Of a stretch of DNA of 64,000 nucleotides, positions 1 through 64,000 are shown in pieces. The notes below the pieces were generated by a model that was not told the origin of the DNA, made no database searches, and saw only the letters and a list, made by a program, of their open reading frames with translations. The position numbers and the translations under genes were made by a program. Source of the stretch: Acidobacteriota bacterium (GTDB taxonomy: Bacteria > Acidobacteriota > Blastocatellia > Chloracidobacteriales > Chloracidobacteriaceae). Every line of letters starts with the position of its first letter. Within the stretch, counting starts at the first letter, position 1. The stretch is from contig JACQXX010000056.1 of assembly GCA_016208495.1 (NCBI GenBank), positions 1 to 64,000 of the forward strand, read 5' to 3'.

Positions 1-300
1 GTCAGTCGTCAGTCGTCAGTCGTCAGTCGTCAGTCGTCAGTCGTCAGTCGTCAGTCGTCAGTAGTCAGTAGTCAGTAGTCAGTAGTCAGTAGTCAGTAGT
101 CAGTAGTCAGTAGTCAGTAGTCAGTAGTCAGTAGTCAGTAGTCAGTAGTCGAGTGTTGGGATTTGGGAATTCGTGTCAAGTGTATTTTGTTCTATTTGAG
201 TCAGTTAGGAACAATTCTTTTCAAGAATTCCACGGATTCAACGATCCGGGTTTGGTCTACTGACTACTGACTCATCAACTACTGGCGACTGACTACAAAC
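1..300. repeat. Heptamer-array repeat element, copy 1 (inverted orientation)
   Basis: Positions 1-60 are tandem GTCAGTC and 60-150 tandem GTAGTCA, both 7-bp periods. A unique core of about 125 bp follows (about 150-275), containing AATTCTTTTCAAGAATT, a short hairpin. Short copies of the heptamer in the opposite sense (CTACTGACTACTGACTC) close the element. The same core occurs near 8090-8200, 37265-37375 and 43380-43485. Positions 300-404 hold no gene that I can see. Confidence 0.85.
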
Positions 301-404
301 TGATCTTTTTAAGGTTTTGGATTTGCCTTCTGACGAAAAGAAAAAGGCTCAGCACCAGGAAATCCCAGCCTGAACCTTTTCAAATCGCCAAAAATCAATC
401 AGGG

Positions 405-1664
405 CTAATAATTCTTCGGGAAATTTGGACCAAGACACGACGGATCGCCGTCACACAGTTTGTCAACAATCGTGTCGTACAAGTAGGTTGATTCCGCGCG
501 GACAACTTCGCCAATCCGGTCCTCATAGGTCTTGAGACCGTGATCAAACTCTTTCTTGAGAAGGTCATACAGGTTCTTTGCCTTGCGGCCTTCAACAACC
601 TTCTTTTCATTGTAGATTTTGATGTCGCTCACAATCGTTCGGGCCACACGCTGGGCGGTTTTATGATCCGCTTCCGAGCCTTTGTATTTCGCCGGGTCAT
701 ACTTAAAGACACCCGGTGCCGTGCTCGATACCGGCGGTGCGGCTGACTGGTACCCAGCAGGCGGGGTAAATGAAGTCAACGGAATGGTGCCCTGCGCAGC
801 AATTGGCGGCGGCTGAGGTTTTGGGGGGTGAATTGGTTCTGGGGCTGGACCACCCGGCGGTACAAAGAAAACCTGCTCCGGTTCGGGTGCTTTTGGCTTG
901 GGCGGCTCTTCTGGCGGTAATTCAAAAACGGGAGGTCTGGCCTGAACTTCCTGAGCTTTTTTGGCTGCTTCGGCAGCACGGCGAGCTTCCTCGGCTCGGC
1001 GTGCCTCTTCAGCCTTGCGTGCCTCTTCAGCGCGACGGGCTTCTTCAGCTCTCCGGCGAGCGTCCTCTTCGGCCCTGCGACGGGCTTCATCCTCAGCGGC
1101 TTTGCGGCGGGCTTCATCTTCGGCTGCCTTGCGACGAGTTTCCTCTTCAGCTTTGCGACGAGCTTCCTCGGCTTTACGGGCTTCTTCAGCTTTGCGAGCT
1201 TCTTCGGCTTTGCGGCGAGCTTCTTCAGCCTTGCGAGCTTCCTCAGCTCGGCGTGCTTCTTCCTCAGCCCGGCGACGAGCTTCCTCGGCTTTGCGGGCTT
1301 CCTCAGCCCGGCGTGCCTCCTCAGCCCGGCGTGCCTCCTCAGCCTTGCGGGCTTCCTCAGCCCGGCGTACCTCATCGGCTTTGCGAGCTTCCTCAGCCTT
1401 GCGGGCTTCCTCAGCCCGGCGTGCCTCATCGGCTTTGCGGCGCGATTCCTCAGCCGCACGAGCCTGTTCCTCAGCTCGACGAGCGTCTTCGACACGGCGG
1501 GCCTCGTCTTGCGCTCTGGCCTGGTCGGAAATTAAATTGTCTGAAGGTTGCTCAATGCCTAATCCAGACGAACTCTCTTTGGATGGCTTAAAGATGAAAA
1601 TGAAAGCGCCAATAACAGCAACAACAACAATGACGAGACTTATCCATAACCCAAGATTTGACAT
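405..1664 (-). CDS. Membrane-anchored coiled-coil protein, TolA-like in layout, unknown function
   Basis: This 419-residue protein has one N-terminal membrane segment (about residues 5-25). A very long R/E/A/K-rich stretch follows (about 50-260), built of repeats such as EEARKAEEARRAEEAR, which would form a coiled coil or single alpha helix. Next come a proline-rich linker (about 263-330) and a compact C-terminal domain (about 335-419) with the pattern HKTAQRVARTIVSDIKIYNE and a DGDPS motif near the end. The order resembles TolA, but the C-terminal domain does not look like TolA domain III. From memory, a similar C-terminal domain is found on acidobacterial zinc-ribbon proteins. The start is an ATG with AGGAG 11 bases upstream. 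The repetitive DNA leaves long open frames on the opposite strand, which are artefacts. Function unknown. Confidence 0.75.
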   Translation of the reverse strand: MSNLGLWISLVIVVVAVIGAFIFIFKPSKESSSGLGIEQPSDNLISDQARAQDEARRVEDARRAEEQARAAEESRRKADEARRAEEARKAEEARKADEVRRAEEARKAEEARRAEEARRAEEARKAEEARRRAEEEARRAEEARKAEEARRKAEEARKAEEARKAEEARRKAEEETRRKAAEDEARRKAAEDEARRRAEEDARRRAEEARRAEEARKAEEARRAEEARRAAEAAKKAQEVQARPPVFELPPEEPPKPKAPEPEQVFFVPPGGPAPEPIHPPKPQPPPIAAQGTIPLTSFTPPAGYQSAAPPVSSTAPGVFKYDPAKYKGSEADHKTAQRVARTIVSDIKIYNEKKVVEGRKAKNLYDLLKKEFDHGLKTYEDRIGEVVRAESTYLYDTIVDKLCDGDPSCLGPNFPKNY

Positions 1665-1706
1665 TGTTTCAGAAACTCCTGGCTTCTTTGTGATCGAAGA
1701 CTACAA

Positions 1707-1735
1707 AAACTATGGTTTCCCTGGCGAAAGTGCAA
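1707..1735 (-). promoter_or_regulatory. Candidate sigma-70 promoter for the coiled-coil gene
   Basis: Reading the minus strand, TTGCAC (1735-1730) is followed after 17 bases by TAGTTT (1712-1707), about 43 bases upstream of the ATG at 1664. This is the only promoter-like signal I found in the 374-bp gap 1665-2038, which otherwise holds no recognisable feature. Confidence 0.3.
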
Positions 1736-2038
1736 CTCCAGGCACAAGTCCGTCCGATGTACGGCGTGGAAAATTCAGTAAAACCAACACCACCCATGCA
1801 CGATTGGACAAGGAATCCAAAATTGATGGGTGATGTAATTGCTGAAAAATCAGTCGTGTTGAACAAAGGAGAGGAAGAATGCTGGATGTTGGAACACAAT
1901 CTGCCCTAGCTTGGTCAATTTTTGAGCAAAAAGCAATGAAAAATTGCCTTTTTCCACTTCTTAAGCCCAACTCTCAACGGCATAAGCCTGAGTTTAGAGT
2001 TCAAAAAGTTTCACTCCCTGGATGAAAATCTCCAGCTC

Positions 2039-2488
2039 TTACCCACCAAGCTTGCTGCGAACCATCCTATTGACGGCTTTTCCATCCACATTCTGACCTG
2101 CCAGCTTTGCCATGACTTGTTTCATCACCAGTCCAATTTCTTTCGCTGACGAAGCTCCAGTTTCAGCAATCACGCTTTCAACCGCCTGTACCAGCGTGGC
2201 TTCATCAACTGGTTGAGGCAAATAGGCTTCGATGATAGCAGCTTCAGCCAGTTCTTTATCGGCTAACTCCTGACGATTTCCTTTGAGAAAGGCATCAGCC
2301 GCTTCGCGCCGTTGTTTGACCAGCTTGTTGAGCAAACTCATCATGGCTGGATCATCCATCGGTTTTTGATCTTCGATTTCCTGACGTTGAATTGATGTTT
2401 TCACCATCCGTAACGTGTCGAGCCGTGCCTGATCGCGAGCCTTCATCGCCACGGTGATATCTGCAAGGATTTGATCTCTGAGTGACAT
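2039..2488 (-). CDS. GatB/YqeY domain protein
   Basis: This is a 149-residue protein of the YqeY family, which shares the tail domain of the GatB subunit of the tRNA amidotransferase. Family-typical features are the helical N-terminus (MSLRDQILADITVAMKARD), the LRMVKTSIQ segment, EAAIIEAYLPQP in the middle, and the C-terminal VDGKAVNRMVRSKLG, which matches the GatB tail consensus. Length is normal for the family (about 150). It is cytosolic, with no membrane segment. The exact biochemical role of free-standing YqeY is not established; association with tRNA metabolism is inferred from the shared domain. It lies downstream of, and in the same direction as, glutamate dehydrogenase, separated by a repeat block. 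Confidence 0.9.
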   Translation of the reverse strand: MSLRDQILADITVAMKARDQARLDTLRMVKTSIQRQEIEDQKPMDDPAMMSLLNKLVKQRREAADAFLKGNRQELADKELAEAAIIEAYLPQPVDEATLVQAVESVIAETGASSAKEIGLVMKQVMAKLAGQNVDGKAVNRMVRSKLGG

Positions 2489-2504
2489 TGGAAAGTACCT
2501 TTTC

Positions 2505-2690
2505 TGAAAAGTGGGGCTGAAGACATTGGGCTTGGGGCTGAGAAATCCAGGGCTTGGGGCTGAGGGCTGAAGACATCGGGCTCAGGGTATGGAACCCATT
2601 TTCTTCAGCCCCGAGCTTGCGAGTCTTCAGCCCCAAGCCCCAAGCCCCAAGCCCTCAGCCCTGGTTTTTTCAGCCCGATGTCTTAGGGGA
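2505..2690. repeat. TTCAGCCC-type palindromic repeat block
   Basis: On the left are several copies of GGGCTGAAGACATTGGGCT-like units, on the right the inverted form (CTTCAGCCCCAAGCCC and CAGCCCGATGTCTTA), around a centre near 2580-2610. The same block type recurs at 12145-12600, 20090-20200, 28980-29200, 42095-42250, 45855-45935, 49240-49330, 51415-51560 and 59245-59310. The right end reaches the stop codon of glutamate dehydrogenase. Confidence 0.8.
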
Positions 2691-4104
2691 AAATCCCCAG
2701 TTCGGCATAGGAAATGGCAATCTTATCAATGGCGCTGATAAATGCCGCGGATCGCAATGTACTGACTCCAGCCCGTGATTTCCAGATGGTATGAATTTCG
2801 TCATAGGCAATCGCCATGATTTCTTCCAGGCCAGAGTTGACGAGTTCGATTTCATCGGCGCCGTGGGCAATCGCGGTTTTTTCGGCATCAGACAATGATT
2901 TGCCGGTGGTGCGTTCAATCGTTGTCAGGATGTTTCCAAACACCATTTGATCAAACCGCTTGTCCATTTTTCCAAATCGAACGTGCGACAGATTTTTCAA
3001 CCATTCGAAGTAGGACACCACCACACCGCCTGCGTTGCAGTAGATATCTGGAATGATCAAAGCTCCACGGCTGTACAAAATGGCCTCAGCCGCTGCCGTG
3101 GTTGGTCCGTTGGCGCCTTCGGCAATGATTTTGGCTTTAATGCGCGGTGCAGTTGCCTCTGTAATCTGGTTTTCAAGGGCAGCCGGAATCAAAATATCGC
3201 AGTCGAGTTCGAGTGCTTCGTGAGGCGTGGCCAGATTGGTCGCTCCTGAAAAGTTCAAAATTGACCCGGTTTCACGACGATGTTTGACGACGGCTTCCAG
3301 ATCAAACCCTGCCGGATTGTGAATTGCGCCTTCATATTCAGCCAGCCCAACCAGAACGGCCCCGCCTTCCTGGCAGAATTTGGCCGAATGATACCCCACG
3401 TTGCCAAGTCCCTGCACCACAACCCGCTTCCCTTCAATCCCCGGAGTCAATCCCAGGGCTTCCATGTCGTCTTTATGGGCACAGGCTTCACGCAGGGAAT
3501 AAAACACGCCGCGCCCGGTGGCTTCAAATCGCCCCCGGATGCCTCCCTGGGAAATGGATTTGCCGGTGACACAGGCATGGGCGTCAATGAGACCAGGGTG
3601 GAATGCCGCGTACGTGTCGGCAATCCAGGCCATTTCCCGGGCGCCGGTCCCGTAGTCCGGGGCTGGCACGTCAATTCCAGGACCAATGAAATTCTTCTTG
3701 ATCAGTTCCGCCGTGTAGCGACGGGTGATCTGCTCAAGTTCAGCGGCTGAAAATTGCTTGGGATTGATTTGGATGGCGCCCTTGGCACCGCCAAACGGCA
3801 CGTTGGCCACAGCACATTTATAAGTCATCAGGGCAGCCAGGGCTTTGACTTCGTCCTCGTTGGCATGTTCCGAATAGCGAATACCACCCTTCACTGGCAA
3901 TTTGTGGTGACTGTGTTCCACACGCCAGGCAGTAATCACTTTGATGTCATTCTGTGATCGAATCGGAAACTCAAAGGAATACACACTGTTACAGGTTCTT
4001 ATCTGATCCAGTAAGGATTTGGGGTGTTGGGTGAACGAGGCTGCCTGATCAAAATAAGAGCACACGTTCTCAAAAAAGCTGAGTTCTTTTCCGTTGGTAC
4101 TCAA
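2683..4104 (-). CDS. gdhA: Glutamate dehydrogenase (Glu/Leu/Phe/Val family)
   Basis: It catalyses the reversible oxidative deamination of glutamate to 2-oxoglutarate and ammonia, linking carbon and nitrogen metabolism in the cytosol. Substrate-domain hallmarks are [19 protein letters not shown] and the active-site stretch [10 protein letters not shown]. The Rossmann domain shows [14 protein letters not shown] and, later, EGANGPTT. Length is 473 residues, normal for hexameric enzymes. The open frame runs a further 53 codons upstream, but that part is translated heptamer repeat ([15 protein letters not shown]). I place the start at the TTG at 4104 because AGGAGG sits 8 bases upstream and the homologous region begins just after. 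Cofactor preference (NAD or NADP) cannot be read with certainty. Confidence 0.93.
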
Positions 4105-4149
4105 GGGGGAATCCTCCTGTGATAAAACGTAGGTTGATCGCAATTGCGA

Positions 4150-4312
4150 GGGAATAAAAGTATTCAATAGCGAAAGAGAGCGAGTAGTGAGTAGCGAAAT
4201 AAAGCGAGTAGTGAGTAGCGAGTAGCGAGTAGTCAATCCTTGAAAGGCGAGTAGAAAAAACACCCTATCATTTTGTCACCTTGTCATGTTGTTACCTTGT
4301 CACCTTGTCACC
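4150..4312. repeat. Short tandem repeats upstream of gdhA
   Basis: Period-7 copies of GAGTAGC (about 4187-4255) are followed by period-8 copies of CCTTGTCA (about 4272-4312). The second array runs into the 3' end of the SpoIID-like gene, whose last codons (TLVTR) are read from it. The phrase GCGAGTAGTCAATCC also occurs at about 41090, after the AAA ATPase gene. Confidence 0.75.
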
Positions 4313-5553
4313 AAGGTGGCTTGCGGAAAATAAAACCGCAGGATTTCCTGATACGACCGGCCCGCTTTGGCTTGCGCCACGGTTCCGGCGACACACAGCC
4401 CAACCTGATGCCCAAATCCATGACCTGTAAATTCATAAAAATCGCCGCGTCGAGTCAGTTGATAGACATTGCTCAATATCAGGTTCCACCCGAGTTTTCG
4501 ACCAATCAGACTGCGAAACTCACCATTGGCAACCTCAACCGTTCGCTGACCGTCAGCGAGGGTGAGGTGAGTTACAATCCCATCCGGAGTGCGATTTGAA
4601 ATCTGCAACCCCACTTTATCCAATGGCTTCGCTCTCCATATTGATGTCATTGCGCCCAACAGCCGATGCACCGCAATGCGGCGTTGCCATCGGTAAAACT
4701 GAGCCCCGCGACACCAATTGCAAATGACTTTCGGCACATCATTTGTGGACTCAATTTCATCATTCAATGGCCAGACGACTGATGAAACGGTGGTATGTCC
4801 ACCACAGCAAGCAGTGTAATAGGCTGTGACTGGATGCTCGGCTTCCCAGAGCACCGTGGCGTGTGTGGCGTGTGTGGCTTGACGGGCAGATTCGATCAGG
4901 CGCGGCGGATAAGATTGGTCAAATCGCGTACCAAAGTACAACTGGCAATGGGTTGAATCGCACACATCGTACCCCAATCTTTGGTGGCGTCCAAGATGTG
5001 TCATCAAAAAACTTCGCACCACAATGGCCTGACACTTGAGCGCTTCACTCAACCCGACCCCTTTCATCTCTGAGGCAGTCACCACAGCCACCGCATCTTC
5101 AAGAGATTGGGTCAAAATGACCTGCAGAGCATTTTCCCTGACTTGAATCAAAATTTTTCCGGTGACACGTCGAGTGCTCTGCTGAGCCGTCAGTTCAAGT
5201 TCAACCGCCGACTGGGCAGCGGTGGCAGGTTCAGCGGTTACAAGCTCAAGGCTTTTTCCTTCCAGAATTTTGATCTGCCCTTCAAACAATGCCGGTTGTC
5301 CTTTTACCAGTCGAACGCGATAGGTCTTTCCAGGCTGAAGCTGGCGGTGGACTTCACCAGCGAGTATCTCAGCCGGAGAGAGAATTGGTTTGATCGAGAG
5401 TGTTCGCGGTTGAAACAGTGTAAAGAGCCCAATTCGAATTGTTTCCGGGACTTTAGCAGATGGTTTGGAATCCTGTGCCTGACAAAACAGGATACCAGTC
5501 AGCACCAACCAGAAGATCAAACCCATCACCTGAATAAAACAACGCATCAGCAT
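4300..5553 (-). CDS. SpoIID/LytB domain protein, exported
   Basis: This 417-residue protein begins with a hydrophobic signal sequence (about residues 8-26, ending near QAQ), so it should act in the periplasm. The C-terminal half is the SpoIID/LytB domain. Its signatures are EMKGVGLSEALKCQAIVVRS, the cysteine-containing CDSTHCQLYFG, YYTACCGGHT, and GHGFGHQVGLCVAGT near the end. In Bacillus, SpoIID is a lytic transglycosylase that cleaves denuded glycan strands and LytB modulates amidases. No sporulation genes are visible here, so a role in cell-wall turnover is the better inference. Two ATGs (5553, 5547) are possible starts; GAGG lies about 10 bases before the first. The last codons come from a tandem repeat. 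Confidence 0.88.
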   Translation of the reverse strand: MLMRCFIQVMGLIFWLVLTGILFCQAQDSKPSAKVPETIRIGLFTLFQPRTLSIKPILSPAEILAGEVHRQLQPGKTYRVRLVKGQPALFEGQIKILEGKSLELVTAEPATAAQSAVELELTAQQSTRRVTGKILIQVRENALQVILTQSLEDAVAVVTASEMKGVGLSEALKCQAIVVRSFLMTHLGRHQRLGYDVCDSTHCQLYFGTRFDQSYPPRLIESARQATHATHATVLWEAEHPVTAYYTACCGGHTTVSSVVWPLNDEIESTNDVPKVICNWCRGAQFYRWQRRIAVHRLLGAMTSIWRAKPLDKVGLQISNRTPDGIVTHLTLADGQRTVEVANGEFRSLIGRKLGWNLILSNVYQLTRRGDFYEFTGHGFGHQVGLCVAGTVAQAKAGRSYQEILRFYFPQATLVTR

Positions 5554-5582
5554 TCTTTGAACGCCTCAGATTCCTGTTAACA

Positions 5583-5700
5583 CCAGTTTGTAGTCAGTAG
5601 TCAGTAGTCAGTAGTTCACTAAGTTTATTTTATTGAATTACTTGACTGTTTTTTAACGAAGGGATTTCATTCCAAATTGGAATAAGACTTGAGTTCAGGA
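5583..5700. repeat. Intergenic repeat core, family 2 copy 1
   Basis: Copies of GTAGTCA (5588-5615) lead into a core reading TTGAATTACTTGACTGTTTT and, further on, TTCATTCCA. The same core with the same flank appears at 61448-61550. This is a second core type attached to the same heptamer as the family-1 element. Together with the array at 5855, it accounts for most of the gene-free stretch 5554-5933. Confidence 0.75.
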
Positions 5701-5854
5701 TGAGGGAAAAACCAAATACGTACCTTGTCATAAGTTTTCTGAGATACTGGATTTGGTAAGTGTTTGATTTTTTTCGTGTAGTTCGTGTGTTTCGTGGTTC
5801 AAAATGTCTGGAAATTTTCGGTAAGGTACTTACAACGAAAGATCAACATTCGAA

Positions 5855-5929
5855 AACCCGGAACCCGGAACCCGGAACCCGGAACCCGGAACCCGGAACC
5901 CGGAACCCGGAACCCGGAACCCGGAACCC
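5855..5929. repeat. AACCCGG heptamer array, 10 full copies
   Basis: Ten perfect head-to-tail copies of AACCCGG end 5 bases from the stop codon of the DinG-type helicase. The array is preceded by TTCGAAAACCCGG. The same phrase precedes the larger array at 26754-26858 and, in altered form, a two-copy array at about 41168-41183. Confidence 0.95.
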
Positions 5930-5933
5930 TATC

Positions 5934-7877
5934 CTATTGCCGCTGAAACAATTGCTCAACCCGCCGCAGATCATTGGTGACTGGCGATGGCGGCAAACTC
6001 TCTAAGAACGTGCGTCCATAGAACTTCGTCCGCAACCGCGGGTCCAGAATTGCCAGCACACCTTTATCCTGTGAACTCCGAATCAGGCGGCCAAGCCCCT
6101 GCTTGAGCGTGATGATGGCTTGCGGAACGGTGTATTGCTGGAAGGGATCCTGCCCTTGCTCTTCCAAAAACCGATGGCGAGCTGAGACGACTGGATCAGT
6201 TGGCACTGGGAACGGCAATTTATCCACGATCACACACGAGAGCGCTTCGCCCTGAACATCAATTCCCTGCCAGAAACTGGCCGTGGCAAAAAGCACCGCG
6301 CCTTTCGTCGTGCGAAATTTTTCCAGCAATCCGGCTTTTGAACCACGCCCCTGCACAAAACACGGAAACTCAACCTGGGCCGATACCCGCTGATACAAAT
6401 CGCGCATGTGAGCCGCGCTGGTCGAAAGCACAAAGGCCCGCCCCCGGCTGATGTTGAGCAGCTTGACGATTTCCTCAACCGCTGCCGATGTAAACTGCGG
6501 GGAACGCGGATCAGGCATGATCTTCGGAAGGTACAAAATTGACTGTGTGCGATAGTCAAAGTGTGAATCAATGATCAGTTCAGCGCATGACTCAATACCC
6601 AGGCGGGAACGAATAAAGTCAAATTTTCCAGATGAGGTCAGTGTGGCTGAGGTCAAAACCACGGATTCCATTTGGGTAAAAAGACGATCTGAAAGGAGTT
6701 CCGAAAGATTGATCGGTGTGGCCTGGATAAAACACCCGCGTCCGCGTCGCTCGATCCAGTAGACAAAGGTTGGATCATTACTCGTGACGACAAACTCCAG
6801 GTCAAACCGCAGGGCGTCAATCCGGCGCACCAAGCGTTCAATCTCCGGTGGTGGCTCATTCACTTTTTTCAGGAGTTCGCGCAATTTGGCCAGCAGGTTA
6901 TCGAGCATCAGGTATTGCTCACCAGCAGGCGTCATTTCAAACTTGCCTTCTTCATTCCGGCGGGCAAAATGGGTCATTTCCAGTGTAAATCGTCCATCGC
7001 CAGTTCCATATTTGCGGAAAAACCCACCCCAAAACATATCCGCTTGCTCGGTGATCCGCGCACCGCACCGCATGACATCAGTCACAACGTCATCTTGAGG
7101 AATCGGCACCCGCAAAATGTCCTGAACCAGTTCCTGCATGCGGTAGTTGCTGACCTGAATGCCAAAATATTCAGCCGCAATGTCTTCAATTTCGTGGGCT
7201 TCGTCAAAAATGACAATCGTGTAGTCAGGCAGCACCGCGCCATAGTCGTTGTTGCGAGCCGACAAATCAGCAAAAAACAGGTGATGGTTGACAATCACCA
7301 CGTCGGCGTCTTCAGCGCGTTGCCGGGCAAGGGTGACAAAACATTTTTCAAAGTCAGGGCACTTTGAACCTAAACAAATTTCGCTTCGGGCATCAATGTC
7401 GTGCCAAAACGCCAGATTTTCAGGTAAATCAACCAGTTCCGCCCGGTCACCGGTTTCTGTCTTCCCTGACCAGCGCCGAACCGTATCAAAATACGTCACA
7501 TCTTCAACTCCGGCAAAAGTCAGTGCCGTGTCAGATTGTTTGATCCGACGTAAGCAGAGGTAATTACTCCGTCCTTTCAAATAAGCGACCCGGAGCTTGC
7601 GACCCAACGCCTTTTCCAAAAATGGAACGTCTTTTTGGTAGAGCTGCTCCTGAAGGCTTTTCGTCGCCGTTGAAATAATTACCCGCTTGCCCAGTGCCAG
7701 TGCCGGGATCAAATACGCCAGGGTTTTTCCGGTTCCAGTTCCGGCTTCGACGCACAAATGCCCCCCGCGCTGCAACGCATCATGAACCGCTTCCGCCATT
7801 TCAATCTGATTTGAGCGATATTCAAAGTTCGGATGGTGACGAGCCAAAAGCCCTTTCGGGCCAAAAATTGATTCCAT
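5934..7877 (-). CDS. dinG: ATP-dependent DNA helicase, DinG/XPD family
   Basis: This is a 647-residue superfamily 2 helicase of the DinG/XPD group, expected to unwind DNA 5'-3' and resolve structures such as R-loops and G-quadruplexes. Motif I is EAGTGTGKTLAYLIP (about residues 43-57). A cysteine set lies between motif I and motif II (YLCLRRI, then CLGSKCPDFEKC), as expected for the Fe-S cluster of this family. Motif II is DEAHEIED, motif III is SATL, and the C-terminal motif VI region is QGLGRLIRSSQD. The start fits the family, with the first residues directly preceding the Q-like region. It stands alone, and its stop codon is next to a repeat array. Gene symbol by family only. Confidence 0.92.
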   Translation of the reverse strand: MESIFGPKGLLARHHPNFEYRSNQIEMAEAVHDALQRGGHLCVEAGTGTGKTLAYLIPALALGKRVIISTATKSLQEQLYQKDVPFLEKALGRKLRVAYLKGRSNYLCLRRIKQSDTALTFAGVEDVTYFDTVRRWSGKTETGDRAELVDLPENLAFWHDIDARSEICLGSKCPDFEKCFVTLARQRAEDADVVIVNHHLFFADLSARNNDYGAVLPDYTIVIFDEAHEIEDIAAEYFGIQVSNYRMQELVQDILRVPIPQDDVVTDVMRCGARITEQADMFWGGFFRKYGTGDGRFTLEMTHFARRNEEGKFEMTPAGEQYLMLDNLLAKLRELLKKVNEPPPEIERLVRRIDALRFDLEFVVTSNDPTFVYWIERRGRGCFIQATPINLSELLSDRLFTQMESVVLTSATLTSSGKFDFIRSRLGIESCAELIIDSHFDYRTQSILYLPKIMPDPRSPQFTSAAVEEIVKLLNISRGRAFVLSTSAAHMRDLYQRVSAQVEFPCFVQGRGSKAGLLEKFRTTKGAVLFATASFWQGIDVQGEALSCVIVDKLPFPVPTDPVVSARHRFLEEQGQDPFQQYTVPQAIITLKQGLGRLIRSSQDKGVLAILDPRLRTKFYGRTFLESLPPSPVTNDLRRVEQLFQRQ

Positions 7878-8049
7878 GAGCTCCTCAAGTACAGGAAAAA
7901 AGAAAAGACAAAAATGAAGATGGTCGCGATTGTACCTTATTCACAAATCCACAAACCACTGTGTCTTAACCGCCTGGGATAGACAATCACCAAAAATGCG
8001 TGATACAAGTGTTTCTCTTCACACACCATCTAGCCCGAATCAAGCAATA

Positions 8050-8254
8050 CCAGTTTTTCGTCAGTAGTTGATGAGTCAGTAGTCAGTAGACCAAACCCAA
8101 GTACTTTAGTTTGATGATTTCCTGGGAAGACTTGTTCATAAATAGATCAAATAGAACCAAATACACTTGACACAAATTCTCAGTTCCCAACACTCGGCTA
8201 CTGACTACTGACTACTGACTACTGACTACTGACTACTGACTACTGACTACTGAC
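8050..8254. repeat. Heptamer-array repeat element, copy 2 (divergent)
   Basis: A short run of GTCAGTAGT (8058-8087) is followed by a core diverged from the other copies but sharing AAATAGAACCAAATACACTTGACA and CCCAACACTCGGCTACTGAC in pieces. The array of CTGACTA then runs 8203-8253. The element fills much of the gap 7878-8290. The array ends only about 28 bases upstream of the next gene's Shine-Dalgarno sequence. Confidence 0.8.
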
Positions 8255-8290
8255 TTGTACCTGAATACCACACAGTTTTTTGGAGGATGC

Positions 8291-9232
8291 ATGAAAGAAC
8301 GGTTTCAAGGGTGTCTTTTGGGGGTAGCTCTCGGCGATGCCCTCGGAGCACCAGCCAAAGGTCTCACCAAAGAGGAAATTCAAACCCAACGGTCGCTTCC
8401 GGTACGTGCGGCTGAAGCCAGTGCCCATGGCCACGATCCGGTCATTAGCCCACAACTTCCCTGGAAGCTGGCTGGCGGAACCGACATTGATGACTGCAAT
8501 TTGATGATGCTCACCCTGGAAAGCATTTGTACCCAGCGATCCATCAAGACATCCGACATGGTGCGCTGCTTGAAAGGGTTCTACCGAACCCATCCCCAAA
8601 CGCTGACACCACTGACCGCTCATGTACTGTCCCGGCTCAATGAAGGTGAGCGATGGGAAGAAGCCTCTGAGGGAGCATCACTTGATTCGGATTTCAACCC
8701 GCCAGATGGCGGTAATCTGCCTCGAACAATCCCCGTTGGACTCTATCGGGCGCGCAACATTGAAAAGCTGGTCGCTGACACGATTGAAGTCTCCCGGTTG
8801 ACACACTGGGATGATCGAGCAACCCATTCCGCCGTGGCCATCAATTATCTGATCACCCGTCTGGCGCAAAATGACAAACAGGCGCTCAGCTCGCTCGACA
8901 CCTTCCTGGCGGACAAAAATGCTGAGGTTCGTGGGGCAGTGAAAAAAGGCGCTGAAGGAACTGAAGCCGATCTGGATACGTCAGGACTGGCCACCAGTGT
9001 GGTTGCCGTCGCGGTCTGGACGCTCAAAAATGCCCCGTCATTTCTCGAAGGTCTGGAAATGGTCATCAACCTGGGTGGGCAAACTGATTTGAACGCCGCG
9101 GTGGCTGGTGGCTTGCTGGGTGCCAAATTTGGCCGACTGGTCCTTCCGGAAGCCTGGCTGTTCCAGCTTGAAGGCAAAGTCCGGGTTGAAGTCCTGGCCA
9201 ACCGACTGTATGAACACGCCCTCAATGGATAG
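8291..9232 (+). CDS. ADP-ribosylglycohydrolase-fold protein with altered metal site
   Basis: This 313-residue protein has the ADP-ribosylglycohydrolase (DraG/ARH) fold. The N-terminal GCLLGVALGDALGAP is diagnostic, and the C-terminal GGQTDLNAAVAGGLLGAKFG aligns with the usual GGDTDTxAA..GA motif. Family enzymes remove ADP-ribose from proteins using two magnesium ions. Here the first Asp and the Thr of the C-terminal DxDT motif are Gln and Leu, and the usual TDDT is read as IDDC (residues 66-69). Metal binding may therefore be changed or lost; DD and one Asp remain. The start at 8291 has GGAGG 5 bases upstream; a longer frame exists but lacks support. It is convergent with cca, with a shared inverted repeat between them. 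Substrate unknown. Confidence 0.82.
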   Translation: MKERFQGCLLGVALGDALGAPAKGLTKEEIQTQRSLPVRAAEASAHGHDPVISPQLPWKLAGGTDIDDCNLMMLTLESICTQRSIKTSDMVRCLKGFYRTHPQTLTPLTAHVLSRLNEGERWEEASEGASLDSDFNPPDGGNLPRTIPVGLYRARNIEKLVADTIEVSRLTHWDDRATHSAVAINYLITRLAQNDKQALSSLDTFLADKNAEVRGAVKKGAEGTEADLDTSGLATSVVAVAVWTLKNAPSFLEGLEMVINLGGQTDLNAAVAGGLLGAKFGRLVLPEAWLFQLEGKVRVEVLANRLYEHALNG

Positions 9233-9237
9233 CCGTC

Positions 9238-9296
9238 GGAGTGCGGCCCACTTGACGTTGCTTTTTTCTCAAAGCGGCGTCAAGCCACCGCACTCC
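9238..9296. terminator. Inverted repeat between convergent genes
   Basis: GGAGTGCGGCCCACTTGACG (9238-9257) pairs with CGTCAAGCCACCGCACTCC (9278-9296) with few mismatches, around a T-rich loop. It probably serves both converging genes as a terminator. Its right arm encodes the last residues (LECGGLTPL) of the CCA-adding enzyme. It looks like a dispersed palindromic repeat. Confidence 0.6.
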
Positions 9297-10678
9297 AAAG
9301 ACTTCAGAATGTGCTTTGCAGCAACCAGTGCCTCCTCAAGTGAGTGAATCGTTCCCTCCAGTTGCTGCTCATACACCGCACTCACCACCTGCCCCACTCT
9401 TGGACCGGGTTTGATGCCCAGGCTCAACACGTGGCGTCCAAGCAAAAAAGGTGGCGGCGCTCCCTGCTCCAAATCCAACTGCTGAATTTTTTCCCGAAAC
9501 CATTCCTGCATGTGCGCGGTGTTGACCGGGGGCAGCCGCCCGAGTGAGTCAGCTTTTGCCACCCGATAGAGCAAATCCGGGTCAACCCGACGAACGAGAC
9601 GGCGAAAGGCGCCATCTGAAGTCGGTGGCTGTGCCAGGAAAAATTGACCGGGCCGTAAATGCTCACGCACCAGAGCTTTGACCTGTTCGCGAACCGGGTA
9701 GTGGTGAATCGTGAATACACCCAGTCGGTCCAGAAACGTTTCGGTGAGTGGAACGCCAGCGTCATCGTGACCAAAAGATCGGATTCGCCCATCAATAATT
9801 TCTGTGGTGGAAGGCTTGCCAAAATCGTGCGCCAGGACTCCCAGCATCACCGTGATCTGCTTTTCTTTCGGCAGATCGTCAATAAGCTGGGCTGCCTGAT
9901 CAAGACACATCAGCGTGTGAATCCAGACATCACCTTCCGGGTGAAATTCCGGTTCCTGCTGACATCCACGCAAGGCCGCTAACTCAGGAAAAAGTTGATC
10001 AACCACTCCGAGTTCATTCAGGGCGGCCATCCCAATCGAAGGCCGACGCGATTTCAGCAAGAGTTTTTCAAATTCCCCCCAAATTCGCTCGTGCGGCAGA
10101 TCAGTGAGTGAAATCGAGCGGCACAAAGCAACGGTGTCTGGATCAATTGCCAGTTCAAATCGAGCAGCAAATTGGGCACCGCGCAACACCCGGAGTGAGT
10201 CTTCAACAAATGTCTCCGGATCAACCACTCGCAAATACCGCTGTTTGATATCCTGTTGTCCATGTTGTGGATCAATGATTTCGCCCGTTAACGGGTCAAG
10301 CATCAAAGCGTTGATCGTAAAATCACGACGGCGGGTCGCCTCGTGAAAACTCATAAACGGGTCGCCTTCGATGGTGAACCCCCGATGGCCGACACCGGTT
10401 TTTGATTCCCGTCGCGGCAAACTCACATCAATTTCAGTTTCTGGATCAACCAGCGGACGAAATTTATAGACGGTGAACTGTTCGCCGACGGTGTTGACCC
10501 GGCCCATTTTTTTGAGCAATGACCGCAGGCTATCTCCAGGAATGCCATACACTTCGAGGTCATAGTCTTTTGATTCGCGCTCAAACAGTTGATCGCGCAC
10601 ATACCCGCCAACCAGAAAAGCTCGACCGTTGTGCTGTTGAATCGTGCGGCAAAAATCCAAAACCCAGGAATGGATCAT
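9269..10678 (-). CDS. cca: CCA-adding tRNA nucleotidyltransferase with HD domain
   Basis: It adds or repairs the CCA end of tRNAs, using CTP and ATP without a nucleic acid template. The class II head domain shows FLVGGYVRDQLF, then the catalytic DYDLEV (two Asp), and RRDFTINALM. After the neck region (VEDSLRVLRGAQFAARF) there is an HD phosphohydrolase domain with LAHDFGKPSTT, which can remove 2',3'-cyclic phosphates in some members. I chose the ATG at 10678, giving 469 residues, because it directly precedes the conserved head; ATGs at 10741 or farther upstream are possible. The C-terminal LECGGLTPL is read out of an inverted repeat. It is divergent from tadA. Confidence 0.88.
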   Translation of the reverse strand: MIHSWVLDFCRTIQQHNGRAFLVGGYVRDQLFERESKDYDLEVYGIPGDSLRSLLKKMGRVNTVGEQFTVYKFRPLVDPETEIDVSLPRRESKTGVGHRGFTIEGDPFMSFHEATRRRDFTINALMLDPLTGEIIDPQHGQQDIKQRYLRVVDPETFVEDSLRVLRGAQFAARFELAIDPDTVALCRSISLTDLPHERIWGEFEKLLLKSRRPSIGMAALNELGVVDQLFPELAALRGCQQEPEFHPEGDVWIHTLMCLDQAAQLIDDLPKEKQITVMLGVLAHDFGKPSTTEIIDGRIRSFGHDDAGVPLTETFLDRLGVFTIHHYPVREQVKALVREHLRPGQFFLAQPPTSDGAFRRLVRRVDPDLLYRVAKADSLGRLPPVNTAHMQEWFREKIQQLDLEQGAPPPFLLGRHVLSLGIKPGPRVGQVVSAVYEQQLEGTIHSLEEALVAAKHILKSLECGGLTPL

Positions 10679-10834
10679 GTTCGTCTTCAAGTCCTTCCAA
10701 AAATTGCTGTCTTGACAGTTTTCACGATTGACTTGTACCATAGCCGTTCGTCTTTTTTTCAAGGCTTTGGGAACGAAACACACACTTCACGCGATTTTTT
10801 CCCACAAGCAATCACGGTCACAATTCATTTCATT

Positions 10835-11338
10835 ATGATTGAAACCCCATCTGACGCTTTCTGGATGGAAGTTGCTTTGCAAGAAGCCCAGGCAAGTGCC
10901 GAACAAGACGAAGTCCCGGTTGGTGCAGTTCTTGTATTTGACAATCAGCTTATTGCCCGGAGCGGCAACCGCACGTTGCGTGATCAAGACCCAACGGCGC
11001 ATGCCGAAATCGTTACACTCCGAACAGCAGCGCAGGTGCTTGGGAACCATCGGTTGCTCGACACTACGCTCTATGTCACGCTTGAACCCTGTGCCATGTG
11101 CGCCGGAGCGCTCATCCAGGCACGAGTCAAACGACTGGTTTATGGCGCCAGTGACCTGAAGGCTGGGGCGGTGGATTCGCATTTTGGAATTTGCTCGACC
11201 GCATTTCTCAACCATCGGTTGGAAATCACCAGCGGCATGTTGGGGGATGAATGCAGTCAGGTCTTGCAGGCATTTTTTCGAACCAAACGGCAGACCAAAC
11301 AAGCTGAACGAACTTTGGTGAGGTGCGAGAGTGGTTGA
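10835..11338 (+). CDS. tadA: tRNA-specific adenosine deaminase
   Basis: This 167-residue zinc deaminase converts adenosine to inosine at the wobble position of tRNA-Arg(ACG). The zinc site is clear: AHAEIVTL supplies the His and catalytic Glu, and LEPCAMCAGAL the two Cys. The N-terminal AFWMEVALQEAQASAEQDEVPVGAVLV and the C-terminal HFGICSTAFLNHRLEIT segments are typical. The ATG at 10835 gives the normal family length; an upstream extension of the frame is not conserved. The last 22 bases, including the stop codon, lie inside the following tRNA-Ser gene, so the C-terminal residues (TLVRCESG) are encoded by tRNA sequence. Confidence 0.93.
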   Translation: MIETPSDAFWMEVALQEAQASAEQDEVPVGAVLVFDNQLIARSGNRTLRDQDPTAHAEIVTLRTAAQVLGNHRLLDTTLYVTLEPCAMCAGALIQARVKRLVYGASDLKAGAVDSHFGICSTAFLNHRLEITSGMLGDECSQVLQAFFRTKRQTKQAERTLVRCESG

Positions 11339-11406
11339 ATCGGTCGGTCTCGAAAACCGAAGTACGGGAAACCGTACCGTGGGTTCGAATCCCACCCTCA
11401 CCGCCA
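11317..11406 (+). tRNA. tRNA-Ser (anticodon CGA), CCA encoded
   Basis: The acceptor stem GGTGAGG pairs with CCTCACC, followed by discriminator G and an encoded CCA. The anticodon loop CTCGAAA lies between CGGT and ACCG and gives CGA. There is a long variable arm (GTACGGGAAACCGTAC) as required for tRNA-Ser, and the T arm is GTGGG-TTCGAAT-CCCAC. The 5' end overlaps the 3' end of tadA by 22 bases. Confidence 0.95.
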
Positions 11407-11410
11407 GACA

Positions 11411-11528
11411 AATGAAGAATTAAGAATTAAGAATTAAAAAACCCTGATGCCAAAAATCGAGGCAAACTATAGGTTTTCAACCTTTAGAAATTCTTAATTC
11501 TTAATTCTTAATTCTTAATTCTTAATTC
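11411..11528. repeat. Inverted AAGAATT/AATTCTT heptamer arrays
   Basis: Three to four copies of AAGAATT (11415-11440) precede a core of about 50 bp containing GGTTTTCAACCTTTAG. Five copies of the inverse, AATTCTT (11489-11527), follow. This is the array-core-inverted-array layout, set between the two tRNA-Ser genes. Confidence 0.85.
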
Positions 11529-11532
11529 CCCT

Positions 11533-11619
11533 GGAGGGGTGACCGAGTGGCTGAAGGTGCAGCATTGGAAATGCTGTGTACTGGAAACGGTACCGTGGGT
11601 TCGAATCCCACCTCCTCCG
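11533..11619 (+). tRNA. tRNA-Ser (anticodon GGA), CCA not encoded
   Basis: The acceptor GGAGGGG pairs with CTCCTCC with one G-U pair. The anticodon stem-loop CAGCA-TTGGAAA-TGCTG gives anticodon GGA. The long variable arm (TACTGGAAACGGTA) and the T arm GTGGG-TTCGAAT-CCCAC are present. The 3' sequence after the discriminator G is TCT, so CCA must be added by the Cca enzyme encoded nearby. Confidence 0.95.
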
Positions 11620-11663
11620 TCTGAGCCAGGAAGCCAGTGAGCTTTCCTGGCTCTCACACTTTT

Positions 11664-12097
11664 GGTACAGGTTGGGTGATCGCCGTCCGTCGCAAGATGG
11701 AGGGAGGAAAGTCCGAACACTGTAGGGCAGCGAGCTGGCTAACGGCCAGGCATTGGTTGGCGTCAGCCAGCCGGTGACGACAAGTGCAACAGAAAACAGA
11801 CAGCCCGAAACCTACCCCTCCCTCGGGAGGCATGGTGGGCGATGGTGAAACGGTGGGGTAAAGGCCCACCAGCAGGTCTGGTAACAGATCTGGCTAGGTA
11901 AACTCCTCGCAGTGCAAGACTAAATAGGGAAGCGTTTGAGGGTTGCCCGTCCGAGTTTCGCCGGTGTTCTTTGGAACACTGTGTGGACACAGCTTCCGGG
12001 TAAGTCGCTTGAGCCGTCGAGTAATTGCCGGCCTAGATGAATGATCACCAGTCACCTTTTCCTGGTGACCACAGAATTCGGCTTATAGACCTGTACC
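11664..12097 (+). ncRNA. rnpB: RNase P RNA, bacterial type A
   Basis: This is the catalytic RNA that removes tRNA 5' leaders. The outer P1 stem is GGTACAGGTT at the start and GACCTGTACC at the end. Conserved blocks appear in the correct order: GGAGGAAAGTCCG, GACAAGTGCAACAGAAA, GGTGAAACGGTGGGGTAAAG with CCCACCAGCAG, GGCTAGGTAAACTCC, AGATGAATGATCACC, and ACAGAATTCGGCTTATAGACC. Size is about 434 nt, normal for type A. It follows the two tRNA-Ser genes and is followed by a strong terminator. Confidence 0.95.
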
Positions 12098-12101
12098 AAT
12101 C

Positions 12102-12145
12102 AAAATCCCCTGCCCGGTTGCAAAACCGGCAGGGGATTTTCTTTT
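12102..12145 (+). terminator. Rho-independent terminator after rnpB
   Basis: AAAATCCCCTGCCCGGTT, a GCAA loop and AACCGGCAGGGGATTTT form a long hairpin with one bulged C, followed by CTTTT. It lies 5 bases after the RNase P RNA end. Confidence 0.9.
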
Positions 12146-12605
12146 GGGGCTGAAGATTTCGGGCTGAAGACTTCGGGCTCAGGGTTTTGAACCCGTTTTC
12201 TTCCGCCCCGAGCTTGCGAGTCTTCAGCCCTAAGCCCCGAGCCCTAAAACCAGGGCTGAAGATTTCGGGCTCAGGGTTTTGAACCCGTTTTCTTCCGCCC
12301 CGAGCTTGCGAGTCTTCAGCCCTAAGCCCCAAGCCCTAAACCAGGGCTGAAGACACTGGGCTGAAGAAGTTGGGTGTGATACTTTCTCAAACCGGACTTC
12401 TTCAGCCCTAAGCCCGAAGCCTTCAGCCCCAAGCCCAATGACTTCAGCCCTGAGCCCGAAATCTTCAGCCCGAAGTCTTCAGCCCGAAATCTTCAGCCCG
12501 AAATCTTCAGCCCGAAGTCTTCAGCCCGAAATCTTCAGCCCGAAGTCTTCAGCCCGAAGTCTTCAGCCCGATATTCTTCAGCCCGAAGTCTTCACCCTGA
12601 CCCCT
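12145..12605. repeat. Large TTCAGCCC repeat block with 14-bp tandem array
   Basis: Two near-identical units of about 100 bp (12145-12250 and 12250-12350) contain TTCGGGCTCAGGGTTTTGAACCCG and TTCCGCCCCGAGCTTGCGAG in pieces. From about 12440 to 12600 a 14-bp unit, TTCAGCCCGAAATC or TTCAGCCCGAAGTC, is repeated about ten times. The 14-bp period is twice the 7 bp seen in other arrays. The array stays open in the frame of the downstream Ppx/GppA gene. Confidence 0.9.
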
Positions 12606-12623
12606 GAACTCGAAGAGGCATTT

Positions 12624-14309
12624 GTGATCGAATCAACGTCATCTCCTGTCAATCGCCGGATCGCGGCCATTGATATCGGCTCGAACTCAATCCACCTGAT
12701 CATTGCTGAAATTCGCCCAGGTCAGCACCTGCATATTATTGATCGGGAAAAGGAAATGGTCCGATTGGCAGCCGGTACGCTCCAAACTCATCATCTTTCA
12801 ACCCGGCGGATGAATACAGCAATCAGAGTCCTTCAACGATTTGCCGAACTGGCCAATGCCCATCAGGCGCATCCGATTCTGGTCACGGCTACCAGCGCCG
12901 TCCGCGAAGCCTGGAACCGCGAAGACTTTCTCAACCGGGTCAAAAAGGAAACCGGCCTTGAGATTGAAATCATTCCTGGAGTCGAAGAAGCCCGCTTGAT
13001 TTCACTGGCTGTCAGTGAAGTGACTGATTTCCATCAAAAACGGGGATTGATCATTGATATTGGCGGCGGGAGCACCGAGTTCATTCTGACACGAGGCAAA
13101 GAGCCGGAACTGTTATTGTCGGTGAAACTGGGGGCGGTTCGGCTTCAGGAACAATTTTTTGCCGCCGCCAAATCAGGACCTCCGACCCGCGAAGCCATTC
13201 AGGCCACAATCACGCATATTCGCAGCAGTCTGGCGCGAACCGTTCGTGAAATCAAACAGGCTGGCGGGTATTCGTTTGTGATCGGGACATCCGGCACCAT
13301 TTTGGCTCTCGCCAGTGCGGCAGCTCAAACCCAATCTGACCGCATTGAAGATCGGTCAGCGGATTACACACCTTTTAGCCTCAATTTAACGCTGGCCGGG
13401 TTGGACATCGTCAATAAACAACTTCAAAAAACAACCCTCAAAGAACGTCACCGAATGCCCGGCCTTGATAGCCGTCGAGCTGACATCATTATTGCCGGTG
13501 GAATTTTGCTGGAAACAATCCTGAAAGAACTTGGGGCGAAAGAACTCACAACCTGTGACTGGTCGCTCAGGGAAGGGATCATCCTCAATTCCCTGCGTGA
13601 AAATGAGCCGCATGTCCTCGAAGCCCAATCCCAGCGTGACACAACATCAGCGCAGCTCTCCCTGTTTCGGCTCCAAAACCAGGACAGTGTACGCGCCCGG
13701 AGCGTTCTTTCGGTCGCCAGACGGTATGAATTCGAAGAACGCCACTCACACCATACCGCCTTCCTGGCCCGGCGACTCTTTGACGAGACCCAATCGTTGC
13801 ACAAACTGGGCTATATCGAACGGGAATGGCTTGAATATGCGGCGATCTTACACGACATCGGCTATCACATTGCTCACAACAGCCACCATAAACACGCCAT
13901 GTACCTGATTCGGCATGCCGAACTCCCAGGATTTCATAGCCACGAAGTCGCTATACTGGCCAACATCGCACGTTATCACCGTGGATCAACCCCGAAGTCC
14001 AAACACCTTGAATTTATGGCTCTGACGCCATTTCAGCGCGAAGTGGTCCGCAAGCTTTCAGCCATCCTGAGAATTGCCGATGGGCTTGATCGCCGACATT
14101 TGGGGGTGGTCTCAGATGTAAAGGTAAAAATTCAGGGGAAAAAGCTTCAAATTGATGCGCTGGCCTCAACCACCTGCGACATCGAAACCTGGTGTGCCGA
14201 ACGCAATGCCTCGATGTTTGAATCAGTCTTTGATGTTTCACTCAAAGTTCGAGGACCACAGGAAAAGACACTGGCCAACGAAGTTCAAAAAATGGCAATT
14301 CGAATTTGA
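12624..14309 (+). CDS. ppx: Ppx/GppA family phosphatase with C-terminal HD domain
   Basis: This is a 561-residue exopolyphosphatase/guanosine pentaphosphatase. The N-terminal ASKHA domain shows IAAIDIGSNSIHLIIAEI, VTATSAVREAWNREDFL, the E-containing EEARLISLAV, and IIDIGGGSTEFI. The C-terminal region carries an HD domain (RHSHHTAFLARRLFDE, then AAILHDIGYHIAHNSHHKHAMYLI). Such enzymes degrade polyphosphate or convert pppGpp to ppGpp; which one applies here cannot be told. The frame is open for 62 more codons upstream, but those are the 14-bp repeat translated (PKSSARSLQPEIFS). I therefore take the GTG at 12624 as start, although no good ribosome site is visible. The gene ends next to the replication origin. 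Confidence 0.85.
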   Translation: MIESTSSPVNRRIAAIDIGSNSIHLIIAEIRPGQHLHIIDREKEMVRLAAGTLQTHHLSTRRMNTAIRVLQRFAELANAHQAHPILVTATSAVREAWNREDFLNRVKKETGLEIEIIPGVEEARLISLAVSEVTDFHQKRGLIIDIGGGSTEFILTRGKEPELLLSVKLGAVRLQEQFFAAAKSGPPTREAIQATITHIRSSLARTVREIKQAGGYSFVIGTSGTILALASAAAQTQSDRIEDRSADYTPFSLNLTLAGLDIVNKQLQKTTLKERHRMPGLDSRRADIIIAGGILLETILKELGAKELTTCDWSLREGIILNSLRENEPHVLEAQSQRDTTSAQLSLFRLQNQDSVRARSVLSVARRYEFEERHSHHTAFLARRLFDETQSLHKLGYIEREWLEYAAILHDIGYHIAHNSHHKHAMYLIRHAELPGFHSHEVAILANIARYHRGSTPKSKHLEFMALTPFQREVVRKLSAILRIADGLDRRHLGVVSDVKVKIQGKKLQIDALASTTCDIETWCAERNASMFESVFDVSLKVRGPQEKTLANEVQKMAIRI

Positions 14310-14373
14310 GGTTTTTGCGTTGAAACGGGATTTTTTTGACTTTTGAAATTTTTCTGGATGACCGATGCCGGCA

Positions 14374-14730
14374 AGTGCTTACTACTATACTTACTATAAA
14401 TACATTTTATATATAAATCCCTAGTAGTAGTAGTAGGGCCTGTGGAAAAAAAGGAAAACTCGGGGATGTTCTTTATTCAGAACAATTAAGTGATGTTCAA
14501 CCTGTGGAAAAACCTGTGGAAAAAATGTGGAAAACTCCCCGACCCTGTGGAAAACTTTTTTGACCCCAAAAAGTTTTCCACAGGTTTGATGAGTTTTCCA
14601 CAGATTTTCCGAGTTTTCCACAGGGTGTTTTGAGAGTGCCTGTGGAAAAAAATAGAAGTTATTGAAAACAAATATGATAAGTACTACCTGCCTGTGGAAA
14701 AACCTGTGGAAAACTCCTGTTTTTCACAGG
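14374..14730. other. oriC: Replication origin (oriC): AT-rich segment, TAG triplets and 11 DnaA boxes
   Basis: This lies between the ends of ppx and dnaA. An AT-rich stretch (14374-14420) is followed by five TAG triplets (14422-14436), GGCC, and then a box. Exact boxes TGTGGAAAA start at 14441, 14503, 14515, 14526, 14546, 14641, 14693 and 14705; the inverse TTTTCCACA starts at 14574, 14594 and 14614. TTTTTCACA at 14720 is a near match. Every box carries A where the E. coli consensus (TGTGGATAA) has T. The layout of AT-rich DNA, triplets, GC step and box resembles the basal unwinding system described in Bacillus (DnaA-trio). Confidence 0.85.
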
Positions 14731-14883
14731 TTTTTGATCGTTTGAGAGTGGCCTGATTTTTCACTATTCGTTGTGTTTTAAAATTCGCTACTGTTTTGTA
14801 CGGAGATATATTATGCCTGGGAACCTGTAACGTCTTCAGTCAGAAGACTTTAGCGCATGACGGGCAGTGTCCAGGTTGGGATC

Positions 14884-16278
14884 CTATTTCAGCGTACTGA
14901 TCAGGCTGTTGATGAGCCGGTGGAAATCGCCCTGGGAATGATAGAGCTGGCCGATTTTTTCAATGCTGTGCAAAACAGTGGTGTGGTGCTTGTTGCCAAA
15001 TTCGCGGCCAATTTCGGGCAGGCTGCGGGAGGTAAGCTGCTTACATAAATACATGGCAACCTGACGTGGAATCGCAATATTGCGCGAATTGTTCTTGAGT
15101 TTGAGATCTCCTGGCCGCAATCCATAATGGTCAGCCACAACGCGCTGAATCATTTCAACCGTGATGATGCGTTCGTCTTCCTCAATATTGAGGACTTGTT
15201 TGCAGAGTTCGATATCAATCGGGCGGCGGTTGAGCGAGGCATAGGCCACGAGTCGAATGAGTGAACCTTCCAGTTCGCGGATGTTGGATTTGATCTTTCC
15301 AGCCACAAACAGTGCCACATTATCTGAGAGGTCTACGCGTTCGATCTCGGCTTTTCGTTTGAGGATCGCGACTTTGGTTTCCAGATCCGGCGGTTGCAGG
15401 TCTGCAATCAGCCCCCATTCAAACCGGGAGTGAAGCCGTTCTTCGAGCGTTGGAATTTCACGCGGCGGGCAATCACTGGAGATGACAATTTGCTTTTGCG
15501 CATCATAGAGCGCGTTGAAGGTATGGAAAAACTCTTCCTGGGTCCGCTCTTTTCCTGCAATAAACTGAATATCATCAATCATTAAGACATCAATTCCTCG
15601 GTATTTTTCTCGGAACATCTGGGCCCGGTCATACCGAATGGCGTTGATGAGCTCATTCATAAATTTCTCTGACGAGATATAAGCCAGTCGCAACTGGTTG
15701 TTGCGTTCCCGAACCGCCTGCCCAATGGCATGCATTAAATGGGTTTTGCCCAGTCCCACGCCTCCATAGACAAAAAGTGGGTTGTAGGTTCGAGATGGGG
15801 CATCCGCCACCGCCATTGCCGCCGCATGGGCAAACTGGTTGCACGAGCCGACCACAAACGTTTCAAACGTGTATTTTGGATTGAGTGGCAATTCGGTCGG
15901 TTCCAAATCCAGATACCGGGTGTTGGTATTGGAATCGGTTGGTTCTGTCGGGTAGATTGAACGTGAGCCATTCGCTGATGAGCGGTAAATATCTGGAACA
16001 ACTGAAGTTTGGGGGCTGGCAGTTGCTTCGGCTGCGAGTTCGGTAATGACCAGTGCTGGTGCCAAATGCGAAACCCCGATAGCCACCAGCGACTCTTCCA
16101 GAATCTCGCTGTAGTTTTCTTCAATCCAGTTTCGAAATAACTCATTTGGAACGCCGATGTTGTATTCCGCATCGGTGATCGAATGGAACGTCAAAGGTTT
16201 AAACCAGGTATTGAAGCTTTCGTGGTTAATCCGCTTTTCGAGTTCTAACAAAAAAGCTTCCCATTGAGTTTTATCCAT
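14884..16278 (-). CDS. dnaA: Chromosomal replication initiator DnaA
   Basis: This 464-residue initiator binds DnaA boxes and unwinds oriC. Domain I is present ([24 protein letters not shown]), followed by a variable linker. The AAA+ domain has [18 protein letters not shown] (Walker A), [14 protein letters not shown] (Walker B) and [17 protein letters not shown]. The C-terminal helix-turn-helix ends in [15 protein letters not shown], where most DnaA proteins read GRDHTTVLHA; the usual Asp is His. The ATG at 16278 is preferred over an upstream TTG. Three DnaA boxes about 75-100 bp upstream suggest autoregulation. It is not followed by dnaN; the next feature downstream is oriC. Confidence 0.96.
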
Positions 16279-16349
16279 ACTGCAACTCTTCAACCAAGTC
16301 TGAAATATTTGAGGGTTAAATGGCTTGTTTCAAAAGTGAAAAAGGAACT

Positions 16350-16380
16350 TTTTCCACAGGTTTTCCACAGGTTTTCCACA
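16350..16380. promoter_or_regulatory. Three DnaA boxes upstream of dnaA
   Basis: TTTTCCACA occurs at 16350, 16361 and 16372, spaced exactly 11 bp, so all lie on one face of the helix. The position upstream of dnaA fits autoregulation and a second origin sub-region. The rest of the gap 16279-16805 shows no gene or element I can recognise. Confidence 0.85.
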
Positions 16381-16805
16381 GGGCAAAATGAGGGCGTTTG
16401 AGACTTAAAGGAAAACTGTAAGTTATTACCTTACACTGACTTAGCTTGAAAAAAAGTTCTTTTGAGCAATTGCCAGACTAGCATACTGAAGGGGGGAGCA
16501 CAAGAAGAAATCCACAGGCTTTTTCTAAGCGCTTGCGTTGCTTTGGGAAAGTCCTGATACCCTAAAATCAGGGTCTTGGGCCGTTGGTCGTTTTGCCCTT
16601 CACGTTTTCCAAAATACCTTGAACCCAAGACCTTTTTCGTAACTGCCAAATAGACAACGCCATAAAGCTCTGTAAGAATCCGACATGAGGTTGGGGACAG
16701 ACCAGCTTCCCACATTGGTTGGAACTTTCCCCGGGGTTGGATTCATTTCTGCAAATCAACACTTTTTCATTGACTGGTTTTTCTGTGTGGAGGTATGTGC
16801 TTTTT

Positions 16806-17852
16806 ATGTCATCCCATTGCATTGGTTCACATCGCCTGACTGCCTGGCTGATTTCGATTATCCTTTTGATTCCATTTGGGTTGGTTGAATATTTTGTCGT
16901 TCCGACGGCTGTTTTTGCCCAGTCGGCTGGGCAAAAAGAAGAACGCCCGACCAAACCGGCATTGAAAAAAAGCCCTGGGGCACAGTCCGATGACGATGGG
17001 ATTGTGATTAAGTCAGACCTGGTGTTGCTGGATGTGGCTGTCTTTGACAAGGACAATCATTTTGTGGGCGATCTTACCAAAGACAATTTTCAGGTGTATG
17101 AAGACCAGGTTCAACAAACCATTGAAAGCTGCACGCGTGAAGAAGCCCCAGTCAGCCTTGGATTTGCAATTGATACCAGTGGTTCTATGCGTGCCAAGCT
17201 CCAAACCGTGGTCAAGGCCGCGCTCTATATGACCAGGTCGGCCAAAAAAGGCGATGAGTTTTTTGTCGTGGATTTTAAGGAGAAAGCCGAACTGGTTGAA
17301 GAGTTTACCACCCGCATCGGAGACATCCAGGATGCACTCGACAACCTGATTGCCAATAGCGGAACGGCGATGCTTGATGCGCTGGCGGTCTCAGCCGAAT
17401 ATGCCCACAAGGAGGGGAAAAACCGCCGCAAAGCGGTCATTGTGATGTCGGATGGCGATGACCGTGACAGCTTTTACAAGACCAAAGACCTGATTCAGTT
17501 GTTGCATGAGTATGATGTCCAGGTCTATATCGTCGGGTTTCCGGATGAATTACCTGATTCGGGAGGGATTTTTCGAAAATCACAACGTGAGAAGGCTGTA
17601 GAGCTGATTTCCAGTCTGGCCAATGAAACAGGTGGCCGGGCGTTCTTCCCGCAGTCTCTGGCCGAATTAGACGAAATAGCGCGGCAAATCAACACCGACC
17701 TGCGAACCCAATACACGCTGAGTTACACTCCGACCAATGACAAAGCTGACGGCACCTATCGCAAGATCAGTGTCAAAGCCATTGATCCAAAACGCAAATT
17801 GGCGGTGCGAACCCGAGCTGGTTACACCGCAGCCAGGGAAGATCGGCGATAA
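16806..17852 (+). CDS. Secreted VWFA domain protein, acidobacterial type
   Basis: This protein of about 348 residues has an N-terminal hydrophobic segment ending near VFAQSAG (signal peptide or anchor). A beta-rich domain follows (VLLDVAVFDKDNHFVGDLTKDNFQVYEDQVQQTI), then a von Willebrand A domain. The metal site (MIDAS) is visible as DTSGSM, with GTAMLDAL and VIVMSDGDDRDS. The C-terminal TDLRTQYTLSYTPTNDKADGTYRKI is the hallmark of the VWFA-related family expanded in acidobacteria. Binding partner unknown; a cell-envelope adhesion or sensing role is inference. The start is chosen at 16806, 12 bases after GGAGG; other in-frame starts lie upstream. It sits between two DnaA box clusters. Confidence 0.85.
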   Translation: MSSHCIGSHRLTAWLISIILLIPFGLVEYFVVPTAVFAQSAGQKEERPTKPALKKSPGAQSDDDGIVIKSDLVLLDVAVFDKDNHFVGDLTKDNFQVYEDQVQQTIESCTREEAPVSLGFAIDTSGSMRAKLQTVVKAALYMTRSAKKGDEFFVVDFKEKAELVEEFTTRIGDIQDALDNLIANSGTAMLDALAVSAEYAHKEGKNRRKAVIVMSDGDDRDSFYKTKDLIQLLHEYDVQVYIVGFPDELPDSGGIFRKSQREKAVELISSLANETGGRAFFPQSLAELDEIARQINTDLRTQYTLSYTPTNDKADGTYRKISVKAIDPKRKLAVRTRAGYTAAREDRR

Positions 17853-17935
17853 ATGAAGAATGAAGAATGAAGAATTGAGAAGCAGTAACCTCTTATTTTC
17901 TACATTCTACATTCTACATTCTACATTCTACCGCC
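17851..17935. repeat. Heptamer arrays AATGAAG and CTACATT
   Basis: Three copies of ATGAAGA start at the VWFA stop codon. After about 25 bp, four copies of CTACATT (17900-17930) follow. Both units have a 7-bp period. The two arrays are not exact inverses, unlike most others. Confidence 0.8.
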
Positions 17936-17959
17936 CTGTGCAAAAAAACTTTCAGTGGC

Positions 17960-18144
17960 TGTGGAAAACTTGTGGAAAAAGTTCCCATCCTGTGGAAATG
18001 TAACCCTGATGAAAATCACAACTTTACGCGCAACTCCAAGTCTGGTGCGGAGTAATCAAAAAATACACTTGCTTTTTCCCGATGGATTACGGACTTAAGT
18101 TTTCCACAGAGCCTGTGGAAAACTTGTGGAAAACTTGTGGAAAA
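17960..18144. promoter_or_regulatory. DnaA box cluster 3 (six exact boxes)
   Basis: TGTGGAAAA occurs at 17960, 17971, 18114, 18125 and 18136, and TTTTCCACA at 18100; TGTGGAAAT at 17991 is a near match. Spacing of 11 bp recurs (17960/17971 and 18114/18125/18136). This lies between the VWFA gene and the LytTR regulator. It may be part of a spread origin, a DnaA titration site, or a regulatory site for the regulator at 18284. Confidence 0.8.
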
Positions 18145-18283
18145 CATTCTGCAGAGTGCTCATTTCCAAAGGAGTTAGACGGCTTTGAGGAAAATAGAGG
18201 CAACTGGAGTGGAAGGTTGGTGTTTTGGGAATTCCCGTCCTGTTTTTGAGTAAAATAGCCCGAAGTTGATTCAGTTTCTCTCT

Positions 18284-19084
18284 ATGCGAATTGTAATTGT
18301 TGATGATGAACCATTTGCCCGCGATGAGCTTCGGTTTTTGATCGAGCACCATTCGGATTGCCAAATCATTGGTGAGGCTGAAGATGGCCCAAGTGCCGTG
18401 CAGTTGATTGAATCCACGACGCCTGACGTTGTTTTTCTGGATATTCAAATGCCGGGAATTAACGGGTTTGATGTACTCCGCACCCTGCAGCTTGAGCAAT
18501 TGCCGCAGTTTGTGTTTGTCACGGCTTATGATCAATATGCCGTTCGGGCTTTTGACGTCAGCGCAACTGATTACGTGCTGAAACCTGTAGCCGAGGATCG
18601 GCTTGGCCAGGCATTGGAACGGTGCCGGCGTCAGTTTCAACAGCCCTCTTCAACCCAACCTGCCCCTTCCCTCCCCCAATCACCCTCTGGCTCCATACCC
18701 CAATTGAACCAAATTCAATCACTTCTGGCGGCTTTACCTCCACGCTCGACCTTTGCCCGGCAAGTGGTTGGGCGAAAAAATCAGCGGCTGTTTATTCTTT
18801 CAGTGGATGAACTGGTATGCCTCGAAATGGAGAGTCAGTTGTTGTTTTTGGTCACTGAAAAAGACCGGTACTGGTCAAATGAGACATTGACAGATTTGCT
18901 CAATCGCCTTGATCCAGAACAGTTTATCCGGGTTCATCGGCAGGCTGCCGTGCGATTAAGCGCTATTCGCGAACTCTCCCCTCTCTCAAATGAACGCATG
19001 TTGTTGCGGCTTTCCAATGGTCACGAGGTCAGTGCCAGCCGAAATTATCTTCCGGATTTAAAAAACCGACTTGGGCTGAAGTAG
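18284..19084 (+). CDS. LytTR-family response regulator
   Basis: This 266-residue protein has an N-terminal receiver domain (about residues 1-120). The acidic pair is in IVIVDDEPFARDEL, the phospho-acceptor Asp in VVFLDIQMPG, and the conserved Lys in YVLKPV. After a Pro/Ser/Gln-rich linker (about 125-155) comes a LytTR DNA-binding domain (about 165-266) with QFIRVHRQAAVRLSAIREL and the closing HEVSASRNYLPDLKNRLG. The usual partner is a membrane histidine kinase; none is present in this window, so it is an orphan here. The ATG at 18284 starts right at the receiver fold. Its upstream region holds DnaA boxes, so expression may be coupled to replication (inference). Confidence 0.92.
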   Translation: MRIVIVDDEPFARDELRFLIEHHSDCQIIGEAEDGPSAVQLIESTTPDVVFLDIQMPGINGFDVLRTLQLEQLPQFVFVTAYDQYAVRAFDVSATDYVLKPVAEDRLGQALERCRRQFQQPSSTQPAPSLPQSPSGSIPQLNQIQSLLAALPPRSTFARQVVGRKNQRLFILSVDELVCLEMESQLLFLVTEKDRYWSNETLTDLLNRLDPEQFIRVHRQAAVRLSAIRELSPLSNERMLLRLSNGHEVSASRNYLPDLKNRLGLK

Positions 19085-19089
19085 GAATG

Positions 19090-19195
19090 AAGAAAGTGGT
19101 TAGTGGTTAGTTCTTGGTTCTTGGTTCTTGGTTCTTCTTCGAAAGTATTGATTTCTAACCACTAACCACTAACCACTTTCTTCATTCTTCATTTT
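19090..19195. repeat. Inverted GGTTAGT/ACTAACC arrays with TTCTTGG core
   Basis: GGTTAGT copies (19098-19112), four TTCTTGG copies (19112-19137), then ATTGATTTCTAACC and three ACTAACC copies (to 19176), then TTCTTCATT. It is palindromic overall. The right end supplies the stop codon and last residues (ENEE) of the TetR gene. Confidence 0.85.
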
Positions 19196-19859
19196 CTTTT
19201 ATGGGCTTAAAAACGTAGCGAAAGATCATATTGGTGAGTTCTTCGATCAAGACGTGTTTGTCTTCTTCAGATCGGTTGCCTGAGAGCATGTATTCATAGG
19301 CCACAGCATCAACAGCGTGGTTAATGACTCGCGACGCAATGTTGACATCTACTTCATTGGTCAACCCCTGACTTTCGCAAGTCGCCAGAATGTCCCTCAA
19401 TTGATGAATTGATTTTTCAATAAATTTTTTTCTCAACTGGGCAATTTCTTCATCCTTACCAGCTAACTCCTGGATAACTCGTGTCAGTCCTGGTGTCAGG
19501 CATTTGTTGTAAAAAGCACGGGCCACCGCTTGTCGAATTTGTTTGCGTAAGCTTGGCAGGGTATGGTCATCGGCCTGAAAATTGCTGAAGACGGCATCAA
19601 TGCGTTCACTGAGCAACCGTTCCAAAACCAGCAGTAAGACCTGTCGCTTGTCGGTGAAATACACATAAAACGAGCCAATGCTCACCTCAGCCGCCTGGGC
19701 AATGTCATTGGACGTGGTTTTTTCAAAGCCACGTTCATTAAACAGCTTCAAGGCGGCTTCGATGATTTTTTCCCTGGTTCGGCGGCTGCGTGCCTGTTTG
19801 GGACGGTTGACGGCTTCAGTTGCAGTTGATGGGGTAGATTCCTGGAAATATGAATTCAT
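19182..19859 (-). CDS. TetR/AcrR family transcriptional regulator
   Basis: This 225-residue repressor has an N-terminal helix-turn-helix: RSRRTREKIIEAALKLFNERGFEKTTSNDIAQAAEVSIGSFYVYFTDKRQ in pieces is the classic TetR signature (about residues 25-75). The C-terminal ligand domain is not diagnostic of any effector. The start at 19859 is the ATG nearest the conserved region; the frame continues 46 codons upstream without support. It is divergent from the small secreted protein at 20352. A promoter with a palindrome in its spacer lies between them and is a candidate target. The C-terminal ENEE and stop are read from an intergenic repeat. Confidence 0.9.
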   Translation of the reverse strand: MNSYFQESTPSTATEAVNRPKQARSRRTREKIIEAALKLFNERGFEKTTSNDIAQAAEVSIGSFYVYFTDKRQVLLLVLERLLSERIDAVFSNFQADDHTLPSLRKQIRQAVARAFYNKCLTPGLTRVIQELAGKDEEIAQLRKKFIEKSIHQLRDILATCESQGLTNEVDVNIASRVINHAVDAVAYEYMLSGNRSEEDKHVLIEELTNMIFRYVFKPIKENEE

Positions 19860-20089
19860 AAAATAACAACAATCTTTGCGACTTCTTTTTCTAATCCCTG
19901 GGCAAGAAATACCGACAGATTGGTGATGCCTGTCATTGGATAACAAGCTGCCTGGATGGTTCAGACGTGAATATTTTCGGAGAGAGTTAGGCGACAAGTC
20001 GAAGGTGATAACGGTAACCCGTGGATAATCAAGATGGTACTAGACAATTTTCAATCTGTCATGACGCGCTTGACCTGGTGCATCAGAAG

Positions 20090-20200
20090 GCATAGGGCTG
20101 AAGAAGTCGGGCTGAAGAAAACGGGCTCAGGGTATTGAACCCGTTTTCTTCCGCCCCAAACCCGAAGTTTTCAGCTCGAAGTCTTCAGCCCTGGTTTTAT
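20090..20200. repeat. TTCAGCCC palindromic repeat block
   Basis: GGGCTGAAGAAGTCGGGCT and ACGGGCTCAGGGTATTGAACC are followed by the inverted arm CTTCCGCCCC...TCTTCAGCCCTGG. This is the same family as 2505-2690. It lies between the TetR gene and the promoter at 20216. Confidence 0.8.
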
Positions 20201-20215
20201 CTCCGGTTTTTTTTC

Positions 20216-20282
20216 TTGACAAAATGAACTTGAGTTCATATTTTACGTTTATCAAAACTGAATAAAAGTTCAAGTTCATTTT
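20216..20282 (+). promoter_or_regulatory. Promoter with operator palindrome for the secreted protein at 20352
   Basis: TTGACA (20216-20221), a 17-base spacer and TATTTT (20239-20244) make a good sigma-70 promoter. The spacer contains the palindrome TGAACT-TG-AGTTCA (20225-20238). AAAATGAACTTGA (20221-20233) recurs inverted and perfect as TCAAGTTCATTTT (20270-20282), downstream of the start point. Two operator sites would allow tight repression, plausibly by the divergent TetR protein (inference). Confidence 0.65.
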
Positions 20283-20351
20283 GGATGAATTCATCTTGAA
20301 TCTTCCAAAGCTCTTCTGGCAACTCTTTCCAAACTTAATGAGGTGAGTGAT

Positions 20352-20702
20352 ATGGTGCGTGCATTTGTGACCCGTTTGATGCTTGTGGTGGTAATGGTGG
20401 GATTGGCCGTGGTGCCGGCGATGGCCCGCAATGTGAGCAAAAAGATGACTTTGCCCCGGGCTTGCGTCATTCAAGGTCAGACCATCAATGCGGGGACCTA
20501 CACCGCAAAGTTTGTTGATGACCAAAATAGCGAACTGGTGATTCTGGACGGCAAAAAGGAACTGGCCCGTGTCCCCTACAAGCTGACCTCCCTTGAGAAA
20601 TCAGCCGCCAATGATGTCGTCGTCTTCAATAACCAGAACGGCACGCGCAGCCTGAGCCGAATTGAATTTAAAGGGCTGAATGCGGCCTTACAGTTTGAGT
20701 AA
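20352..20702 (+). CDS. Small secreted protein, unknown function
   Basis: This 116-residue protein has a clear signal peptide (about residues 1-26, hydrophobic LMLVVVMVGLAVVPAMA with an AMA cleavage site). The mature part is a small beta-rich domain: VIQGQTINAGTYTAKFVDDQNSELVILDGKKELARV in pieces, then NGTRSLSRIEFKG. I recognise the pattern from secreted acidobacterial proteins of unknown role but cannot name a family. The ATG at 20352 has GAGG 9 bases upstream; a GTG 9 bases earlier is less likely. It is a single-gene unit, with its own promoter with palindromes upstream and a strong terminator at 20773. Confidence 0.8.
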   Translation: MVRAFVTRLMLVVVMVGLAVVPAMARNVSKKMTLPRACVIQGQTINAGTYTAKFVDDQNSELVILDGKKELARVPYKLTSLEKSAANDVVVFNNQNGTRSLSRIEFKGLNAALQFE

Positions 20703-20743
20703 GTACTGAATTTTCTAAGTCGTAGCAACTCCTCCTTAAACGT

Positions 20744-20810
20744 GTAGCGCTACATTTTTTTGATTCTTTACGGGACGTTTTCCGCCAGGAAAACGTCCTT
20801 TTCTTTTTTT
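20744..20810 (+). terminator. Rho-independent terminator(s)
   Basis: The palindrome TGTAGCGCTACA (20744-20755) followed by seven Ts may be a minor site. The main hairpin is GGACGTTTTCC-GCCA-GGAAAACGTCC (20773-20798), followed by a T-rich tail to 20810. The rest of the gap 20703-21108 shows a TTGACA at 20842 but no convincing -10 and no gene. Confidence 0.85.
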
Positions 20811-21108
20811 GTCGAATTCATTCTGAAGTCAGGTTGTTAGGTTGACAATATTGTTATATTGATGTAACAAATTCAAAACCTTTACTCTGTGTTCATTCCG
20901 AACTCAATTTTTCAATCACACGGCACTTTTTAATCGAATTTTATCTTCGCTCCCCGCCAGCGAAGGGCACCAGAAGTTGTGCATTTTTTTACACACCTGC
21001 AGATCACAGACCTCCCTCTTTGAGGAGTCCAGTGTTTGGGCCATGAAATTTTCAATCCACCAATAATTTGTGCCAGAAAAATGCAGTTCGACCCCCGGGA
21101 GGAGAATT

Positions 21109-24100
21109 ATGCGTCTTACAGAAAACCTATCCAGCCGCGCCAAACGCCTGGCTGGATTCCTGATGGTGCTGACACTGCTTGGCTTTGCCGCCATGCCGTT
21201 TCTGTCCGCACCCTCGTCCCTTGCCAGTAGCGGCAAAGGATTGATCAACAAAGTATTTTCAACTTCTCGACAGGAGAAGTCTGTTCCTCAAGAAGAGAAG
21301 CAGAAAGAATTGACCAATGAAGAGAAGAATGCCTTGATTGAGACTGAACAAAAGAAAAGCCAGGAATCAGGTGATTTTTCGAAAGCTGGTGTTTTTGCGC
21401 CGCACGTTCCACTCGCTCCTTCCAACGATATGTGTTCTGGGGCCGTTGTGGTTCCGGCAAGCGGTCCATTTCCTTATGTGAGCCCATTGGTCAACGTGTT
21501 CTCAGCCACCAGTACCAACGACCCCGTTCGGACGTGTGGAATCGCCAGTGGTGCGCTCGGATCTGATTTTCTTGGAACCTGGTTCAGATTTACACCGACC
21601 ACGACCGGTTTGTATCGGCTCATGACACAAAGTGTCGGTGAGACCGGTACCGGCCAGCTTCCAAACACTTTTTTTGCCCCAGCTCCTACCTTTACTTCTT
21701 TGTCTCCATCAGGGTTAACCTCTTTTCCCGTTGATACGGCAATGGCTATATTTACGGCACCATCATGCGCAGGACCGTTTACTCAGCTTGTGTGTAGCGA
21801 TGATGGGGCGGGAGGTGGTCAGTCGTTGATTCAGGCCCAGTCATTGACGGCTGGAACTGATTATTACATCCTGGTTTACCGCCGTGATAATCCAGGCCCT
21901 GGTGGTACGTCGCCACTGCCTTTGCAACCGCCAGCCAATGGCGTTCAGCTTTTTGTTTCAACCAATACACCGCCCAATGATACGTGCGGTACCGCCGGTT
22001 CAACGGCTGAAGTCCTGACCCTTGGTACCATTGTGCCAGGTACCTTGCAGGGAGCCACCAATGATTACACGGTGACTTCTGGCGATACAGGGTGGACCAC
22101 CAGTCCCGCTGGAAACAATGCTGGGAATCTTCCAACTACCGCACCTGGGCGGGATACGGTATATAGCTTTACGGCGCCTTCGGCTGGTCGTTATACCTTT
22201 GAATTGACCAATGCCACCCCTATCTCGACTACTATTCCAAATGCAATGATCTATTTGTCAACCACCTGTCCGGCGGCTGGTGCGCCGGCCACTGTGACAA
22301 TCTTTGCGGCTGGAAATCGGTCAACCATCAATGAAACCATTTCGTGCGTGAGTTTGACGGCTGGACAACAAGTCTTTTTGTTTGTTGATGATACTGGTTC
22401 AACTCTACAAAATGGCTACTTTTTGCAAGTAACTCAGTGCAGTAATTTTGAAAACGAAGCGACGACAGGCAACAACGACACTACCGGAACGGCGACGCCG
22501 TTGACCTGCGGTGTGGAAGGCCAGATGGGCACCTCAGGTGACATTGACTTTTACTCGGTGACGGCTGCGACGGCAAACTCTCGATTGTTTGCGATTGTCA
22601 ATGGTGCCTACAGCAGTTCAACGGGTGAATTTGATCTGCGGGTGACCACCACCACCGACACGTTGCAGTCTGACACGGATGACAACACGAATCAGTTTGG
22701 TGGATCTTCGCCAAATTTGGCCGGTGTGACGGTTCCGTCTGGAACATCCTTCTTACGGGTTAACACCTCCAATGCCGCGCCGTATGAAATTTTCCACGTG
22801 GTGCAGCCGCCATCGGCGATGGCGACGGCTGAAACCGCAATGGCGAACAATTTCTTTGATGATCCTGATGTTCAAACTGGGGGATATTTCTTTGGGGCAC
22901 TCAGTGCTGTAACTGATGCCGACGTCTATAAATTTACCGCCACGGCTGGAGACACCATTTTCGTCAGTGTGGACCCAAATCCAGATCGTCTCGATACAAC
23001 AAGCACCTTTAACCCGGCCATTGATTTGATTGACACCAATGGGAACTTGCTTGACCGGGCAAATGATACGGCTGGGAGTTCTTCAAATGCCTCTGGTGCT
23101 GGAAGCCTGACTTCAGCCACCCCCAACTCAACTTCTGAAGCCCTGATCTTTGTGGCGCGCTATACCGGAACCTATTATGTCCGGGTCTTTACGACGGCTG
23201 GATCGTTCCCGACCAATACTGCTCCAGCACCGGTTCCACTGGTGGCGGACTATTTGTTGTCAGTGGCGCTGAATTGCACCCCGCTTTCAGCCGGCCCAGG
23301 CAGCACAACGGTAACCTCAATCAACCGTCAGAGCGCGACCAACCCGGTGTGCGGAACGCCAGCTAGCGTGACCTATCGGGTGACGTTTGCGGCGCCAGTG
23401 AGCGGTGTGACCAACAGCAACTTCAGCCTGACAGATGTTTCAAGCAATCTGACGGGTGAATCAATCACTTCAACCACAGCGGTCGGTGCCGCACCAACGG
23501 CGACGTGGGATGTGGTTGTGAACACAGGAACGGCGGCGGCGGCAACCGGGAACGGTATGCTGCGGCTCAATATGGCCAATTCAACCGGTGTGACCCCAAC
23601 CGTAACCGGCCTGCCGTTTATCACGGGTCAGACCTTTACGGTCAATGCCACACCGACAGCCGATGCCGGGCCAGCCAGCTATGGCACGGTCTGTACCGGA
23701 GCCGCCGTCAACTTGACGGCCACGGTTCCAACCGTTGGCACTGGATCCTGGTCAGTTCAATCCGGACCAGATACCAGTTCCACCCAGTTCAGCAATACCG
23801 CTTTGGCGACGTCAACCTTTACTCCAACGACTGCCGGCAGCTATACCCTGGCCTGGACGGTGTTGAACGGCCCGTGCGCCAATGCAGTTGATACCGCAAC
23901 CTTGACGGTGAATGCTGGACCAACGGCGTCAAATGCCGGGCCAGATCAAATGGTTTGTCAAACGACCACCGCTGTCACGCTAGCCGCCAACGTACCATCG
24001 AGCGGTTCAGGGACCTGGTCGGTCATTAGCGGACCAAGCACCTCAAGTGCTCAGTTTGCAAATACAGCCGTGGCAACCACCACCTTTACGCCAGTCACGC

Positions 24101-25659
24101 GACCTGGCACCTACACGCTACAATGGTCAATTGCTCCGGTTGGCGGAGGCTGCCCGGCCTCAACCGATACGGTGGTCATTAATTTTGTGGCATCACCGAC
24201 AACAGCCAATGCCGGTCCAGATCAAAGCCTGTGTATTTCATCCGCACCAGCCACGCTGGCGGCCAATACGCCGACGTTTGGATCAGGTGCCTGGTCGGTT
24301 GTTTCAGGTCCATCAACTTCAACTGCCCAGTTCGCCAACGTGAACAGTCCAACCACGACCTTCACGCCGACTGGCAGCGTCGCTGGTGTGTACACGCTGC
24401 AGTGGACGATTGCCAATTCACCATGCCCATCTTCCACAGACACGGTTGTGATTACCTTTACAGCCACACCAACCACGGCCAATGCTGGTCCGGATCAATC
24501 GGTCTGTAATGACGGCAGCGCGGTTCAACTTGACGCCAATACACCAGTCGTCGGCTCTGGAAGCTGGACGGTGGTTTCAGGACCAGACTTGTCAACAACT
24601 CAGTTTGGAAGCATGACTGATCCTGACACGACCTTTACCCCGGCTGATGGCGCGGGTGATTACGTCCTGCAATGGACCATCACCAATGCCCCATGTCCGG
24701 CTTCAAGCGATACCGTCACGATTTCAGTCACCTCGTGTCTTGAGTTGCCATTCCTGTTTGTGGCGGATACCAACAATAACCGAATTCAGAAATATGATGG
24801 CACCACCTGGACGGTGCTTGGAACGGATGTCTTAAACGGCATTGACGGCTTCAAGAACCCAGAAGCGGTGGCAGCCGGCGATGGCGGCAACCTCGTGTTT
24901 GTGGCCGATACCGGCAACAACCGAATTCTGCGTTCAGACGATGGTGGTCTGACCTGGACGGTGATTGCCACAACGGGTTCAACCATCAACCCGGCAGCCG
25001 TCAAAACCCCATCCGGTGTGGCACTGGATGCAGCCGGCAACCTCTATGTTTCAGACACCGGCAACCAGCGCGTGTTCCGACTGGATGGCGGTGTTGCGGG
25101 GCCGGCAATTATTTTGGCGGCTTCTGGCACAGGCGCTGGACGTGTTTCAGCTCCGCAAGGGCTGGCGATCACAACGGCCAATACCTTGTTTGTGGCCGAT
25201 AGTGCCAACAGCCGGATTTTGAGCATTGCCAATGCTGATGTGGCAGCGGCCAACACTGGAACGACCTTTGCCTCATCTGGTTCAGGTCTGGCTCAGGTTC
25301 GCAACCCACAGGGCGTCGGCGTCAATGCTGCTGGCGATCTGGGAGTGGCCGATACTGGAAACAACCGGGTGTTGCTCTTCCCTGGTGCGGTTCCAGGTCC
25401 AGCCACGGTGCTGACAACTTCGGGTGTGAGCCTTGGTCAAACCCGGTTGCCGGAAGGGATTACCTTCTGCCTGTTTACCACGGGTGCTTTTGCGGGTGAT
25501 ACGTCAGTCATTGTTGGCGACACAGCCAACAACCGCATTGAAGGTCGCATCCTGGCCGGTGGTACCTGGCAGCTTGTGACCGGAAATCCAAATCCGCCAC
25601 AAACGGCCACGGTTGGTAGCTCGATTGGTCAGTTCCGCGCCCCAAGCAAGATTAGATAA
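21109..25659 (+). CDS. Large secreted protein with Ig-like and NHL beta-propeller repeats
   Basis: This 1516-residue exported protein has a signal peptide with hydrophobic core LAGFLMVLTLLGFAAMPFL. A charged linker (about 50-90) is followed by several beta-sandwich segments resembling pre-peptidase C-terminal domains (about 100-740; for example DTDNNTNQFGG-like and TYYVRVFTTAGSF stretches). Four Ig/PKD-like repeats of about 91 residues begin near 850, 943, 1034 and 1126, each with AGPDQ..C, SGSW.V.SGP and TFTP motifs. The last 300 residues are NHL-type repeats (VADTNNNRIQKYDG, VADTGNNRILRSDDG, VSDTGNQRVFRLDGG), which should fold as a beta-propeller. A surface binding or adhesion role is inferred. 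The start has GGAG 6 bases upstream. A terminator follows. Confidence 0.88.
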   Translation: MRLTENLSSRAKRLAGFLMVLTLLGFAAMPFLSAPSSLASSGKGLINKVFSTSRQEKSVPQEEKQKELTNEEKNALIETEQKKSQESGDFSKAGVFAPHVPLAPSNDMCSGAVVVPASGPFPYVSPLVNVFSATSTNDPVRTCGIASGALGSDFLGTWFRFTPTTTGLYRLMTQSVGETGTGQLPNTFFAPAPTFTSLSPSGLTSFPVDTAMAIFTAPSCAGPFTQLVCSDDGAGGGQSLIQAQSLTAGTDYYILVYRRDNPGPGGTSPLPLQPPANGVQLFVSTNTPPNDTCGTAGSTAEVLTLGTIVPGTLQGATNDYTVTSGDTGWTTSPAGNNAGNLPTTAPGRDTVYSFTAPSAGRYTFELTNATPISTTIPNAMIYLSTTCPAAGAPATVTIFAAGNRSTINETISCVSLTAGQQVFLFVDDTGSTLQNGYFLQVTQCSNFENEATTGNNDTTGTATPLTCGVEGQMGTSGDIDFYSVTAATANSRLFAIVNGAYSSSTGEFDLRVTTTTDTLQSDTDDNTNQFGGSSPNLAGVTVPSGTSFLRVNTSNAAPYEIFHVVQPPSAMATAETAMANNFFDDPDVQTGGYFFGALSAVTDADVYKFTATAGDTIFVSVDPNPDRLDTTSTFNPAIDLIDTNGNLLDRANDTAGSSSNASGAGSLTSATPNSTSEALIFVARYTGTYYVRVFTTAGSFPTNTAPAPVPLVADYLLSVALNCTPLSAGPGSTTVTSINRQSATNPVCGTPASVTYRVTFAAPVSGVTNSNFSLTDVSSNLTGESITSTTAVGAAPTATWDVVVNTGTAAAATGNGMLRLNMANSTGVTPTVTGLPFITGQTFTVNATPTADAGPASYGTVCTGAAVNLTATVPTVGTGSWSVQSGPDTSSTQFSNTALATSTFTPTTAGSYTLAWTVLNGPCANAVDTATLTVNAGPTASNAGPDQMVCQTTTAVTLAANVPSSGSGTWSVISGPSTSSAQFANTAVATTTFTPVTRPGTYTLQWSIAPVGGGCPASTDTVVINFVASPTTANAGPDQSLCISSAPATLAANTPTFGSGAWSVVSGPSTSTAQFANVNSPTTTFTPTGSVAGVYTLQWTIANSPCPSSTDTVVITFTATPTTANAGPDQSVCNDGSAVQLDANTPVVGSGSWTVVSGPDLSTTQFGSMTDPDTTFTPADGAGDYVLQWTITNAPCPASSDTVTISVTSCLELPFLFVADTNNNRIQKYDGTTWTVLGTDVLNGIDGFKNPEAVAAGDGGNLVFVADTGNNRILRSDDGGLTWTVIATTGSTINPAAVKTPSGVALDAAGNLYVSDTGNQRVFRLDGGVAGPAIILAASGTGAGRVSAPQGLAITTANTLFVADSANSRILSIANADVAAANTGTTFASSGSGLAQVRNPQGVGVNAAGDLGVADTGNNRVLLFPGAVPGPATVLTTSGVSLGQTRLPEGITFCLFTTGAFAGDTSVIVGDTANNRIEGRILAGGTWQLVTGNPNPPQTATVGSSIGQFRAPSKIR

Positions 25660-25664
25660 ACCAG

Positions 25665-25732
25665 TTATGAATTATGAAGTATGAATTATGAATGAAGTTT
25701 CTGAGTCATAGTTCAATTCAATAATTCACAAT
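25665..25732. repeat. GAATTAT/ATAATTC heptamer arrays
   Basis: TTATGAATTATGAAGTATG and more copies of the GAATTAT unit (25666-25693) precede TTCAATTCAATAATTCACAA. The layout is the same inverted one seen at 42683-42771. Confidence 0.7.
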
Positions 25733-25733
25733 C

Positions 25734-25799
25734 AGAAAGAGTTGAGCGGGCAGATGTTGTGAATCAGCAACACTGCCTTCTCAACTCTTTCTTTTTTTA
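25734..25799 (+). terminator. Rho-independent terminator after the large secreted protein
   Basis: AGAAAGAGTTGAG (25734-25746) pairs perfectly with CTCAACTCTTTCT (25780-25792). An inner stem forms GGCAG/CTGCC and TGTTG/CAACA, and the hairpin is followed by a run of Ts. Confidence 0.9.
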
Positions 25800-25930
25800 G
25801 GGTTCAGGGTTCAGGGTTCAGGGTTCAGGGTAAAAGACAAACGGGATAAATGCAGATAAAATATCAGCGAGGTACTATTTTAAACCATACCTTCCAAAAA
25901 CCCTGAACCCCGAACCCTGAACCCTGTTTT
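25800..25930. repeat. Inverted GGGTTCA/TGAACCC heptamer arrays
   Basis: Four to five GGGTTCA copies (25800-25832) are followed by a core of about 65 bp, then AACCCTG copies (25900-25927) in the opposite sense. The same pair encloses 61350-61650. Confidence 0.85.
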
Positions 25931-25946
25931 CAAAACCCTGAATACA

Positions 25947-26693
25947 ATGACTCGTGCTGAACTCGAAAATCTTCTTCGCGAATTTCAACAAGGCCATCAT
26001 CAACTGGAAGACATTGTCGGACGGTTGGAAGGCTGGCCGTCTGAGGATCTTGGTATCGCCACTGTTGACCATGCCCGCTCGGCCCGCCATGGATTTCCAG
26101 AAGTCATTTTTGGCGCTTCAAAGTCAAAAGAGCAGGTCGTGACAATTGCCAGGTCGCTCCTTGGTCGGAGCCCCAATGTCCTGATTACCCGAACAACTTT
26201 TGAGGTGTATGAGGCCATCCTGCAACTTTCCCCGGCAGCCCAATTTCACGAGGCGGCTCAGGCAATTAGCATTCGACGGGACCAAACGATGCGGGGAAAA
26301 GGATTGATTCTGGTGGTGTGTGCTGGGACTTCAGACATTCCAGTGTGCGAAGAAGCCGTGGTCACGTGCGAGACGATGGGAAATCGAGTCGAGCGGTTAT
26401 TTGATGTTGGCGTGGCTGGGATTCACCGGCTTTTCAAGGCACAAGACCGGCTTCGTGAGGCGCGTGTGGTGATTTGTGTAGCTGGAATGGAGGGCGCCTT
26501 GCCGTCGGTTGTCGGTGGATTGGTGGCCGTTCCGGTGATTGCCGTTCCGACCAGTGTCGGCTATGGTGCCGCCTTTGGTGGGCTTTCAGCCTTGCTTGGG
26601 ATGCTCAATAGCTGTGCTTCCAATGTGACCGTGGTCAATATTGACAACGGGTTTGGCGCCGGGTATGTGGCTTCGATGATCAACCGGCTGTAA
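25947..26693 (+). CDS. larB: Nickel-pincer cofactor biosynthesis protein LarB
   Basis: LarB carboxylates and hydrolyses nicotinic acid adenine dinucleotide, the first step towards the nickel-pincer nucleotide of lactate racemase and related enzymes. The 248-residue length is standard. The C-terminal half is an AIR-carboxylase (PurE-like) fold with [48 protein letters not shown], and [21 protein letters not shown]. The start ATG at 25947 is directly before the conserved [15 protein letters not shown]. No larC, larE or larA is visible in this window, so the rest of the pathway must be elsewhere. Repeats lie on both sides, so it looks monocistronic. Confidence 0.93.
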
Positions 26694-26743
26694 TTTTGGG
26701 TTCCGGGAAAACAACCAAAAGGACGAAAAGGACGAAAAGAAAT

Positions 26744-27331
26744 TCAGTTCGAAAACCCGGAACCCGGAACCCGGAACCCGGAACCCGGAACCCGGAACCC
26801 GGAACCCGGAACCCGGAACCCGGAACCCGGAACCCGGAACCCGGAACCCGGAACCCGGCACCCGGAACGAATACTGGCACCGCTCTCAGATTCCTTTGAC
26901 GGAATGGCTGTTCCCGGAGGCAGATTGTACTGATTATTCAGTGGATCCATGGTGTCTTTCGTCCGTGAAAAAGTCTCAACCTTGTCGCGTCTGACGATTT
27001 CAGCTTCAACATAGAGACCAGCCTGCTTGCTGGTTCGTTCAAAAAGTTTTTTGGCCTGTTTGCTCCCGTCACCATCAAATGGAAGAAAGGTGAAACCGGA
27101 AAGGATGCCGTAGCCTTTCTTTTGGGCTTCTTTTGAAAGCGCCTGTTGTTTGGTGTAGCTCTTTGCTTTTGATTCTGGATTTTCATATTGCAGAAAATCC
27201 AGGGCCGTTTGTTTATCAACCAGATAGCCCTTCACTACCTGGCGTCCAACGGGTTCCTGACCTATCGCTATCAGCGAAAACGACAAGACAAGACCCACCA
27301 TCAAAGTGATCATCCATATTGTGCGTGTCAT
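26744..27331 (-). CDS. Secreted protein of unknown function with repeat-derived tail
   Basis: This 195-residue frame begins with a signal peptide (WMITLMVGLVLSFSLIAIGQ). The globular part (about residues 25-150) contains VVKGYLVDKQTALDFLQ, KKGYGILSGFTFLPFDGDGSKQAKKLFE and VEAEIVRRDKVETFSRTKD; I do not recognise a family. The last 40 or so residues are GSGFRVP repeated, which is the AACCCGG array (26754-26858) read through: a 7-bp unit returns to the same frame every 21 bp, giving a 7-residue period. The natural C-terminus was probably replaced or extended by array growth. An IscB element is inserted about 30 bases upstream of the start. Confidence 0.7.
   Translation of the reverse strand: MTRTIWMITLMVGLVLSFSLIAIGQEPVGRQVVKGYLVDKQTALDFLQYENPESKAKSYTKQQALSKEAQKKGYGILSGFTFLPFDGDGSKQAKKLFERTSKQAGLYVEAEIVRRDKVETFSRTKDTMDPLNNQYNLPPGTAIPSKESESGASIRSGCRVPGSGFRVPGSGFRVPGSGFRVPGSGFRVPGSGFSN
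26754..26858. repeat. AACCCGG heptamer array, 15 copies
   Basis: Fifteen perfect tandem copies of AACCCGG are followed by one altered copy (CACCCGG). It starts with the same TTCGAAAACCCGG junction as the array at 5855. It is translated on the minus strand as the C-terminal tail of the gene at 26744-27331. Confidence 0.97.
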
Positions 27332-27376
27332 AGTGTGCTCACTTTCATCCTATCTTCAGCGTGGAAACCCGGTCCT

Positions 27377-28621
27377 TTAGGGCCGGGAGGAAAGGCTGCT
27401 CCTGCTTTGAAGTAAAGTTGTGGTTCTGGCCCTCAACCGAACACAGTTCGTTTTGATGTTGACGCTGTCGGTGAGACGAGTCCCGTCAATTGCACCCAGA
27501 GCGAAATACCCGCTACTGCGCTTGCCGGTGATAAACCCGATTCCTTTCACAGTTTGAATCAAATCAAACTTGCGCAGCCCAAACAGCTTGCTGGTTGGAA
27601 TCCGTTTCTGGCTGTGTTTGCCGGTGGTTTGCTGATAATCGCCGTTGCTGACGTGACGGTTGACGAAAACATTTCCGTTCCCGGCTTCTACGACTTCGCC
27701 ATCCTCACAACAAATGGCAATCGCATCAGTGGTGTGAGACTTGGGCAACTTCAGGAACTGCTCGCGCTTGTATTTGGTTTCGTAGCCGAAGGTTGGTTCA
27801 AACTCCCAGCCGGATACCTTGAGTTGGGACGCGATGATCCCCGCTTCGGTCGCCGGTTTGGTCACATTTCGTTTCGGTTTGATCTCAAACTTTCCCTGGT
27901 GCAACGCCTGATGACAGGTCAGGCACAGCGTGAGGAGATTTCCGTGATGGTTACCGCCCTGACGACTCTTGAACTGGAGGTGATGGACATTGAGTTTGAG
28001 GCTGTGGTTGATCTTTTGTCCGCTTTGACACTGGTGGCCGTCCCGGTGCAGCACGTAGGCTTTGACATGATACCAGTCCTTGAGCGGTCCGTTTTGATAT
28101 TCAACTCCGGTTACCTCCGGATTGACCAGCTTGTGAATGTCGAAACTTGCCGTTTCCACCTTCCATCGAGTCACAGGTAACAGCCGTTCCACCTGTCGTC
28201 GTTCCCGAAGATGCGACTCGACTTTGCTCCGAATCGAAGGTGGCAACCGGCCCGGGCGGCGCGATGCTCCCCGATTCTCAAATCTCGCCTGGCGATAGCG
28301 TGTTTTTCGGCTGCGCCTGGTCCGGCGATAGGCTTTGCGTTGTTCCATCTTGCGCGAAACATCAGTGCGTAAGGTGACTTCCGCCTGATACATCACTTTC
28401 CCATTCGCCACCGCCGCTGTGCCAACCTTGGCGCTTCCACTGTCCATCCCAGCCACCACTTCCTGCTTGTACTCCGATGAACCAAACCGCAGTTTGATGG
28501 TAAATGGCGTTTTCCGAACCACTTTCGCCTTCCCCTCTTTGAGCAACCACCTCGCCTTGGCCGGCGACGTCGGCATCAACGGTTTCCCCTCACAATTCAA
28601 AACATAGACAAAAACGAACAT
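27377..28621 (-). CDS. iscB: IscB RNA-guided nuclease (HNH + RuvC), Cas9 ancestor family
   Basis: This 414-residue protein has the full IscB order. The N-terminal PLMP domain is VYVLNCEGKPLMPTSPAKAR. RuvC-I is VVAGMDSGSAKVGTAAV, with its Asp. The arginine-rich bridge helix is KAYRRTRRSRKTRYRQARFE, and the RuvC-II Glu lies in KVETASFDIHKL. The HNH domain has LNVHHLQFKSRQGGNHHGNLLTLCLTCHQAL, RuvC-III is KSHTTDAIAICCE, and the C-terminal beta domain includes LFGLRKFDLIQTVKGIGFITG. IscB uses an omega RNA to cut DNA and is the presumed ancestor of Cas9. All visible catalytic residues are kept. The first zinc knuckle reads CQSG instead of CxxC, so one Cys is missing. The ATG at 28621 has a purine-rich AGAGAGGACA about 9 bases upstream. 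Confidence 0.93.
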   Translation of the reverse strand: MFVFVYVLNCEGKPLMPTSPAKARWLLKEGKAKVVRKTPFTIKLRFGSSEYKQEVVAGMDSGSAKVGTAAVANGKVMYQAEVTLRTDVSRKMEQRKAYRRTRRSRKTRYRQARFENRGASRRPGRLPPSIRSKVESHLRERRQVERLLPVTRWKVETASFDIHKLVNPEVTGVEYQNGPLKDWYHVKAYVLHRDGHQCQSGQKINHSLKLNVHHLQFKSRQGGNHHGNLLTLCLTCHQALHQGKFEIKPKRNVTKPATEAGIIASQLKVSGWEFEPTFGYETKYKREQFLKLPKSHTTDAIAICCEDGEVVEAGNGNVFVNRHVSNGDYQQTTGKHSQKRIPTSKLFGLRKFDLIQTVKGIGFITGKRSSGYFALGAIDGTRLTDSVNIKTNCVRLRARTTTLLQSRSSLSSRP

Positions 28622-28950
28622 AAGAAAAATGTCCTCTCTTCTCCTTGCGGAGAGTTGCGCGTATCAACCAACTGTGACCATTGGTTGAATCCGTCCTCCT
28701 CTCGACCGGATATGGGAAGGTTTGACGTGACGCGCACCGGAATTCCCTCCCGTTCCTTTTAACACGTTACCGTAGAGCGGCGGACTGAGGCGGCATCCGC
28801 CGGTACCTAATTTCTTCCCTATCGGTTCCCTGGATTTCGCCAGGGGGTCTGGTCAACCGAGGCTTGAACCACACCCAAACACCTCGGCCACTCCAAGCGT
28901 GGCATCGGGCCTTGGCACGACTCAAGCCTGGCCCTTTAGGGCCGGGTAGT
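28622..28950 (-). ncRNA. Omega RNA (HEARO) for IscB
   Basis: The 330 bases upstream of iscB fold into many stems. From the 5' side on the minus strand these are GGCCC-TAAA-GGGCC (28930-28943), a long-range GGCTTGA/TCAAGCC pairing (28923-28929 with about 28861-28867), CCCTGG-CGAAAT-CCAGGG, and GGCGGA...TCCGCC. Nearer the gene are CAACCAA...TTGGTTG and CTCTCC-GCAA-GGAG. This density of stems directly 5' of an iscB gene is what defines the HEARO/omega RNA class. In known systems the guide is at the RNA 5' end and comes from DNA outside the element, here just above position 28950. Confidence 0.75.
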
Positions 28951-28977
28951 TGACTTGAATATTTTGTTTTCGGGGGG

Positions 28978-29205
28978 CTGGATAATTTTTGAGGCTGAAG
29001 ACATTGGGCTGGGGGCTGAAGAAGTTGGGCTGAAAACATTGGGCTGAGAGGCTGAAGATTCGCAAGCTCAGGGCTGAAGGAAATGGGTAAAACCAATCTC
29101 AATCCCTCGTTGTCTTTAGCCCGAAGACCTCAGCCCAATGTCTTTAGCCCCCAGCCCCCAGCCCGACTTCTTCAGCCCGATGTCTTCAGCCCTGTTTTTC
29201 AATGC
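28978..29205. repeat. TTCAGCCC palindromic repeat block
   Basis: GGCTGAAGACATTGGGCTG units (28985-29060) face inverted copies CTTCAGCCCGATGTCTTCAG (29160-29190). The right end touches the stop of the M14 peptidase gene. If the omega RNA guide is copied from DNA flanking the element, it lies just before this block (about 28947-28978). Confidence 0.8.
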
Positions 29206-32144
29206 CGGTACCCGGCACTGACTCCGCTCAAGCCTGGGGCATAGATCAATCCGTTGAGAAACATTTTGGTTGACGCATGCCAGATGAACCGGAAGTTGGG
29301 TTCGGTTGCAAACAGGATCACGTGTCCGCCGCCAACCTGTTCTTCAACCACGTATGCGGTATCCTGGATGAACTGGTCGGTGTTTTTTTCCCAGATGTAG
29401 CCTGACAAATACAAATTTTTTCCTTCGAAGGTCAGGACGTTATTTCCGGTGTCGGTCAATTTAAAGAAGTTTCCAGAATTGACCAGCACCGGCAAGACAT
29501 CCTGATCATACCCAAAGGTCAGGAAGTGATCCCGGTTCACTTTGGCTTTCATAATTGCACCAGGGACTGGAAGCGGTTCTGGCTTCTTCTCTTTTTTTCC
29601 GCCTTTTGGTTTTTCGTCGGATTTTTCCTTGTCAGCTTCGGGCTTTTTGTCAGAGTCCTTCTTGTCGGCATCCGGTTTGTTTTTTGATTTTTCAGGTTTT
29701 TCAGTGTCTTTGGATTTTGAATCCTCAGTATCGTCAGATTTTGAATCGGTTCTGGCTTCCTCTGGTTTCGAGTCTTCGCCATCCACAATTCGCGCACTGG
29801 TCAGGGCCACGTCTTTGTCAGCCGCAAACGCGGAGGCATTTCCCAGACAAATGAGGGTGCCGCCTTCTTCGCACCATGCTTTCAGTTTTTGGATTCCACC
29901 TTCGCCAAAGCGTTCTTTGTAGGCATAAGGGCTGCCATCCGCCAGAATCAGCACGTTGAAATCAGCCATGCGAATGCCCTTAAAGACATCAATTGAAATG
30001 GGTGTGAACTCAACCCCAAATTCTTTTTCCAGCAAAAACCAGGTCGCGCCATAGGACGTCTGGCTCACGCCTTCGTTGGCGATGATGGCAATTTTTGGAG
30101 CTTTTAACGTGAAGACTGATTCCGAACCAATTCCAGTGATGCCAGTGTCGGTGTACGCTGTGTTGATGCTGTCAACGACAACGCCAAGTTCAACTGCCAG
30201 CTTTGCAATGCGGGTATGGAGCATTTCAGGATTTCGCTCGACCCGAACAATAAATGCCCCGCCTGGATAGTCTTTCCCGCCGGCTCGTAACGGACGCACC
30301 GCCGTGGCTACGCGGTAGCCTTCGCTCAGCAGTGTCAGCGCCAGTTTGTCACCGGCTTCAGTATCAGGTTTAAACACGTAAGCGGTGGTTGCACGAGCAG
30401 GCGCTTTGGCTTCAGGGATAATCGGAACGGAACGGCTTCCAGCGGTGGTATTTGGCTTTGAGGCCAGCATCAATTGGGTTGTGTCAACCTTGACGACATA
30501 GTCACCTTTGACAGCAGCGGCTTCTTCAAGCCAGTACGCATCAACGCCATAGGCCAGCGGCAAGGACCAGGCCGTTACATCATAGAAATCCTGCTCTTCT
30601 TTTGGGGCGCTGGTCCCGCGACGTTCATTGCGTTCGCGCTTTTCCTTCTGGCGTTTGAGAAACTCATCATCTTGCGGCGTGTGTTGTTCCAGGAGCGCTT
30701 TGGCAATTCGGGTTTGGGGTTGATTGAGTGTGACGATGTAACTTCCGGCTGGAAATTCACGGTTGCCAGCGGCTGACCCAAAATAATCATGGACTCCTTT
30801 GGCGGAAAATGATTCGCCGGCTTGTTGAACTTCAATCCCGTTGCGAAGCAGATTGGCCACCAGTTTGCTGGTCCGGCCAGGATCTTTCCCCGGCAACAAC
30901 ACAAATTGACGGATTTTGCCTTTCGTTCCCTCTTCAATCCCGGTTTTGAAAAACTGGTAGTAATCAAAGAGCCGGGCTTCACGATTGGCGGCAGCCGTTT
31001 CAATTGTAGCGAGGCTGGCGGTGACGTGCCGGGCAATCCCATCGCGAAACGTGACGTTGGTGCCGTCATCACGTCGCCAGTTGAGTCCTTTCCACCCGCC
31101 GCCATCGGTTTCGTATGTCATTCCGGTTGCGCCGTTTAATGCCGGCCAGCTATCCCAGTACCCTGGATAAAACAGATCAAACACGTCACGGACATAGTAA
31201 TTCCACCCATATCGGTCAAAGGCCGATGCATTGCCACGTCCGATCACATCCAGCCATTTGTTGGTGGTTTCCTTTGGCAAATTTGGGTTGATGGGCAGTG
31301 CGGCTGGCGGGAAAAAGAAATTGGCGGTTTGTCCGTGGTGATCGGCTGAAATCTGTGGATGCCACTCCAGAAACGCTTTCATCGAAGACTGTGATTCGAT
31401 TTGAGAGCTGGCAATCAGATCACGGTTCAGGTCAAACAGATAGTGGTTGTTGCGTCCATATACGCTCCACGGCTCATCGTGCTCCATTGCAAATGGTTCA
31501 GCCCGCCCAATTCCAACCGCGTTGTACCAGGTAGCAAATCGCTCGTGACCATCAGGATTTTGGGCCGGATTGATGAGCACAACCGTGTTTTTCAGGGCTT
31601 CAACAATTTTTGGATCCTGGCTCGCAACCAGTTGATACAACGTGTGCATGGCAGCTTCAAACCCGGCTGATTCATTGCCGTGGATGTTATAGCTGAGCCA
31701 GACCACAATTGGTGTTTCGGCTGCCAGTTTCCTGGCATCGGCTTCAGACAGTGTCCGTGGGTCAGCCAGTTTGGCGACATTGGCTTTGATCTGGTCGAGA
31801 CGGGCCATATTCTCGGGAGAACTGATGGCCAGCAGGTACATGGTCCGGCGTTCAGCCGTGCGTTCGCGCTCAATCACCTTCAATCGGTCTGATTTACCGG
31901 CATACTCACGCAGCACGCGCTCAAAGCTGGCATAGTTGGTGTGAAATTCACCGGGTTCGTATCCCAGAATTTTTGACGGGCGGGGAAATTCTTCCCGGTA
32001 GGGACCCCGCGCATAAAAATCAAAGCTGGCGGGGCTGGTTGCCAGTTGTGGAGTTGGCGTTTGAGCCAGTGCCGGAGCAACAGTTGCTAGACCGGCAAAG
32101 AGCGATAAAAAACACGCAGCAAACAGGAAAAGACGTTTCTTCAT
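29199..32144 (-). CDS. Secreted zinc carboxypeptidase, M14 family
   Basis: This 981-residue exported protein has a signal peptide (LFLFAACFLSLFAGLATVAPALA). The M14 domain is at about residues 60-380: SYNIHGNESAG carries the first zinc His and Glu, and LINPAQNPDGHERF and ADHHGQTANFFFPP are typical of the bacterial long-form members. The remaining 600 residues include domains with IPEAKAPARATTAYVFKPDTEAGD and a glutamine-amidotransferase-like segment (FNVLILADGSPYAYKERFGEGGI). A very acidic and basic linker rich in K/D/E/S (about 790-860) separates a final beta domain. It probably degrades peptides outside the inner membrane. The start at 32144 is the ATG next to the signal peptide. Confidence 0.85.
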   Translation of the reverse strand: MKKRLFLFAACFLSLFAGLATVAPALAQTPTPQLATSPASFDFYARGPYREEFPRPSKILGYEPGEFHTNYASFERVLREYAGKSDRLKVIERERTAERRTMYLLAISSPENMARLDQIKANVAKLADPRTLSEADARKLAAETPIVVWLSYNIHGNESAGFEAAMHTLYQLVASQDPKIVEALKNTVVLINPAQNPDGHERFATWYNAVGIGRAEPFAMEHDEPWSVYGRNNHYLFDLNRDLIASSQIESQSSMKAFLEWHPQISADHHGQTANFFFPPAALPINPNLPKETTNKWLDVIGRGNASAFDRYGWNYYVRDVFDLFYPGYWDSWPALNGATGMTYETDGGGWKGLNWRRDDGTNVTFRDGIARHVTASLATIETAAANREARLFDYYQFFKTGIEEGTKGKIRQFVLLPGKDPGRTSKLVANLLRNGIEVQQAGESFSAKGVHDYFGSAAGNREFPAGSYIVTLNQPQTRIAKALLEQHTPQDDEFLKRQKEKRERNERRGTSAPKEEQDFYDVTAWSLPLAYGVDAYWLEEAAAVKGDYVVKVDTTQLMLASKPNTTAGSRSVPIIPEAKAPARATTAYVFKPDTEAGDKLALTLLSEGYRVATAVRPLRAGGKDYPGGAFIVRVERNPEMLHTRIAKLAVELGVVVDSINTAYTDTGITGIGSESVFTLKAPKIAIIANEGVSQTSYGATWFLLEKEFGVEFTPISIDVFKGIRMADFNVLILADGSPYAYKERFGEGGIQKLKAWCEEGGTLICLGNASAFAADKDVALTSARIVDGEDSKPEEARTDSKSDDTEDSKSKDTEKPEKSKNKPDADKKDSDKKPEADKEKSDEKPKGGKKEKKPEPLPVPGAIMKAKVNRDHFLTFGYDQDVLPVLVNSGNFFKLTDTGNNVLTFEGKNLYLSGYIWEKNTDQFIQDTAYVVEEQVGGGHVILFATEPNFRFIWHASTKMFLNGLIYAPGLSGVSAGYRH

Positions 32145-32530
32145 AGTTTTATTGACGTGAATGAAGCCTGATTGAATTGAGATGTGTGGAGTTGTTTGAC
32201 CCAATTCCTATGGTACATAACCACGGAATTCTGACAACCAAAATGACAAAATGACAGGAGGACAGGGGACAGGGAGACAGAGAGACAAGGAGACAGGGTG
32301 ACCGGGTGACCGGGTGACCGGGTGACAAGATGACAGGGAGACAGGGAGACAGGGAGACAGGGAGACGGCCAAGATAACGGTTTGAGGCCCGCAGGGTCGC
32401 CGTGGTGCGAAGCCCACGGTTCTTGGCGCCTATGGGTGATAAGGAAAAGGGAGCCCCGAAGATTATCTCCGTTGCTCCCTTGATTGTCTGCTATTTGCCT
32501 GGGCCTGTGCAACAAACAGTTCGTGTTGCC
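32145..32530. repeat. Intergenic region with 8-bp tandem repeats
   Basis: From about 32250 to 32365 there are tandem GGGTGACC (four copies, 32297-32328) and GGGAGACA (four copies, 32335-32366) with imperfect relatives on the left. The period is 8, unlike the 7 of most arrays. The rest of this 386-bp gap, including 32430-32525, shows no gene or signal I can identify. Confidence 0.8.
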
Positions 32531-33661
32531 TTACTTTTGTCCCCGGCTCTTTTTCTCATTGCTTTGTTTGACAACCGGGGTTTCGGATGAATTCTGAGTG
32601 CCGTTTTGTTTTTGCTTTTCGTCGTCTTTGTTAAAGGTTTTGACCTTGCCGCCAGCCGTGGTCAAGGTGGCATCCGGCGTCGTCAGATCAGTTTTCGGCA
32701 GGTTAAACATGGCTTCGATTTCCGGTTTGAGTTGCTCGTTTTTGGTGAGCACGACACCATCTTTATTGACGTCATAGTTGGCACCAAAAATTTCAGTCTT
32801 CATTCGTGCCAGCAATCCCTTGCGTTCAACCAGGGTTTCCTTGGTTTCAGCCGTTGGACTTGGATCGGGAACTTCCATCCCAAACCGTTCCAGGAATTCA
32901 GCCGCTTTATCCCGATATTCGCTATTGGGGAACTCTCGCACCAGACGTGAAAAATACTTGGCGGCTTCGGGGGTGTCTTCCTTCTCAACCAGGGCCGAAC
33001 CGACCAGGAAGAGCACTTCGTCAACATAGGAAAATTCAGGATATTTTTTCAACATATCCCGGCCACGCGAAACAACCGCATTCCACCCCTGACGGTACTT
33101 GAAGTAAAACCGGGTGATGCCCAGTTCGTGCATGCCGAGCTGCTCGCGGACAAATTTCAGTTTGTCTTTGACTTCGGGGTTGAGGTCGGTTTGGGGGTAT
33201 TCCTTTTGAATCCGTACCAGTTCGCGTTCAGCCGCGCGGGCTTCGGTCCAATCCCGGTTTGGGGCATCAACCTGGCGGATGTGAATATCGGCAATTTTCA
33301 AGAGCACATCGTCGGCCAGTTGATGATTTGGGAAAAACTGCAGCCATTCACGATATTCCACTTCAGCCTGAGCCAGATTGGATGAGCCGCCTTCGCGATA
33401 AAACGAATCGGCAATCAGGAGCTTGGCTAGAGGCAGAATCGGGCTGTTGTCATAGGTACTGATCATGGTGTTGAGCAGGATGCGGCCTTCTTCATAGCGT
33501 CGCTTTTGAATCGCCTTCAGCCCGTCAACGTAAATTTCCCGGTCACGTCCATCGCGTGGGGCTTCACTTTCAACCTTTTTGGCCGCCTTGTCGCCGCAAC
33601 CAATCGCCTGCAGCGCCAGCAGACCAATGCAGAATCCAATCAATATCCGTTTGAATGCCAT
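32531..33661 (-). CDS. BamD-like outer-membrane assembly lipoprotein with TPR repeats
   Basis: This 376-residue lipoprotein has a lipobox LQAIGC near residue 20 after a hydrophobic signal. The mature part is made of TPR-like helices: YVDGLKAIQKRRYEEGRILLNTMISTY, AEVEYREWLQFFPNHQLADDVLLKIADI and AAKYFSRLVREFPNSEYRDKAAEFL, in pieces, match the BamD/YfiO pattern. BamD is the essential helper of BamA for outer-membrane protein insertion. The C-terminal 100 residues are extra, low in complexity and rich in K, Q, T and N. The start at 33661 has AAAGGAAG a few bases upstream. It is downstream of rpe and the PASTA gene in the same direction. Confidence 0.85.
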   Translation of the reverse strand: MAFKRILIGFCIGLLALQAIGCGDKAAKKVESEAPRDGRDREIYVDGLKAIQKRRYEEGRILLNTMISTYDNSPILPLAKLLIADSFYREGGSSNLAQAEVEYREWLQFFPNHQLADDVLLKIADIHIRQVDAPNRDWTEARAAERELVRIQKEYPQTDLNPEVKDKLKFVREQLGMHELGITRFYFKYRQGWNAVVSRGRDMLKKYPEFSYVDEVLFLVGSALVEKEDTPEAAKYFSRLVREFPNSEYRDKAAEFLERFGMEVPDPSPTAETKETLVERKGLLARMKTEIFGANYDVNKDGVVLTKNEQLKPEIEAMFNLPKTDLTTPDATLTTAGGKVKTFNKDDEKQKQNGTQNSSETPVVKQSNEKKSRGQK

Positions 33662-33912
33662 AAACTTCCTTTGTGAAAATGTTTGTCGTCTTCGGGGCAG
33701 TCGTTTGGTCAAGAGAGCTATATATAATTGTTTTTGAAGTCAATACGTTACAGATGGATAATGTTATTTTTTCTGACGAGTGCGATTGATGCCTGTTGGC
33801 TACAAAAACAAACCAGATCGAGCGTACCGGAGGAGTTCACTGGTATTGAGTGAGGGGATGAGTCTGGCCGCGCGATATGTGACCTTTTGGGCCTGAACCG
33901 AAAAACGAAGCG

Positions 33913-34599
33913 CTATGAAATATTTGCAGTGGCAAGCCCTTCGGCTGCGGCCTGCATTGCTTGAACGGCAGCCCCGATGTCCGGAGCCCCAAAAATAGCT
34001 GAGCCGGCAACGATCCATTCGGCGCCGTGTTCGACCAGCGACCGGACGTTGTTTGGACCAATACCGCCATCAACTTCGATGCGAACATTCAAATTGCGCT
34101 CAGTGATCATTTGACGCAGCCGAGCGATTTTTTGAAGCGAGGTGGGAATAAACTTTTGACCGCCAAATCCCGGATTGACCGTCATGATCAGGATAAAATC
34201 AGCATAGGGAAGCACTTCATCCAGCAATGCCAGCGAGGTCCCTGGGTTGATGGCAATGCCTGGCTGGGCACCAAGCTTGCGGATGGCTTCAAGGGTCCGA
34301 TGCAAATGGGTGACGGCCTCGACGTGGACTGAAATCGAAGTAGATCCAGCCCGGGCAAAGGCGTCAATGTAGCGATCCGCCTCTGAAATCATCAGGTGGG
34401 TATCGAGTGGCATATCTGTAACACGGCGAAGGGCTTCGACCACCAGCGGACCAATCGTGATGTTGGGGACATAATGGCCGTCCATCACATCAACGTGGAG
34501 GAGCTGGGCGCCAGCCGCTTCAACCATCTGGACTTGTTCGCCGAGCCGGGCAAAATCAGCCGACAAAATCGAAGGAGCAATTTTAATTTCAGGGATCAT
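33913..34599 (-). CDS. rpe: Ribulose-phosphate 3-epimerase
   Basis: It interconverts ribulose 5-phosphate and xylulose 5-phosphate in the pentose phosphate pathway. This 228-residue TIM barrel has all hallmarks: IAPSILSADFARLGEQV, the metal site in HVDVMDGHYVPNITIGP and THLMI, MTVNPGFGGQKFI, and VDGGIGPNNV with the final VAGSAIFG. I chose the ATG at 34599 because it forms an ATGA overlap with the stop of the upstream PASTA gene, suggesting translational coupling; the ATG at 34608 is an alternative. Confidence 0.95.
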   Translation of the reverse strand: MIPEIKIAPSILSADFARLGEQVQMVEAAGAQLLHVDVMDGHYVPNITIGPLVVEALRRVTDMPLDTHLMISEADRYIDAFARAGSTSISVHVEAVTHLHRTLEAIRKLGAQPGIAINPGTSLALLDEVLPYADFILIMTVNPGFGGQKFIPTSLQKIARLRQMITERNLNVRIEVDGGIGPNNVRSLVEHGAEWIVAGSAIFGAPDIGAAVQAMQAAAEGLATANIS

Positions 34600-35096
34600 A
34601 ACTGGCATACCAAATGGGAAGGCGAAACTGATTTTCGAGAGCGCTCGGTCTGGTTGTGATCTGATGGCAGCCGAAACGCAATAAGAACGCCGCAGAGATC
34701 TTCGCTCCACGGAGTCATATCCAGGGACGGTTGAGTTGGAGGGGCAAGTGGGGGTGAATCTGTGGTCCGCGAGGTTTGTTTCACGCGGCTGACATTAATT
34801 CGAAGCGTGGTTGACCCGCCTTTGCGGATGATGGCGCCAGGTTTCGGATACTGGCGGAGCACTTTACCGGGTTGTTCCTGGGAATCAAAGACATCAATCA
34901 CTTCGACCTTCATGCCGACCTGGGCCGCACTTTTCCGAGCCTGATCTTCGTTTTTACCAATCACGTCTGGGACAGCCACTTCTTCACCACGGGAGAAGTA
35001 GTAGGTCAGGATCGCACTGGAAATAAAAACAACCGCAAAGATCAAGATCATCAACAGTCGTCGCAGAATAATCCAAAGTGTTTTTGCAAAACCCAT
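34596..35096 (-). CDS. Membrane-anchored PASTA domain protein
   Basis: This 166-residue protein has one membrane helix (about residues 5-35, ILRRLLMILIFAVVFISSAILTYYF). An extracytoplasmic PASTA domain follows: VAVPDVIGKNEDQARKSA, VIDVFDSQEQPGKVLRQYPKPGAIIRKGGSTTLRINVS in pieces. PASTA domains bind peptidoglycan fragments or beta-lactams and are usually attached to Ser/Thr kinases or penicillin-binding proteins. There is no kinase here, only a single PASTA unit. The C-terminal 50 residues are unstructured. The start at 35096 (MGFAKTLWIILRR) is the ATG next to the membrane helix. It is first in a run with rpe and bamD. Confidence 0.85.
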   Translation of the reverse strand: MGFAKTLWIILRRLLMILIFAVVFISSAILTYYFSRGEEVAVPDVIGKNEDQARKSAAQVGMKVEVIDVFDSQEQPGKVLRQYPKPGAIIRKGGSTTLRINVSRVKQTSRTTDSPPLAPPTQPSLDMTPWSEDLCGVLIAFRLPSDHNQTERSRKSVSPSHLVCQL

Positions 35097-35337
35097 GTTT
35101 TCTCGGGCGATATGTGCCGAACCCTGTGTGGATCCACACACGGCCAGCCCAATCGTGAATCAGAAAAAGGATGTTCGGGTTTTCAGTCATGCCGCGCATC
35201 GAAAGCCACCTGATGAGGTGGTGATGACGTTGCAGTGTGGTAAATCCCATGTCAGCCGAAAATTAGTTTTTCCCAGATGGGGGAGCAAGTGTACACGGTT
35301 CCAAACGGGCTTTCAACGTGCACTGTCAAGACCTTTC

Positions 35338-35366
35338 TTGACGCTTTCCAGGGAAACTGCGATACT
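35338..35366 (+). promoter_or_regulatory. Promoter of the ABC exporter gene
   Basis: TTGACG (35338-35343), a 17-base spacer ending in CTGC (an extended -10), and GATACT (35361-35366). The start point would be about 26 bases before the ATG at 35399. The rest of the 302-bp divergent gap holds no other clear signal. Confidence 0.65.
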
Positions 35367-35398
35367 CGCGCTTCTTTTTCCTTCCCTCATCTGAGTTT

Positions 35399-37249
35399 AT
35401 GCACACTTTTTGGCGACTTGTGCGGTATGTCCGGCCCTATGTCGGCATCCTGCTTCTGGCAGTAATTTTGACAGCGTGCGTTGGTCTTTTTGAAGCGGCC
35501 CGAACCGCCTTGATCAAGCCAATTCTCGATGGACTGACCGCCTCTTCACCGGCTGCGGTCGGAGCTTCTCTGCCAGCTTCAATTGGAAATACGGCCCCCA
35601 ACTCTTCCCCTTCCCTTCTTTTGATTGATCGCTGGCTTCCCCAGGGAACTGCTTTCTGGTATTCGATTTTGGGATTGATGGTCAGTTTTACTTTTTTGCG
35701 TGGGGTCAGCCAGTTTTTTTCGAATTATTTGCTGACGACTATCGGCCAAAAGGTCATCGTTCATCTGCGCCAGGATCTGTTTGCGCATTTATTGGCCCAG
35801 TCGAACAGTTTTTTCCACCAGCATCGGACCTCTGATTTGACGGCCCACATCATCAGCGACGTTGAAAAAACACAACTGGCGGTTTCACTGTATCTGGCGG
35901 ATGCCCTTCGGGAAGGCTTCACCCTGATTTGTCTCTTGATTTTGGCCTTTGTGTTGAGCTGGAAACTGACGCTGGTTTCGCTGGCCGTTGTTCCCTTTGT
36001 CGCCACGCTCACGGCCCGGTTTGGCAAACGCCTTCGGATGACGAGCCATGCCACCCAGGAAGGTGTTCAGGAAGTCCTCGGGGTTGCCCAGGAAACCCTT
36101 TCCCATCAACAGATTGTAAAAGCTTTTGGTGCCGAAAAATTCGAAGAGCAACGATTCCTTGTGGTTTCCGAGCGGTTGCGCCGATCCAACCTCCGAACTG
36201 CGCGGGCGCTCTTTTTGCCGTCTCCGATCATGGATTTAATGGGGGTCGGCATTGGGGCCGTGGTGATTTACTACACCCAGTATCTGATTGCGACCGGGCA
36301 AATTACGATTGGAGGTGTGACGGCGACGCTGGCGGCACTGTTTCAGTTGTATGATCCGGTCCGCAAACTCAGCCAGACGCACAATGCCTACAGCCAGGTG
36401 GCGGCGGCGGCGGCCAGGGTCTTTCGGCTGCTTGATCAACATACAGAAATCCAGGATTTGCCAGATGCGGTTGAGTTGCCTTCTTTTTCCAGCCGAATTG
36501 AGTTCTCAGACGTCACCTTTACCTATCCAGGCACATCAACCCCAGCCCTTGATCGGGTGAATCTGGTGATTGAAAAAGGACAAATGGTGGCACTGGTCGG
36601 GAGAACCGGTTCCGGGAAAAGCACATTGCTCAACCTGTTGCTCCGGTTTTATGACTGTGATTCCGGGGTTGTTTTAATTGATGGCGTGGATGTGAGAGCG
36701 GCAAAACTGGCTTCATTGCGAGCTCAAATGGCCATGGTGTCACAGGAAAGCATCCTGTTTCAGGAAAGCTTCCAATATAATATTGCTTATGGCGCCAAGG
36801 AAATTGATCCAAAAGCAGTTGAGGAAGCCGCTAAAGCCGCGTATGCTCAAGAGTTTATTGAAGAACGTGGTGGATACAGGGTGAATGTCGGTGAGTCAGG
36901 CAAGGAAATCTCAGGCGGCCAACGTCAGCGCATTGCCATTGCCCGGGCGCTTTATAAAAATGCGCCGATTTTATTGCTCGACGAAGCGACTTCCCACCTG
37001 GATACCGAATCGGAACGGATTGTTCAACAGGCATTGACCAATTTGACTCGTGAACGGACCACACTGGTGATTGCCCATCGCCTCTCGACCATTCAACAAG
37101 CCGATAAAATTGTAGTTCTCAACGCCGGTCAGATTGTCGAGACTGGCACCCACGATCAACTCCTGGCTGCCAACGGGTTGTATCGCCGACTGTACGACCT
37201 TCAGTTTGCTGATGAGTCAGTCGTTGATAAGTCAGTAGTCAGTAGTTGA
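35399..37249 (+). CDS. ABC exporter, MsbA/multidrug type (fused permease-ATPase)
   Basis: This 616-residue half-transporter has an N-terminal transmembrane domain of six helices (about 1-340), where SYLL-like and FFHQHRTSDLTAHIISDVEK segments are typical of the MsbA type. The C-terminal ATPase domain has Walker A LVGRTGSGKSTLLNLLL, Q-loop VSQESILF, signature EISGGQRQRIAIARAL, Walker B ILLLDEATSHLD and the switch His in VIAHRLST. Substrate is probably a lipid or drug; MsbA-like lipid A export is the best guess for a Gram-negative cell, but unproven. The last residues (DESVVDKSVVSS) are translated from the heptamer repeat at its 3' end. It is preceded by its own promoter. Confidence 0.93.
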   Translation: MHTFWRLVRYVRPYVGILLLAVILTACVGLFEAARTALIKPILDGLTASSPAAVGASLPASIGNTAPNSSPSLLLIDRWLPQGTAFWYSILGLMVSFTFLRGVSQFFSNYLLTTIGQKVIVHLRQDLFAHLLAQSNSFFHQHRTSDLTAHIISDVEKTQLAVSLYLADALREGFTLICLLILAFVLSWKLTLVSLAVVPFVATLTARFGKRLRMTSHATQEGVQEVLGVAQETLSHQQIVKAFGAEKFEEQRFLVVSERLRRSNLRTARALFLPSPIMDLMGVGIGAVVIYYTQYLIATGQITIGGVTATLAALFQLYDPVRKLSQTHNAYSQVAAAAARVFRLLDQHTEIQDLPDAVELPSFSSRIEFSDVTFTYPGTSTPALDRVNLVIEKGQMVALVGRTGSGKSTLLNLLLRFYDCDSGVVLIDGVDVRAAKLASLRAQMAMVSQESILFQESFQYNIAYGAKEIDPKAVEEAAKAAYAQEFIEERGGYRVNVGESGKEISGGQRQRIAIARALYKNAPILLLDEATSHLDTESERIVQQALTNLTRERTTLVIAHRLSTIQQADKIVVLNAGQIVETGTHDQLLAANGLYRRLYDLQFADESVVDKSVVSS

Positions 37250-37540
37250 TGAGTCAGTAGTCAGTAGATAAAACCCGGATCGTTGAATCCGTCGAATTCT
37301 TGAAAAGAATTGTTTATAACTGACTCAAATAGAATCAAATACACTTGACATGAATTCCAAAACCCCAACACTCAGTTACTGACTACTGACTACTGACTAC
37401 TGACTACTGACTACTGACTACTGACTACTGACTACTGACTACTGACTACTGACTACTGACTACTGACTACTGACTACTGACTACTGACTACTGACTACTG
37501 TACTGACTACTGACTACTGACTACTGACTACTGACTCCCA
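37212..37540. repeat. Heptamer-array repeat element, copy 3
   Basis: The left array has AGTCAGT units with spacer GTTGATAAG/GTTGATGAG (37215-37266). The core (37267-37375) contains ACCCGGATCGTTGAATCCG, the hairpin AATTCTT-GAA-AAGAATT and CACTTGACA. The right array is about 22 copies of CTGACTA (37377-37537), with one 3-base slip near 37500. The core is nearly identical to that at 43380-43485. The left array encodes the tail of the ABC exporter. Confidence 0.95.
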
Positions 37541-37556
37541 ACTGGAATAAAAACCC

Positions 37557-38432
37557 ATGAAAAGCATGACAGGCTTTGGCACCGCAAAATGCGAAATGCA
37601 AGATTTTACCATCAATGTTGATGTGCGAACGGTCAACAGCCGGTTTCTCGATGTTGTGATGCGGCTTCCGGTCGAGTTTTCAGGTCAGGACAACCGGGTG
37701 AAAAAACAAGTCCAATCGGTTCTCAAGCGTGGTCGAGTCGAGGTCTCTGTTGTCGTTCAGCCAAATCGTGAAGTGAGTTATGATGTGAATCTTCCGTTGG
37801 TGCGTGGCTATGTTGCGGCTTTGCGCCAGGCTCAGGAAGCCACCAGTGTTGATGGCATGCTTGATTTGAGTTTGATTGCCCGATTGCCTGGAGCCATTCA
37901 ATCAGCCGCACTTGGACCTGACCTGGTTGAGCAGCTTGCCACGGGGTTGACCACGGCGCTTGGGCAGGCACTGGAGAATTTGGAACAAATGCGCATGGCC
38001 GAAGGCGCCGAACTCGTTGCGGAATTGACACTTCGGTTAGAGCACATTGGCCGCCGGGTAACTGAAGTCGAGGCCATGGTACCGCAAGTGGTTGAGGCGT
38101 ATCAGCAAAAACTTGAACGCCGCATCACGGATCTGATCCGCGATAAAGGCGAAATTGACCCGGCTCGACTGGCCCAGGAAGCAGCTTTTTTGGCGGATCG
38201 TAGCGATGTCACTGAAGAAATTGCCCGGCTCAAAAGTCACCTGACCCAGTTTGGCCAGCTTCTTGGGGCTCAGGGCGAACTTGGAAAACAGATGGATTTT
38301 CTCACCCAGGAAATGAATCGCGAGGCAAATACCATTCTTTCAAAGTCCGGCGACGTCCCGATTACTCAGGCGGCGTTAGCTATCAAGATGGAAGTCGAGA
38401 AAATTAAGGAACAGGTGCAAAATGTCGAATGA
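37557..38432 (+). CDS. yicC: YicC family endoribonuclease
   Basis: This 291-residue protein belongs to the YicC/YloC family, with the hallmark start MKSMTGFG and C-terminal LGKQMDFLTQEMNREANTILSKS. Members have been described as endoribonucleases that act on small RNAs. The central VNSRFLDVVMRLP and KRGRVEVSVVV stretches are also typical. It overlaps gmk by 11 bases, an arrangement (yicC-gmk-rpoZ) seen in many bacteria, and so is most likely translated with it. The gene begins about 17 bases after a long heptamer array, so the array must lie in or next to its promoter or leader. Confidence 0.92.
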   Translation: MKSMTGFGTAKCEMQDFTINVDVRTVNSRFLDVVMRLPVEFSGQDNRVKKQVQSVLKRGRVEVSVVVQPNREVSYDVNLPLVRGYVAALRQAQEATSVDGMLDLSLIARLPGAIQSAALGPDLVEQLATGLTTALGQALENLEQMRMAEGAELVAELTLRLEHIGRRVTEVEAMVPQVVEAYQQKLERRITDLIRDKGEIDPARLAQEAAFLADRSDVTEEIARLKSHLTQFGQLLGAQGELGKQMDFLTQEMNREANTILSKSGDVPITQAALAIKMEVEKIKEQVQNVE

Positions 38433-39081
38433 GGCCGATGTTCGAAAAACGCTTACCCGGCGTGGCGGATTGATTGTGATTTCGGCACCGTCCGGAGCTG
38501 GGAAAACAACCTTGCTGGCTCGATTGTTAAAATCGGTTGATAACCTGGGCTATTCTGTTTCTTACACTACACGCGCACCACGTCCTGGGGAACAGCACGG
38601 GAAAGACTACTTTTTTGTTTCCGTGGATGAATTTTTGCGAATGCGCGAGCGCGGAGAATTTCTGGAATCAGCCCATGTCCATGGGAATTTTTATGGTACC
38701 AGTCGGCGGGTGATCGAGGACGAACTGGCTCGTGGACGAGATATTGTCCTGGATATTGATGTGCAGGGCGCCTCGCTCATCAGTCAGGTCATGCCCCATT
38801 CGGCGCAGGTGTTTATTATGCCGCCTGGCTTTGACGTCCTGGCGCAACGGTTGCGGTCACGTGGGCTGGATAAACCTGAAGACATTGAACAACGCTTGCG
38901 CAATGCTCGCGACGAAGTTATACGTTTTCGGGAATTTCACTACGTGATTATCAATGATGATTTAGAAGCTGCTACACAGTATTTGATTTCAATTGTTCAT
39001 TCTGAACGCGTCCGGTGGCGACGTTCAGAGCATATCTTGAGAAACCTGGTTTCCACCTTTGAAGGAGTAGTAAAACGATGA
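38422..39081 (+). CDS. gmk: Guanylate kinase
   Basis: It phosphorylates GMP or dGMP to the diphosphate in purine nucleotide supply. This 219-residue cytosolic enzyme has the P-loop SAPSGAGKTTLLARLL, the GMP-binding region YSVSYTTRAPRPGEQHGKDYFFV in pieces, EFLESAHVHGNFYGTS, and DIDVQGA. Length is normal. It overlaps yicC by 11 bases at the start and rpoZ by 4 bases (ATGA) at the end, so the three genes form one operon. Confidence 0.97.
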   Translation: MSNEADVRKTLTRRGGLIVISAPSGAGKTTLLARLLKSVDNLGYSVSYTTRAPRPGEQHGKDYFFVSVDEFLRMRERGEFLESAHVHGNFYGTSRRVIEDELARGRDIVLDIDVQGASLISQVMPHSAQVFIMPPGFDVLAQRLRSRGLDKPEDIEQRLRNARDEVIRFREFHYVIINDDLEAATQYLISIVHSERVRWRRSEHILRNLVSTFEGVVKR

Positions 39082-39302
39082 CTGACAAAGACAAAAAATC
39101 GCTGCATTACGCTGACAGCAAATACCGCCTGATTTTGATTGCTGCCCGGCGCAGCAAGCAAATTCAGAAAGGCGATTCTCCCCGACTGGTTTCTAACTCA
39201 CACAAACCGACCCGGGTTGCACTCGAAGAAGTCCATAAGGGAATGATCCCGTTTGAAATCCTTCCGCCGCGAAAGGCGAAAGAAGTCGAAGTCGAATTTT
39301 AG
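39078..39302 (+). CDS. rpoZ: RNA polymerase omega subunit
   Basis: This 74-residue protein assists assembly of RNA polymerase and in many bacteria forms part of the ppGpp site. The pattern SKYRLILIAARRSKQIQKGD and KPTRVALEEVHKGMI matches omega subunits. Position directly after gmk with a 4-base overlap is the classic context. It is followed by an inverted repeat (ACAATGGCGTGAG and CTCACGCCATTGT, 39315-39348) that probably ends the operon. Confidence 0.93.
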   Translation: MTDKDKKSLHYADSKYRLILIAARRSKQIQKGDSPRLVSNSHKPTRVALEEVHKGMIPFEILPPRKAKEVEVEF

Positions 39303-39314
39303 TTTTGATGAAAG

Positions 39315-39348
39315 ACAATGGCGTGAGGCACTTTGCTCACGCCATTGT
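39315..39348 (+). terminator. Hairpin after rpoZ
   Basis: ACAATGGCGTGAG (39315-39327) pairs perfectly with CTCACGCCATTGT (39336-39348), with an 8-base loop. There is no long T run after it, only TGTTG, so it may be a weak terminator or an mRNA-stabilising hairpin. Confidence 0.6.
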
Positions 39349-39452
39349 TGTTGAAGGTTCAGAACGTTGACTGTGTCATGGCGGTTGTGAGGGCTGAATG
39401 ATGCTGCTTCTACTGGCTTTTGTGTTGGAGACGAATCAGAAGAGCCGATGAG

Positions 39453-39528
39453 TCAGTACCGCCCGCGTCAGTGGGTGGGCCTCATTGATTCCAAAATCCA
39501 CCCGCTCACGCGGGTGGTACTGACAAAT
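39453..39528. repeat. GTCAGTACC...GGTACTGAC inverted repeat
   Basis: The arms GTCAGTACC/GGTACTGAC enclose CCCGCGTCAGTGGGTGG and CCACCCGCTCACGCGGG, an imperfect palindrome of about 75 bp. A related piece with the CCCACCTGCGCGAGCGGGTGG pattern occurs at 56085-56105 after parB. It looks like a dispersed palindromic repeat. Confidence 0.7.
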
Positions 39529-39562
39529 CCTTATTTGTACCCTTGACCTGGCGAAATTATTT

Positions 39563-41059
39563 ATGAGCAAACCTGCAACTGTCCGTCCCCGCCCCATTGA
39601 TCGTGTGCGAAAAGCGATCATTGCCCAGTATCCGCTGTTGTATTTGCTGAGTTGGGAAGAAGATCGTGTCGAGCGGATGATTCAATCAATCGCCCGAGGG
39701 TTTAACCCGCCGCTCAATGTCTATATCTGGACCATTTCACAGGGGCTCCGGCATGGAGAAGACTTGATTCCCGGCACAATGGAGGCCCGTGGCGTACTGG
39801 AATTTATCATTAAGACCCAGGAACGCGGCTTTTTTCTGCTCAAGGATTTTCATCGTGAAGTCGAAAATAACCCATTGATTATCCGTGAGTTGCGCGATGC
39901 CTATTATGCCCTGAAAGAAAAGGGCAAATTTTTGTGCATTGTTTCGCCAATCTTGAGCATCCCTGACGAACTCAAAAAGGAAATCTATCTTGTCGAAGTT
40001 CTCTTGCCGGCGGAAGATGAAATCGGTCCCCTGGTTGACTATCTCACCACCCGGTATTTCAAGACGACTATCGCGGATGAAGCCCTGAAGCGCAATCTCA
40101 TCAATGGGTTAAAAGGATTGACATTTAGCGAGATCCAGCACGTCCTCAGTGGAATCTTTTATGGAAAACAGGTTTTTTCCGAAGAAGTGATCAATCAGGT
40201 GCTGGTCGAAAAAGAACAGATCACCAAAAAAGACGGCTTGTTGGAATTTATCTATCCCCGGTTTAAGGCCGAAGATTTAGGCGGATATCATTCGCTCAAA
40301 AACTGGCTGGCCAGACGCGCCAATCTGTTTTCAAAAGAAGCTGAACAGGCCAGTGTCTCAAAGCCCAAGGGATTGCTGATGATGGGAATTTCCGGATGTG
40401 GAAAGAGCCTGGCGGTCAAAGTCATTTCCTCAATGTGGAACCTGCCACTCTTTCGGCTTGATATGAGCAATATCTTTTCAGGCGTTGGGTACGGGGCACC
40501 GGAAAACGCGTTTCGGCGCGCCCTGGCTTCGGTCGAAGCCCTCTCCCCTTGCGTCTTATGGATTGATGAAATTGAGACCGGCATCGTCGGCATCAAGGAA
40601 GGCGCCCAGGGAGGGCCGTCAACTCGCATTTTTGCCACGTTCCTGACCTGGATGCAGGAAAAAGACGAACAGGTTTTTGTGGCCGCCACAGCCAACCGGA
40701 TTGACTTGCTCCCGGCGGAATTCATCCGCAAAGGGCGATTTGACCAGGTCTTTTTCCTGGATTTGCCTAACGAAGAAGAACGCAAACAGATTTTCACGAT
40801 TCACCTGCTCCGCAAAGGGTGCAATATGATGGGGTTTGATCTGGTGACGCTCTCAAAAACCTCAGAAGGCTGGAACGGTGCTGAAATCGAGCAAGCCGTG
40901 GAAGTTGCCTCCATTGAAGCATTTAACCAGAAAGTACCGTTAAGCATGACTCATTTGATTAAGACCCTGAGTCAGACCATTCCGCTTTCACGCACCATGA
41001 CCGAACAAATCAAGCACATCCGAAGCTGGGCGCTCGCTCGGGCGATCAATGCTTCCTAG
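39563..41059 (+). CDS. Ycf46-like AAA ATPase
   Basis: This 498-residue cytosolic AAA protein is like the cyanobacterial/plastid Ycf46 group. The N-terminal half (AIIAQYPLLYLLSWEEDRVERMI) is typical of that group. The AAA module has Walker A GLLMMGISGCGKSLAVK, Walker B CVLWIDEIETG and sensor/arginine finger region VAATANRIDLLPAEFIRKGRFDQVF. In cyanobacteria a Ycf46 homologue has been linked to regulation of inorganic carbon use and photosynthesis; the role in other bacteria is unknown. It stands alone between the rpoZ operon and the oxidative-stress group. AGTAGCGA tandem repeats begin at its stop codon. Confidence 0.85.
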   Translation: MSKPATVRPRPIDRVRKAIIAQYPLLYLLSWEEDRVERMIQSIARGFNPPLNVYIWTISQGLRHGEDLIPGTMEARGVLEFIIKTQERGFFLLKDFHREVENNPLIIRELRDAYYALKEKGKFLCIVSPILSIPDELKKEIYLVEVLLPAEDEIGPLVDYLTTRYFKTTIADEALKRNLINGLKGLTFSEIQHVLSGIFYGKQVFSEEVINQVLVEKEQITKKDGLLEFIYPRFKAEDLGGYHSLKNWLARRANLFSKEAEQASVSKPKGLLMMGISGCGKSLAVKVISSMWNLPLFRLDMSNIFSGVGYGAPENAFRRALASVEALSPCVLWIDEIETGIVGIKEGAQGGPSTRIFATFLTWMQEKDEQVFVAATANRIDLLPAEFIRKGRFDQVFFLDLPNEEERKQIFTIHLLRKGCNMMGFDLVTLSKTSEGWNGAEIEQAVEVASIEAFNQKVPLSMTHLIKTLSQTIPLSRTMTEQIKHIRSWALARAINAS

Positions 41060-41193
41060 CGAAGTAGCGAAGTAGCGAAGTAGCGAAGTAGCGAGTAGTC
41101 AATCCAAAAATCAGCGATTGGCAAGTTCTAAATAACCCAAACACACCTGAGTGATCAGAGATATTTCGAGAACCCGGAACCCGGAAAAATATC

Positions 41194-41224
41194 TTGACTG
41201 ATTCTTAATTTAGACTTAATCTAA
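41194..41224 (+). promoter_or_regulatory. perR promoter with TTAGA-N5-TCTAA operator
   Basis: TTGACT (41194-41199), 17 bases, then TAATCT (41217-41222). The palindrome TTAGA-CTTAA-TCTAA (41210-41224) covers the -10. The ATG at 41232 is only 9 bases from the -10, so the mRNA would have almost no leader. The same palindrome type occurs at 41674, before the next gene. Confidence 0.6.
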
Positions 41225-41231
41225 GTTCGCT

Positions 41232-41654
41232 ATGAAGCGACTCTCACATCAATCAGTCGAAAATCTGGTTCGGACCAAAGGGTTGAAGATGACACCCCAA
41301 CGGCAGGTGATTGTGGAATTCCTGCAGTCGGTGGATCATCACCCGACGGCGGAAGAGGTTTTTCGGGCGGTGAATGAACGCTTTCCGATGACCTCGCGAG
41401 CAACGGTCTACAACACACTTAACTGGTTGAAAGAAGCTCATCTGGTGGCTGAACTTTTTGAAAACGGGATTGCCCGGTTTGACCCAAATTTAATGCCACA
41501 CCACCATTTCATCTGCCGTCAGTGCGGTAAAGTTGAAGATATTGATTGGGAGGTCGTGGCACCAGTGGTGCAGGCGGTGCTCCCTGGCAACCAAAAAGTT
41601 GAGACCTTTGAACTGACTCTTCGCGGTTTGTGCGCTCATTGTGTCCAACCGTAG
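41232..41654 (+). CDS. perR: Fur-family regulator, PerR-like
   Basis: This 140-residue repressor of the Fur superfamily is most like PerR. The winged-helix part contains LKMTPQRQVIVEFLQS, HPTAEEVFRAVNERFPMTSRATVYNTLNWL in pieces. The dimer domain has HHHFICRQCGKVEDI and the C-terminal LRGLCAHC, giving two CxxC pairs for structural zinc, and His residues for the regulatory metal. PerR senses peroxide through Fe-catalysed His oxidation; Fur senses iron. The neighbours (two VOC proteins, Dps) favour an oxidative-stress role. Its own promoter carries a TTAGA-N5-TCTAA site, consistent with autoregulation. Confidence 0.85.
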   Translation: MKRLSHQSVENLVRTKGLKMTPQRQVIVEFLQSVDHHPTAEEVFRAVNERFPMTSRATVYNTLNWLKEAHLVAELFENGIARFDPNLMPHHHFICRQCGKVEDIDWEVVAPVVQAVLPGNQKVETFELTLRGLCAHCVQP

Positions 41655-41673
41655 TATTTTTTTGTAAATGGAC

Positions 41674-41688
41674 TTAGATAGAGTCTAA
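41674..41688 (+). promoter_or_regulatory. Second TTAGA-N5-TCTAA operator candidate
   Basis: The palindrome TTAGA-TAGAG-TCTAA lies between perR and the VOC gene, 36 bases before the ATG at 41724. It matches the arms of the site at 41210-41224 exactly, while the five central bases differ, as expected for a repressor dimer site. Confidence 0.55.
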
Positions 41689-41723
41689 AAAAAGAATTTT
41701 TCCAAATTTCCCGGAGTTGATTT

Positions 41724-42086
41724 ATGTTTACATTGCAGCACATTGACCATATTGCTTTCACCGTCAAAGATCTTGAAGTTTCTGCCCGCTGGTATCAGGA
41801 TGTCCTGGGTCTTGAGCGCCACCAACCCAGCAGCGAACCCTACCCGATTGATATGATTTCTGGAAATACCGCGATTGCCCTGTTTCCGGCCAAAGCTGAC
41901 CAGCAAGTCACCCGCCCCACCTGGCACGTTGCTTTTCGTGCGGATCGAGCCAATTATGACCGGGCTCAGGTGGTTCTCAAGGAACGCGGCATTCCGTTTG
42001 ACATTCAAGATCACGGCTATAGCGTGTCACTCTATTTGACTGACCCGGATGGCCATGTGGTTGAAATCACAACGTATGAAGTTTAA
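41724..42086 (+). CDS. VOC (glyoxalase/dioxygenase fold) protein
   Basis: This 120-residue single-domain protein of the vicinal-oxygen-chelate superfamily has paired beta-alpha-beta motifs. The first is IDHIAFTVKDLEVSARWYQDVLGLE, and the metal-ligand end is YLTDPDGHVVEITTYE. Such proteins include glyoxalase I, antibiotic-binding proteins and dioxygenases; the substrate cannot be read from sequence. Two potential ligands are visible (the His of DHIAF and the Glu of EITTYE). It follows perR, with a candidate PerR-type operator in between, so it is likely part of the same regulon. GGAG precedes the ATG. Confidence 0.85.
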   Translation: MFTLQHIDHIAFTVKDLEVSARWYQDVLGLERHQPSSEPYPIDMISGNTAIALFPAKADQQVTRPTWHVAFRADRANYDRAQVVLKERGIPFDIQDHGYSVSLYLTDPDGHVVEITTYEV

Positions 42087-42094
42087 TGCGAAGA

Positions 42095-42250
42095 CGGTGG
42101 CTGAAGGCTTGGGGCGGAAGAAAGTGGGCGGAAGACATCGGGCGGAAGATATTGGGGATTGGAACCCACAGCCCATTTTCTTCAGCCCCCAGCCCTGAGC
42201 CCGAGGTTTTCAGCCCTGAGCCCGAAGTTTTCAGCCCTGAGTCCTAAAAG
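42095..42250. repeat. TTCAGCCC-type repeat block
   Basis: GGCTTGGGGCGGAAGAAAG and related units (42107-42155) face CTTCAGCCCCCAGCCCTGAG and two copies of CCCGAAGTTTTCAGCCCTGAG-like units (42178-42243). The frame of the following VOC gene runs open through it, which explains its false N-terminal extension. Confidence 0.8.
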
Positions 42251-42263
42251 AAGAGGTGAAACA

Positions 42264-42683
42264 ATGACTGACATCGGATTGACTCATATTGCACTCCCCG
42301 TGACGGACGTTGAGGCCAGCATCGCTTTTTATACCCGATATGCGAATATGCAGGTGGTTCACCGCCGGCATGACACGAGCACCAATACCACTGTGGTCTG
42401 GTTAAGCGACCGAACGCGCCCGTTTGCCATTGTTTTGATTGGTGTTCCTCTGGTCACAGTTCGCCTGTCGCCTTTCGCCCATCTGGGAGTGGGGTGTGCT
42501 TCGCGTGAAGAAGTTGACCGATTGTGCGCCCAGGCTCGCGCCGAAGGATGTTTGATTTCCGGTCCTGCGGATGCCGGCGTACCGGTTGGATACTGGGCTT
42601 TTCTTCGGGACCCGGATGGACATACACTGGAACTCGCTTTCGGTCAGGAAGTCGGTCTGACCGTCGAATCAGTTCCATCATAG
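42264..42683 (+). CDS. VOC (glyoxalase-fold) protein, second copy
   Basis: This 139-residue VOC-superfamily protein carries the typical LTHIALPVTDVEASIAFYTRYANMQVVHRRH in pieces, and closes with AFLRDPDGHTLELAFGQ. Possible metal ligands are the His of THIAL and the Glu of LELAF. It shares only the fold with the neighbour at 41724, so this is not a recent duplication. The ATG at 42264 has AGAGGTG upstream; 35 more codons upstream are translated intergenic repeat and not part of the protein. Substrate unknown. Confidence 0.83.
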   Translation: MTDIGLTHIALPVTDVEASIAFYTRYANMQVVHRRHDTSTNTTVVWLSDRTRPFAIVLIGVPLVTVRLSPFAHLGVGCASREEVDRLCAQARAEGCLISGPADAGVPVGYWAFLRDPDGHTLELAFGQEVGLTVESVPS

Positions 42684-42775
42684 AGCAATTATGAATTATG
42701 AATTATGAATTATGAAATGGCTAACTCTCTGTGATTCAATTAGATACCACGTTCATAATTCATAACTGGCATTGT
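42683..42775. repeat. GAATTAT arrays and inverse
   Basis: Four GAATTAT copies (42691-42716), a core of about 35 bp containing CTCTCTGTGATTCAATTAG, then TTCATAATTCATAAC in the opposite sense. It lies just upstream of dps. Confidence 0.75.
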
Positions 42776-42804
42776 TTTGATATTTTTTTCAAAAGGAGAT
42801 GATG

Positions 42805-43311
42805 ATGTTGATTCAGAAGTTTGGTGAGTTGGATGGATATGGAGTTGGACTTGGTGAAAACGAACGGACTCGATTGATTGAAGTCCTCAATCGAAATATT
42901 GCCAACGCCGCCTTGCTGGCAACCAAGTACAAAAAATATCACTGGACGGTTTCCGGTGCTCTGTTTCGTGAGCTTCACTTGCTCTTTGACGACCATGCCA
43001 CGAACGTGAATGAAACTATTGATGAGCAGGCTGAACGGGTGATGACCCTGGGTGGTGTCCCGATTGGAAGCCAGGAAGAACACCTCAAATTTGGCACGCT
43101 CAAATCAGCGGAGCCGGGAATTCTCACTCCAGACACGATGCTTGAAGATTTGCTCCACGATCACCACAAAGTGATTTTGGAGCTCCGGGCCGACATTGAA
43201 ACGGCGACCGGATGTGGCGATCCTGGAACGGCTGATCTCTTTACCCGGATTGTTCAGGTTCACGAAAAAGACGCGTGGTTTATTGCCGAGCATCGCAAGC
43301 GGGATCGGTGA
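42805..43311 (+). CDS. dps: Dps family DNA-protecting ferritin
   Basis: This 168-residue mini-ferritin forms a 12-mer that oxidises Fe(II) with peroxide and shields DNA. The ferroxidase ligands are visible in KYHWTVSGALFRELHLLFDDHA and VNETIDEQAERVMTLGG (His, His, Asp, Glu pattern). Three ATGs lie in a row (42799, 42802, 42805). The third has the best spacing (6 bases) from AAGGAG, so I use it. Presence close to a PerR-like regulator fits the well-known PerR control of dps genes, though no TTAGA-N5-TCTAA site is visible directly upstream. Confidence 0.93.
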   Translation: MLIQKFGELDGYGVGLGENERTRLIEVLNRNIANAALLATKYKKYHWTVSGALFRELHLLFDDHATNVNETIDEQAERVMTLGGVPIGSQEEHLKFGTLKSAEPGILTPDTMLEDLLHDHHKVILELRADIETATGCGDPGTADLFTRIVQVHEKDAWFIAEHRKRDR

Positions 43312-43312
43312 T

Positions 43313-43697
43313 TATTGGGTCAGTAGTTGATAAGTCAGTCGTCAGTAGTTGATAAGTCAGTAGTCAGTCGTCAGTAGATAAAACCCGGATCGTTGAATCC
43401 GTCGAATTCTTGAAAAGAATTGTTCCTAACTGATTCAAATAGAACAAAATCCACTTGACAGAGAATTCAAAATCCCAACACTCGACTACTGACTACTGAC
43501 TACTGACTACTGACTACTGACTACTGACTACTGACTACTGACTACTGACTACTGACTACTGACTACTGACTACTGACTACTGACTACTGACTACTGACTA
43601 CTGACTACTGACTACTGACTACTGACTACTGACTACTGACTACTGACTACTGACTACTGACTACTGACTACTGACTACTGACTACTGACTACTGACA
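43313..43697. repeat. Heptamer-array repeat element, copy 4 (largest)
   Basis: The left array is AGTCAGT with GTTGATAAG interruptions (43318-43380). The core (43380-43485) is nearly identical to copy 3, including the AATTCTT-GAA-AAGAATT hairpin. The right array is about 30 CTGACTA copies (43487-43697). Its end encodes the last residues (SVVSSQ) of the minus-strand gene at 43675. Confidence 0.95.
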
Positions 43698-44307
43698 AAA
43701 GAATTTCCGCAATTGACCGGCGGTTCAGCGCATTGGCTGTGCCGCCGGTTGTGTTTTGGAGAAAGGCCAAATTGGCCCGGACGAGATGCTCGTTGATATC
43801 GGTCATTGGAATCACGTCAGATTCGGTGAGCGATTCAAGCCTGTCTTCGGCTTCAGTGAAGTTGAGTGGGCAAACATCAAGCAAGGCTTCATCCGTTTCT
43901 TCATCCACGTAGAGCAGTGGAAACCCGTGCGTGCGACAAATCACGGGACGCGCCGGGTATACCGCGCAATCGCCATCAACTAATGCTGGACAGGGGATGG
44001 AGCTTGCCGGGTCAGGCGGGAACTCAGTATCAGGTGCGATAGTTTCAGCTTTAAATCGGGCTTCGCGATCAAGCGTGGCGCGTGCCTGGTGAGATAGCTT
44101 TTGGCGGACTGATTCTGGAAGGATTTTGAGAAATTGACGCAGGTTTTCTGCCTCGACTTCAAAAACTGATAGATGTTGCTGACAACACCCGGTACACCCT
44201 CGGTGGCAGGTGATTTCAGTTGGAAACTGGCTGGTCAAATCAAATGTGGTTTGGGTAATCCAATTCAAGAGGGCTTGATACTGGGCCAGGGCTGTAGTGG
44301 TTGACAT
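43675..44307 (-). CDS. YkgJ-family cysteine cluster protein
   Basis: This 210-residue cytosolic protein has the CxxC-type cluster of the YkgJ/UPF0153 family: EITCHRGCTGCCQQH near residue 33, then IPCPALVDGDCAVYPARPVICRTHGFP. These Cys residues would bind zinc or an Fe-S cluster. The function of the family is not known. The C-terminal SVVSSQ is translated from a heptamer array, so the genuine end may have been nearer ALNRRSIAEILL. It is divergent from the oxidoreductase at 44506. Confidence 0.85.
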   Translation of the reverse strand: MSTTTALAQYQALLNWITQTTFDLTSQFPTEITCHRGCTGCCQQHLSVFEVEAENLRQFLKILPESVRQKLSHQARATLDREARFKAETIAPDTEFPPDPASSIPCPALVDGDCAVYPARPVICRTHGFPLLYVDEETDEALLDVCPLNFTEAEDRLESLTESDVIPMTDINEHLVRANLAFLQNTTGGTANALNRRSIAEILLSVVSSQ

Positions 44308-44505
44308 TATGACCTCTAAGAAAAAAGAAGCGGCGTATGAGAACTGGGACAGCTCTATTTTCAGCCGAAGCGCCCGGTTTCTTCAATTCCAAATCGCATG
44401 TTCAGGCGTGCAATGGTATAAATTGAGCCTCACGGCGACATCAATGTTCCCTCAACGCTTACTGTTGCTTCCATTCCCCTTTTGATTTTCACCGACGAGG
44501 TTTTT

Positions 44506-45495
44506 GTGGCGACTTCAACTTCAACCCTGCGTGTGGCACTCATTGGGACCGGGCGTGTGGGACGCATCCGGGCCCGCGAACTCAACCTGCGCAATGATGT
44601 TCGATTGGTTGCGGTGGCGTCACATTCTTTGACTCGGGCTCAGGAACTGGCGGCACCGTATCAGGCTGAAGCCACGACCGACTGGGAAACACTGGTCAAA
44701 CGACCCGATGTTGATGTGGTGATGGTATGTACCTTAAATCAACAGCATGCGCCCATTTGTGAAGCGGCACTCCATGCCCGCAAACATACTTCGGTGGATT
44801 ATCCGGCTGCCCTCTCGCTGGCTGAAACTCAGCGTCTGATTGATCTGGCCAGAGGTCAATCCATTGTGTTCCACGTGGAACATATTGAACTGCTCGCCCC
44901 CTGGTTTCAAGCACTGGTCAATAACCTGTCGAAAGTTGGTCAACCGCTGGCTGTATTATGGGGCGATTTGAGTGCCCGAAAACCATCATTGGAGGATTGG
45001 ACTTTTAATATCAATTCCGGTTTTTCCTTGTTTGCTGGGGCTTCGGTGCTCAGCCGGTTGATCCGACTGGCTGGACCCGCCCAGTGGATTGATGCTTCTG
45101 AGACCCTGGTTGGCACCACCGATGACGGCTTCTTCCAAAGCCGCTTTACCACGGCGCACATTGGCTTTGCCAATGGTGTGATTGGTCAAATTGCGGATGC
45201 CGCCGGACTCGCCGTGACTGGTGTTTCACATGCGCTGACCATCATTGGAACTCAAGGAATGCTGGTTGCCAAGAATCGCCAGCAGGTCAAACTGGCCATC
45301 GGTACTGAAGTAATTGATATTCTCCCCATGGCCCATCACCTGAGCCACTTTGCCCAGGATGTGACCTCCTTTGTCGAAGCCATTCGATTGGGAAAACCGA
45401 CCTATGTCTCGCTTGATCATGTGCTCCAGGTTATGCAACTGGCCGATGCTGCCGAACGATCTTGCCGCGAAGGCCGACGCGTTGTGCTCAATTGA
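44506..45495 (+). CDS. Gfo/Idh/MocA oxidoreductase, biliverdin-reductase-like
   Basis: This 329-residue NAD(P)-dependent oxidoreductase has an N-terminal Rossmann fold, RVALIGTGRVGRIRARELN. The stretch VDYPAALSLAETQRLIDLA followed by VFHVEHIELL closely resembles the corresponding segment of biliverdin reductases (VEYP...LSL...HEEHVELL in the human enzyme, from memory). It may therefore reduce biliverdin or a related compound; a sugar-type substrate remains possible. The GTG at 44506 is preferred, with GAGG 5 bases upstream; a TTG 24 bases earlier is the alternative. A perfect parS palindrome is embedded in the VFHVEH codons. Confidence 0.75.
   Translation: MATSTSTLRVALIGTGRVGRIRARELNLRNDVRLVAVASHSLTRAQELAAPYQAEATTDWETLVKRPDVDVVMVCTLNQQHAPICEAALHARKHTSVDYPAALSLAETQRLIDLARGQSIVFHVEHIELLAPWFQALVNNLSKVGQPLAVLWGDLSARKPSLEDWTFNINSGFSLFAGASVLSRLIRLAGPAQWIDASETLVGTTDDGFFQSRFTTAHIGFANGVIGQIADAAGLAVTGVSHALTIIGTQGMLVAKNRQQVKLAIGTEVIDILPMAHHLSHFAQDVTSFVEAIRLGKPTYVSLDHVLQVMQLADAAERSCREGRRVVLN
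44867..44882. promoter_or_regulatory. parS site 1
   Basis: TGTTCCACGTGGAACA is a perfect 16-bp palindrome matching the ParB-binding parS consensus (TGTTNCACGTGAAACA) with the variant symmetric form. It lies inside a coding region (codons for VFHVEH). The identical 16-mer recurs at 51845 and 54281. Confidence 0.9.
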
Positions 45496-45942
45496 ATGAA
45501 AAATGAAGCATATCTTTAGTGGTTAGTGGTTAGAAATCAATCCTTTTCAGAAAGACATGAGAATCAAGAGCCAATCATTTGTGCAAGTTACCCAAATTTC
45601 GCCCCAATAGCACTGCCTTGCCAAAAGACCAGTGCCGACCAGATCGGGATACGACTCGCAAAGGGGAATCTTGTTGGGCCTTGAGCAAACTGAAAATTCA
45701 CCAAAATCTCCTTATCACTCCGACAAAACCGACTTTCACCCTTTCTTTTATATCCTTTATGCCCTTTGGTTTCAGGCTCAATAACCAAACCTGGGCAAAC
45801 AGTCAGTGTTTTGGGCGAAATTTGGAAAATGAAGCATGGAAATCACTGGTTGCTTCAACCCAAAACCTTCAGCCCCGAGCCTGCGAGTTTTCAGCCCGAA
45901 GACTTCAGCCCCGAGCCTGCGAGACTTCAGCCCCAAATTCCT
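45496..45942. repeat. Intergenic region with repeat fragments upstream of mnmE
   Basis: It begins with TTAGTGGTTAGTGGTTAGAA (about 45519-45538), the GGTTAGT unit. At 45855-45935 it contains TTCAGCCC units (CTTCAGCCCCGAGCCTGCGAG-like, twice). The mnmE frame is open through the latter. The middle (45560-45840) shows no gene or element I recognise; an open frame on the plus strand there looks non-coding. Confidence 0.65.
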
Positions 45943-47340
45943 ATGTCCCTATCCCAAACTGCTTTACAAGACACGATTGTGGCGATTTCAACGCCTCCTG
46001 GACGCGGTGCCATTGGCATGGTTCGCTTGAGTGGCCTGCAGGCGCTCTCTATTGCGAAACAGCTTTTTCACAGCCGGAGCGTCCTTGATGAAGTTCCCTT
46101 CCGGGCAGTGCGCGGTGATTTGTTGGATCTGGATTCCAGTGCGCCCATTGATGATGGGCTGGCGATTTATTTCCCTCGTCCACGCTCGTTTACTGGCGAA
46201 GACGTGATTGAATTTCACTGCCACGGGGCACCGATTGTGCTCCAGCGAGTGGTGCAGATGGCGATTCGAAGCGGCGCCCGGACGGCGCTTCCGGGCGAAT
46301 TTACCATGCGTGCGTTCCTCAATGGCCGCATCAATTTGACTCAGGCGGAAGGCATCCGTGATCTCATCAATGCTCAGACCGCCTATCAGGCCCAACTGGC
46401 GGTTCGGCAAACGCGCGGCGAACTCTCGCTCAAACTTCAGCCTGCCAAGGAATCGCTGCTCTCGATGATTGTGCATATGGAATCGTCGGTTGAGTTTGTC
46501 GAAGAAAACCTTGATACCCATACCCGAAACCACATCATTGACCAGTTGACCAAACTTGAAACTGAACTTGGGGCACTGGTTGCGACCTACAAAGCTGGTC
46601 ACCTGGTCCGACAGGGCGTCAGTCTCGCCATTATTGGCCGTCCAAATGTCGGCAAATCAAGTCTGTTTAATGCCCTGCTTGATTCAGACCGGGCGATTGT
46701 CACCGACTTGCCGGGAACAACCCGCGACACATTAACCGAAAGCCTTGCCATTTCAGGTATCCCGGTCAGGCTGGTGGATACGGCGGGCATTCGTGCCACA
46801 ACGGATGTGGTTGAAAAGATCGGTGTCGAACGCAGTTATGCCGCCCTCAACGAAGCCGATGTCGTGGTCCTGGTGGTTGATGTGGCGACTGGCATTCAGC
46901 CTGAAGATGAAAACTTGATGCAGTTGCTCAGTGATCGGCACGCGGTGGTTGTCCTCAATAAAACCGATTTGCCGCACCAGGCGGATGAATTTATTTCGGC
47001 GATTGAACGGCAGCATCTGGACGTGCCAATCGTTTCCGTTTCAGCCAAAACCAGATCTGGATTGCACGAACTCCGCGAAGCCATCTGGCAGGTCTGTAGT
47101 GGTGCTTCGCTTGATAGCCAGCCGGATATGCTCATCACTGATGCCCGACACGCTGAAAAACTCAATGAAACGCTTGAATCACTCAGCGCTGCCCGTGAAG
47201 CCTTGATTGAAGGATATTCAGAAGAAGTGCCACTGGCGGGAATGCACCGCGCCCTTGGTGCCCTGGGGGAAATCACAGGTGAAGTCACCGTCGAGCAGAT
47301 TTTCGACCGGATTTTTGCAACGTTTTGTATTGGAAAATAG
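45943..47340 (+). CDS. mnmE: tRNA modification GTPase MnmE
   Basis: With MnmG it installs the (carboxymethyl)aminomethyl group on U34 of certain tRNAs. This 465-residue protein has the tetrahydrofolate-binding N-terminal domain (DTIVAISTPPGRGAIGMVRLSG, FTGEDVIEFHCHGAP, GEFTMRAFLNGRINLTQAE). The inserted G domain has G1 GRPNVGKSSL, G3 DTAG, and G4 NKTD. The C-terminal FCIGK carries the catalytic Cys in the CxGK box. The ATG at 45943 begins right at the conserved domain; 59 upstream in-frame codons are intergenic repeat (PKTFSPEPASFQPEDFS). mnmG lies 2 kb downstream. Confidence 0.97.
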   Translation: MSLSQTALQDTIVAISTPPGRGAIGMVRLSGLQALSIAKQLFHSRSVLDEVPFRAVRGDLLDLDSSAPIDDGLAIYFPRPRSFTGEDVIEFHCHGAPIVLQRVVQMAIRSGARTALPGEFTMRAFLNGRINLTQAEGIRDLINAQTAYQAQLAVRQTRGELSLKLQPAKESLLSMIVHMESSVEFVEENLDTHTRNHIIDQLTKLETELGALVATYKAGHLVRQGVSLAIIGRPNVGKSSLFNALLDSDRAIVTDLPGTTRDTLTESLAISGIPVRLVDTAGIRATTDVVEKIGVERSYAALNEADVVVLVVDVATGIQPEDENLMQLLSDRHAVVVLNKTDLPHQADEFISAIERQHLDVPIVSVSAKTRSGLHELREAIWQVCSGASLDSQPDMLITDARHAEKLNETLESLSAAREALIEGYSEEVPLAGMHRALGALGEITGEVTVEQIFDRIFATFCIGK

Positions 47341-47359
47341 GTTTTAATAAGGTTTTAAA

Positions 47360-47412
47360 TTGACATATTATCTGTGAACTAGCTAAATTTAGCTTAATGT
47401 GTAAATTTAGCT
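47360..47412 (+). promoter_or_regulatory. Candidate promoter with palindrome for the ATPase gene
   Basis: TTGACA (47360-47365) precedes AT-rich DNA with the perfect palindrome AGCTAAATTTAGCT (47381-47394), which overlaps the expected -10. The half AAATTTAGCT repeats at 47403-47412. The arrangement suggests a repressor or autoregulator site. The region is clearly more AT-rich than its surroundings. Confidence 0.4.
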
Positions 47413-47499
47413 ATTTGGCTTATTGGATATAAATCTAAACAATGCTCAGTACCTGAGTAACTTTTTCAGGAAGAATAAATCTCTTCAAAGGCTAACTCT

Positions 47500-48711
47500 A
47501 TGAAAAATATGATGTTCCAAAACCCATTCCGACCAGGAGCCGGTCACCCGCCACCCTATCTTGCCGGGCGAGATCAAGAGACAAAAGAATTTCACAAATT
47601 ATTGCGGCAAACCGTCATTCTTGAAAATTTAATCTTGACTGGGCTTCGAGGAGTTGGGAAAACAGTGCTGTTGGATACCTTCAAGCCGATTGCTATTCAA
47701 GAAGGGTGGAAGTGGTCAAGTACTGATTTTTCTGAATCAGCCAGCGTTAATGAGGAAAACTTAGCGATTCGGTTACTGACGGATCTGGCGGTCATTTCAT
47801 CAAGCATTGAGATTTCACAAAAAGAAATTCAACAGATTGGGTTTACTGCTACCGCGAAAGTTGTCCGACAAACCTTGAATTTTGAAATTTTGCAGTACTT
47901 GTATAAACAAACTCCTGGATTAGTTTCTGACAAGCTTAAATTTGTACTTGAGTTTGTTTGGAAACATCTGCAGAACACACCTTGTCGTGGAATCATTATT
48001 GCCTATGATGAGGCCCAAAATCTCAGTGATCAATCCGCAAAAGAACAGTACCCATTGTCCATGTTGCTTGATGTCTTTCAATCAATACAAAAGAAGGGTA
48101 TTCCCTTGATGCTGGTTTTAACCGGGCTTCCAACACTGTTTCCAAAACTGGTTGAAGCCCGGACGTTTGCTGAACGGATGTTTCGCATTGTGACCTTGAC
48201 CCGGTTGAATGAATCAGCAAGCCGTGAAGCAATTGAGAAGCCAATCAAAGATACAAACTGTCCGGTTACCTTTACGGCTGAATCAGTCAACAGCATTGTT
48301 GATCTGTCAAACGGCTATCCTTATTTTATTCAATTTATTTGTCGCGAAGCCTTTGACGCCTTTATTCAACAAACTGAGAGAGAAAAAACCGGGCAGCTCC
48401 CGGTGGATGAAATTCTGAGAAAGCTGGATAGTGACTTTTTCTCAGGTCGTTGGAACCGGGCAACGGATCGCCAGCGCGAATTATTAAGCGTGATCAGTTC
48501 CCTAAAGAATTGTGATGAAGAATTTACAGTTCAGGAAATCGTTGATAAATCGAAGAGTAAAAGCGGAAAATCGTTTAGCAGTAGCCACGTGAATCAAATG
48601 TTATCCAAGCTGGCTGAAGCTGGTTTAGTGTATAAAAACAGATTTGGGAAGTATTCTTTTGCCGTTCCTTTGCTTGGAAAATTTATTCAGCGACAAGAGA
48701 AAACCGCATAA
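47500..48711 (+). CDS. AAA/ORC-like P-loop ATPase, accessory
   Basis: This 403-residue cytosolic ATPase of the AAA_16/ORC-Cdc6-like group has NPFRPGAGHPPPYLAGRDQE before Walker A LTGLRGVGKTVLLDTF, Walker B-like IIIAYDEAQNLSD, and LVLTGLPTLFPKL. The C-terminal part is a winged helix (EFTVQEIVDKSKSKSGKSFSSSHVNQMLSKLAEAGLVYK in pieces). Such stand-alone ATPases are common on mobile or defence-related DNA, but their function is usually unknown. It is AT-richer than mnmE and mnmG, between which it is inserted, which suggests later acquisition. Start ATG at 47500; no strong ribosome site. Confidence 0.75.
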   Translation: MKNMMFQNPFRPGAGHPPPYLAGRDQETKEFHKLLRQTVILENLILTGLRGVGKTVLLDTFKPIAIQEGWKWSSTDFSESASVNEENLAIRLLTDLAVISSSIEISQKEIQQIGFTATAKVVRQTLNFEILQYLYKQTPGLVSDKLKFVLEFVWKHLQNTPCRGIIIAYDEAQNLSDQSAKEQYPLSMLLDVFQSIQKKGIPLMLVLTGLPTLFPKLVEARTFAERMFRIVTLTRLNESASREAIEKPIKDTNCPVTFTAESVNSIVDLSNGYPYFIQFICREAFDAFIQQTEREKTGQLPVDEILRKLDSDFFSGRWNRATDRQRELLSVISSLKNCDEEFTVQEIVDKSKSKSGKSFSSSHVNQMLSKLAEAGLVYKNRFGKYSFAVPLLGKFIQRQEKTA

Positions 48712-48779
48712 CCGGTTTTCAACTCATTGAAACTGCCCAACCATTTCAGAAAAGTGGTTAGCCGTTAAGTTATAAGCCA

Positions 48780-49214
48780 TCACCATCCTCCCATAAAACC
48801 CTTAGCGTTAGGTGGATGCACAAAGTCAATGTAGGCATTCTTTACACCTGCGTGAAGTGCTGCTTTTCGGGCCTTGGCATAGTTTTGGCCGACTCCTAGC
48901 AACTGATTTCCATCAAGAGCAATATATTTTCCAGCATAGTCGGCATAGTTTGCCTTCAACCATTCCTCTCGTTGTTGGCGTTTTATTGCCCGAACTTCCT
49001 GATCTTCATTTGGTAATGAAGGCGAAATGGTTACTTCATGGATAAATTGTGGTTGAACCTTTCGTTGAGATAGCTCTTTGTGCAAATCAACTAAGAATTC
49101 AAGTTGTGTTTCAACTGGAAGCGCCCGTAGTTCTGAGATGAGAGGAAAAAGTAATTCTTGTGTTTCAACTGGGAGTTGTTGAACAACTCGTGCACTCAAT
49201 TCCTGTGTATTCAT
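48780..49214 (-). CDS. Hypothetical protein with DUF5678-like C-terminal domain
   Basis: This 144-residue protein has a helical N-terminal region (MNTQELSARVVQQLPVETQE, with the PVETQ phrase repeated at about residue 33). The C-terminal domain reads EWLKANYADYAGKYIALDGNQLLGVGQNYAKARKAALHAG in pieces, ending YIDFVHPP. This pattern resembles DUF5678, found in small proteins of unknown role, some in toxin-antitoxin-like contexts. The start has AGGAGG 6 bases before the ATG. It is convergent with the AAA ATPase and may belong to the same acquired segment. Confidence 0.7.
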   Translation of the reverse strand: MNTQELSARVVQQLPVETQELLFPLISELRALPVETQLEFLVDLHKELSQRKVQPQFIHEVTISPSLPNEDQEVRAIKRQQREEWLKANYADYAGKYIALDGNQLLGVGQNYAKARKAALHAGVKNAYIDFVHPPNAKGFMGGW

Positions 49215-49239
49215 TGTTTCCTCCTGTTCCTGTTACTTA

Positions 49240-49335
49240 ACTTCAGCCCGAAGTCTTCAGCCCTGAGCTTGCGAATCTTCAGCCCGAAGTCTTCAGCCCT
49301 GGTATCAGCCCCAAGCCCTCAGCCCTGATATTAGA
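49240..49335. repeat. TTCAGCCC-type repeat block
   Basis: AGCCCGAAGTCTTCAGCCCTG (in parts), GAGCTTGCGAATCTTCAGCC and CCCAAGCCCTCAGCCCTGA. It occupies part of the 305-bp gap upstream of mnmG; the rest (49335-49519) shows no clear element. Confidence 0.75.
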
Positions 49336-49519
49336 TTGCCACACCCATTGATGAATTGAAACTGCGGGGCTGACTCAGCGGCATTCGGCAAAGAGGCTTC
49401 GCACCGGGCGTTCAATCCTGTATTCTGCTTCCCTTCCTTCAAAATCCCTAAACATCTTGTATCAGCATGGTTTGAGGAGCACGCAAGAGACCTCATTTCT
49501 CAGTATTGATGTGGTGAAT

Positions 49520-51412
49520 ATGTCAGTTGAATATTGTTTTAACGAAGAATTTGATGTGGTTGTGATTGGGGCCGGGCACGCCGGTTGTGAAGCGGCGCAC
49601 GCTGCCGCTCAACTTGGCTGCAGCACGGCGCTGATTACTTTGAACCTCGATTTGATTGCCCAGATGTCGTGCAATCCGGCGATTGGCGGCATTGCCAAGG
49701 GCCATCTCGTGCGTGAAATGGATGCCCTTGGCGGCCTTATGGGCCAGATTATTGATCGAACAGGGATTCAATTCCGGTTGCTCAATCGCAGTCGCGGGCC
49801 AGCGGTTCAGTCGCCACGCGCGCAGGCTGATCGGGGACTCTATCGCACGGAAATGCGCCGCTATCTGGAAACCGTTCCCAATTTGCATCTGCGACAGGGC
49901 GAAGTCATTGACATCATGGTCGAGCAGGATCGCATCATCGGTGTCGAGATGTGGGATGGCCGCAAGATTGCCACCAAAGCGCTGGTGGTTTGTACTGGGA
50001 CGTTTCTCAATGGGTTGATTCACATTGGACCGCGCACCTATTCGGCTGGACGGTCTGGTGAATTACCTTCCATTTTGCTGGCCGCTTCGTTTCACAAGCT
50101 GGGGTTGCGCGTGGGACGGTTAAAAACTGGGACGCCGCCCCGTATCAATTCCCGAACGATTGATTTCTCAAATCTTGAAGAACAGCCGGGTGATTCCACG
50201 CCGGTTCCGTTCTCGTTCCAGACGCGAAAAGTCGTGCAGCCGCAGTTGTCGTGTTACATCACCTACACGACGCCGGATACCCACCGCATCATTCGGGACA
50301 ACCTGGACAAGTCGCCGCTCTACAGTGGGCAGATTCAATCCACCGGGCCTCGCTATTGCCCGTCAATTGAAGACAAAGTCGTCAAGTTTGCCGACAAAGA
50401 CCGGCATCAGATTTTCCTCGAACCCGAAGGCCATCACACCAACGAAGTCTATGTGAACGGGCTTTCAACGAGCCTTCCGATTGATGTTCAGGAAAAAATC
50501 GTGCGGTCCATTCCCGGCCTTGAAAAAGCGCAGTTGATCCGGCCTGGATATGCAATTGAGTATGATTTTGTTGATCCGACCGAATTGCGTCCGACGCTCG
50601 AAGTCAAACGAGTCCGCGGCTTGTTTCACGCCGGGCAGATCAACGGGACGACTGGTTATGAAGAAGCGGGTTGTCAGGGCTTGATTGCCGGTATGAATGC
50701 GGGCCTGATGGCGCTTGGTCGTGAACAAATCACCCTTGATCGCGCCAAAAGTTATGTCGGAGTCTTAATTGATGACCTGATTACCAGCGGCGTGGATGAG
50801 CCGTACCGGATGTTCACTTCGCGTTCTGAAGTCCGGCTTCTGCTGCGAATTGACAATACTGATCAGCGATTGACGCCACTTGGACGGCAAGTTGGAATGG
50901 TCAACGACGAGCAGTATCAGGCATTTCTGGCCCGGCAAGAGCGAGTTAAAGAATTACACACGTTGCTTGAAAAGACACCACTTTCGCCAACGTCTGAGGT
51001 GTACGAGACCTTCCGCCAGACAACCGGAGGGACACAAATCAGGGAAACGACCCGACTGGCAACGCTGGCCCGGCGCCCGGAAGTCACCATCGAGGCCATT
51101 GCCGGAGTCCTGCGTCAACTAAGCCATGAAAATTTCATTGAGGAAGAACTTGGCGTGGCGGTCAATGATCTGAAATATGCCGGCTACGTCAAGCACCAGG
51201 AAAGTACCGCCCAGAAAATGGCGAAAGCGGCTGAAGTGAAAATCCCAACGGATTTTGTTTTCCGTGGAATCCCAGGACTCTCGCGGGAAATGAGCGAGAA
51301 ATTTTCACGAGTCCGCCCGGAAACAATTGGCCAGGCGGGACGCATTCCTGGCGTTACTCCGGCGGCAATTGCCATTCTGAGCATGCACCTCGAAATTCAC
51401 CGCCGGGGATGA
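49520..51412 (+). CDS. mnmG: tRNA uridine-5-carboxymethylaminomethyl modification enzyme MnmG
   Basis: It is the FAD-dependent partner of MnmE in modification of wobble uridines. This 630-residue protein has the FAD-binding [45 protein letters not shown], then [16 protein letters not shown] and the conserved Cys motif region [35 protein letters not shown] is in the second FAD segment. The C-terminal domain ([36 protein letters not shown]) is complete. The ATG at 49520 is closest to the conserved start; a frame extension of 21 codons upstream is not conserved. rsmG follows, the usual gidA-gidB order. Confidence 0.97.
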
Positions 51413-51414
51413 AA

Positions 51415-51560
51415 AACCAGGACTGAGGGCTGAGGGCTTGGGGCGACTGAAGGGATGAGGGATGAAGGATGAGGGATGAAATAAAACCAGTTCTTCAGCC
51501 CAAGTTCTTCAGCCCAAGTTCTTCAGCCCGTCTTCTTTAGCTCGTCTTCTTTAGCCCCAA
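51415..51560. repeat. Repeat block between mnmG and rsmG
   Basis: GGGCTGAGGGCTTGGGGCG is followed by GGGATGA heptamers (51453-51480), then TTCTTCAGCCCAAG twice (14-bp period) and TTCTTTAGCTCGTC. It lies between two genes usually co-transcribed, so the array is probably inside an mRNA. Confidence 0.8.
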
Positions 51561-51564
51561 GCCT

Positions 51565-52221
51565 ATGTCTTCCCTTCTGACCTCCCTTCGCCCATTGCTT
51601 TCCCAAAACAAGATTGATCTTTCTGAACTGCAGCTTGAGCAGTTGGCTGGGCATTTTGAAGTGCTTTGTCACTGGAATCAGCGCATGAGTCTGACGACGA
51701 TTACTAACCCCGAGGCCGCCGCCCGGTTGCACTATCTGGACGCGCTCGCTGCCGCACCTTATCTGGAGGCACTCAACAACGAAGTGGAGGTATGGGTTGA
51801 TGTCGGCTCGGGTGGTGGATTCCCAGGTGTGCCGCTCTCAATAATGTTCCACGTGGAACATTTTTGGTTGACCGATAGTCAGCACAAGAAAGCCCTGTTC
51901 CTCAACGAAGTTGTTCAAAACCTGGGGCTCGAATCACGCGTGAAGGTTTTTGAAGGTCGCGTTGAAGCCGGACAACTGGCAGGACTCTTCGGAACAGAAA
52001 AAATCCCGCGCTGGGGAATCCTCGCGCGGGCAATTGAGAAACTGGACAAACAATTGCCGAAACTTTTGAAACTGCCTGGACTGCACGCGGCTTTGGTGTG
52101 GGTTGGTGGAGACACGGCTCAGACATCGAGTCAGAACCCACCGCGTGGCTGGACAGTTGAAACAGCGAAATTGCCTTCAGGCGATCAACGCTATCTGTTG
52201 ATGCTCAGAAGGAACCCTTAG
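51565..52221 (+). CDS. rsmG: 16S rRNA (guanine-N7) methyltransferase RsmG
   Basis: It methylates G527 of 16S rRNA using S-adenosylmethionine. This 218-residue enzyme has the N-terminal CHWNQRMSLTTITNPEAAARLHYLDAL and motif I VDVGSGGGFPGVPLSI. The middle HKKALFLNEVVQNLGL and GRVEAGQL segments are followed by the RAIEKLDKQLPKLL stretch. Order mnmG-rsmG-parAB is conserved widely near origins. A perfect parS site lies in the codons for MFHVEH (51845-51860). Its stop codon overlaps by 4 bases the stop codon region of the convergent WG-repeat gene. Confidence 0.95.
   Translation: MSSLLTSLRPLLSQNKIDLSELQLEQLAGHFEVLCHWNQRMSLTTITNPEAAARLHYLDALAAAPYLEALNNEVEVWVDVGSGGGFPGVPLSIMFHVEHFWLTDSQHKKALFLNEVVQNLGLESRVKVFEGRVEAGQLAGLFGTEKIPRWGILARAIEKLDKQLPKLLKLPGLHAALVWVGGDTAQTSSQNPPRGWTVETAKLPSGDQRYLLMLRRNP
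51845..51860. promoter_or_regulatory. parS site 2
   Basis: TGTTCCACGTGGAACA is identical to the sites at 44867 and 54281. It lies inside rsmG, as in several other bacteria where parS sites lie in the gidB-parAB region. Confidence 0.92.
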
Positions 52222-53363
52222 CGAAGAATCGTTCGCCAGATGATTTTCCCATCGCGGTTAACGTAGCTAAGCTCTTTCGGCTCAAACGCGATTTTCACAG
52301 AGGCTAACTCGCCGCGGAATGGTTCCGCTTTGCCAAACCTGGCGGGAATGACCACGTTTCCAGTTGAATCAATGTACCCATACTTTGCATCTGGTGTTAC
52401 ACCATTTCCAAGAAACACAGCCGCCCTCCCGCTTGAGAAGGAATCAGCCGTTTGAAATTGGAAGGGAACCACCACCTTTCCCTCGGCATCAATAAACCCC
52501 CATTTGCCATTTTTTCGAACAGCAGCCAGTCCTTCCGAGAAATTACTGGCATCTTCAAACTCGGCTGGAATAACGAGTTTTCCTTGCCGGTCACAAAAGC
52601 CATAACTTTCTGCTTCATCTTGTGCGATGACCAGGATTTTGGCTCGTCCATTGTGAAAACTGGAGGCTGATATCAATTGCGGCGGAATCTGCCAGTCTCC
52701 ACTGGGAGTGATAAACCCATATTTCCCATCCTTAAAAACCAGTGACAACCCTTCTGAAAAATCATAGGCTATTTCAAACTCGGGCTGAATGACGACTTGA
52801 CCTTGCAAATTGATAAAGCCCCACTTGTTGTCAATCTGAACGGCGGCCAATCCCTCCTGAAATCCATTTACTGATTGAAACTGCAAGCAATCAATGACCT
52901 TCTCTCCGTGACGATTGATGAATGCGATGGGTGGGCGTGGAATTAGTACTCCAAACCTTTTTATTTCGTCAAAGACCACTTTTGCCAGTCCATTATGAAA
53001 CTCACCAGCGGCATCGAATCTTGGTTGAATGACTAGGGTTCCAGTTTCATTGATGTACCCCCACTTTCCATTCATCTTGACGCCAGCAAGTCCTTCAGAA
53101 AACGGAGTAACTTCCTCTAGTGTAGGTGGAATGACTTTAGCGCCATTTGCATTTATAAATCCCCACCCGCGACGGTGAATGTAAACTGGGTAAAGTTGTG
53201 GGTTTCCAATGATGACTGGAAGTTGATTCGATTGAGGTTTAGCCGTTTTTGATGGGATAAAAAGTGTCACAACCGCCAGCGGCAACAGCATCAGAACCAG
53301 ATTTGCCAGAATTAGATTTTTGTTTTTCGAAAACCAGGTTGCCAGATATGGTTGACTGGTCAT
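52218..53363 (-). CDS. WG-repeat protein, membrane-anchored
   Basis: This 381-residue protein has one N-terminal membrane helix (LILANLVLMLLPLAVVTLFI). About nine WG beta-repeats follow, for example WGFINANGAKVIPP, WGYINETGTLVIQPRFD, WGFINLQGQVVIQPEFE, YGFITPSGDWQIPP, WGFIDAEGKVVVPFQF and YGYIDSTGNVVIPARFG. The repeats are about 35-45 residues long. WG repeats fold as beta structure and are thought to bind proteins or ligands; the specific role is unknown. The start has GGGGAGG 8 bases upstream. It is convergent with rsmG, the ends overlapping by 4 bases. Confidence 0.88.
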   Translation of the reverse strand: MTSQPYLATWFSKNKNLILANLVLMLLPLAVVTLFIPSKTAKPQSNQLPVIIGNPQLYPVYIHRRGWGFINANGAKVIPPTLEEVTPFSEGLAGVKMNGKWGYINETGTLVIQPRFDAAGEFHNGLAKVVFDEIKRFGVLIPRPPIAFINRHGEKVIDCLQFQSVNGFQEGLAAVQIDNKWGFINLQGQVVIQPEFEIAYDFSEGLSLVFKDGKYGFITPSGDWQIPPQLISASSFHNGRAKILVIAQDEAESYGFCDRQGKLVIPAEFEDASNFSEGLAAVRKNGKWGFIDAEGKVVVPFQFQTADSFSSGRAAVFLGNGVTPDAKYGYIDSTGNVVIPARFGKAEPFRGELASVKIAFEPKELSYVNRDGKIIWRTILR

Positions 53364-53415
53364 GAGATAAACCTCCCCTCACAGGCGATACCTTGTTGAA
53401 GGCTGCTCTCTATTC

Positions 53416-53453
53416 AAACAAAAAAAGAGGAGCACCGCAAGGCGACTCCTCTT
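53416..53453 (-). terminator. Rho-independent terminator (minus strand)
   Basis: On the minus strand, AAGAGGAGTCGCC, a TTGC loop and GGTGCTCCTCTT are followed by TTTTTGTTTG. It ends the TonB-receptor remnant at 53497-54054. Confidence 0.85.
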
Positions 53454-53496
53454 CAGAGATTTGGGCCGAATGCATTTTGAGGTTACTGGCTACTGA

Positions 53497-54054
53497 CTAC
53501 TGACTACTAACTGATTTGATTCCCTTAAAATTCACCCGAACCGCAAGCTGAAAGGCACGTGGACCGCCTGTTCCAAACACACCGCCCGCCGTTTGAATCG
53601 GTGTTCCAAACCGTGATGACCGCAAAAACCCAGGATTATTTGGATCCTGGCTGTCGCGAATCAACGTGTTTTGGAAGCCGGAATAATTCACGTTGGTCAC
53701 GCCACGAATGTTGGTCACATTAAACAGATTAAACACTTCGGCGATGCCCTGCACTTTGAGCCGGTCGCCGATGGTAAACGTTTTGGTCAGTCGCAGGTCA
53801 AATGACTGGAAGCTATCGCCAAATCTCAGGTTGTCATTGACGAGCGGGAGCAATCCAACCCCGGCGATTCCGCTTCCGGCGTTGATTTGGGTGATGAATT
53901 CATTGAGATCTGCCCCCGTCTTGAATTGTCGCCCGGCGGCATTGCGCTGGATGTATGGAATCCGGGTTGTACCATTGGGCAACACGATGTCAAACGGGAC
54001 ACCCGACGTGGTTGTGTAAATCGGTGAAAGCTGAAACCCCAGCGGCAGGTCAAA
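53497..54054 (-). pseudogene. 3' remnant of a TonB-dependent receptor gene
   Basis: An open stretch of 185 codons encodes the end of an outer-membrane beta-barrel of the large acidobacterial TonB-dependent (Oar-like) type. GFQLSPIYTTTSGVPFDI, then SFQSFDLRLTKTFTIGDRLKVQGIAEVFNLFNVTN in pieces, and FQLAVRVNF near the C-terminus are the usual last strands. Intact members are about 1000 residues; the signal peptide, plug and most of the barrel are missing. The frame hits a TGA at 54055-54057, exactly where unrelated sequence resembling iscB begins. A terminator (53416) still follows. No start codon with support exists, so I call it a truncated gene. Confidence 0.85.
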
Positions 54055-54060
54055 TCAATT

Positions 54061-54110
54061 TGTCGGCGTTCCCGCAGGTGCGACTCGACTTTGCTCCAGA
54101 TCGAAGGTGG
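54061..54110 (-). pseudogene. Relic of a second iscB gene
   Basis: About 50 bp match the iscB gene at 28195-28245 with roughly 5 mismatches; both contain TGCGACTCGACTTTGCTCC. The minus-strand translation PPSIWSKVESHLRERRQ aligns with PPSIRSKVESHLRERRQ of the intact IscB. It directly abuts the truncated TonB-receptor gene, so an IscB element probably once inserted there and then decayed. Confidence 0.75.
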
Positions 54111-54196
54111 AGACGAACTGGATGGAGCTTCCCTGGCTTAGCACAAGTTTCTGATCAGAACAATCAGGAACTCGAATCCGCTTAGATAAATATTTC

Positions 54197-54272
54197 CTGG
54201 GAGCGCCGGCATCCTGCCGGCAACTGATTGGACATCAATCACGTTGTGCCGGCAGGATGCCGGCGCTCCCAG
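54197..54272. repeat. REP-like perfect 26-bp inverted repeat
   Basis: The arm at 54197-54222 (CTGGGAGCGCCGGCATCCTG, then CCGGCA) is repeated inverted without mismatch at 54247-54272, with a 24-base loop. The sequence GGGAGCGCCGGCATCCTGCC is of a type I recall as a dispersed palindrome in several phyla. It lies 9 bases upstream of parS site 3. Confidence 0.85.
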
Positions 54273-54280
54273 GGTGACCA

Positions 54281-54296
54281 TGTTCCACGTGGAACA
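54281..54296. promoter_or_regulatory. parS site 3, upstream of parA
   Basis: TGTTCCACGTGGAACA, the third identical palindrome, 139 bp before parA. ParB bound here could also regulate the parAB promoter. Confidence 0.92.
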
Positions 54297-54434
54297 TTTT
54301 ATTCGCAAAAAGACGGTTCCTGTCACCTGAGCCTTTTCTGGGATGGGGCACTGTGGTAGATTCGCTCCTTCCCTCACAAACGCATCTACACGTCACAACC
54401 AAATCTTGAATTCACGAACGAACCTGGGGGTCGC

Positions 54435-55253
54435 ATGGGGAAAATTATTGCAATTGCTAACCAAAAGGGCGGAGTGGGAAAAACCACCACCGCGATTAAC
54501 CTTTCGGCGAGCCTGGCTGTCGGCGAGGTGAAAACACTGGTGGTTGATCTGGATCCTCAGGCAAATTCAACCAGCGGTCTTGGCATTCAGCGCGGGTCTT
54601 TTCGTCGCAGCCTCTATAACGTGGTCATTCTGGGTGACATGATGACCAATGTGATTTTGCCGACTGAAATCGAATCGCTCCAGATCGGACCGGCGGATCG
54701 AAATCTGGCTGGCGCCGAGGTTGAACTGGTTGACATTGCCCAACGTGAATATGTGCTTAAAAAAGCCCTCGAACCACTTCGCGAACGCTATGACTACATT
54801 ATTATTGATTGTCCACCAAGCCTGGGACTTCTGACCGTCAATGCGTTGAGTGCCGCTGATTCAGTGCTGGTGCCGATTCAGTGCGAATATTTTGCCCTCG
54901 AAGGGGTTTCCGAATTGCTCGACACCCTGGTGCGCATCCGTCGCAGTTATAACCCGACCCTCGCGGTTGAAGGGTTTTTGTTGACGATGTTTGACGAGCG
55001 GACTAACCTCTCGACCCAGGTAATGAATGACCTGCGCGATTTTTATGGGAGTCAGGTGTTTGAAACCGCGATTCCCCGCAATGTGCGGTTGGCCGAAGCC
55101 CCAAGCCACGGCAAACCGATTATCCTGTATGATGTGAAATCCCGTGGGGCCGAAAGCTATCTTCGATTAGCCAATGAGGTAATGAGTCATGACAAGAAAG
55201 GCATTGGGGCGCGGACTGAGCGCTCTGCTTCCAGCGAATTCGTATCAAGGTGA
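54435..55253 (+). CDS. parA: Chromosome partitioning ATPase ParA
   Basis: This 272-residue Walker-type ATPase moves ParB-parS complexes and segregates the origin. The deviant Walker A is IANQKGGVGKTTTAINLSASLA. VDLDPQANSTSGLG and the Walker B-like YDYIIIDCPPSLGLLTVNAL follow. FALEGVSELLDTLVRIR and RNVRLAEAPSHGKPI are typical of chromosomal Soj proteins. The ATG at 54435 has GGGGG 7 bases upstream. The 3' end extends 65 bases into parB in another frame; the C-terminal MSHDKKGIGARTERSASS is therefore unusual compared with most ParA proteins, which stop earlier. Confidence 0.96.
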   Translation: MGKIIAIANQKGGVGKTTTAINLSASLAVGEVKTLVVDLDPQANSTSGLGIQRGSFRRSLYNVVILGDMMTNVILPTEIESLQIGPADRNLAGAEVELVDIAQREYVLKKALEPLRERYDYIIIDCPPSLGLLTVNALSAADSVLVPIQCEYFALEGVSELLDTLVRIRRSYNPTLAVEGFLLTMFDERTNLSTQVMNDLRDFYGSQVFETAIPRNVRLAEAPSHGKPIILYDVKSRGAESYLRLANEVMSHDKKGIGARTERSASSEFVSR

Positions 55254-56061
55254 TGATTTCCTTGAAATCGACATCGACCGGATCAGCCCAAACGCACAGC
55301 AACCCCGAACAACCTTTCGCGAAGAGTCACTTGAGGAACTCGCCCAGTCAATTCGCGCCAACGGGGTCGTCCAGCCAATTTTGGTTCGTAAAAATGGCCT
55401 GGGCTACGAACTGGTTGCCGGGGAACGGCGCTGGCGTGCGGCTCAACGGGCTGGCCTGCATAAAATTCCAGCCGTGGTGAAAGACGTTCCCGATGAAAAA
55501 TTATTGGAACTGGCTCTCATCGAAAACATTCAGCGCGAAGAACTCAACCCGATTGAAGAAGCCAATGCCTACCAGCGATTGATGCAGGATTTCAAACTGC
55601 GTCAGGAAGATATTGCCCGCCAGGTCGGCAAAGAACGATCCTCCATTGCCAATATGCTGCGTCTCCTGCGTCTCTCTCCCGACGTGCAGCAGTTGGTCGA
55701 AGATTCCCGCATCAGTATGGGACACGCCAGAGCTATCCTCAGCCTGGAAGATGAAACCCTGCAACGGCAGGTCGCCGAAGATATCATTGCGAAAGGACTT
55801 TCGGTCCGGGAAACCGAACGGATCGTCCGGCGCTTGATTGATGGGCCTCCCCAGCCAACTGCCCAACCCAAAGAAGCAGATCCCAACCTCAAAGCTGCCG
55901 AAACCAAGCTGCAGCGCACCCTCAACACCAAAGTCCGAATTACAACCGGGGCCAAGGGCGGACGGATTGAAATTGACTATTACAGCGATGAAGATCTGGA
56001 TCGCATTTATCATCAATTGATGGGAAATAGTTCGCTCGACGTCAGCGAAGAGCAACCTTGA
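55189..56061 (+). CDS. parB: Chromosome partitioning protein ParB
   Basis: This 290-residue CTP-dependent DNA clamp loads at parS and spreads. The N-terminus is the typical TRKALGRGLSALLP. The CTPase domain has LEIDIDRISPNAQQPRTTF, VVQPILVRK and the phosphate-binding GERRWRAAQRAG. ENIQREELNPIEEANAYQRLM precedes the helix-turn-helix (EDIARQVGKERSSIANMLRLL). The C-terminal dimer domain is ITTGAKGGRIEIDYYSDEDLDRIYHQL. Its start overlaps parA by 65 bases. Three parS sites are in this window. It is followed by bactofilin, a known partner of ParAB-type systems in some bacteria. Confidence 0.96.
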   Translation: MTRKALGRGLSALLPANSYQGDDFLEIDIDRISPNAQQPRTTFREESLEELAQSIRANGVVQPILVRKNGLGYELVAGERRWRAAQRAGLHKIPAVVKDVPDEKLLELALIENIQREELNPIEEANAYQRLMQDFKLRQEDIARQVGKERSSIANMLRLLRLSPDVQQLVEDSRISMGHARAILSLEDETLQRQVAEDIIAKGLSVRETERIVRRLIDGPPQPTAQPKEADPNLKAAETKLQRTLNTKVRITTGAKGGRIEIDYYSDEDLDRIYHQLMGNSSLDVSEEQP

Positions 56062-56184
56062 GTGCGTCGTGAGCCGTCAGTCCCACCTGCGCGAGCGGGT
56101 GGGCAATTCAATGTGTGAGTTGGTCCCTCCTTATTCGAAACCCTGGAAGAATGATCAGGTGCAAGGTGACAAGATGAATTTTTT

Positions 56185-56215
56185 CATCCCTCATCCTTCA
56201 TCCCTCATCCCTTCC
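56185..56215. repeat. CATCCCT/CATCCTT heptamer run
   Basis: Four to five copies of the 7-bp unit CATCCCT or CATCCTT lie between parB and bactofilin. It is the inverse of the GGGATGA run at 51453. Confidence 0.75.
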
Positions 56216-56277
56216 GAAAACCCTGACCCCCAACCCCTGAACAAAACCCTTTAACCGTTCAAAAAGGAGACCTGTGT

Positions 56278-56715
56278 ATGCGCTTCGGCAAACAGCAGCC
56301 AGTCGAACATGGTGGGATGATTTTGGGAGATACCGAAATTCGCGGCGAAGTGACCTTCAAGGACCTGATCAGCATTGAAGGCCGACTCTATGGCCGCATC
56401 CAATCCGAAACCGGCAGGCTGATATTGGCCGAGAAAGGGTTTGTTGAAGGCAACATTGAGGTTGGCTCAGCCTCGATTTCAGGCGAAGTGCAAGGCAATG
56501 TTTTTGCCCGTGAACGCATTGACATCCACGGAACCGGAAAAATTGACGGCGATATTTGTGCGCCGGTGCTGACAGTGGATGCTGGGGCCAAGATTACCGG
56601 GCGAGTCGAAACTGTTGCCCCAGGGGCCGGTATCCGGGTTGGGAAACCTAACCAGCCGCAAAGTCCAAAAGCGGTTGAAAAAGATGAAAAAGGCGGCCTG
56701 CGGGCCATGGGGTGA
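56278..56715 (+). CDS. Bactofilin cytoskeletal protein
   Basis: This 145-residue protein has the bactofilin core, a right-handed beta-helix of short repeats: GDTEIRGEVTFKDLISIEGRLYGRI in pieces, KGFVEGNIEVGSASISGEVQGNV, RIDIHGTGKIDGDICAPVLTVDAGAKITGRV. Flanking tails are short and unstructured, as usual. Bactofilins polymerise without nucleotides and scaffold cell-wall enzymes or, in Myxococcus, chromosome segregation proteins. The position after parAB suggests a link with origin placement (inference). AAGGAG lies 10 bases before the ATG. Confidence 0.92.
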   Translation: MRFGKQQPVEHGGMILGDTEIRGEVTFKDLISIEGRLYGRIQSETGRLILAEKGFVEGNIEVGSASISGEVQGNVFARERIDIHGTGKIDGDICAPVLTVDAGAKITGRVETVAPGAGIRVGKPNQPQSPKAVEKDEKGGLRAMG

Positions 56716-56845
56716 TGGAAAGAATGAAGAATTGAGAATGAAGAATGAAGGTAGTGGTTAGTGGTTAGTGGTTAGAAATCAATACTTTCCAAGAATCAAG
56801 AACCAATCTGTTTCTTCATTCTCAATTCTTCATTCTTCATTCTTC
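56716..56845. repeat. Inverted AATGAAG/CTTCATT arrays with GGTTAGT core
   Basis: AATGAAGAATTGAGAATGAA, then three GGTTAGT copies, a short ATCAATACTTTCC core, and the inverted arm CTTCATTCTCAATTCTTCAT and further copies. The right end encodes the last residues (HQEE) of the gene at 56837. Confidence 0.85.
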
Positions 56846-57184
56846 CTGGTGCCAATCGTGGTGGCAATGGCGACATTGGCGGGCAGTTGAGGTACGAAGC
56901 GGTTTCCCACAAAGCGGACAAGGTGGATGATTGGCCGGGTTAAACAGACCCCCTCGATGATTGACCCAAAGTTTGGCCAGGTTTATTGAACATCCAGTTA
57001 TCTGCATCAAGCCCTGCATCGCCAATACACCTTTTTTGGCATCAATGAGTTCAATCAATTGCTGAAGTTCAGTTTCTGTGAGGCTGGCAAAATGTGGGAT
57101 TTGCTGGCCGCAGTCAAAGCAGGTTGTCCAGGTGATATTGTTTTTGAATGGGGTGTTTTGAGAGGACGTTGGTCTATCGTTCAC
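56837..57184 (-). CDS. Small zinc-ribbon protein, unknown function
   Basis: This 115-residue protein has two Cys clusters: TCFDCGQQIPHF near residue 22, and PPCPLCGKPLRTSTARQCRHCHHDWH at the end. These make three CxxC pairs, enough for one or two zinc ribbons. The middle part (ELQQLIELIDAKKGVLAMQGLMQITGCSINLAKLWVNH) is helical and could bind protein or nucleic acid. I do not recognise a family. The C-terminal HQEE comes from a repeat array. It lies downstream of two putative nuclease-fold genes in the same direction. Confidence 0.65.
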   Translation of the reverse strand: MNDRPTSSQNTPFKNNITWTTCFDCGQQIPHFASLTETELQQLIELIDAKKGVLAMQGLMQITGCSINLAKLWVNHRGGLFNPANHPPCPLCGKPLRTSTARQCRHCHHDWHQEE

Positions 57185-57205
57185 GACGAAGGCTGGCTTT
57201 TAATA

Positions 57206-57688
57206 TTAGGCTGGGATCTTTACCCGAGCTTCATACCAGTGATTAATTTCCTGAACCATTCGATTCATTGAATCATTATCAAGTTTTTCAAGTGGTGTCG
57301 TTTGATCAATTATCAACTGAGGTGAACCATCTTCAGAAAAAACTGGTTTTCGAACCCACTTATAAAAACCTTCATCAGTATCCATCCTAAAAACAAAAAG
57401 ACACACCGGAAATGGAATATCCAGTAATTGTTTAGTTTCTTCCTCTTGAAGGAAGCTTGTGGCTTGTTTTGTTGTCCAAGGCTGATCTGGCTTGTGCTGG
57501 ATCTCTGCTTTCACAATAACGCCAAACATTCTTCCGGTGTAATTTCCTTCTTTGGAAAGACTTACAAGTAAGTCGGGGAAAAATCCAGGTCCTTCCATTT
57601 TAACAACAAGGTCATTTCTGCGGGTCAAGTAAACAATGGCAAGCTGTTCGGCACGAATTCCCAAAAAAGAAGTTTCTCCACCTTTCAT
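57206..57688 (-). CDS. Putative PD-(D/E)XK-like (DUF4365-type) protein B
   Basis: This 160-residue cytosolic protein has SFLGIRAEQLAIVYLTRRNDLVV at the N-terminus, followed by FFPDLLVSLSKEG and MFGVIVKAEIQ. That order (helix with Glu, D-x-L-V strand, then strand with V-x-K) is the core of DUF4365-type restriction-endonuclease-like folds. Whether the catalytic residues suffice is unclear. It is preceded by the related gene at 57693 with 4 bases between them, so the two are co-translated. The start at 57688 has GGAG 9 bases upstream; a longer frame overlaps the neighbour and is not supported. Role unknown; a defence or mobile-DNA function is only a guess. Confidence 0.6.
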   Translation of the reverse strand: MKGGETSFLGIRAEQLAIVYLTRRNDLVVKMEGPGFFPDLLVSLSKEGNYTGRMFGVIVKAEIQHKPDQPWTTKQATSFLQEEETKQLLDIPFPVCLFVFRMDTDEGFYKWVRKPVFSEDGSPQLIIDQTTPLEKLDNDSMNRMVQEINHWYEARVKIPA

Positions 57689-57692
57689 ATGT

Positions 57693-58214
57693 TTATCTCC
57701 ACCCTGGATCAAAGAATTTCGATGATATCTGCTTTTTTTGTGTCCCTTTCCAAAATTGACAAACTTCGTCAAAAAGCAAATCCTGATTTATTTTGTGGAT
57801 TGGATACGTTGTCGGCAAGCTTGAAATCCGTTTGAGGGACTCTCCGTTGGCAGAAAGAATAAAACCTTCTTCTTTTACCTCATCAATCCCAAAAATGTAT
57901 GTTGGTGCCGGATAAGATGCCAATTTTTGAATACCCTCGGCACTAACTTGAACTTTAAGCCGATGTTTTTGCTTTGTATATCCATCGCGGGTTGTTTTCA
58001 CTTGAGCGAAAAAATATAAAGTTTGGTCACCGGAACCAATCAATTCAACGATAAAATCAACTGCCGGCCATTTATCTCCAAGAAACTGAGGGCGAAAAAT
58101 TGGGTATGGACGCCCAAACGATTTGGTTAGCAAAACAAAGAAAATGGCCTCTCCTCGTTGGCCTATCTCATTTGAAATTAATCGGTTGTGCCTCGAGAAT
58201 AAAATGACTGGCAT
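57693..58214 (-). CDS. Putative PD-(D/E)XK-like (DUF4365-type) protein A
   Basis: This 173-residue protein contains NEIGQRGEAIFFVLLTKSFG (a helix with the conserved Glu), FLGDKWPAVDFIVELIG with the catalytic-type Asp, and LYFFAQVKTTRDGY with the Q-x-K motif. This is the DUF4365 signature, a restriction-endonuclease-like fold. The C-terminal part (KLASYPAPTYIFGIDEVKEEGFIL) continues the fold. It is adjacent to and in the same direction as a second protein with the same core order, forming a pair of unlike sequences. It lies between bactofilin and pta. The start ATG at 58214 lacks a strong ribosome site. Confidence 0.65.
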   Translation of the reverse strand: MPVILFSRHNRLISNEIGQRGEAIFFVLLTKSFGRPYPIFRPQFLGDKWPAVDFIVELIGSGDQTLYFFAQVKTTRDGYTKQKHRLKVQVSAEGIQKLASYPAPTYIFGIDEVKEEGFILSANGESLKRISSLPTTYPIHKINQDLLFDEVCQFWKGTQKKQISSKFFDPGWR

Positions 58215-58235
58215 TATCTTATGAATAACCCCATT

Positions 58236-59240
58236 TCAACCTTTTGCCGCCTGTGCCTGAACCGCTGTAATTGCAATGGCATCCACGATGTCTTCAGCTT
58301 TGCAGCCACGTGACAGGTCGTTGGCTGGTTTGGCCAGTCCTTGCAAAATCGGACCAATCGCGGTGGCGCCGGCCAGTCGTTCGGTCAATTTATAACCGAT
58401 ATTGCCCGCTTCCAGGTTTGGGAAAATCAACACGTTGGCCTTTCCTGCCACGGCACTTCCCGGTGCCTTTTTAGAGCCGATATCGGCAATCAACGCCGCG
58501 TCCGCCTGTAATTCGCCATCTACTGAAAGCTCTGGCGCCCGTGCGCGAACCGTCCGGGTGGCTTCGACAACTTTATCCACCAGTGGATGCGATGCACTGC
58601 CCTTGGTTGAAAAAGAGAGCATCGCCACCCGTGGTTCGACCTGCAGGAGCGCCCGACAGCTTTCCGCTGAAGCAATCGCAATTTCGGCCAGTTCGGTGGC
58701 ATTCGGGTTGATCACCACGCCGCAATCGGCATAAATGAAGTTTCCGCTGGCCCCAAGCGACGAACTTGGTAAAGCCATCAGAAAAAAGCTCGACACAATT
58801 TTGAACTTCGGATGCAGCCCAATCACCTGCAGTGCGGCCCGTACGGTGTGGGCCGTGGTATTGGTCGCGCCAGCCACCGAACCGTCTGCTTTCCCAAGCC
58901 GCACCATCATGTTGCCAAAATAGAGCGGCTCCATGACCTGCTTGCGAGCTTCATCCGGAGCAATCCCTTTGGCTTTGCGATGGTCATAATATTCACGGGC
59001 ATAGAGTTCCAGGTCTGGCGTCTTGCGCGGATCAACCACGGTAAACGGACCCAAATCCACGCCCAGCGAACGGGCCTTTTCTGTGATCTTTTCCACATTG
59101 CCGATGAGCGTCAGCCGCGCCATTTTCAAACGATCAACCATTTGTGCGGCCAGAATCGTGCGTTCGTCTTCGCCTTCAGGAAGAACAATATGTTGCGGTT
59201 GAGCGGCTGCTCGGAGTCGAAGCGTTTCAAGGATTTTCAT
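58236..59240 (-). CDS. pta: Phosphate acetyltransferase
   Basis: It interconverts acetyl-CoA and acetyl phosphate, usually in partnership with acetate kinase. This 334-residue enzyme is the short form (no regulatory N-terminus). Signatures are [85 protein letters not shown], and [14 protein letters not shown]. Length is normal. No ackA is visible in the window. It is preceded by a short GGGCTGG repeat and hisS in the same direction. Confidence 0.96.
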
Positions 59241-59244
59241 AGGT

Positions 59245-59310
59245 TTTAGGGCTGGGGGCTGGGGGCTGGGGGCTTGGGGCCTGGAAATATTGGTTCCAAA
59301 GCCCGAAGCC
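59245..59310. repeat. Short GGGCTGG repeat block
   Basis: GGGCTGGGGGCTGGGGGCTGG (three 7-bp copies of GGGCTGG, 59251-59270), then GGCTTGGGGCCTGG. This is a small version of the TTCAGCCC family, again with a 7-bp period. Confidence 0.75.
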
Positions 59311-59323
59311 CAGTCATCAGAGA

Positions 59324-60598
59324 TTAACTGCCAAGGGCCTTCTGGATATCAGAAAGCCAGTTTTCAGCCGAAATAGTGGTTTGTGAACTGTCCTTCATTG
59401 AGCGCAACGCCCACTGGCCGGTTTGGAGTTCGGTTTCGCCCAAAATCAAAACCAGTTGGGCGCCGACTTTATCTGCCAGTTTCATCGAGCTTTTGAGACT
59501 TCGGTGTTCAAAATCCATCAACGTCGCCACACCAGCCCGTCGAAGCTCGCTGACAATCGTGACGGCTTTGTGAAATGCGGCTTCCCCAAGAGGGGCCACA
59601 AACACCTGTGGCGTGTTGGTGTCTTTGAGGTCTTCAGGGAGCGACATCGCAAACCGGTCAACGCCGATGGCAAATCCGAATCCTTTGGCGGGTGGACCGC
59701 CGAGTGTTTTAGACAACCCGTCATAGCGTCCGCCGCCGAGCAAGGCGCTCTGTGACCCAAGCGAACCCGAGACAATTTCAAACACGGTTTTGGTGTAGTA
59801 ATCCAGCCCACGTACCATCTGCGAGTCAACCACGTAGGAAATCCCACGTTCGTCAAGCATCCGGCACAGCGCCTCAAAGTGGCGATGGCTTTCGTCAGAC
59901 AACAAGTTGATGGTGGATGGCAGTTGGGCCACCACTGCTGTATCAATTTTGCAATCCAGAATGCGCAACGGGTTGGTCTCATACCGTCGCTGGCAGTCTC
60001 CGCACATGGTGCTGATCCTGTCCTTGAGTTCGTGTTTGATCATGTCGATAAACCGAACCCGTGTTTCCGCATCGCCAACTGAATTCAGCCGAAGTTCTGT
60101 GTTGGGAATTCCCAGCGCGGAAATCAAATGCACCAGAATTTCGATACATTCAGCATCAATCGCCGGGTTATCGGTTTTGCTGATGACTTCGGCGCCGATC
60201 TGGTAAAACTGCCGGAAGCGTCCTTTCTGTCCGCGTTCGCGTCGGAATTGCGGCCCGCTATAAAAAAGTTTGACGGTGTCGGCCTGCGTCCACATTTTGT
60301 GCTGAATGAACGCCCGAATCACCGATGCTGTATTTTCAGGTCGGAGCGTGAGCTTGTCGCCGTTGATGTCGGTCCAGGAATACATTTCCTTGGTCACGAT
60401 GTCAGTTTCAGTGCCAACACCGCGTGCAAACAGCTCCGTATGTTCAAAAATCGGTGTCCGGATTTCCTTGAACCCAAACCGGTGGAAGAGTTCACGAGCG
60501 GTAGATTCGATAAATTGAAACTTGTGAATGTGGGCTGAAGTGTCAGTGGTAAATTCAGCCGGTAGCAAATCGCGGGTGTATTTTGGAGTTTTAAGCAT
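59324..60598 (-). CDS. hisS: Histidine-tRNA ligase
   Basis: This 424-residue class II aminoacyl-tRNA synthetase charges tRNA-His. Motif 1 region [20 protein letters not shown] and motif 2 [19 protein letters not shown] with [20 protein letters not shown] are present. The histidine-specific [15 protein letters not shown] and motif 3 [13 protein letters not shown] complete the set. The C-terminal anticodon domain ([33 protein letters not shown]) follows. Start at 60598 in an AT-rich leader. A heptamer-flanked repeat (60605-60757) lies directly upstream. Confidence 0.97.
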
Positions 60599-60604
60599 AA
60601 AGAT

Positions 60605-60757
60605 TTCAGTCAGTAGTCAGTAGTCAGTAGTCAGTAATTATTTAAGGAAAGAGTTTATTATCAACTGAATATAATGAGATACAGCTATCTAACTGTTAAT
60701 CAATAACAATAAGCTCTAAACCTGTTGAGAACTACTGACTACTGACCACTGACTATG
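60605..60757. repeat. Heptamer-flanked repeat with a third core type
   Basis: CAGTAGT units (60608-60636) and the inverse CTACTGACTACTGACC (60731-60748) enclose an AT-rich core of about 95 bp unlike the cores of families 1 and 2. The right end contains the TAG stop of the carbonic anhydrase gene. Confidence 0.8.
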
Positions 60758-61265
60758 AACCCGTCATATATTCATTTTTCAACTCGACATAGTGCGACCA
60801 GCCTTCTTCGATGCGGGCCAGTTCCTGGTCGGTAATGTGGCGTTTGATTTTGGCTGGAATCCCCGCCACCAGTGTCCGTGGCGGGACAATCATGCCTTCG
60901 GGCACAACCGCGCCAGCCGCCACGACTGATTCGTCGCCAATCACCGCACCATCCAGAAGAATCGCACCCATGCCAATCAGGCACCGGTCGCCAATCGTGC
61001 ACCCATGTGCCAGCACGCGATGCCCCATCGTGACGTAGTTTCCAATGGTGAGCGGAAATCGCCCACCGGTCACGTGGAGCACCGAAGCATCCTGAATGTT
61101 GGTATGATGGCCGATGCGGATTGGTTCCACGTCGCCGCGAATCACGCAGCCAAACCAGACGCTTGATTCTGAACCAATCCTGACATCACCGATCACCTGT
61201 GCACTTTCTGCAATCCACACGGTTTCGTCAAAAACCGGGAGTTTCCCTTGATAGCTGATTAACAT
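60753..61265 (-). CDS. Gamma-class carbonic anhydrase-like protein
   Basis: This 170-residue left-handed beta-helix protein is of the gamma-carbonic anhydrase/PaaY/YrdA group. Hexapeptide repeats run from AQVIGDVRIGSESSVWFGCVIRGDVEPIRIGHHTNIQD. Possible zinc His residues are in VLHVTGG, MGHRVLAHGCTIGD; IGMGAILLDGAVIGDESVVAAGAVV follows. Active members hydrate carbon dioxide, but many YrdA-like proteins show little activity, so function is inferred only. The ATG at 61265 is chosen over a GTG 15 bases upstream. The stop codon lies within a heptamer repeat. Confidence 0.88.
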   Translation of the reverse strand: MLISYQGKLPVFDETVWIAESAQVIGDVRIGSESSVWFGCVIRGDVEPIRIGHHTNIQDASVLHVTGGRFPLTIGNYVTMGHRVLAHGCTIGDRCLIGMGAILLDGAVIGDESVVAAGAVVPEGMIVPPRTLVAGIPAKIKRHITDQELARIEEGWSHYVELKNEYMTGS

Positions 61266-61339
61266 GATGTTGCCTGTCACAAATGGAATTGAAACTTCAG
61301 CGAGTGAAGGTGCGACATCTTGCCATTGATCCCACGGCA

Positions 61340-61655
61340 GAGCAAGAAAGGGTTCAGGGTTCAGGGTTCAGGGTTTGATGGAAATCCAATTTTTCCAATG
61401 AGTTAACTAGCTGTTCAGGTTCAATGTCCGTTGAAAAACAAAATAATACCAGTTTGTAGTCAGTAGATCGTAGTCAGTCGTTCACTAACTTCAATTGGTT
61501 GAATTACTTGACTGTTTTCTAATGCGATGACTTCATTCCACAATGGTATCACTCTTTTTTTAACCTATTGTTTTACTCAGGCTCAGAATAAACCAGTTGA
61601 ACTTGATACAGTTCCCTGAATTCTAAACCCTGAACCCTGAACCCTGAACCCGCAA
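61340..61655. repeat. Nested repeats: GGGTTCA pair enclosing family-2 core copy 2
   Basis: GGGTTCA copies (61350-61373) on the left and TGAACCC copies (61624-61650) on the right enclose, among other DNA, GTAGTCAGTAGATCGTAGTCAG and the core TTGAATTACTTGACTGTTTT (61499-61519) already seen at 5633. This accounts for most of the gap 61266-61824; no gene is seen in the remainder. Confidence 0.8.
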
Positions 61656-61824
61656 TGGTATTGGTTGACGTTCGGTGAGGTGACAAGTAGCATTGCCTCC
61701 GCCTCACTTTTTCATCAATCACGGTTCACAATTGATCACTTGATCTGGTTTCTCCTGAAGCTGCTGCCTCAGGTCTTTTCATTTCGCGCTCTGGCGCCTT
61801 TACCACGAGTCCAGACATTCGACC

Positions 61825-63591
61825 ATGAACTTTTCATCACTGACACGCAAAAAGTCTATCTCGCTCATTCAAAAAGATGCCGCCGCCGGATTTTCTGATG
61901 GGGAAGGTCATGGCGGAGGCGAACTGATTCGGACACTCACCACCCTTGATCTGACCGCGCTGGGAATTGCCGCCATCATTGGCGCTGGGATTTTTTCGAC
62001 GATTGGAAATGCGGCCTTCAACGGTGGTCCAGCAGTTGTGTTTTTGTTTATTTTTACCGCGATTGCCTGCGGATTTTCGGCATTATGTTATGCCCAGTTT
62101 GCTTCGATGATTCCGGTATCTGGCTCTGCCTATACCTATGCGTATGCAGCATTTGGCGAACTTGCCGCATGGATTATCGGCTGGGACCTGCTGATGGAAT
62201 ATGCCATCGGAAATATTGCCGTGGCAATTTCGTGGAGCGACTATTTCACCGCCTTGATGGCGAGTTTCGGGATTCAAATTCCGCAATACCTGACCATGGA
62301 TTTTTTAACCGCTTCACGTGGGGCTGAAGCTGTAACTCAATTGCTGGCGAAGGGGCAAACCCTGACCCAAATCCAGGCTGAAAGCAAAATGCTCTATGAA
62401 GCACATCTTGCCTGGACCACGGCGCCGCATCTGGTTGGCCCGTTACGCCTGGTGTGTGACCTTCCGGCTCTGGTCATTACCTTATTGATTACCACGCTGG
62501 TGTATGTGGGGATTCGTGAGTCGAAAAAGGCTTCAAATGCAATGGTCGCCTTAAAGGTAACCATTGTGCTGTTTGTGATTGTGCTGGGTGCGTTTTATAT
62601 CAAAACCGAAAACTGGCACCCCTTTGCCCCAAATGGAATCGGCGGCGTGCTCAAAGGCATCTCAGGTGTGTTTTTTGCCTATATCGGATTTGATGCCATT
62701 TCCACGACGGCTGAAGAATGCCGTGACCCCCAACGCGACCTGCCCCGCGGGATGATGTATTCACTCATTATCTGCACGATTTTGTATGTGTTGATTTCAC
62801 TGGTGTTGACGGGGATGACCAGTTACAAAACGCTCCAGGTTGGTGACCCACTGGCGTTTGTGTTTGGTCCACAGGTGGCTAACCTTCAATGGGTTGAAAT
62901 GATTGTTGCTGTTAGCGCTGTGATTGCCATGGCCACCGTGTTGCTCGTGTTTCAACTTGGTCAACCGCGAATCTGGATGTCAATGAGTCGCGATGGTTTG
63001 CTGCCCAAGATCTTTTCCGCGATCCATCCCAGGTTCCACACCCCGTGGTTTTCGACGATTATCACCGGATTTCTGGTGGCCGTTCCCGCACTGTTCCTGA
63101 ATTTGACCGAAGTGACCGACCTGACCAGCATCGGGACCCTTTTTGCCTTCATTCTGGTATGTGGTGGCATTTTGATGTTGGATAGCAGCAAGATCGAAGC
63201 TAAATTCAAGGTGCCATATGTGAATGCTAAATTCATCATCCCAGTGTTTTTTGTATTATTCTGGGTGATTGGATTTGTGAAATACCCAACCGAATTGACC
63301 AGGTTCTTCACCGGAGTTGATCTGGTTGACCCAAGCCTGTCAGGGTGGGAAGTGATTAAACATCGGATTCCAACCTATGCCTTTATTCTGATTTCAGCCG
63401 GATTGTCGGTGATGTGTTTCTTGAGAAATCTATCGTTGATTCCGGTTTTGGGACTGCTCAGTTGCGGATACCTGATGTCTGAACTCGGAATTACCAACTG
63501 GGTGCGATTTTTGGTCTGGCTGGCGATTGGTCTGATGCTCTATTTCACCTATGGTTACCGCCATTCAAAGCTCGCCAGGACTCAAGCCTGA
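61825..63591 (+). CDS. APC-family amino acid permease (cationic amino acid type)
   Basis: This 588-residue integral membrane protein has about 12-14 helices. The APC signatures are ALGIAAIIGAGIFSTIGNAA in helix 1 (the unwound GAGIF motif), FSALCYAQFASMIPVSGSAYTYAYAAFGELAAWIIGWDLLMEY in pieces, and GISGVFFAYIGFDAISTTAEEC in helix 6. The CAT-like long loop with TASRGAEAVTQLLAKGQTLTQ after helix 4 is an insertion. The family transports amino acids with protons; cationic amino acids are the closest guess, but specificity is not certain. The first 30 residues are polar and cytoplasmic. It has no close operon partner. Confidence 0.9.
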   Translation: MNFSSLTRKKSISLIQKDAAAGFSDGEGHGGGELIRTLTTLDLTALGIAAIIGAGIFSTIGNAAFNGGPAVVFLFIFTAIACGFSALCYAQFASMIPVSGSAYTYAYAAFGELAAWIIGWDLLMEYAIGNIAVAISWSDYFTALMASFGIQIPQYLTMDFLTASRGAEAVTQLLAKGQTLTQIQAESKMLYEAHLAWTTAPHLVGPLRLVCDLPALVITLLITTLVYVGIRESKKASNAMVALKVTIVLFVIVLGAFYIKTENWHPFAPNGIGGVLKGISGVFFAYIGFDAISTTAEECRDPQRDLPRGMMYSLIICTILYVLISLVLTGMTSYKTLQVGDPLAFVFGPQVANLQWVEMIVAVSAVIAMATVLLVFQLGQPRIWMSMSRDGLLPKIFSAIHPRFHTPWFSTIITGFLVAVPALFLNLTEVTDLTSIGTLFAFILVCGGILMLDSSKIEAKFKVPYVNAKFIIPVFFVLFWVIGFVKYPTELTRFFTGVDLVDPSLSGWEVIKHRIPTYAFILISAGLSVMCFLRNLSLIPVLGLLSCGYLMSELGITNWVRFLVWLAIGLMLYFTYGYRHSKLARTQA

Positions 63592-64000
63592 TGAATGAAG
63601 AATTGAGAATGAAGAATTGAGAATGAAGAATGAAGAGTGAAGAAACCAATTGGTTCTTGGTTCTTCGAAGATATTGGTCCAAAGCACTAAGTACCAGGTT
63701 TTTTCATTCTTCATTCCCTTAATTTCGCCCAAAATACTGACCTCTTCCTCAGTTTTCGTCACAAATTCGATTGATTGAGCCCGAGCCAAAGGACAGAAAG
63801 GACAGAAAAAACAGGGTGGAAGTCAGTTTCGTCATCGCGAAGGCTCAATTTCGGTGAAGTTCGATTCCACTCTCAGGACCTGACCGCTTCCCGTTTACGC
63901 GGCAGGTCCCGCCCTGGTCGGCAGCGGTCTTTGGGCAAGGTTGTCTTATTTTGGGCAAAATTTGGGTCATTCTCAATTCTTCATTCTTCATTCTTCATTC
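63592..64000. repeat. Heptamer arrays and unassigned sequence at the window end
   Basis: AATGAAG/AATTGAGA units (63592-63640), GGTTCTT copies, then TTCATTCTTCATTCCC (63703-63718) make another inverted-array element. CTTCATT copies appear again at 63972-64000. The stretch 63830-63960, with GGACCTGACCGCTTCCCG and a palindromic ACCTGACCG/CGGCAGGTCC pair, is not explained and shows no convincing gene. Confidence 0.7.

What the first reader, a model, noticed from the sequence alone, without database searches (positions are those of the whole stretch)
27365..28950. Complete IscB-omega RNA element with both hairpin ends, no transposase
An IscB with every catalytic motif in place (PLMP, RuvC-I/II/III, bridge helix, HNH) sits behind about 330 bases of dense RNA stems. 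The pair is bounded by two nearly identical hairpins in direct orientation (27368-27387 and 28927-28946). These are the parts of an RNA-guided transposon-encoded nuclease, here in a probable acidobacterial chromosome. At 414 residues IscB is compact. In known systems the guide comes from DNA outside the left end, here about 28947-28978 read on the minus strand.
Basis: partly seen in the sequence, partly recalled or inferred. Interest (0 to 1): 0.85.

Follow-up and report, generated by a model that had tools for sequence, protein, structure and literature searches.

The report
IscB jumping element at start codons
This is a genuine RNA-guided IscB mobile element, one of 17 related insertions in this genome, and its family turns out to land unusually often exactly in front of the start codons of host genes, so that the guide RNA is copied from the host gene's own leader.

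Summary
The finding holds. Window 27349-28954 (minus strand) is an IscB-omega RNA (HEARO) element. IscB passes the curated IscB model, and the RNA passes the Rfam HEARO cut-off. Comparison of 17 genomic copies fixes both ends. Five copies carry iscB; twelve are 448-455 bp RNA-only derivatives with the same ends, each with its own guide. None carries a transposase.

The genome's non-interior ATGAA sites give 13% (p about 1e-4). Ktedonobacter racemifer repeats this (10/24 against 13%), and relatives in bacteria, an archaeon and viral contigs show the same junction. Guides of start-codon copies often contain the host's Shine-Dalgarno sequence (12/23 against 4/40). The iscB stop often overlaps or lies close to the host ATG, suggesting translational coupling.

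As a kind of system this is known. The start-codon habit is a real enrichment that I did not find described in the papers I could search; its cause is not settled. The window copy itself sits 17 nt upstream of its gene.

The parts
27349..28954 (-). Whole IscB-omega RNA (HEARO) element, 1606 bp
   Evidence: Ends shared by 17 copies with unrelated flanks
28955..28970 (-). Probable guide (about 16 nt of host DNA directly outside the left end); length taken from known IscB systems
   Evidence: Flank differs in every copy while GTCAAC at 28954 is constant
28693..28954 (-). HEARO / omega RNA scaffold
   Evidence: RF02033 95.8 bits, gathering score 83, model 1-211 of 211
28924..28946 (-). Left-end subterminal hairpin
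   Evidence: Direct repeat D6; conserved in copies
27377..28621 (-). iscB, 414 aa; its stop codon lies in the loop of the right-end hairpin
27357..27398 (-). Right-end hairpin
   Evidence: 8 of 11 consensus pairs show two-sided changes across lineages; copies
27399..27403 (-). AGGAG directly 5' of the right-end hairpin (possible Shine-Dalgarno of a split ribosome-binding site; function uncertain)
   Evidence: Sequence; kept in most own copies including the non-coding short ones
27344..27348 (-). Flanking target motif ATGAA
   Evidence: 17 of 17 own copies
27328..27348 (-). Six-codon frame (MKVSTL) opened by the motif ATG; its TGA overlaps the ATG of the downstream gene
   Evidence: Sequence
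26744..27331 (-). Downstream 195-aa ORF (probable exported protein), starting 17 nt after the motif ATG
   Evidence: no Pfam or NCBIfam match; no homologue in 14 relatives

Best explanation
A mobile IscB-omega RNA (HEARO/ISC) element that inserts directly 5' of ATGAA and whose omega RNA takes its guide from the host DNA just outside the left end, in the sense direction. Shown: protein and RNA family membership, exact ends, 17 copies with 12 RNA-only derivatives, target motif ATGAA, and an excess of insertions exactly at start codons. Inferred: (1) a Y1-type transposase encoded elsewhere moves the copies in trans; (2) IscB with its omega RNA cuts the empty site (guide plus ATGAA), which favours retention of the element; (3) at start codons the host promoter transcribes guide, omega RNA, iscB and host gene together; (4) host translation survives through the right end, either by termination-reinitiation from iscB, whose stop overlaps or lies close to the host ATG, or from the AGGAG-hairpin-AUG arrangement. 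Such insertions would be both productive for the element and tolerated by the host, which would explain their excess.
For: IscB and HEARO hits. 17 HEARO copies, 5 with iscB, shared ends, ATGAA at 17/17. Start codon at 9/17 against 13.3% of non-interior ATGAA, p 1.1e-4. K. racemifer 10/24 against 12.6%, p 3.5e-4; Scytonema 3/15 against 6.7%, p 0.08. Right-end model hits in other loci: 28/31 followed by ATGA, ATGG or GTGA, 18/31 opening a frame of at least 80 codons. Shine-Dalgarno in the guide 12/23 at starts against 4/40 elsewhere, Fisher p 3.7e-4. The only gatB of the genome has the element against its ATG. iscB stop inside the ATGA in 4 of 5 own copies, and ATGA or TGATG overlaps in several other lineages. 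ATGA/TGATG overlaps are known to couple translation (PMC6728339). Host proteins begin at the expected residue, e.g. MerR domain 1-68.
Against: About half of the insertions in multi-copy genomes are not at start codons. The null relies on a simple home-made gene caller, and copies within a genome are not fully independent. The window copy itself is 17 nt upstream of its gene, not at the start codon. AGGAG-like sequence next to the hairpin also occurs in a K. racemifer group ending in TATAAA that does not meet start codons, so it may serve transposition rather than translation. There are no RNA, cleavage or translation data.
Confidence: 0.8

Rival explanations
1. The start-codon excess is a by-product only: the transposase needs ATGA/ATGG/GTGA, these motifs are common at start codons, and insertions inside genes are purged. 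There is no special transcription or translation benefit.
For: The target motif is start-codon-like in most lineages; many copies are not at starts; 3% of all ATGAA and 13% of non-interior ATGAA are starts by composition alone.
Against: Observed 53% and 42% exceed the non-interior expectation about fourfold and threefold in two unrelated genomes, although separating a native Shine-Dalgarno from its ATG should be harmful, also in genes such as single-copy gatB.
Confidence: 0.35
2. The right-end hairpin with AGGAG is only a transposase recognition hairpin, as at other IS200/IS605-type ends, and has no role in translation of the host gene.
For: Both ends carry subterminal hairpins; two own copies have perfect palindromes made from either arm (L018, L020); a K. 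racemifer group that does not meet start codons has a similar GAGGCGG-hairpin end.
Against: AGGAG or AAGGAG is kept in nearly all short copies that no longer code for IscB, and gatB must still be translated downstream of one copy.
Confidence: 0.5
3. A domesticated, immobile IscB used by the host as an RNA-guided regulator.
For: Intergenic position near gene starts; one HNH zinc cysteine lost in all own copies.
Against: Catalytic residues are kept; many dispersed copies with different guides and sharp ends point to mobility.
Confidence: 0.07

Closest known systems
IscB-omega RNA / HEARO elements (Rfam RF02033; OgeuIscB, HfmIscB, Ktedonobacter racemifer copies)
   Same: Same protein family, same upstream guide RNA, guide from outside the left end, target motif at the right end, usually no adjacent TnpA (PMC9755519).
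   Different: HNH zinc CxxC is CxSG; ATGAA as flanking motif; most genomic copies are 450-bp RNA-only derivatives; placement at start codons quantified here.
IS200/IS605 superfamily insertion sequences with TnpB
   Same: Subterminal hairpins, short fixed target motif, guide RNA that records the insertion site (PMC11870625).
   Different: IscB rather than TnpB; no tnpA in the element; guide on the left side and motif on the right.
Translationally coupled gene pairs with ATGA/TGATG overlaps (PMC6728339)
   Same: The iscB stop overlaps the host start codon in four own copies and several relatives.
   Different: Here the overlap is made by a transposon insertion, and part of it is supplied by the target motif.

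Membership tests
IscB | Match to the curated IscB model | tested here: met
   NF040563 322.4 bits, cut-off 175
IscB | PLMP, RuvC-I/II/III, bridge helix and HNH with catalytic residues | tested here: met
   Alignment of five own copies plus one relative; HNH and RuvC-III compared with relatives. HNH zinc site lacks one cysteine.
IscB | HEARO/omega RNA directly upstream on the same strand | tested here: met
   RF02033 above gathering score
IscB | RNA-guided DNA cleavage next to a TAM | not testable with these tools
   Flanking motif ATGAA at 17 of 17 copies is consistent with a TAM
ISC / IS200-IS605-type mobile element | Several dispersed copies with identical ends and different flanks | tested here: met
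   17 copies
ISC / IS200-IS605-type mobile element | Fixed short target motif at one end | tested here: met
   ATGAA 17/17
ISC / IS200-IS605-type mobile element | Own Y1 transposase (TnpA) | tested here: not met
   None in the element; nine Y1_Tnp matches elsewhere in the genome without these ends. As a non-autonomous element it could still be moved in trans.
ISC / IS200-IS605-type mobile element | Empty site in a relative | tested here: inconclusive
   No homologue of the window's downstream gene in 14 relatives. For the gatB copy, relatives have gatB without the element.

The most novel reading that the evidence does not exclude
IscB elements of this group are start-codon-adapted parasites. 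They use the start codon itself as target motif, take the host's 5' leader and ribosome-binding site as guide, are transcribed from the host promoter, and carry at their right end a translation-restoring device (iscB stop overlapping or near the host ATG, or AGGAG-hairpin-AUG), so that even essential genes tolerate them; RNA-only offspring supply a pool of start-codon guides to a few IscB copies in trans.
Probability: 0.4. Interest if true: 0.8.

Novelty: new member of a known kind. Interest (0 to 1): 0.55.

Why it matters
IscB is a Cas9 relative used as a compact editor, and why its natural guides and target motifs look as they do is little understood. If the family really exploits start codons, its target motif, guide source, expression and host tolerance follow from one habit that can be tested directly. 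The genome also offers 12 RNA-only copies beside 5 nuclease copies, a natural test of guides acting in trans.

Tried and rejected
Hairpins as the element ends: rejected, copies continue about 8 nt (left) and 19 nt (right) beyond them. A resident transposase carrying the same ends: none found; the one motif match, near L028, lies in a coding sequence. Guide target elsewhere in the genome: no intact guide+ATGAA site within 3 mismatches. Empty site for the window copy: no homologue of the 195-aa gene in 14 relatives. Original HEARO, ISC and OMEGA papers (Weinberg 2009, Kapitonov 2015, Altae-Tran 2021): not held, so prior notice of start codons there could not be checked; from memory the HEARO paper gives ATGA/GTGA as integration sites. 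No paper in the library was found that links IscB insertion to start codons. Compactness as unusual: rejected, relatives are about 400-440 aa.

Full report
Observation. The ORF at 27377-28621 (-) is IscB by the curated model (NF040563 322 bits, cut-off 175), by Pfam RRXRR and by similarity to solved IscB structures. Directly upstream on the same strand lies a HEARO/omega RNA, RF02033, 95.8 bits against a gathering score of 83, covering the whole model, 28954-28693. The two similar hairpins exist in direct orientation.

Copies and ends. The genome (8.38 Mb, 177 contigs) holds 5 IscB genes, the four others 84-88% identical to this one, and 17 HEARO RNAs. Twelve are short elements of 448-455 bp with no iscB. 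All 17 share one left end (GTCAAC in 15, one-base variants in two) and one right end (...ACGCCGAAGATAGG and close variants), and host sequence differs immediately outside. This puts the window element at 27349-28954, 1606 bp. The hairpins are subterminal.

Target motif. Host sequence after the right end begins ATGAA in 17 of 17 copies. In other genomes, ends defined by where copies stop aligning abut ATGG, ATGA or GTGA in most groups (K. racemifer, Scytonema, a Clostridiales MAG). A second K. racemifer group ends in TATAAA instead, so the motif varies within the family, as do published TAMs (NTAAA for OrufIscB, NWRGNA as more optimal for engineered OgeuIscB; PMC13180657).

Start codons. In 9 of 17 own copies the ATG of the motif opens a host gene, with an in-frame stop within 18 codons upstream once the flanks are joined. 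The genes include gatB, a MerR regulator whose domain begins at residue 1, a sigma factor, a HAD hydrolase, a patatin-like phospholipase and an S41 peptidase. Of all ATGAA in 800 kb of this genome 3.1% meet the same criterion; of ATGAA not inside a called gene 13.3% do, giving p 1.1e-4 for 9 of 17. K. racemifer gives 10 of 24 against 12.6% (p 3.5e-4) and Scytonema 3 of 15 against 6.7% (p 0.08); the Clostridiales MAG, mostly contig ends, gives 1 of 7. An independent sign that these are real starts: the 20 nt outside the left end contain a Shine-Dalgarno-like sequence at proper spacing in 12 of 23 start copies and 4 of 40 others (Fisher p 3.7e-4). gatB is present once, and its only copy has the IscB element against its ATG; gatB of relatives lacks the element and starts near the same residue.

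Generality. A covariance model of the right end, built without the ATG, was run over 85 loci with IscB or HEARO relatives. Of 31 examined hits with sequence beyond them, 28 are followed by ATGA, ATGG or GTGA, and 18 have a frame of at least 80 codons from such a start. They come from Ktedonobacter, Athalassotoga, Clostridia, a Thermoplasmata archaeon, relatives in the same class and viral contigs. The model was trained on ends next to such motifs, a few loci share genomes with the training set, and some listed hits are weak, so the motif count is not independent; the start-codon count is less affected.

Translation. In four of five own copies the iscB frame runs through the right-end hairpin and stops at the TGA inside the ATGA. 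In the window copy, in K. racemifer and in many others it stops in the hairpin loop about 27-33 nt before the host ATG; other lineages show ATGA or TGATG overlaps, or stops 3-7 nt away. Overlaps of this kind couple translation (PMC6728339). The right end also carries AGGAG directly before the hairpin, kept in most short non-coding copies; with the hairpin formed it lies about 9-10 nt from the ATG. Whether it works as a ribosome-binding site is open, since similar sequence occurs at ends that do not meet start codons.

The window copy. Its motif ATG opens only six codons (MKVSTL), whose TGA overlaps the ATG of a 195-aa gene at 27331, so this copy sits 17 nt upstream of a gene start rather than at it. 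That gene has no homologue in 14 relatives, so no empty site could be shown. The guide (about 16 nt, 28955-28970 on the minus strand) plus ATGAA has no intact match elsewhere in the genome.

Mechanism. Most likely: transposition in trans by a Y1 transposase (nine Y1_Tnp matches, none with these ends), guide RNA transcribed from the flank, IscB cutting empty sites to favour retention. These steps are inferred from characterised IscB and TnpB systems. The start-codon excess is shown; its reason is not. Insertion there places the guide RNA under a host promoter in the sense direction, and the right end seems compatible with continued translation.

Novelty. The element is a new member of a known kind. 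I found no paper in the searchable library that links IscB insertion to start codons, but the original HEARO, ISC and OMEGA papers were not held, so this may have been noticed before.

Noticed in passing
L007-L010, L012-L014, L017-L021: Twelve RNA-only HEARO elements (448-455 bp) with the same ends as the IscB copies and different guides: a pool of possible trans-acting guide RNAs.
   Followed up: yes
L283, L313: Further apparently essential genes with elements against their start codon: a gyrA/parC-like gene in K. racemifer and gatC in Scytonema (named from sequence by eye).
   Followed up: no
L016 (C47:36029-36291): The omega RNA of this IscB copy looks chimeric: left part like the short elements (GTCAACAGACTCGG), right part like the window copy, suggesting recombination between two omega RNA subtypes.
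   Followed up: no
L297-L302, L305-L307 (K. racemifer): A second HEARO group, several copies about 408 bp long, ends in TATAAA instead of ATGG/ATGA and does not meet start codons; a natural contrast group.
   Followed up: partly
window 28993-29192: Large imperfect inverted repeats built from GGGCTGAAGA units just outside the left end; the 10-mer occurs 113 times in 800 kb of this genome, so a dispersed repeat family.
   Followed up: partly
window 26796-26865: Tandem GGAACCC heptamers run into the 3' end of the 195-aa ORF and encode a repeated RVPGSGF-like tail; the repeat recurs in the genome (59 matches to GGAACCCGGAACCC in 800 kb).
   Followed up: no
window 27377-28621 and L002-L005: All five own IscB copies lack the second cysteine of the first HNH zinc pair (CQSG for CxxC), while most relatives keep it.
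   Followed up: partly
L018, L020 right ends: Two short copies have perfectly palindromic right-end hairpins, each built from a different arm of the usual imperfect hairpin, as if one arm had been copied onto the other.
   Followed up: no
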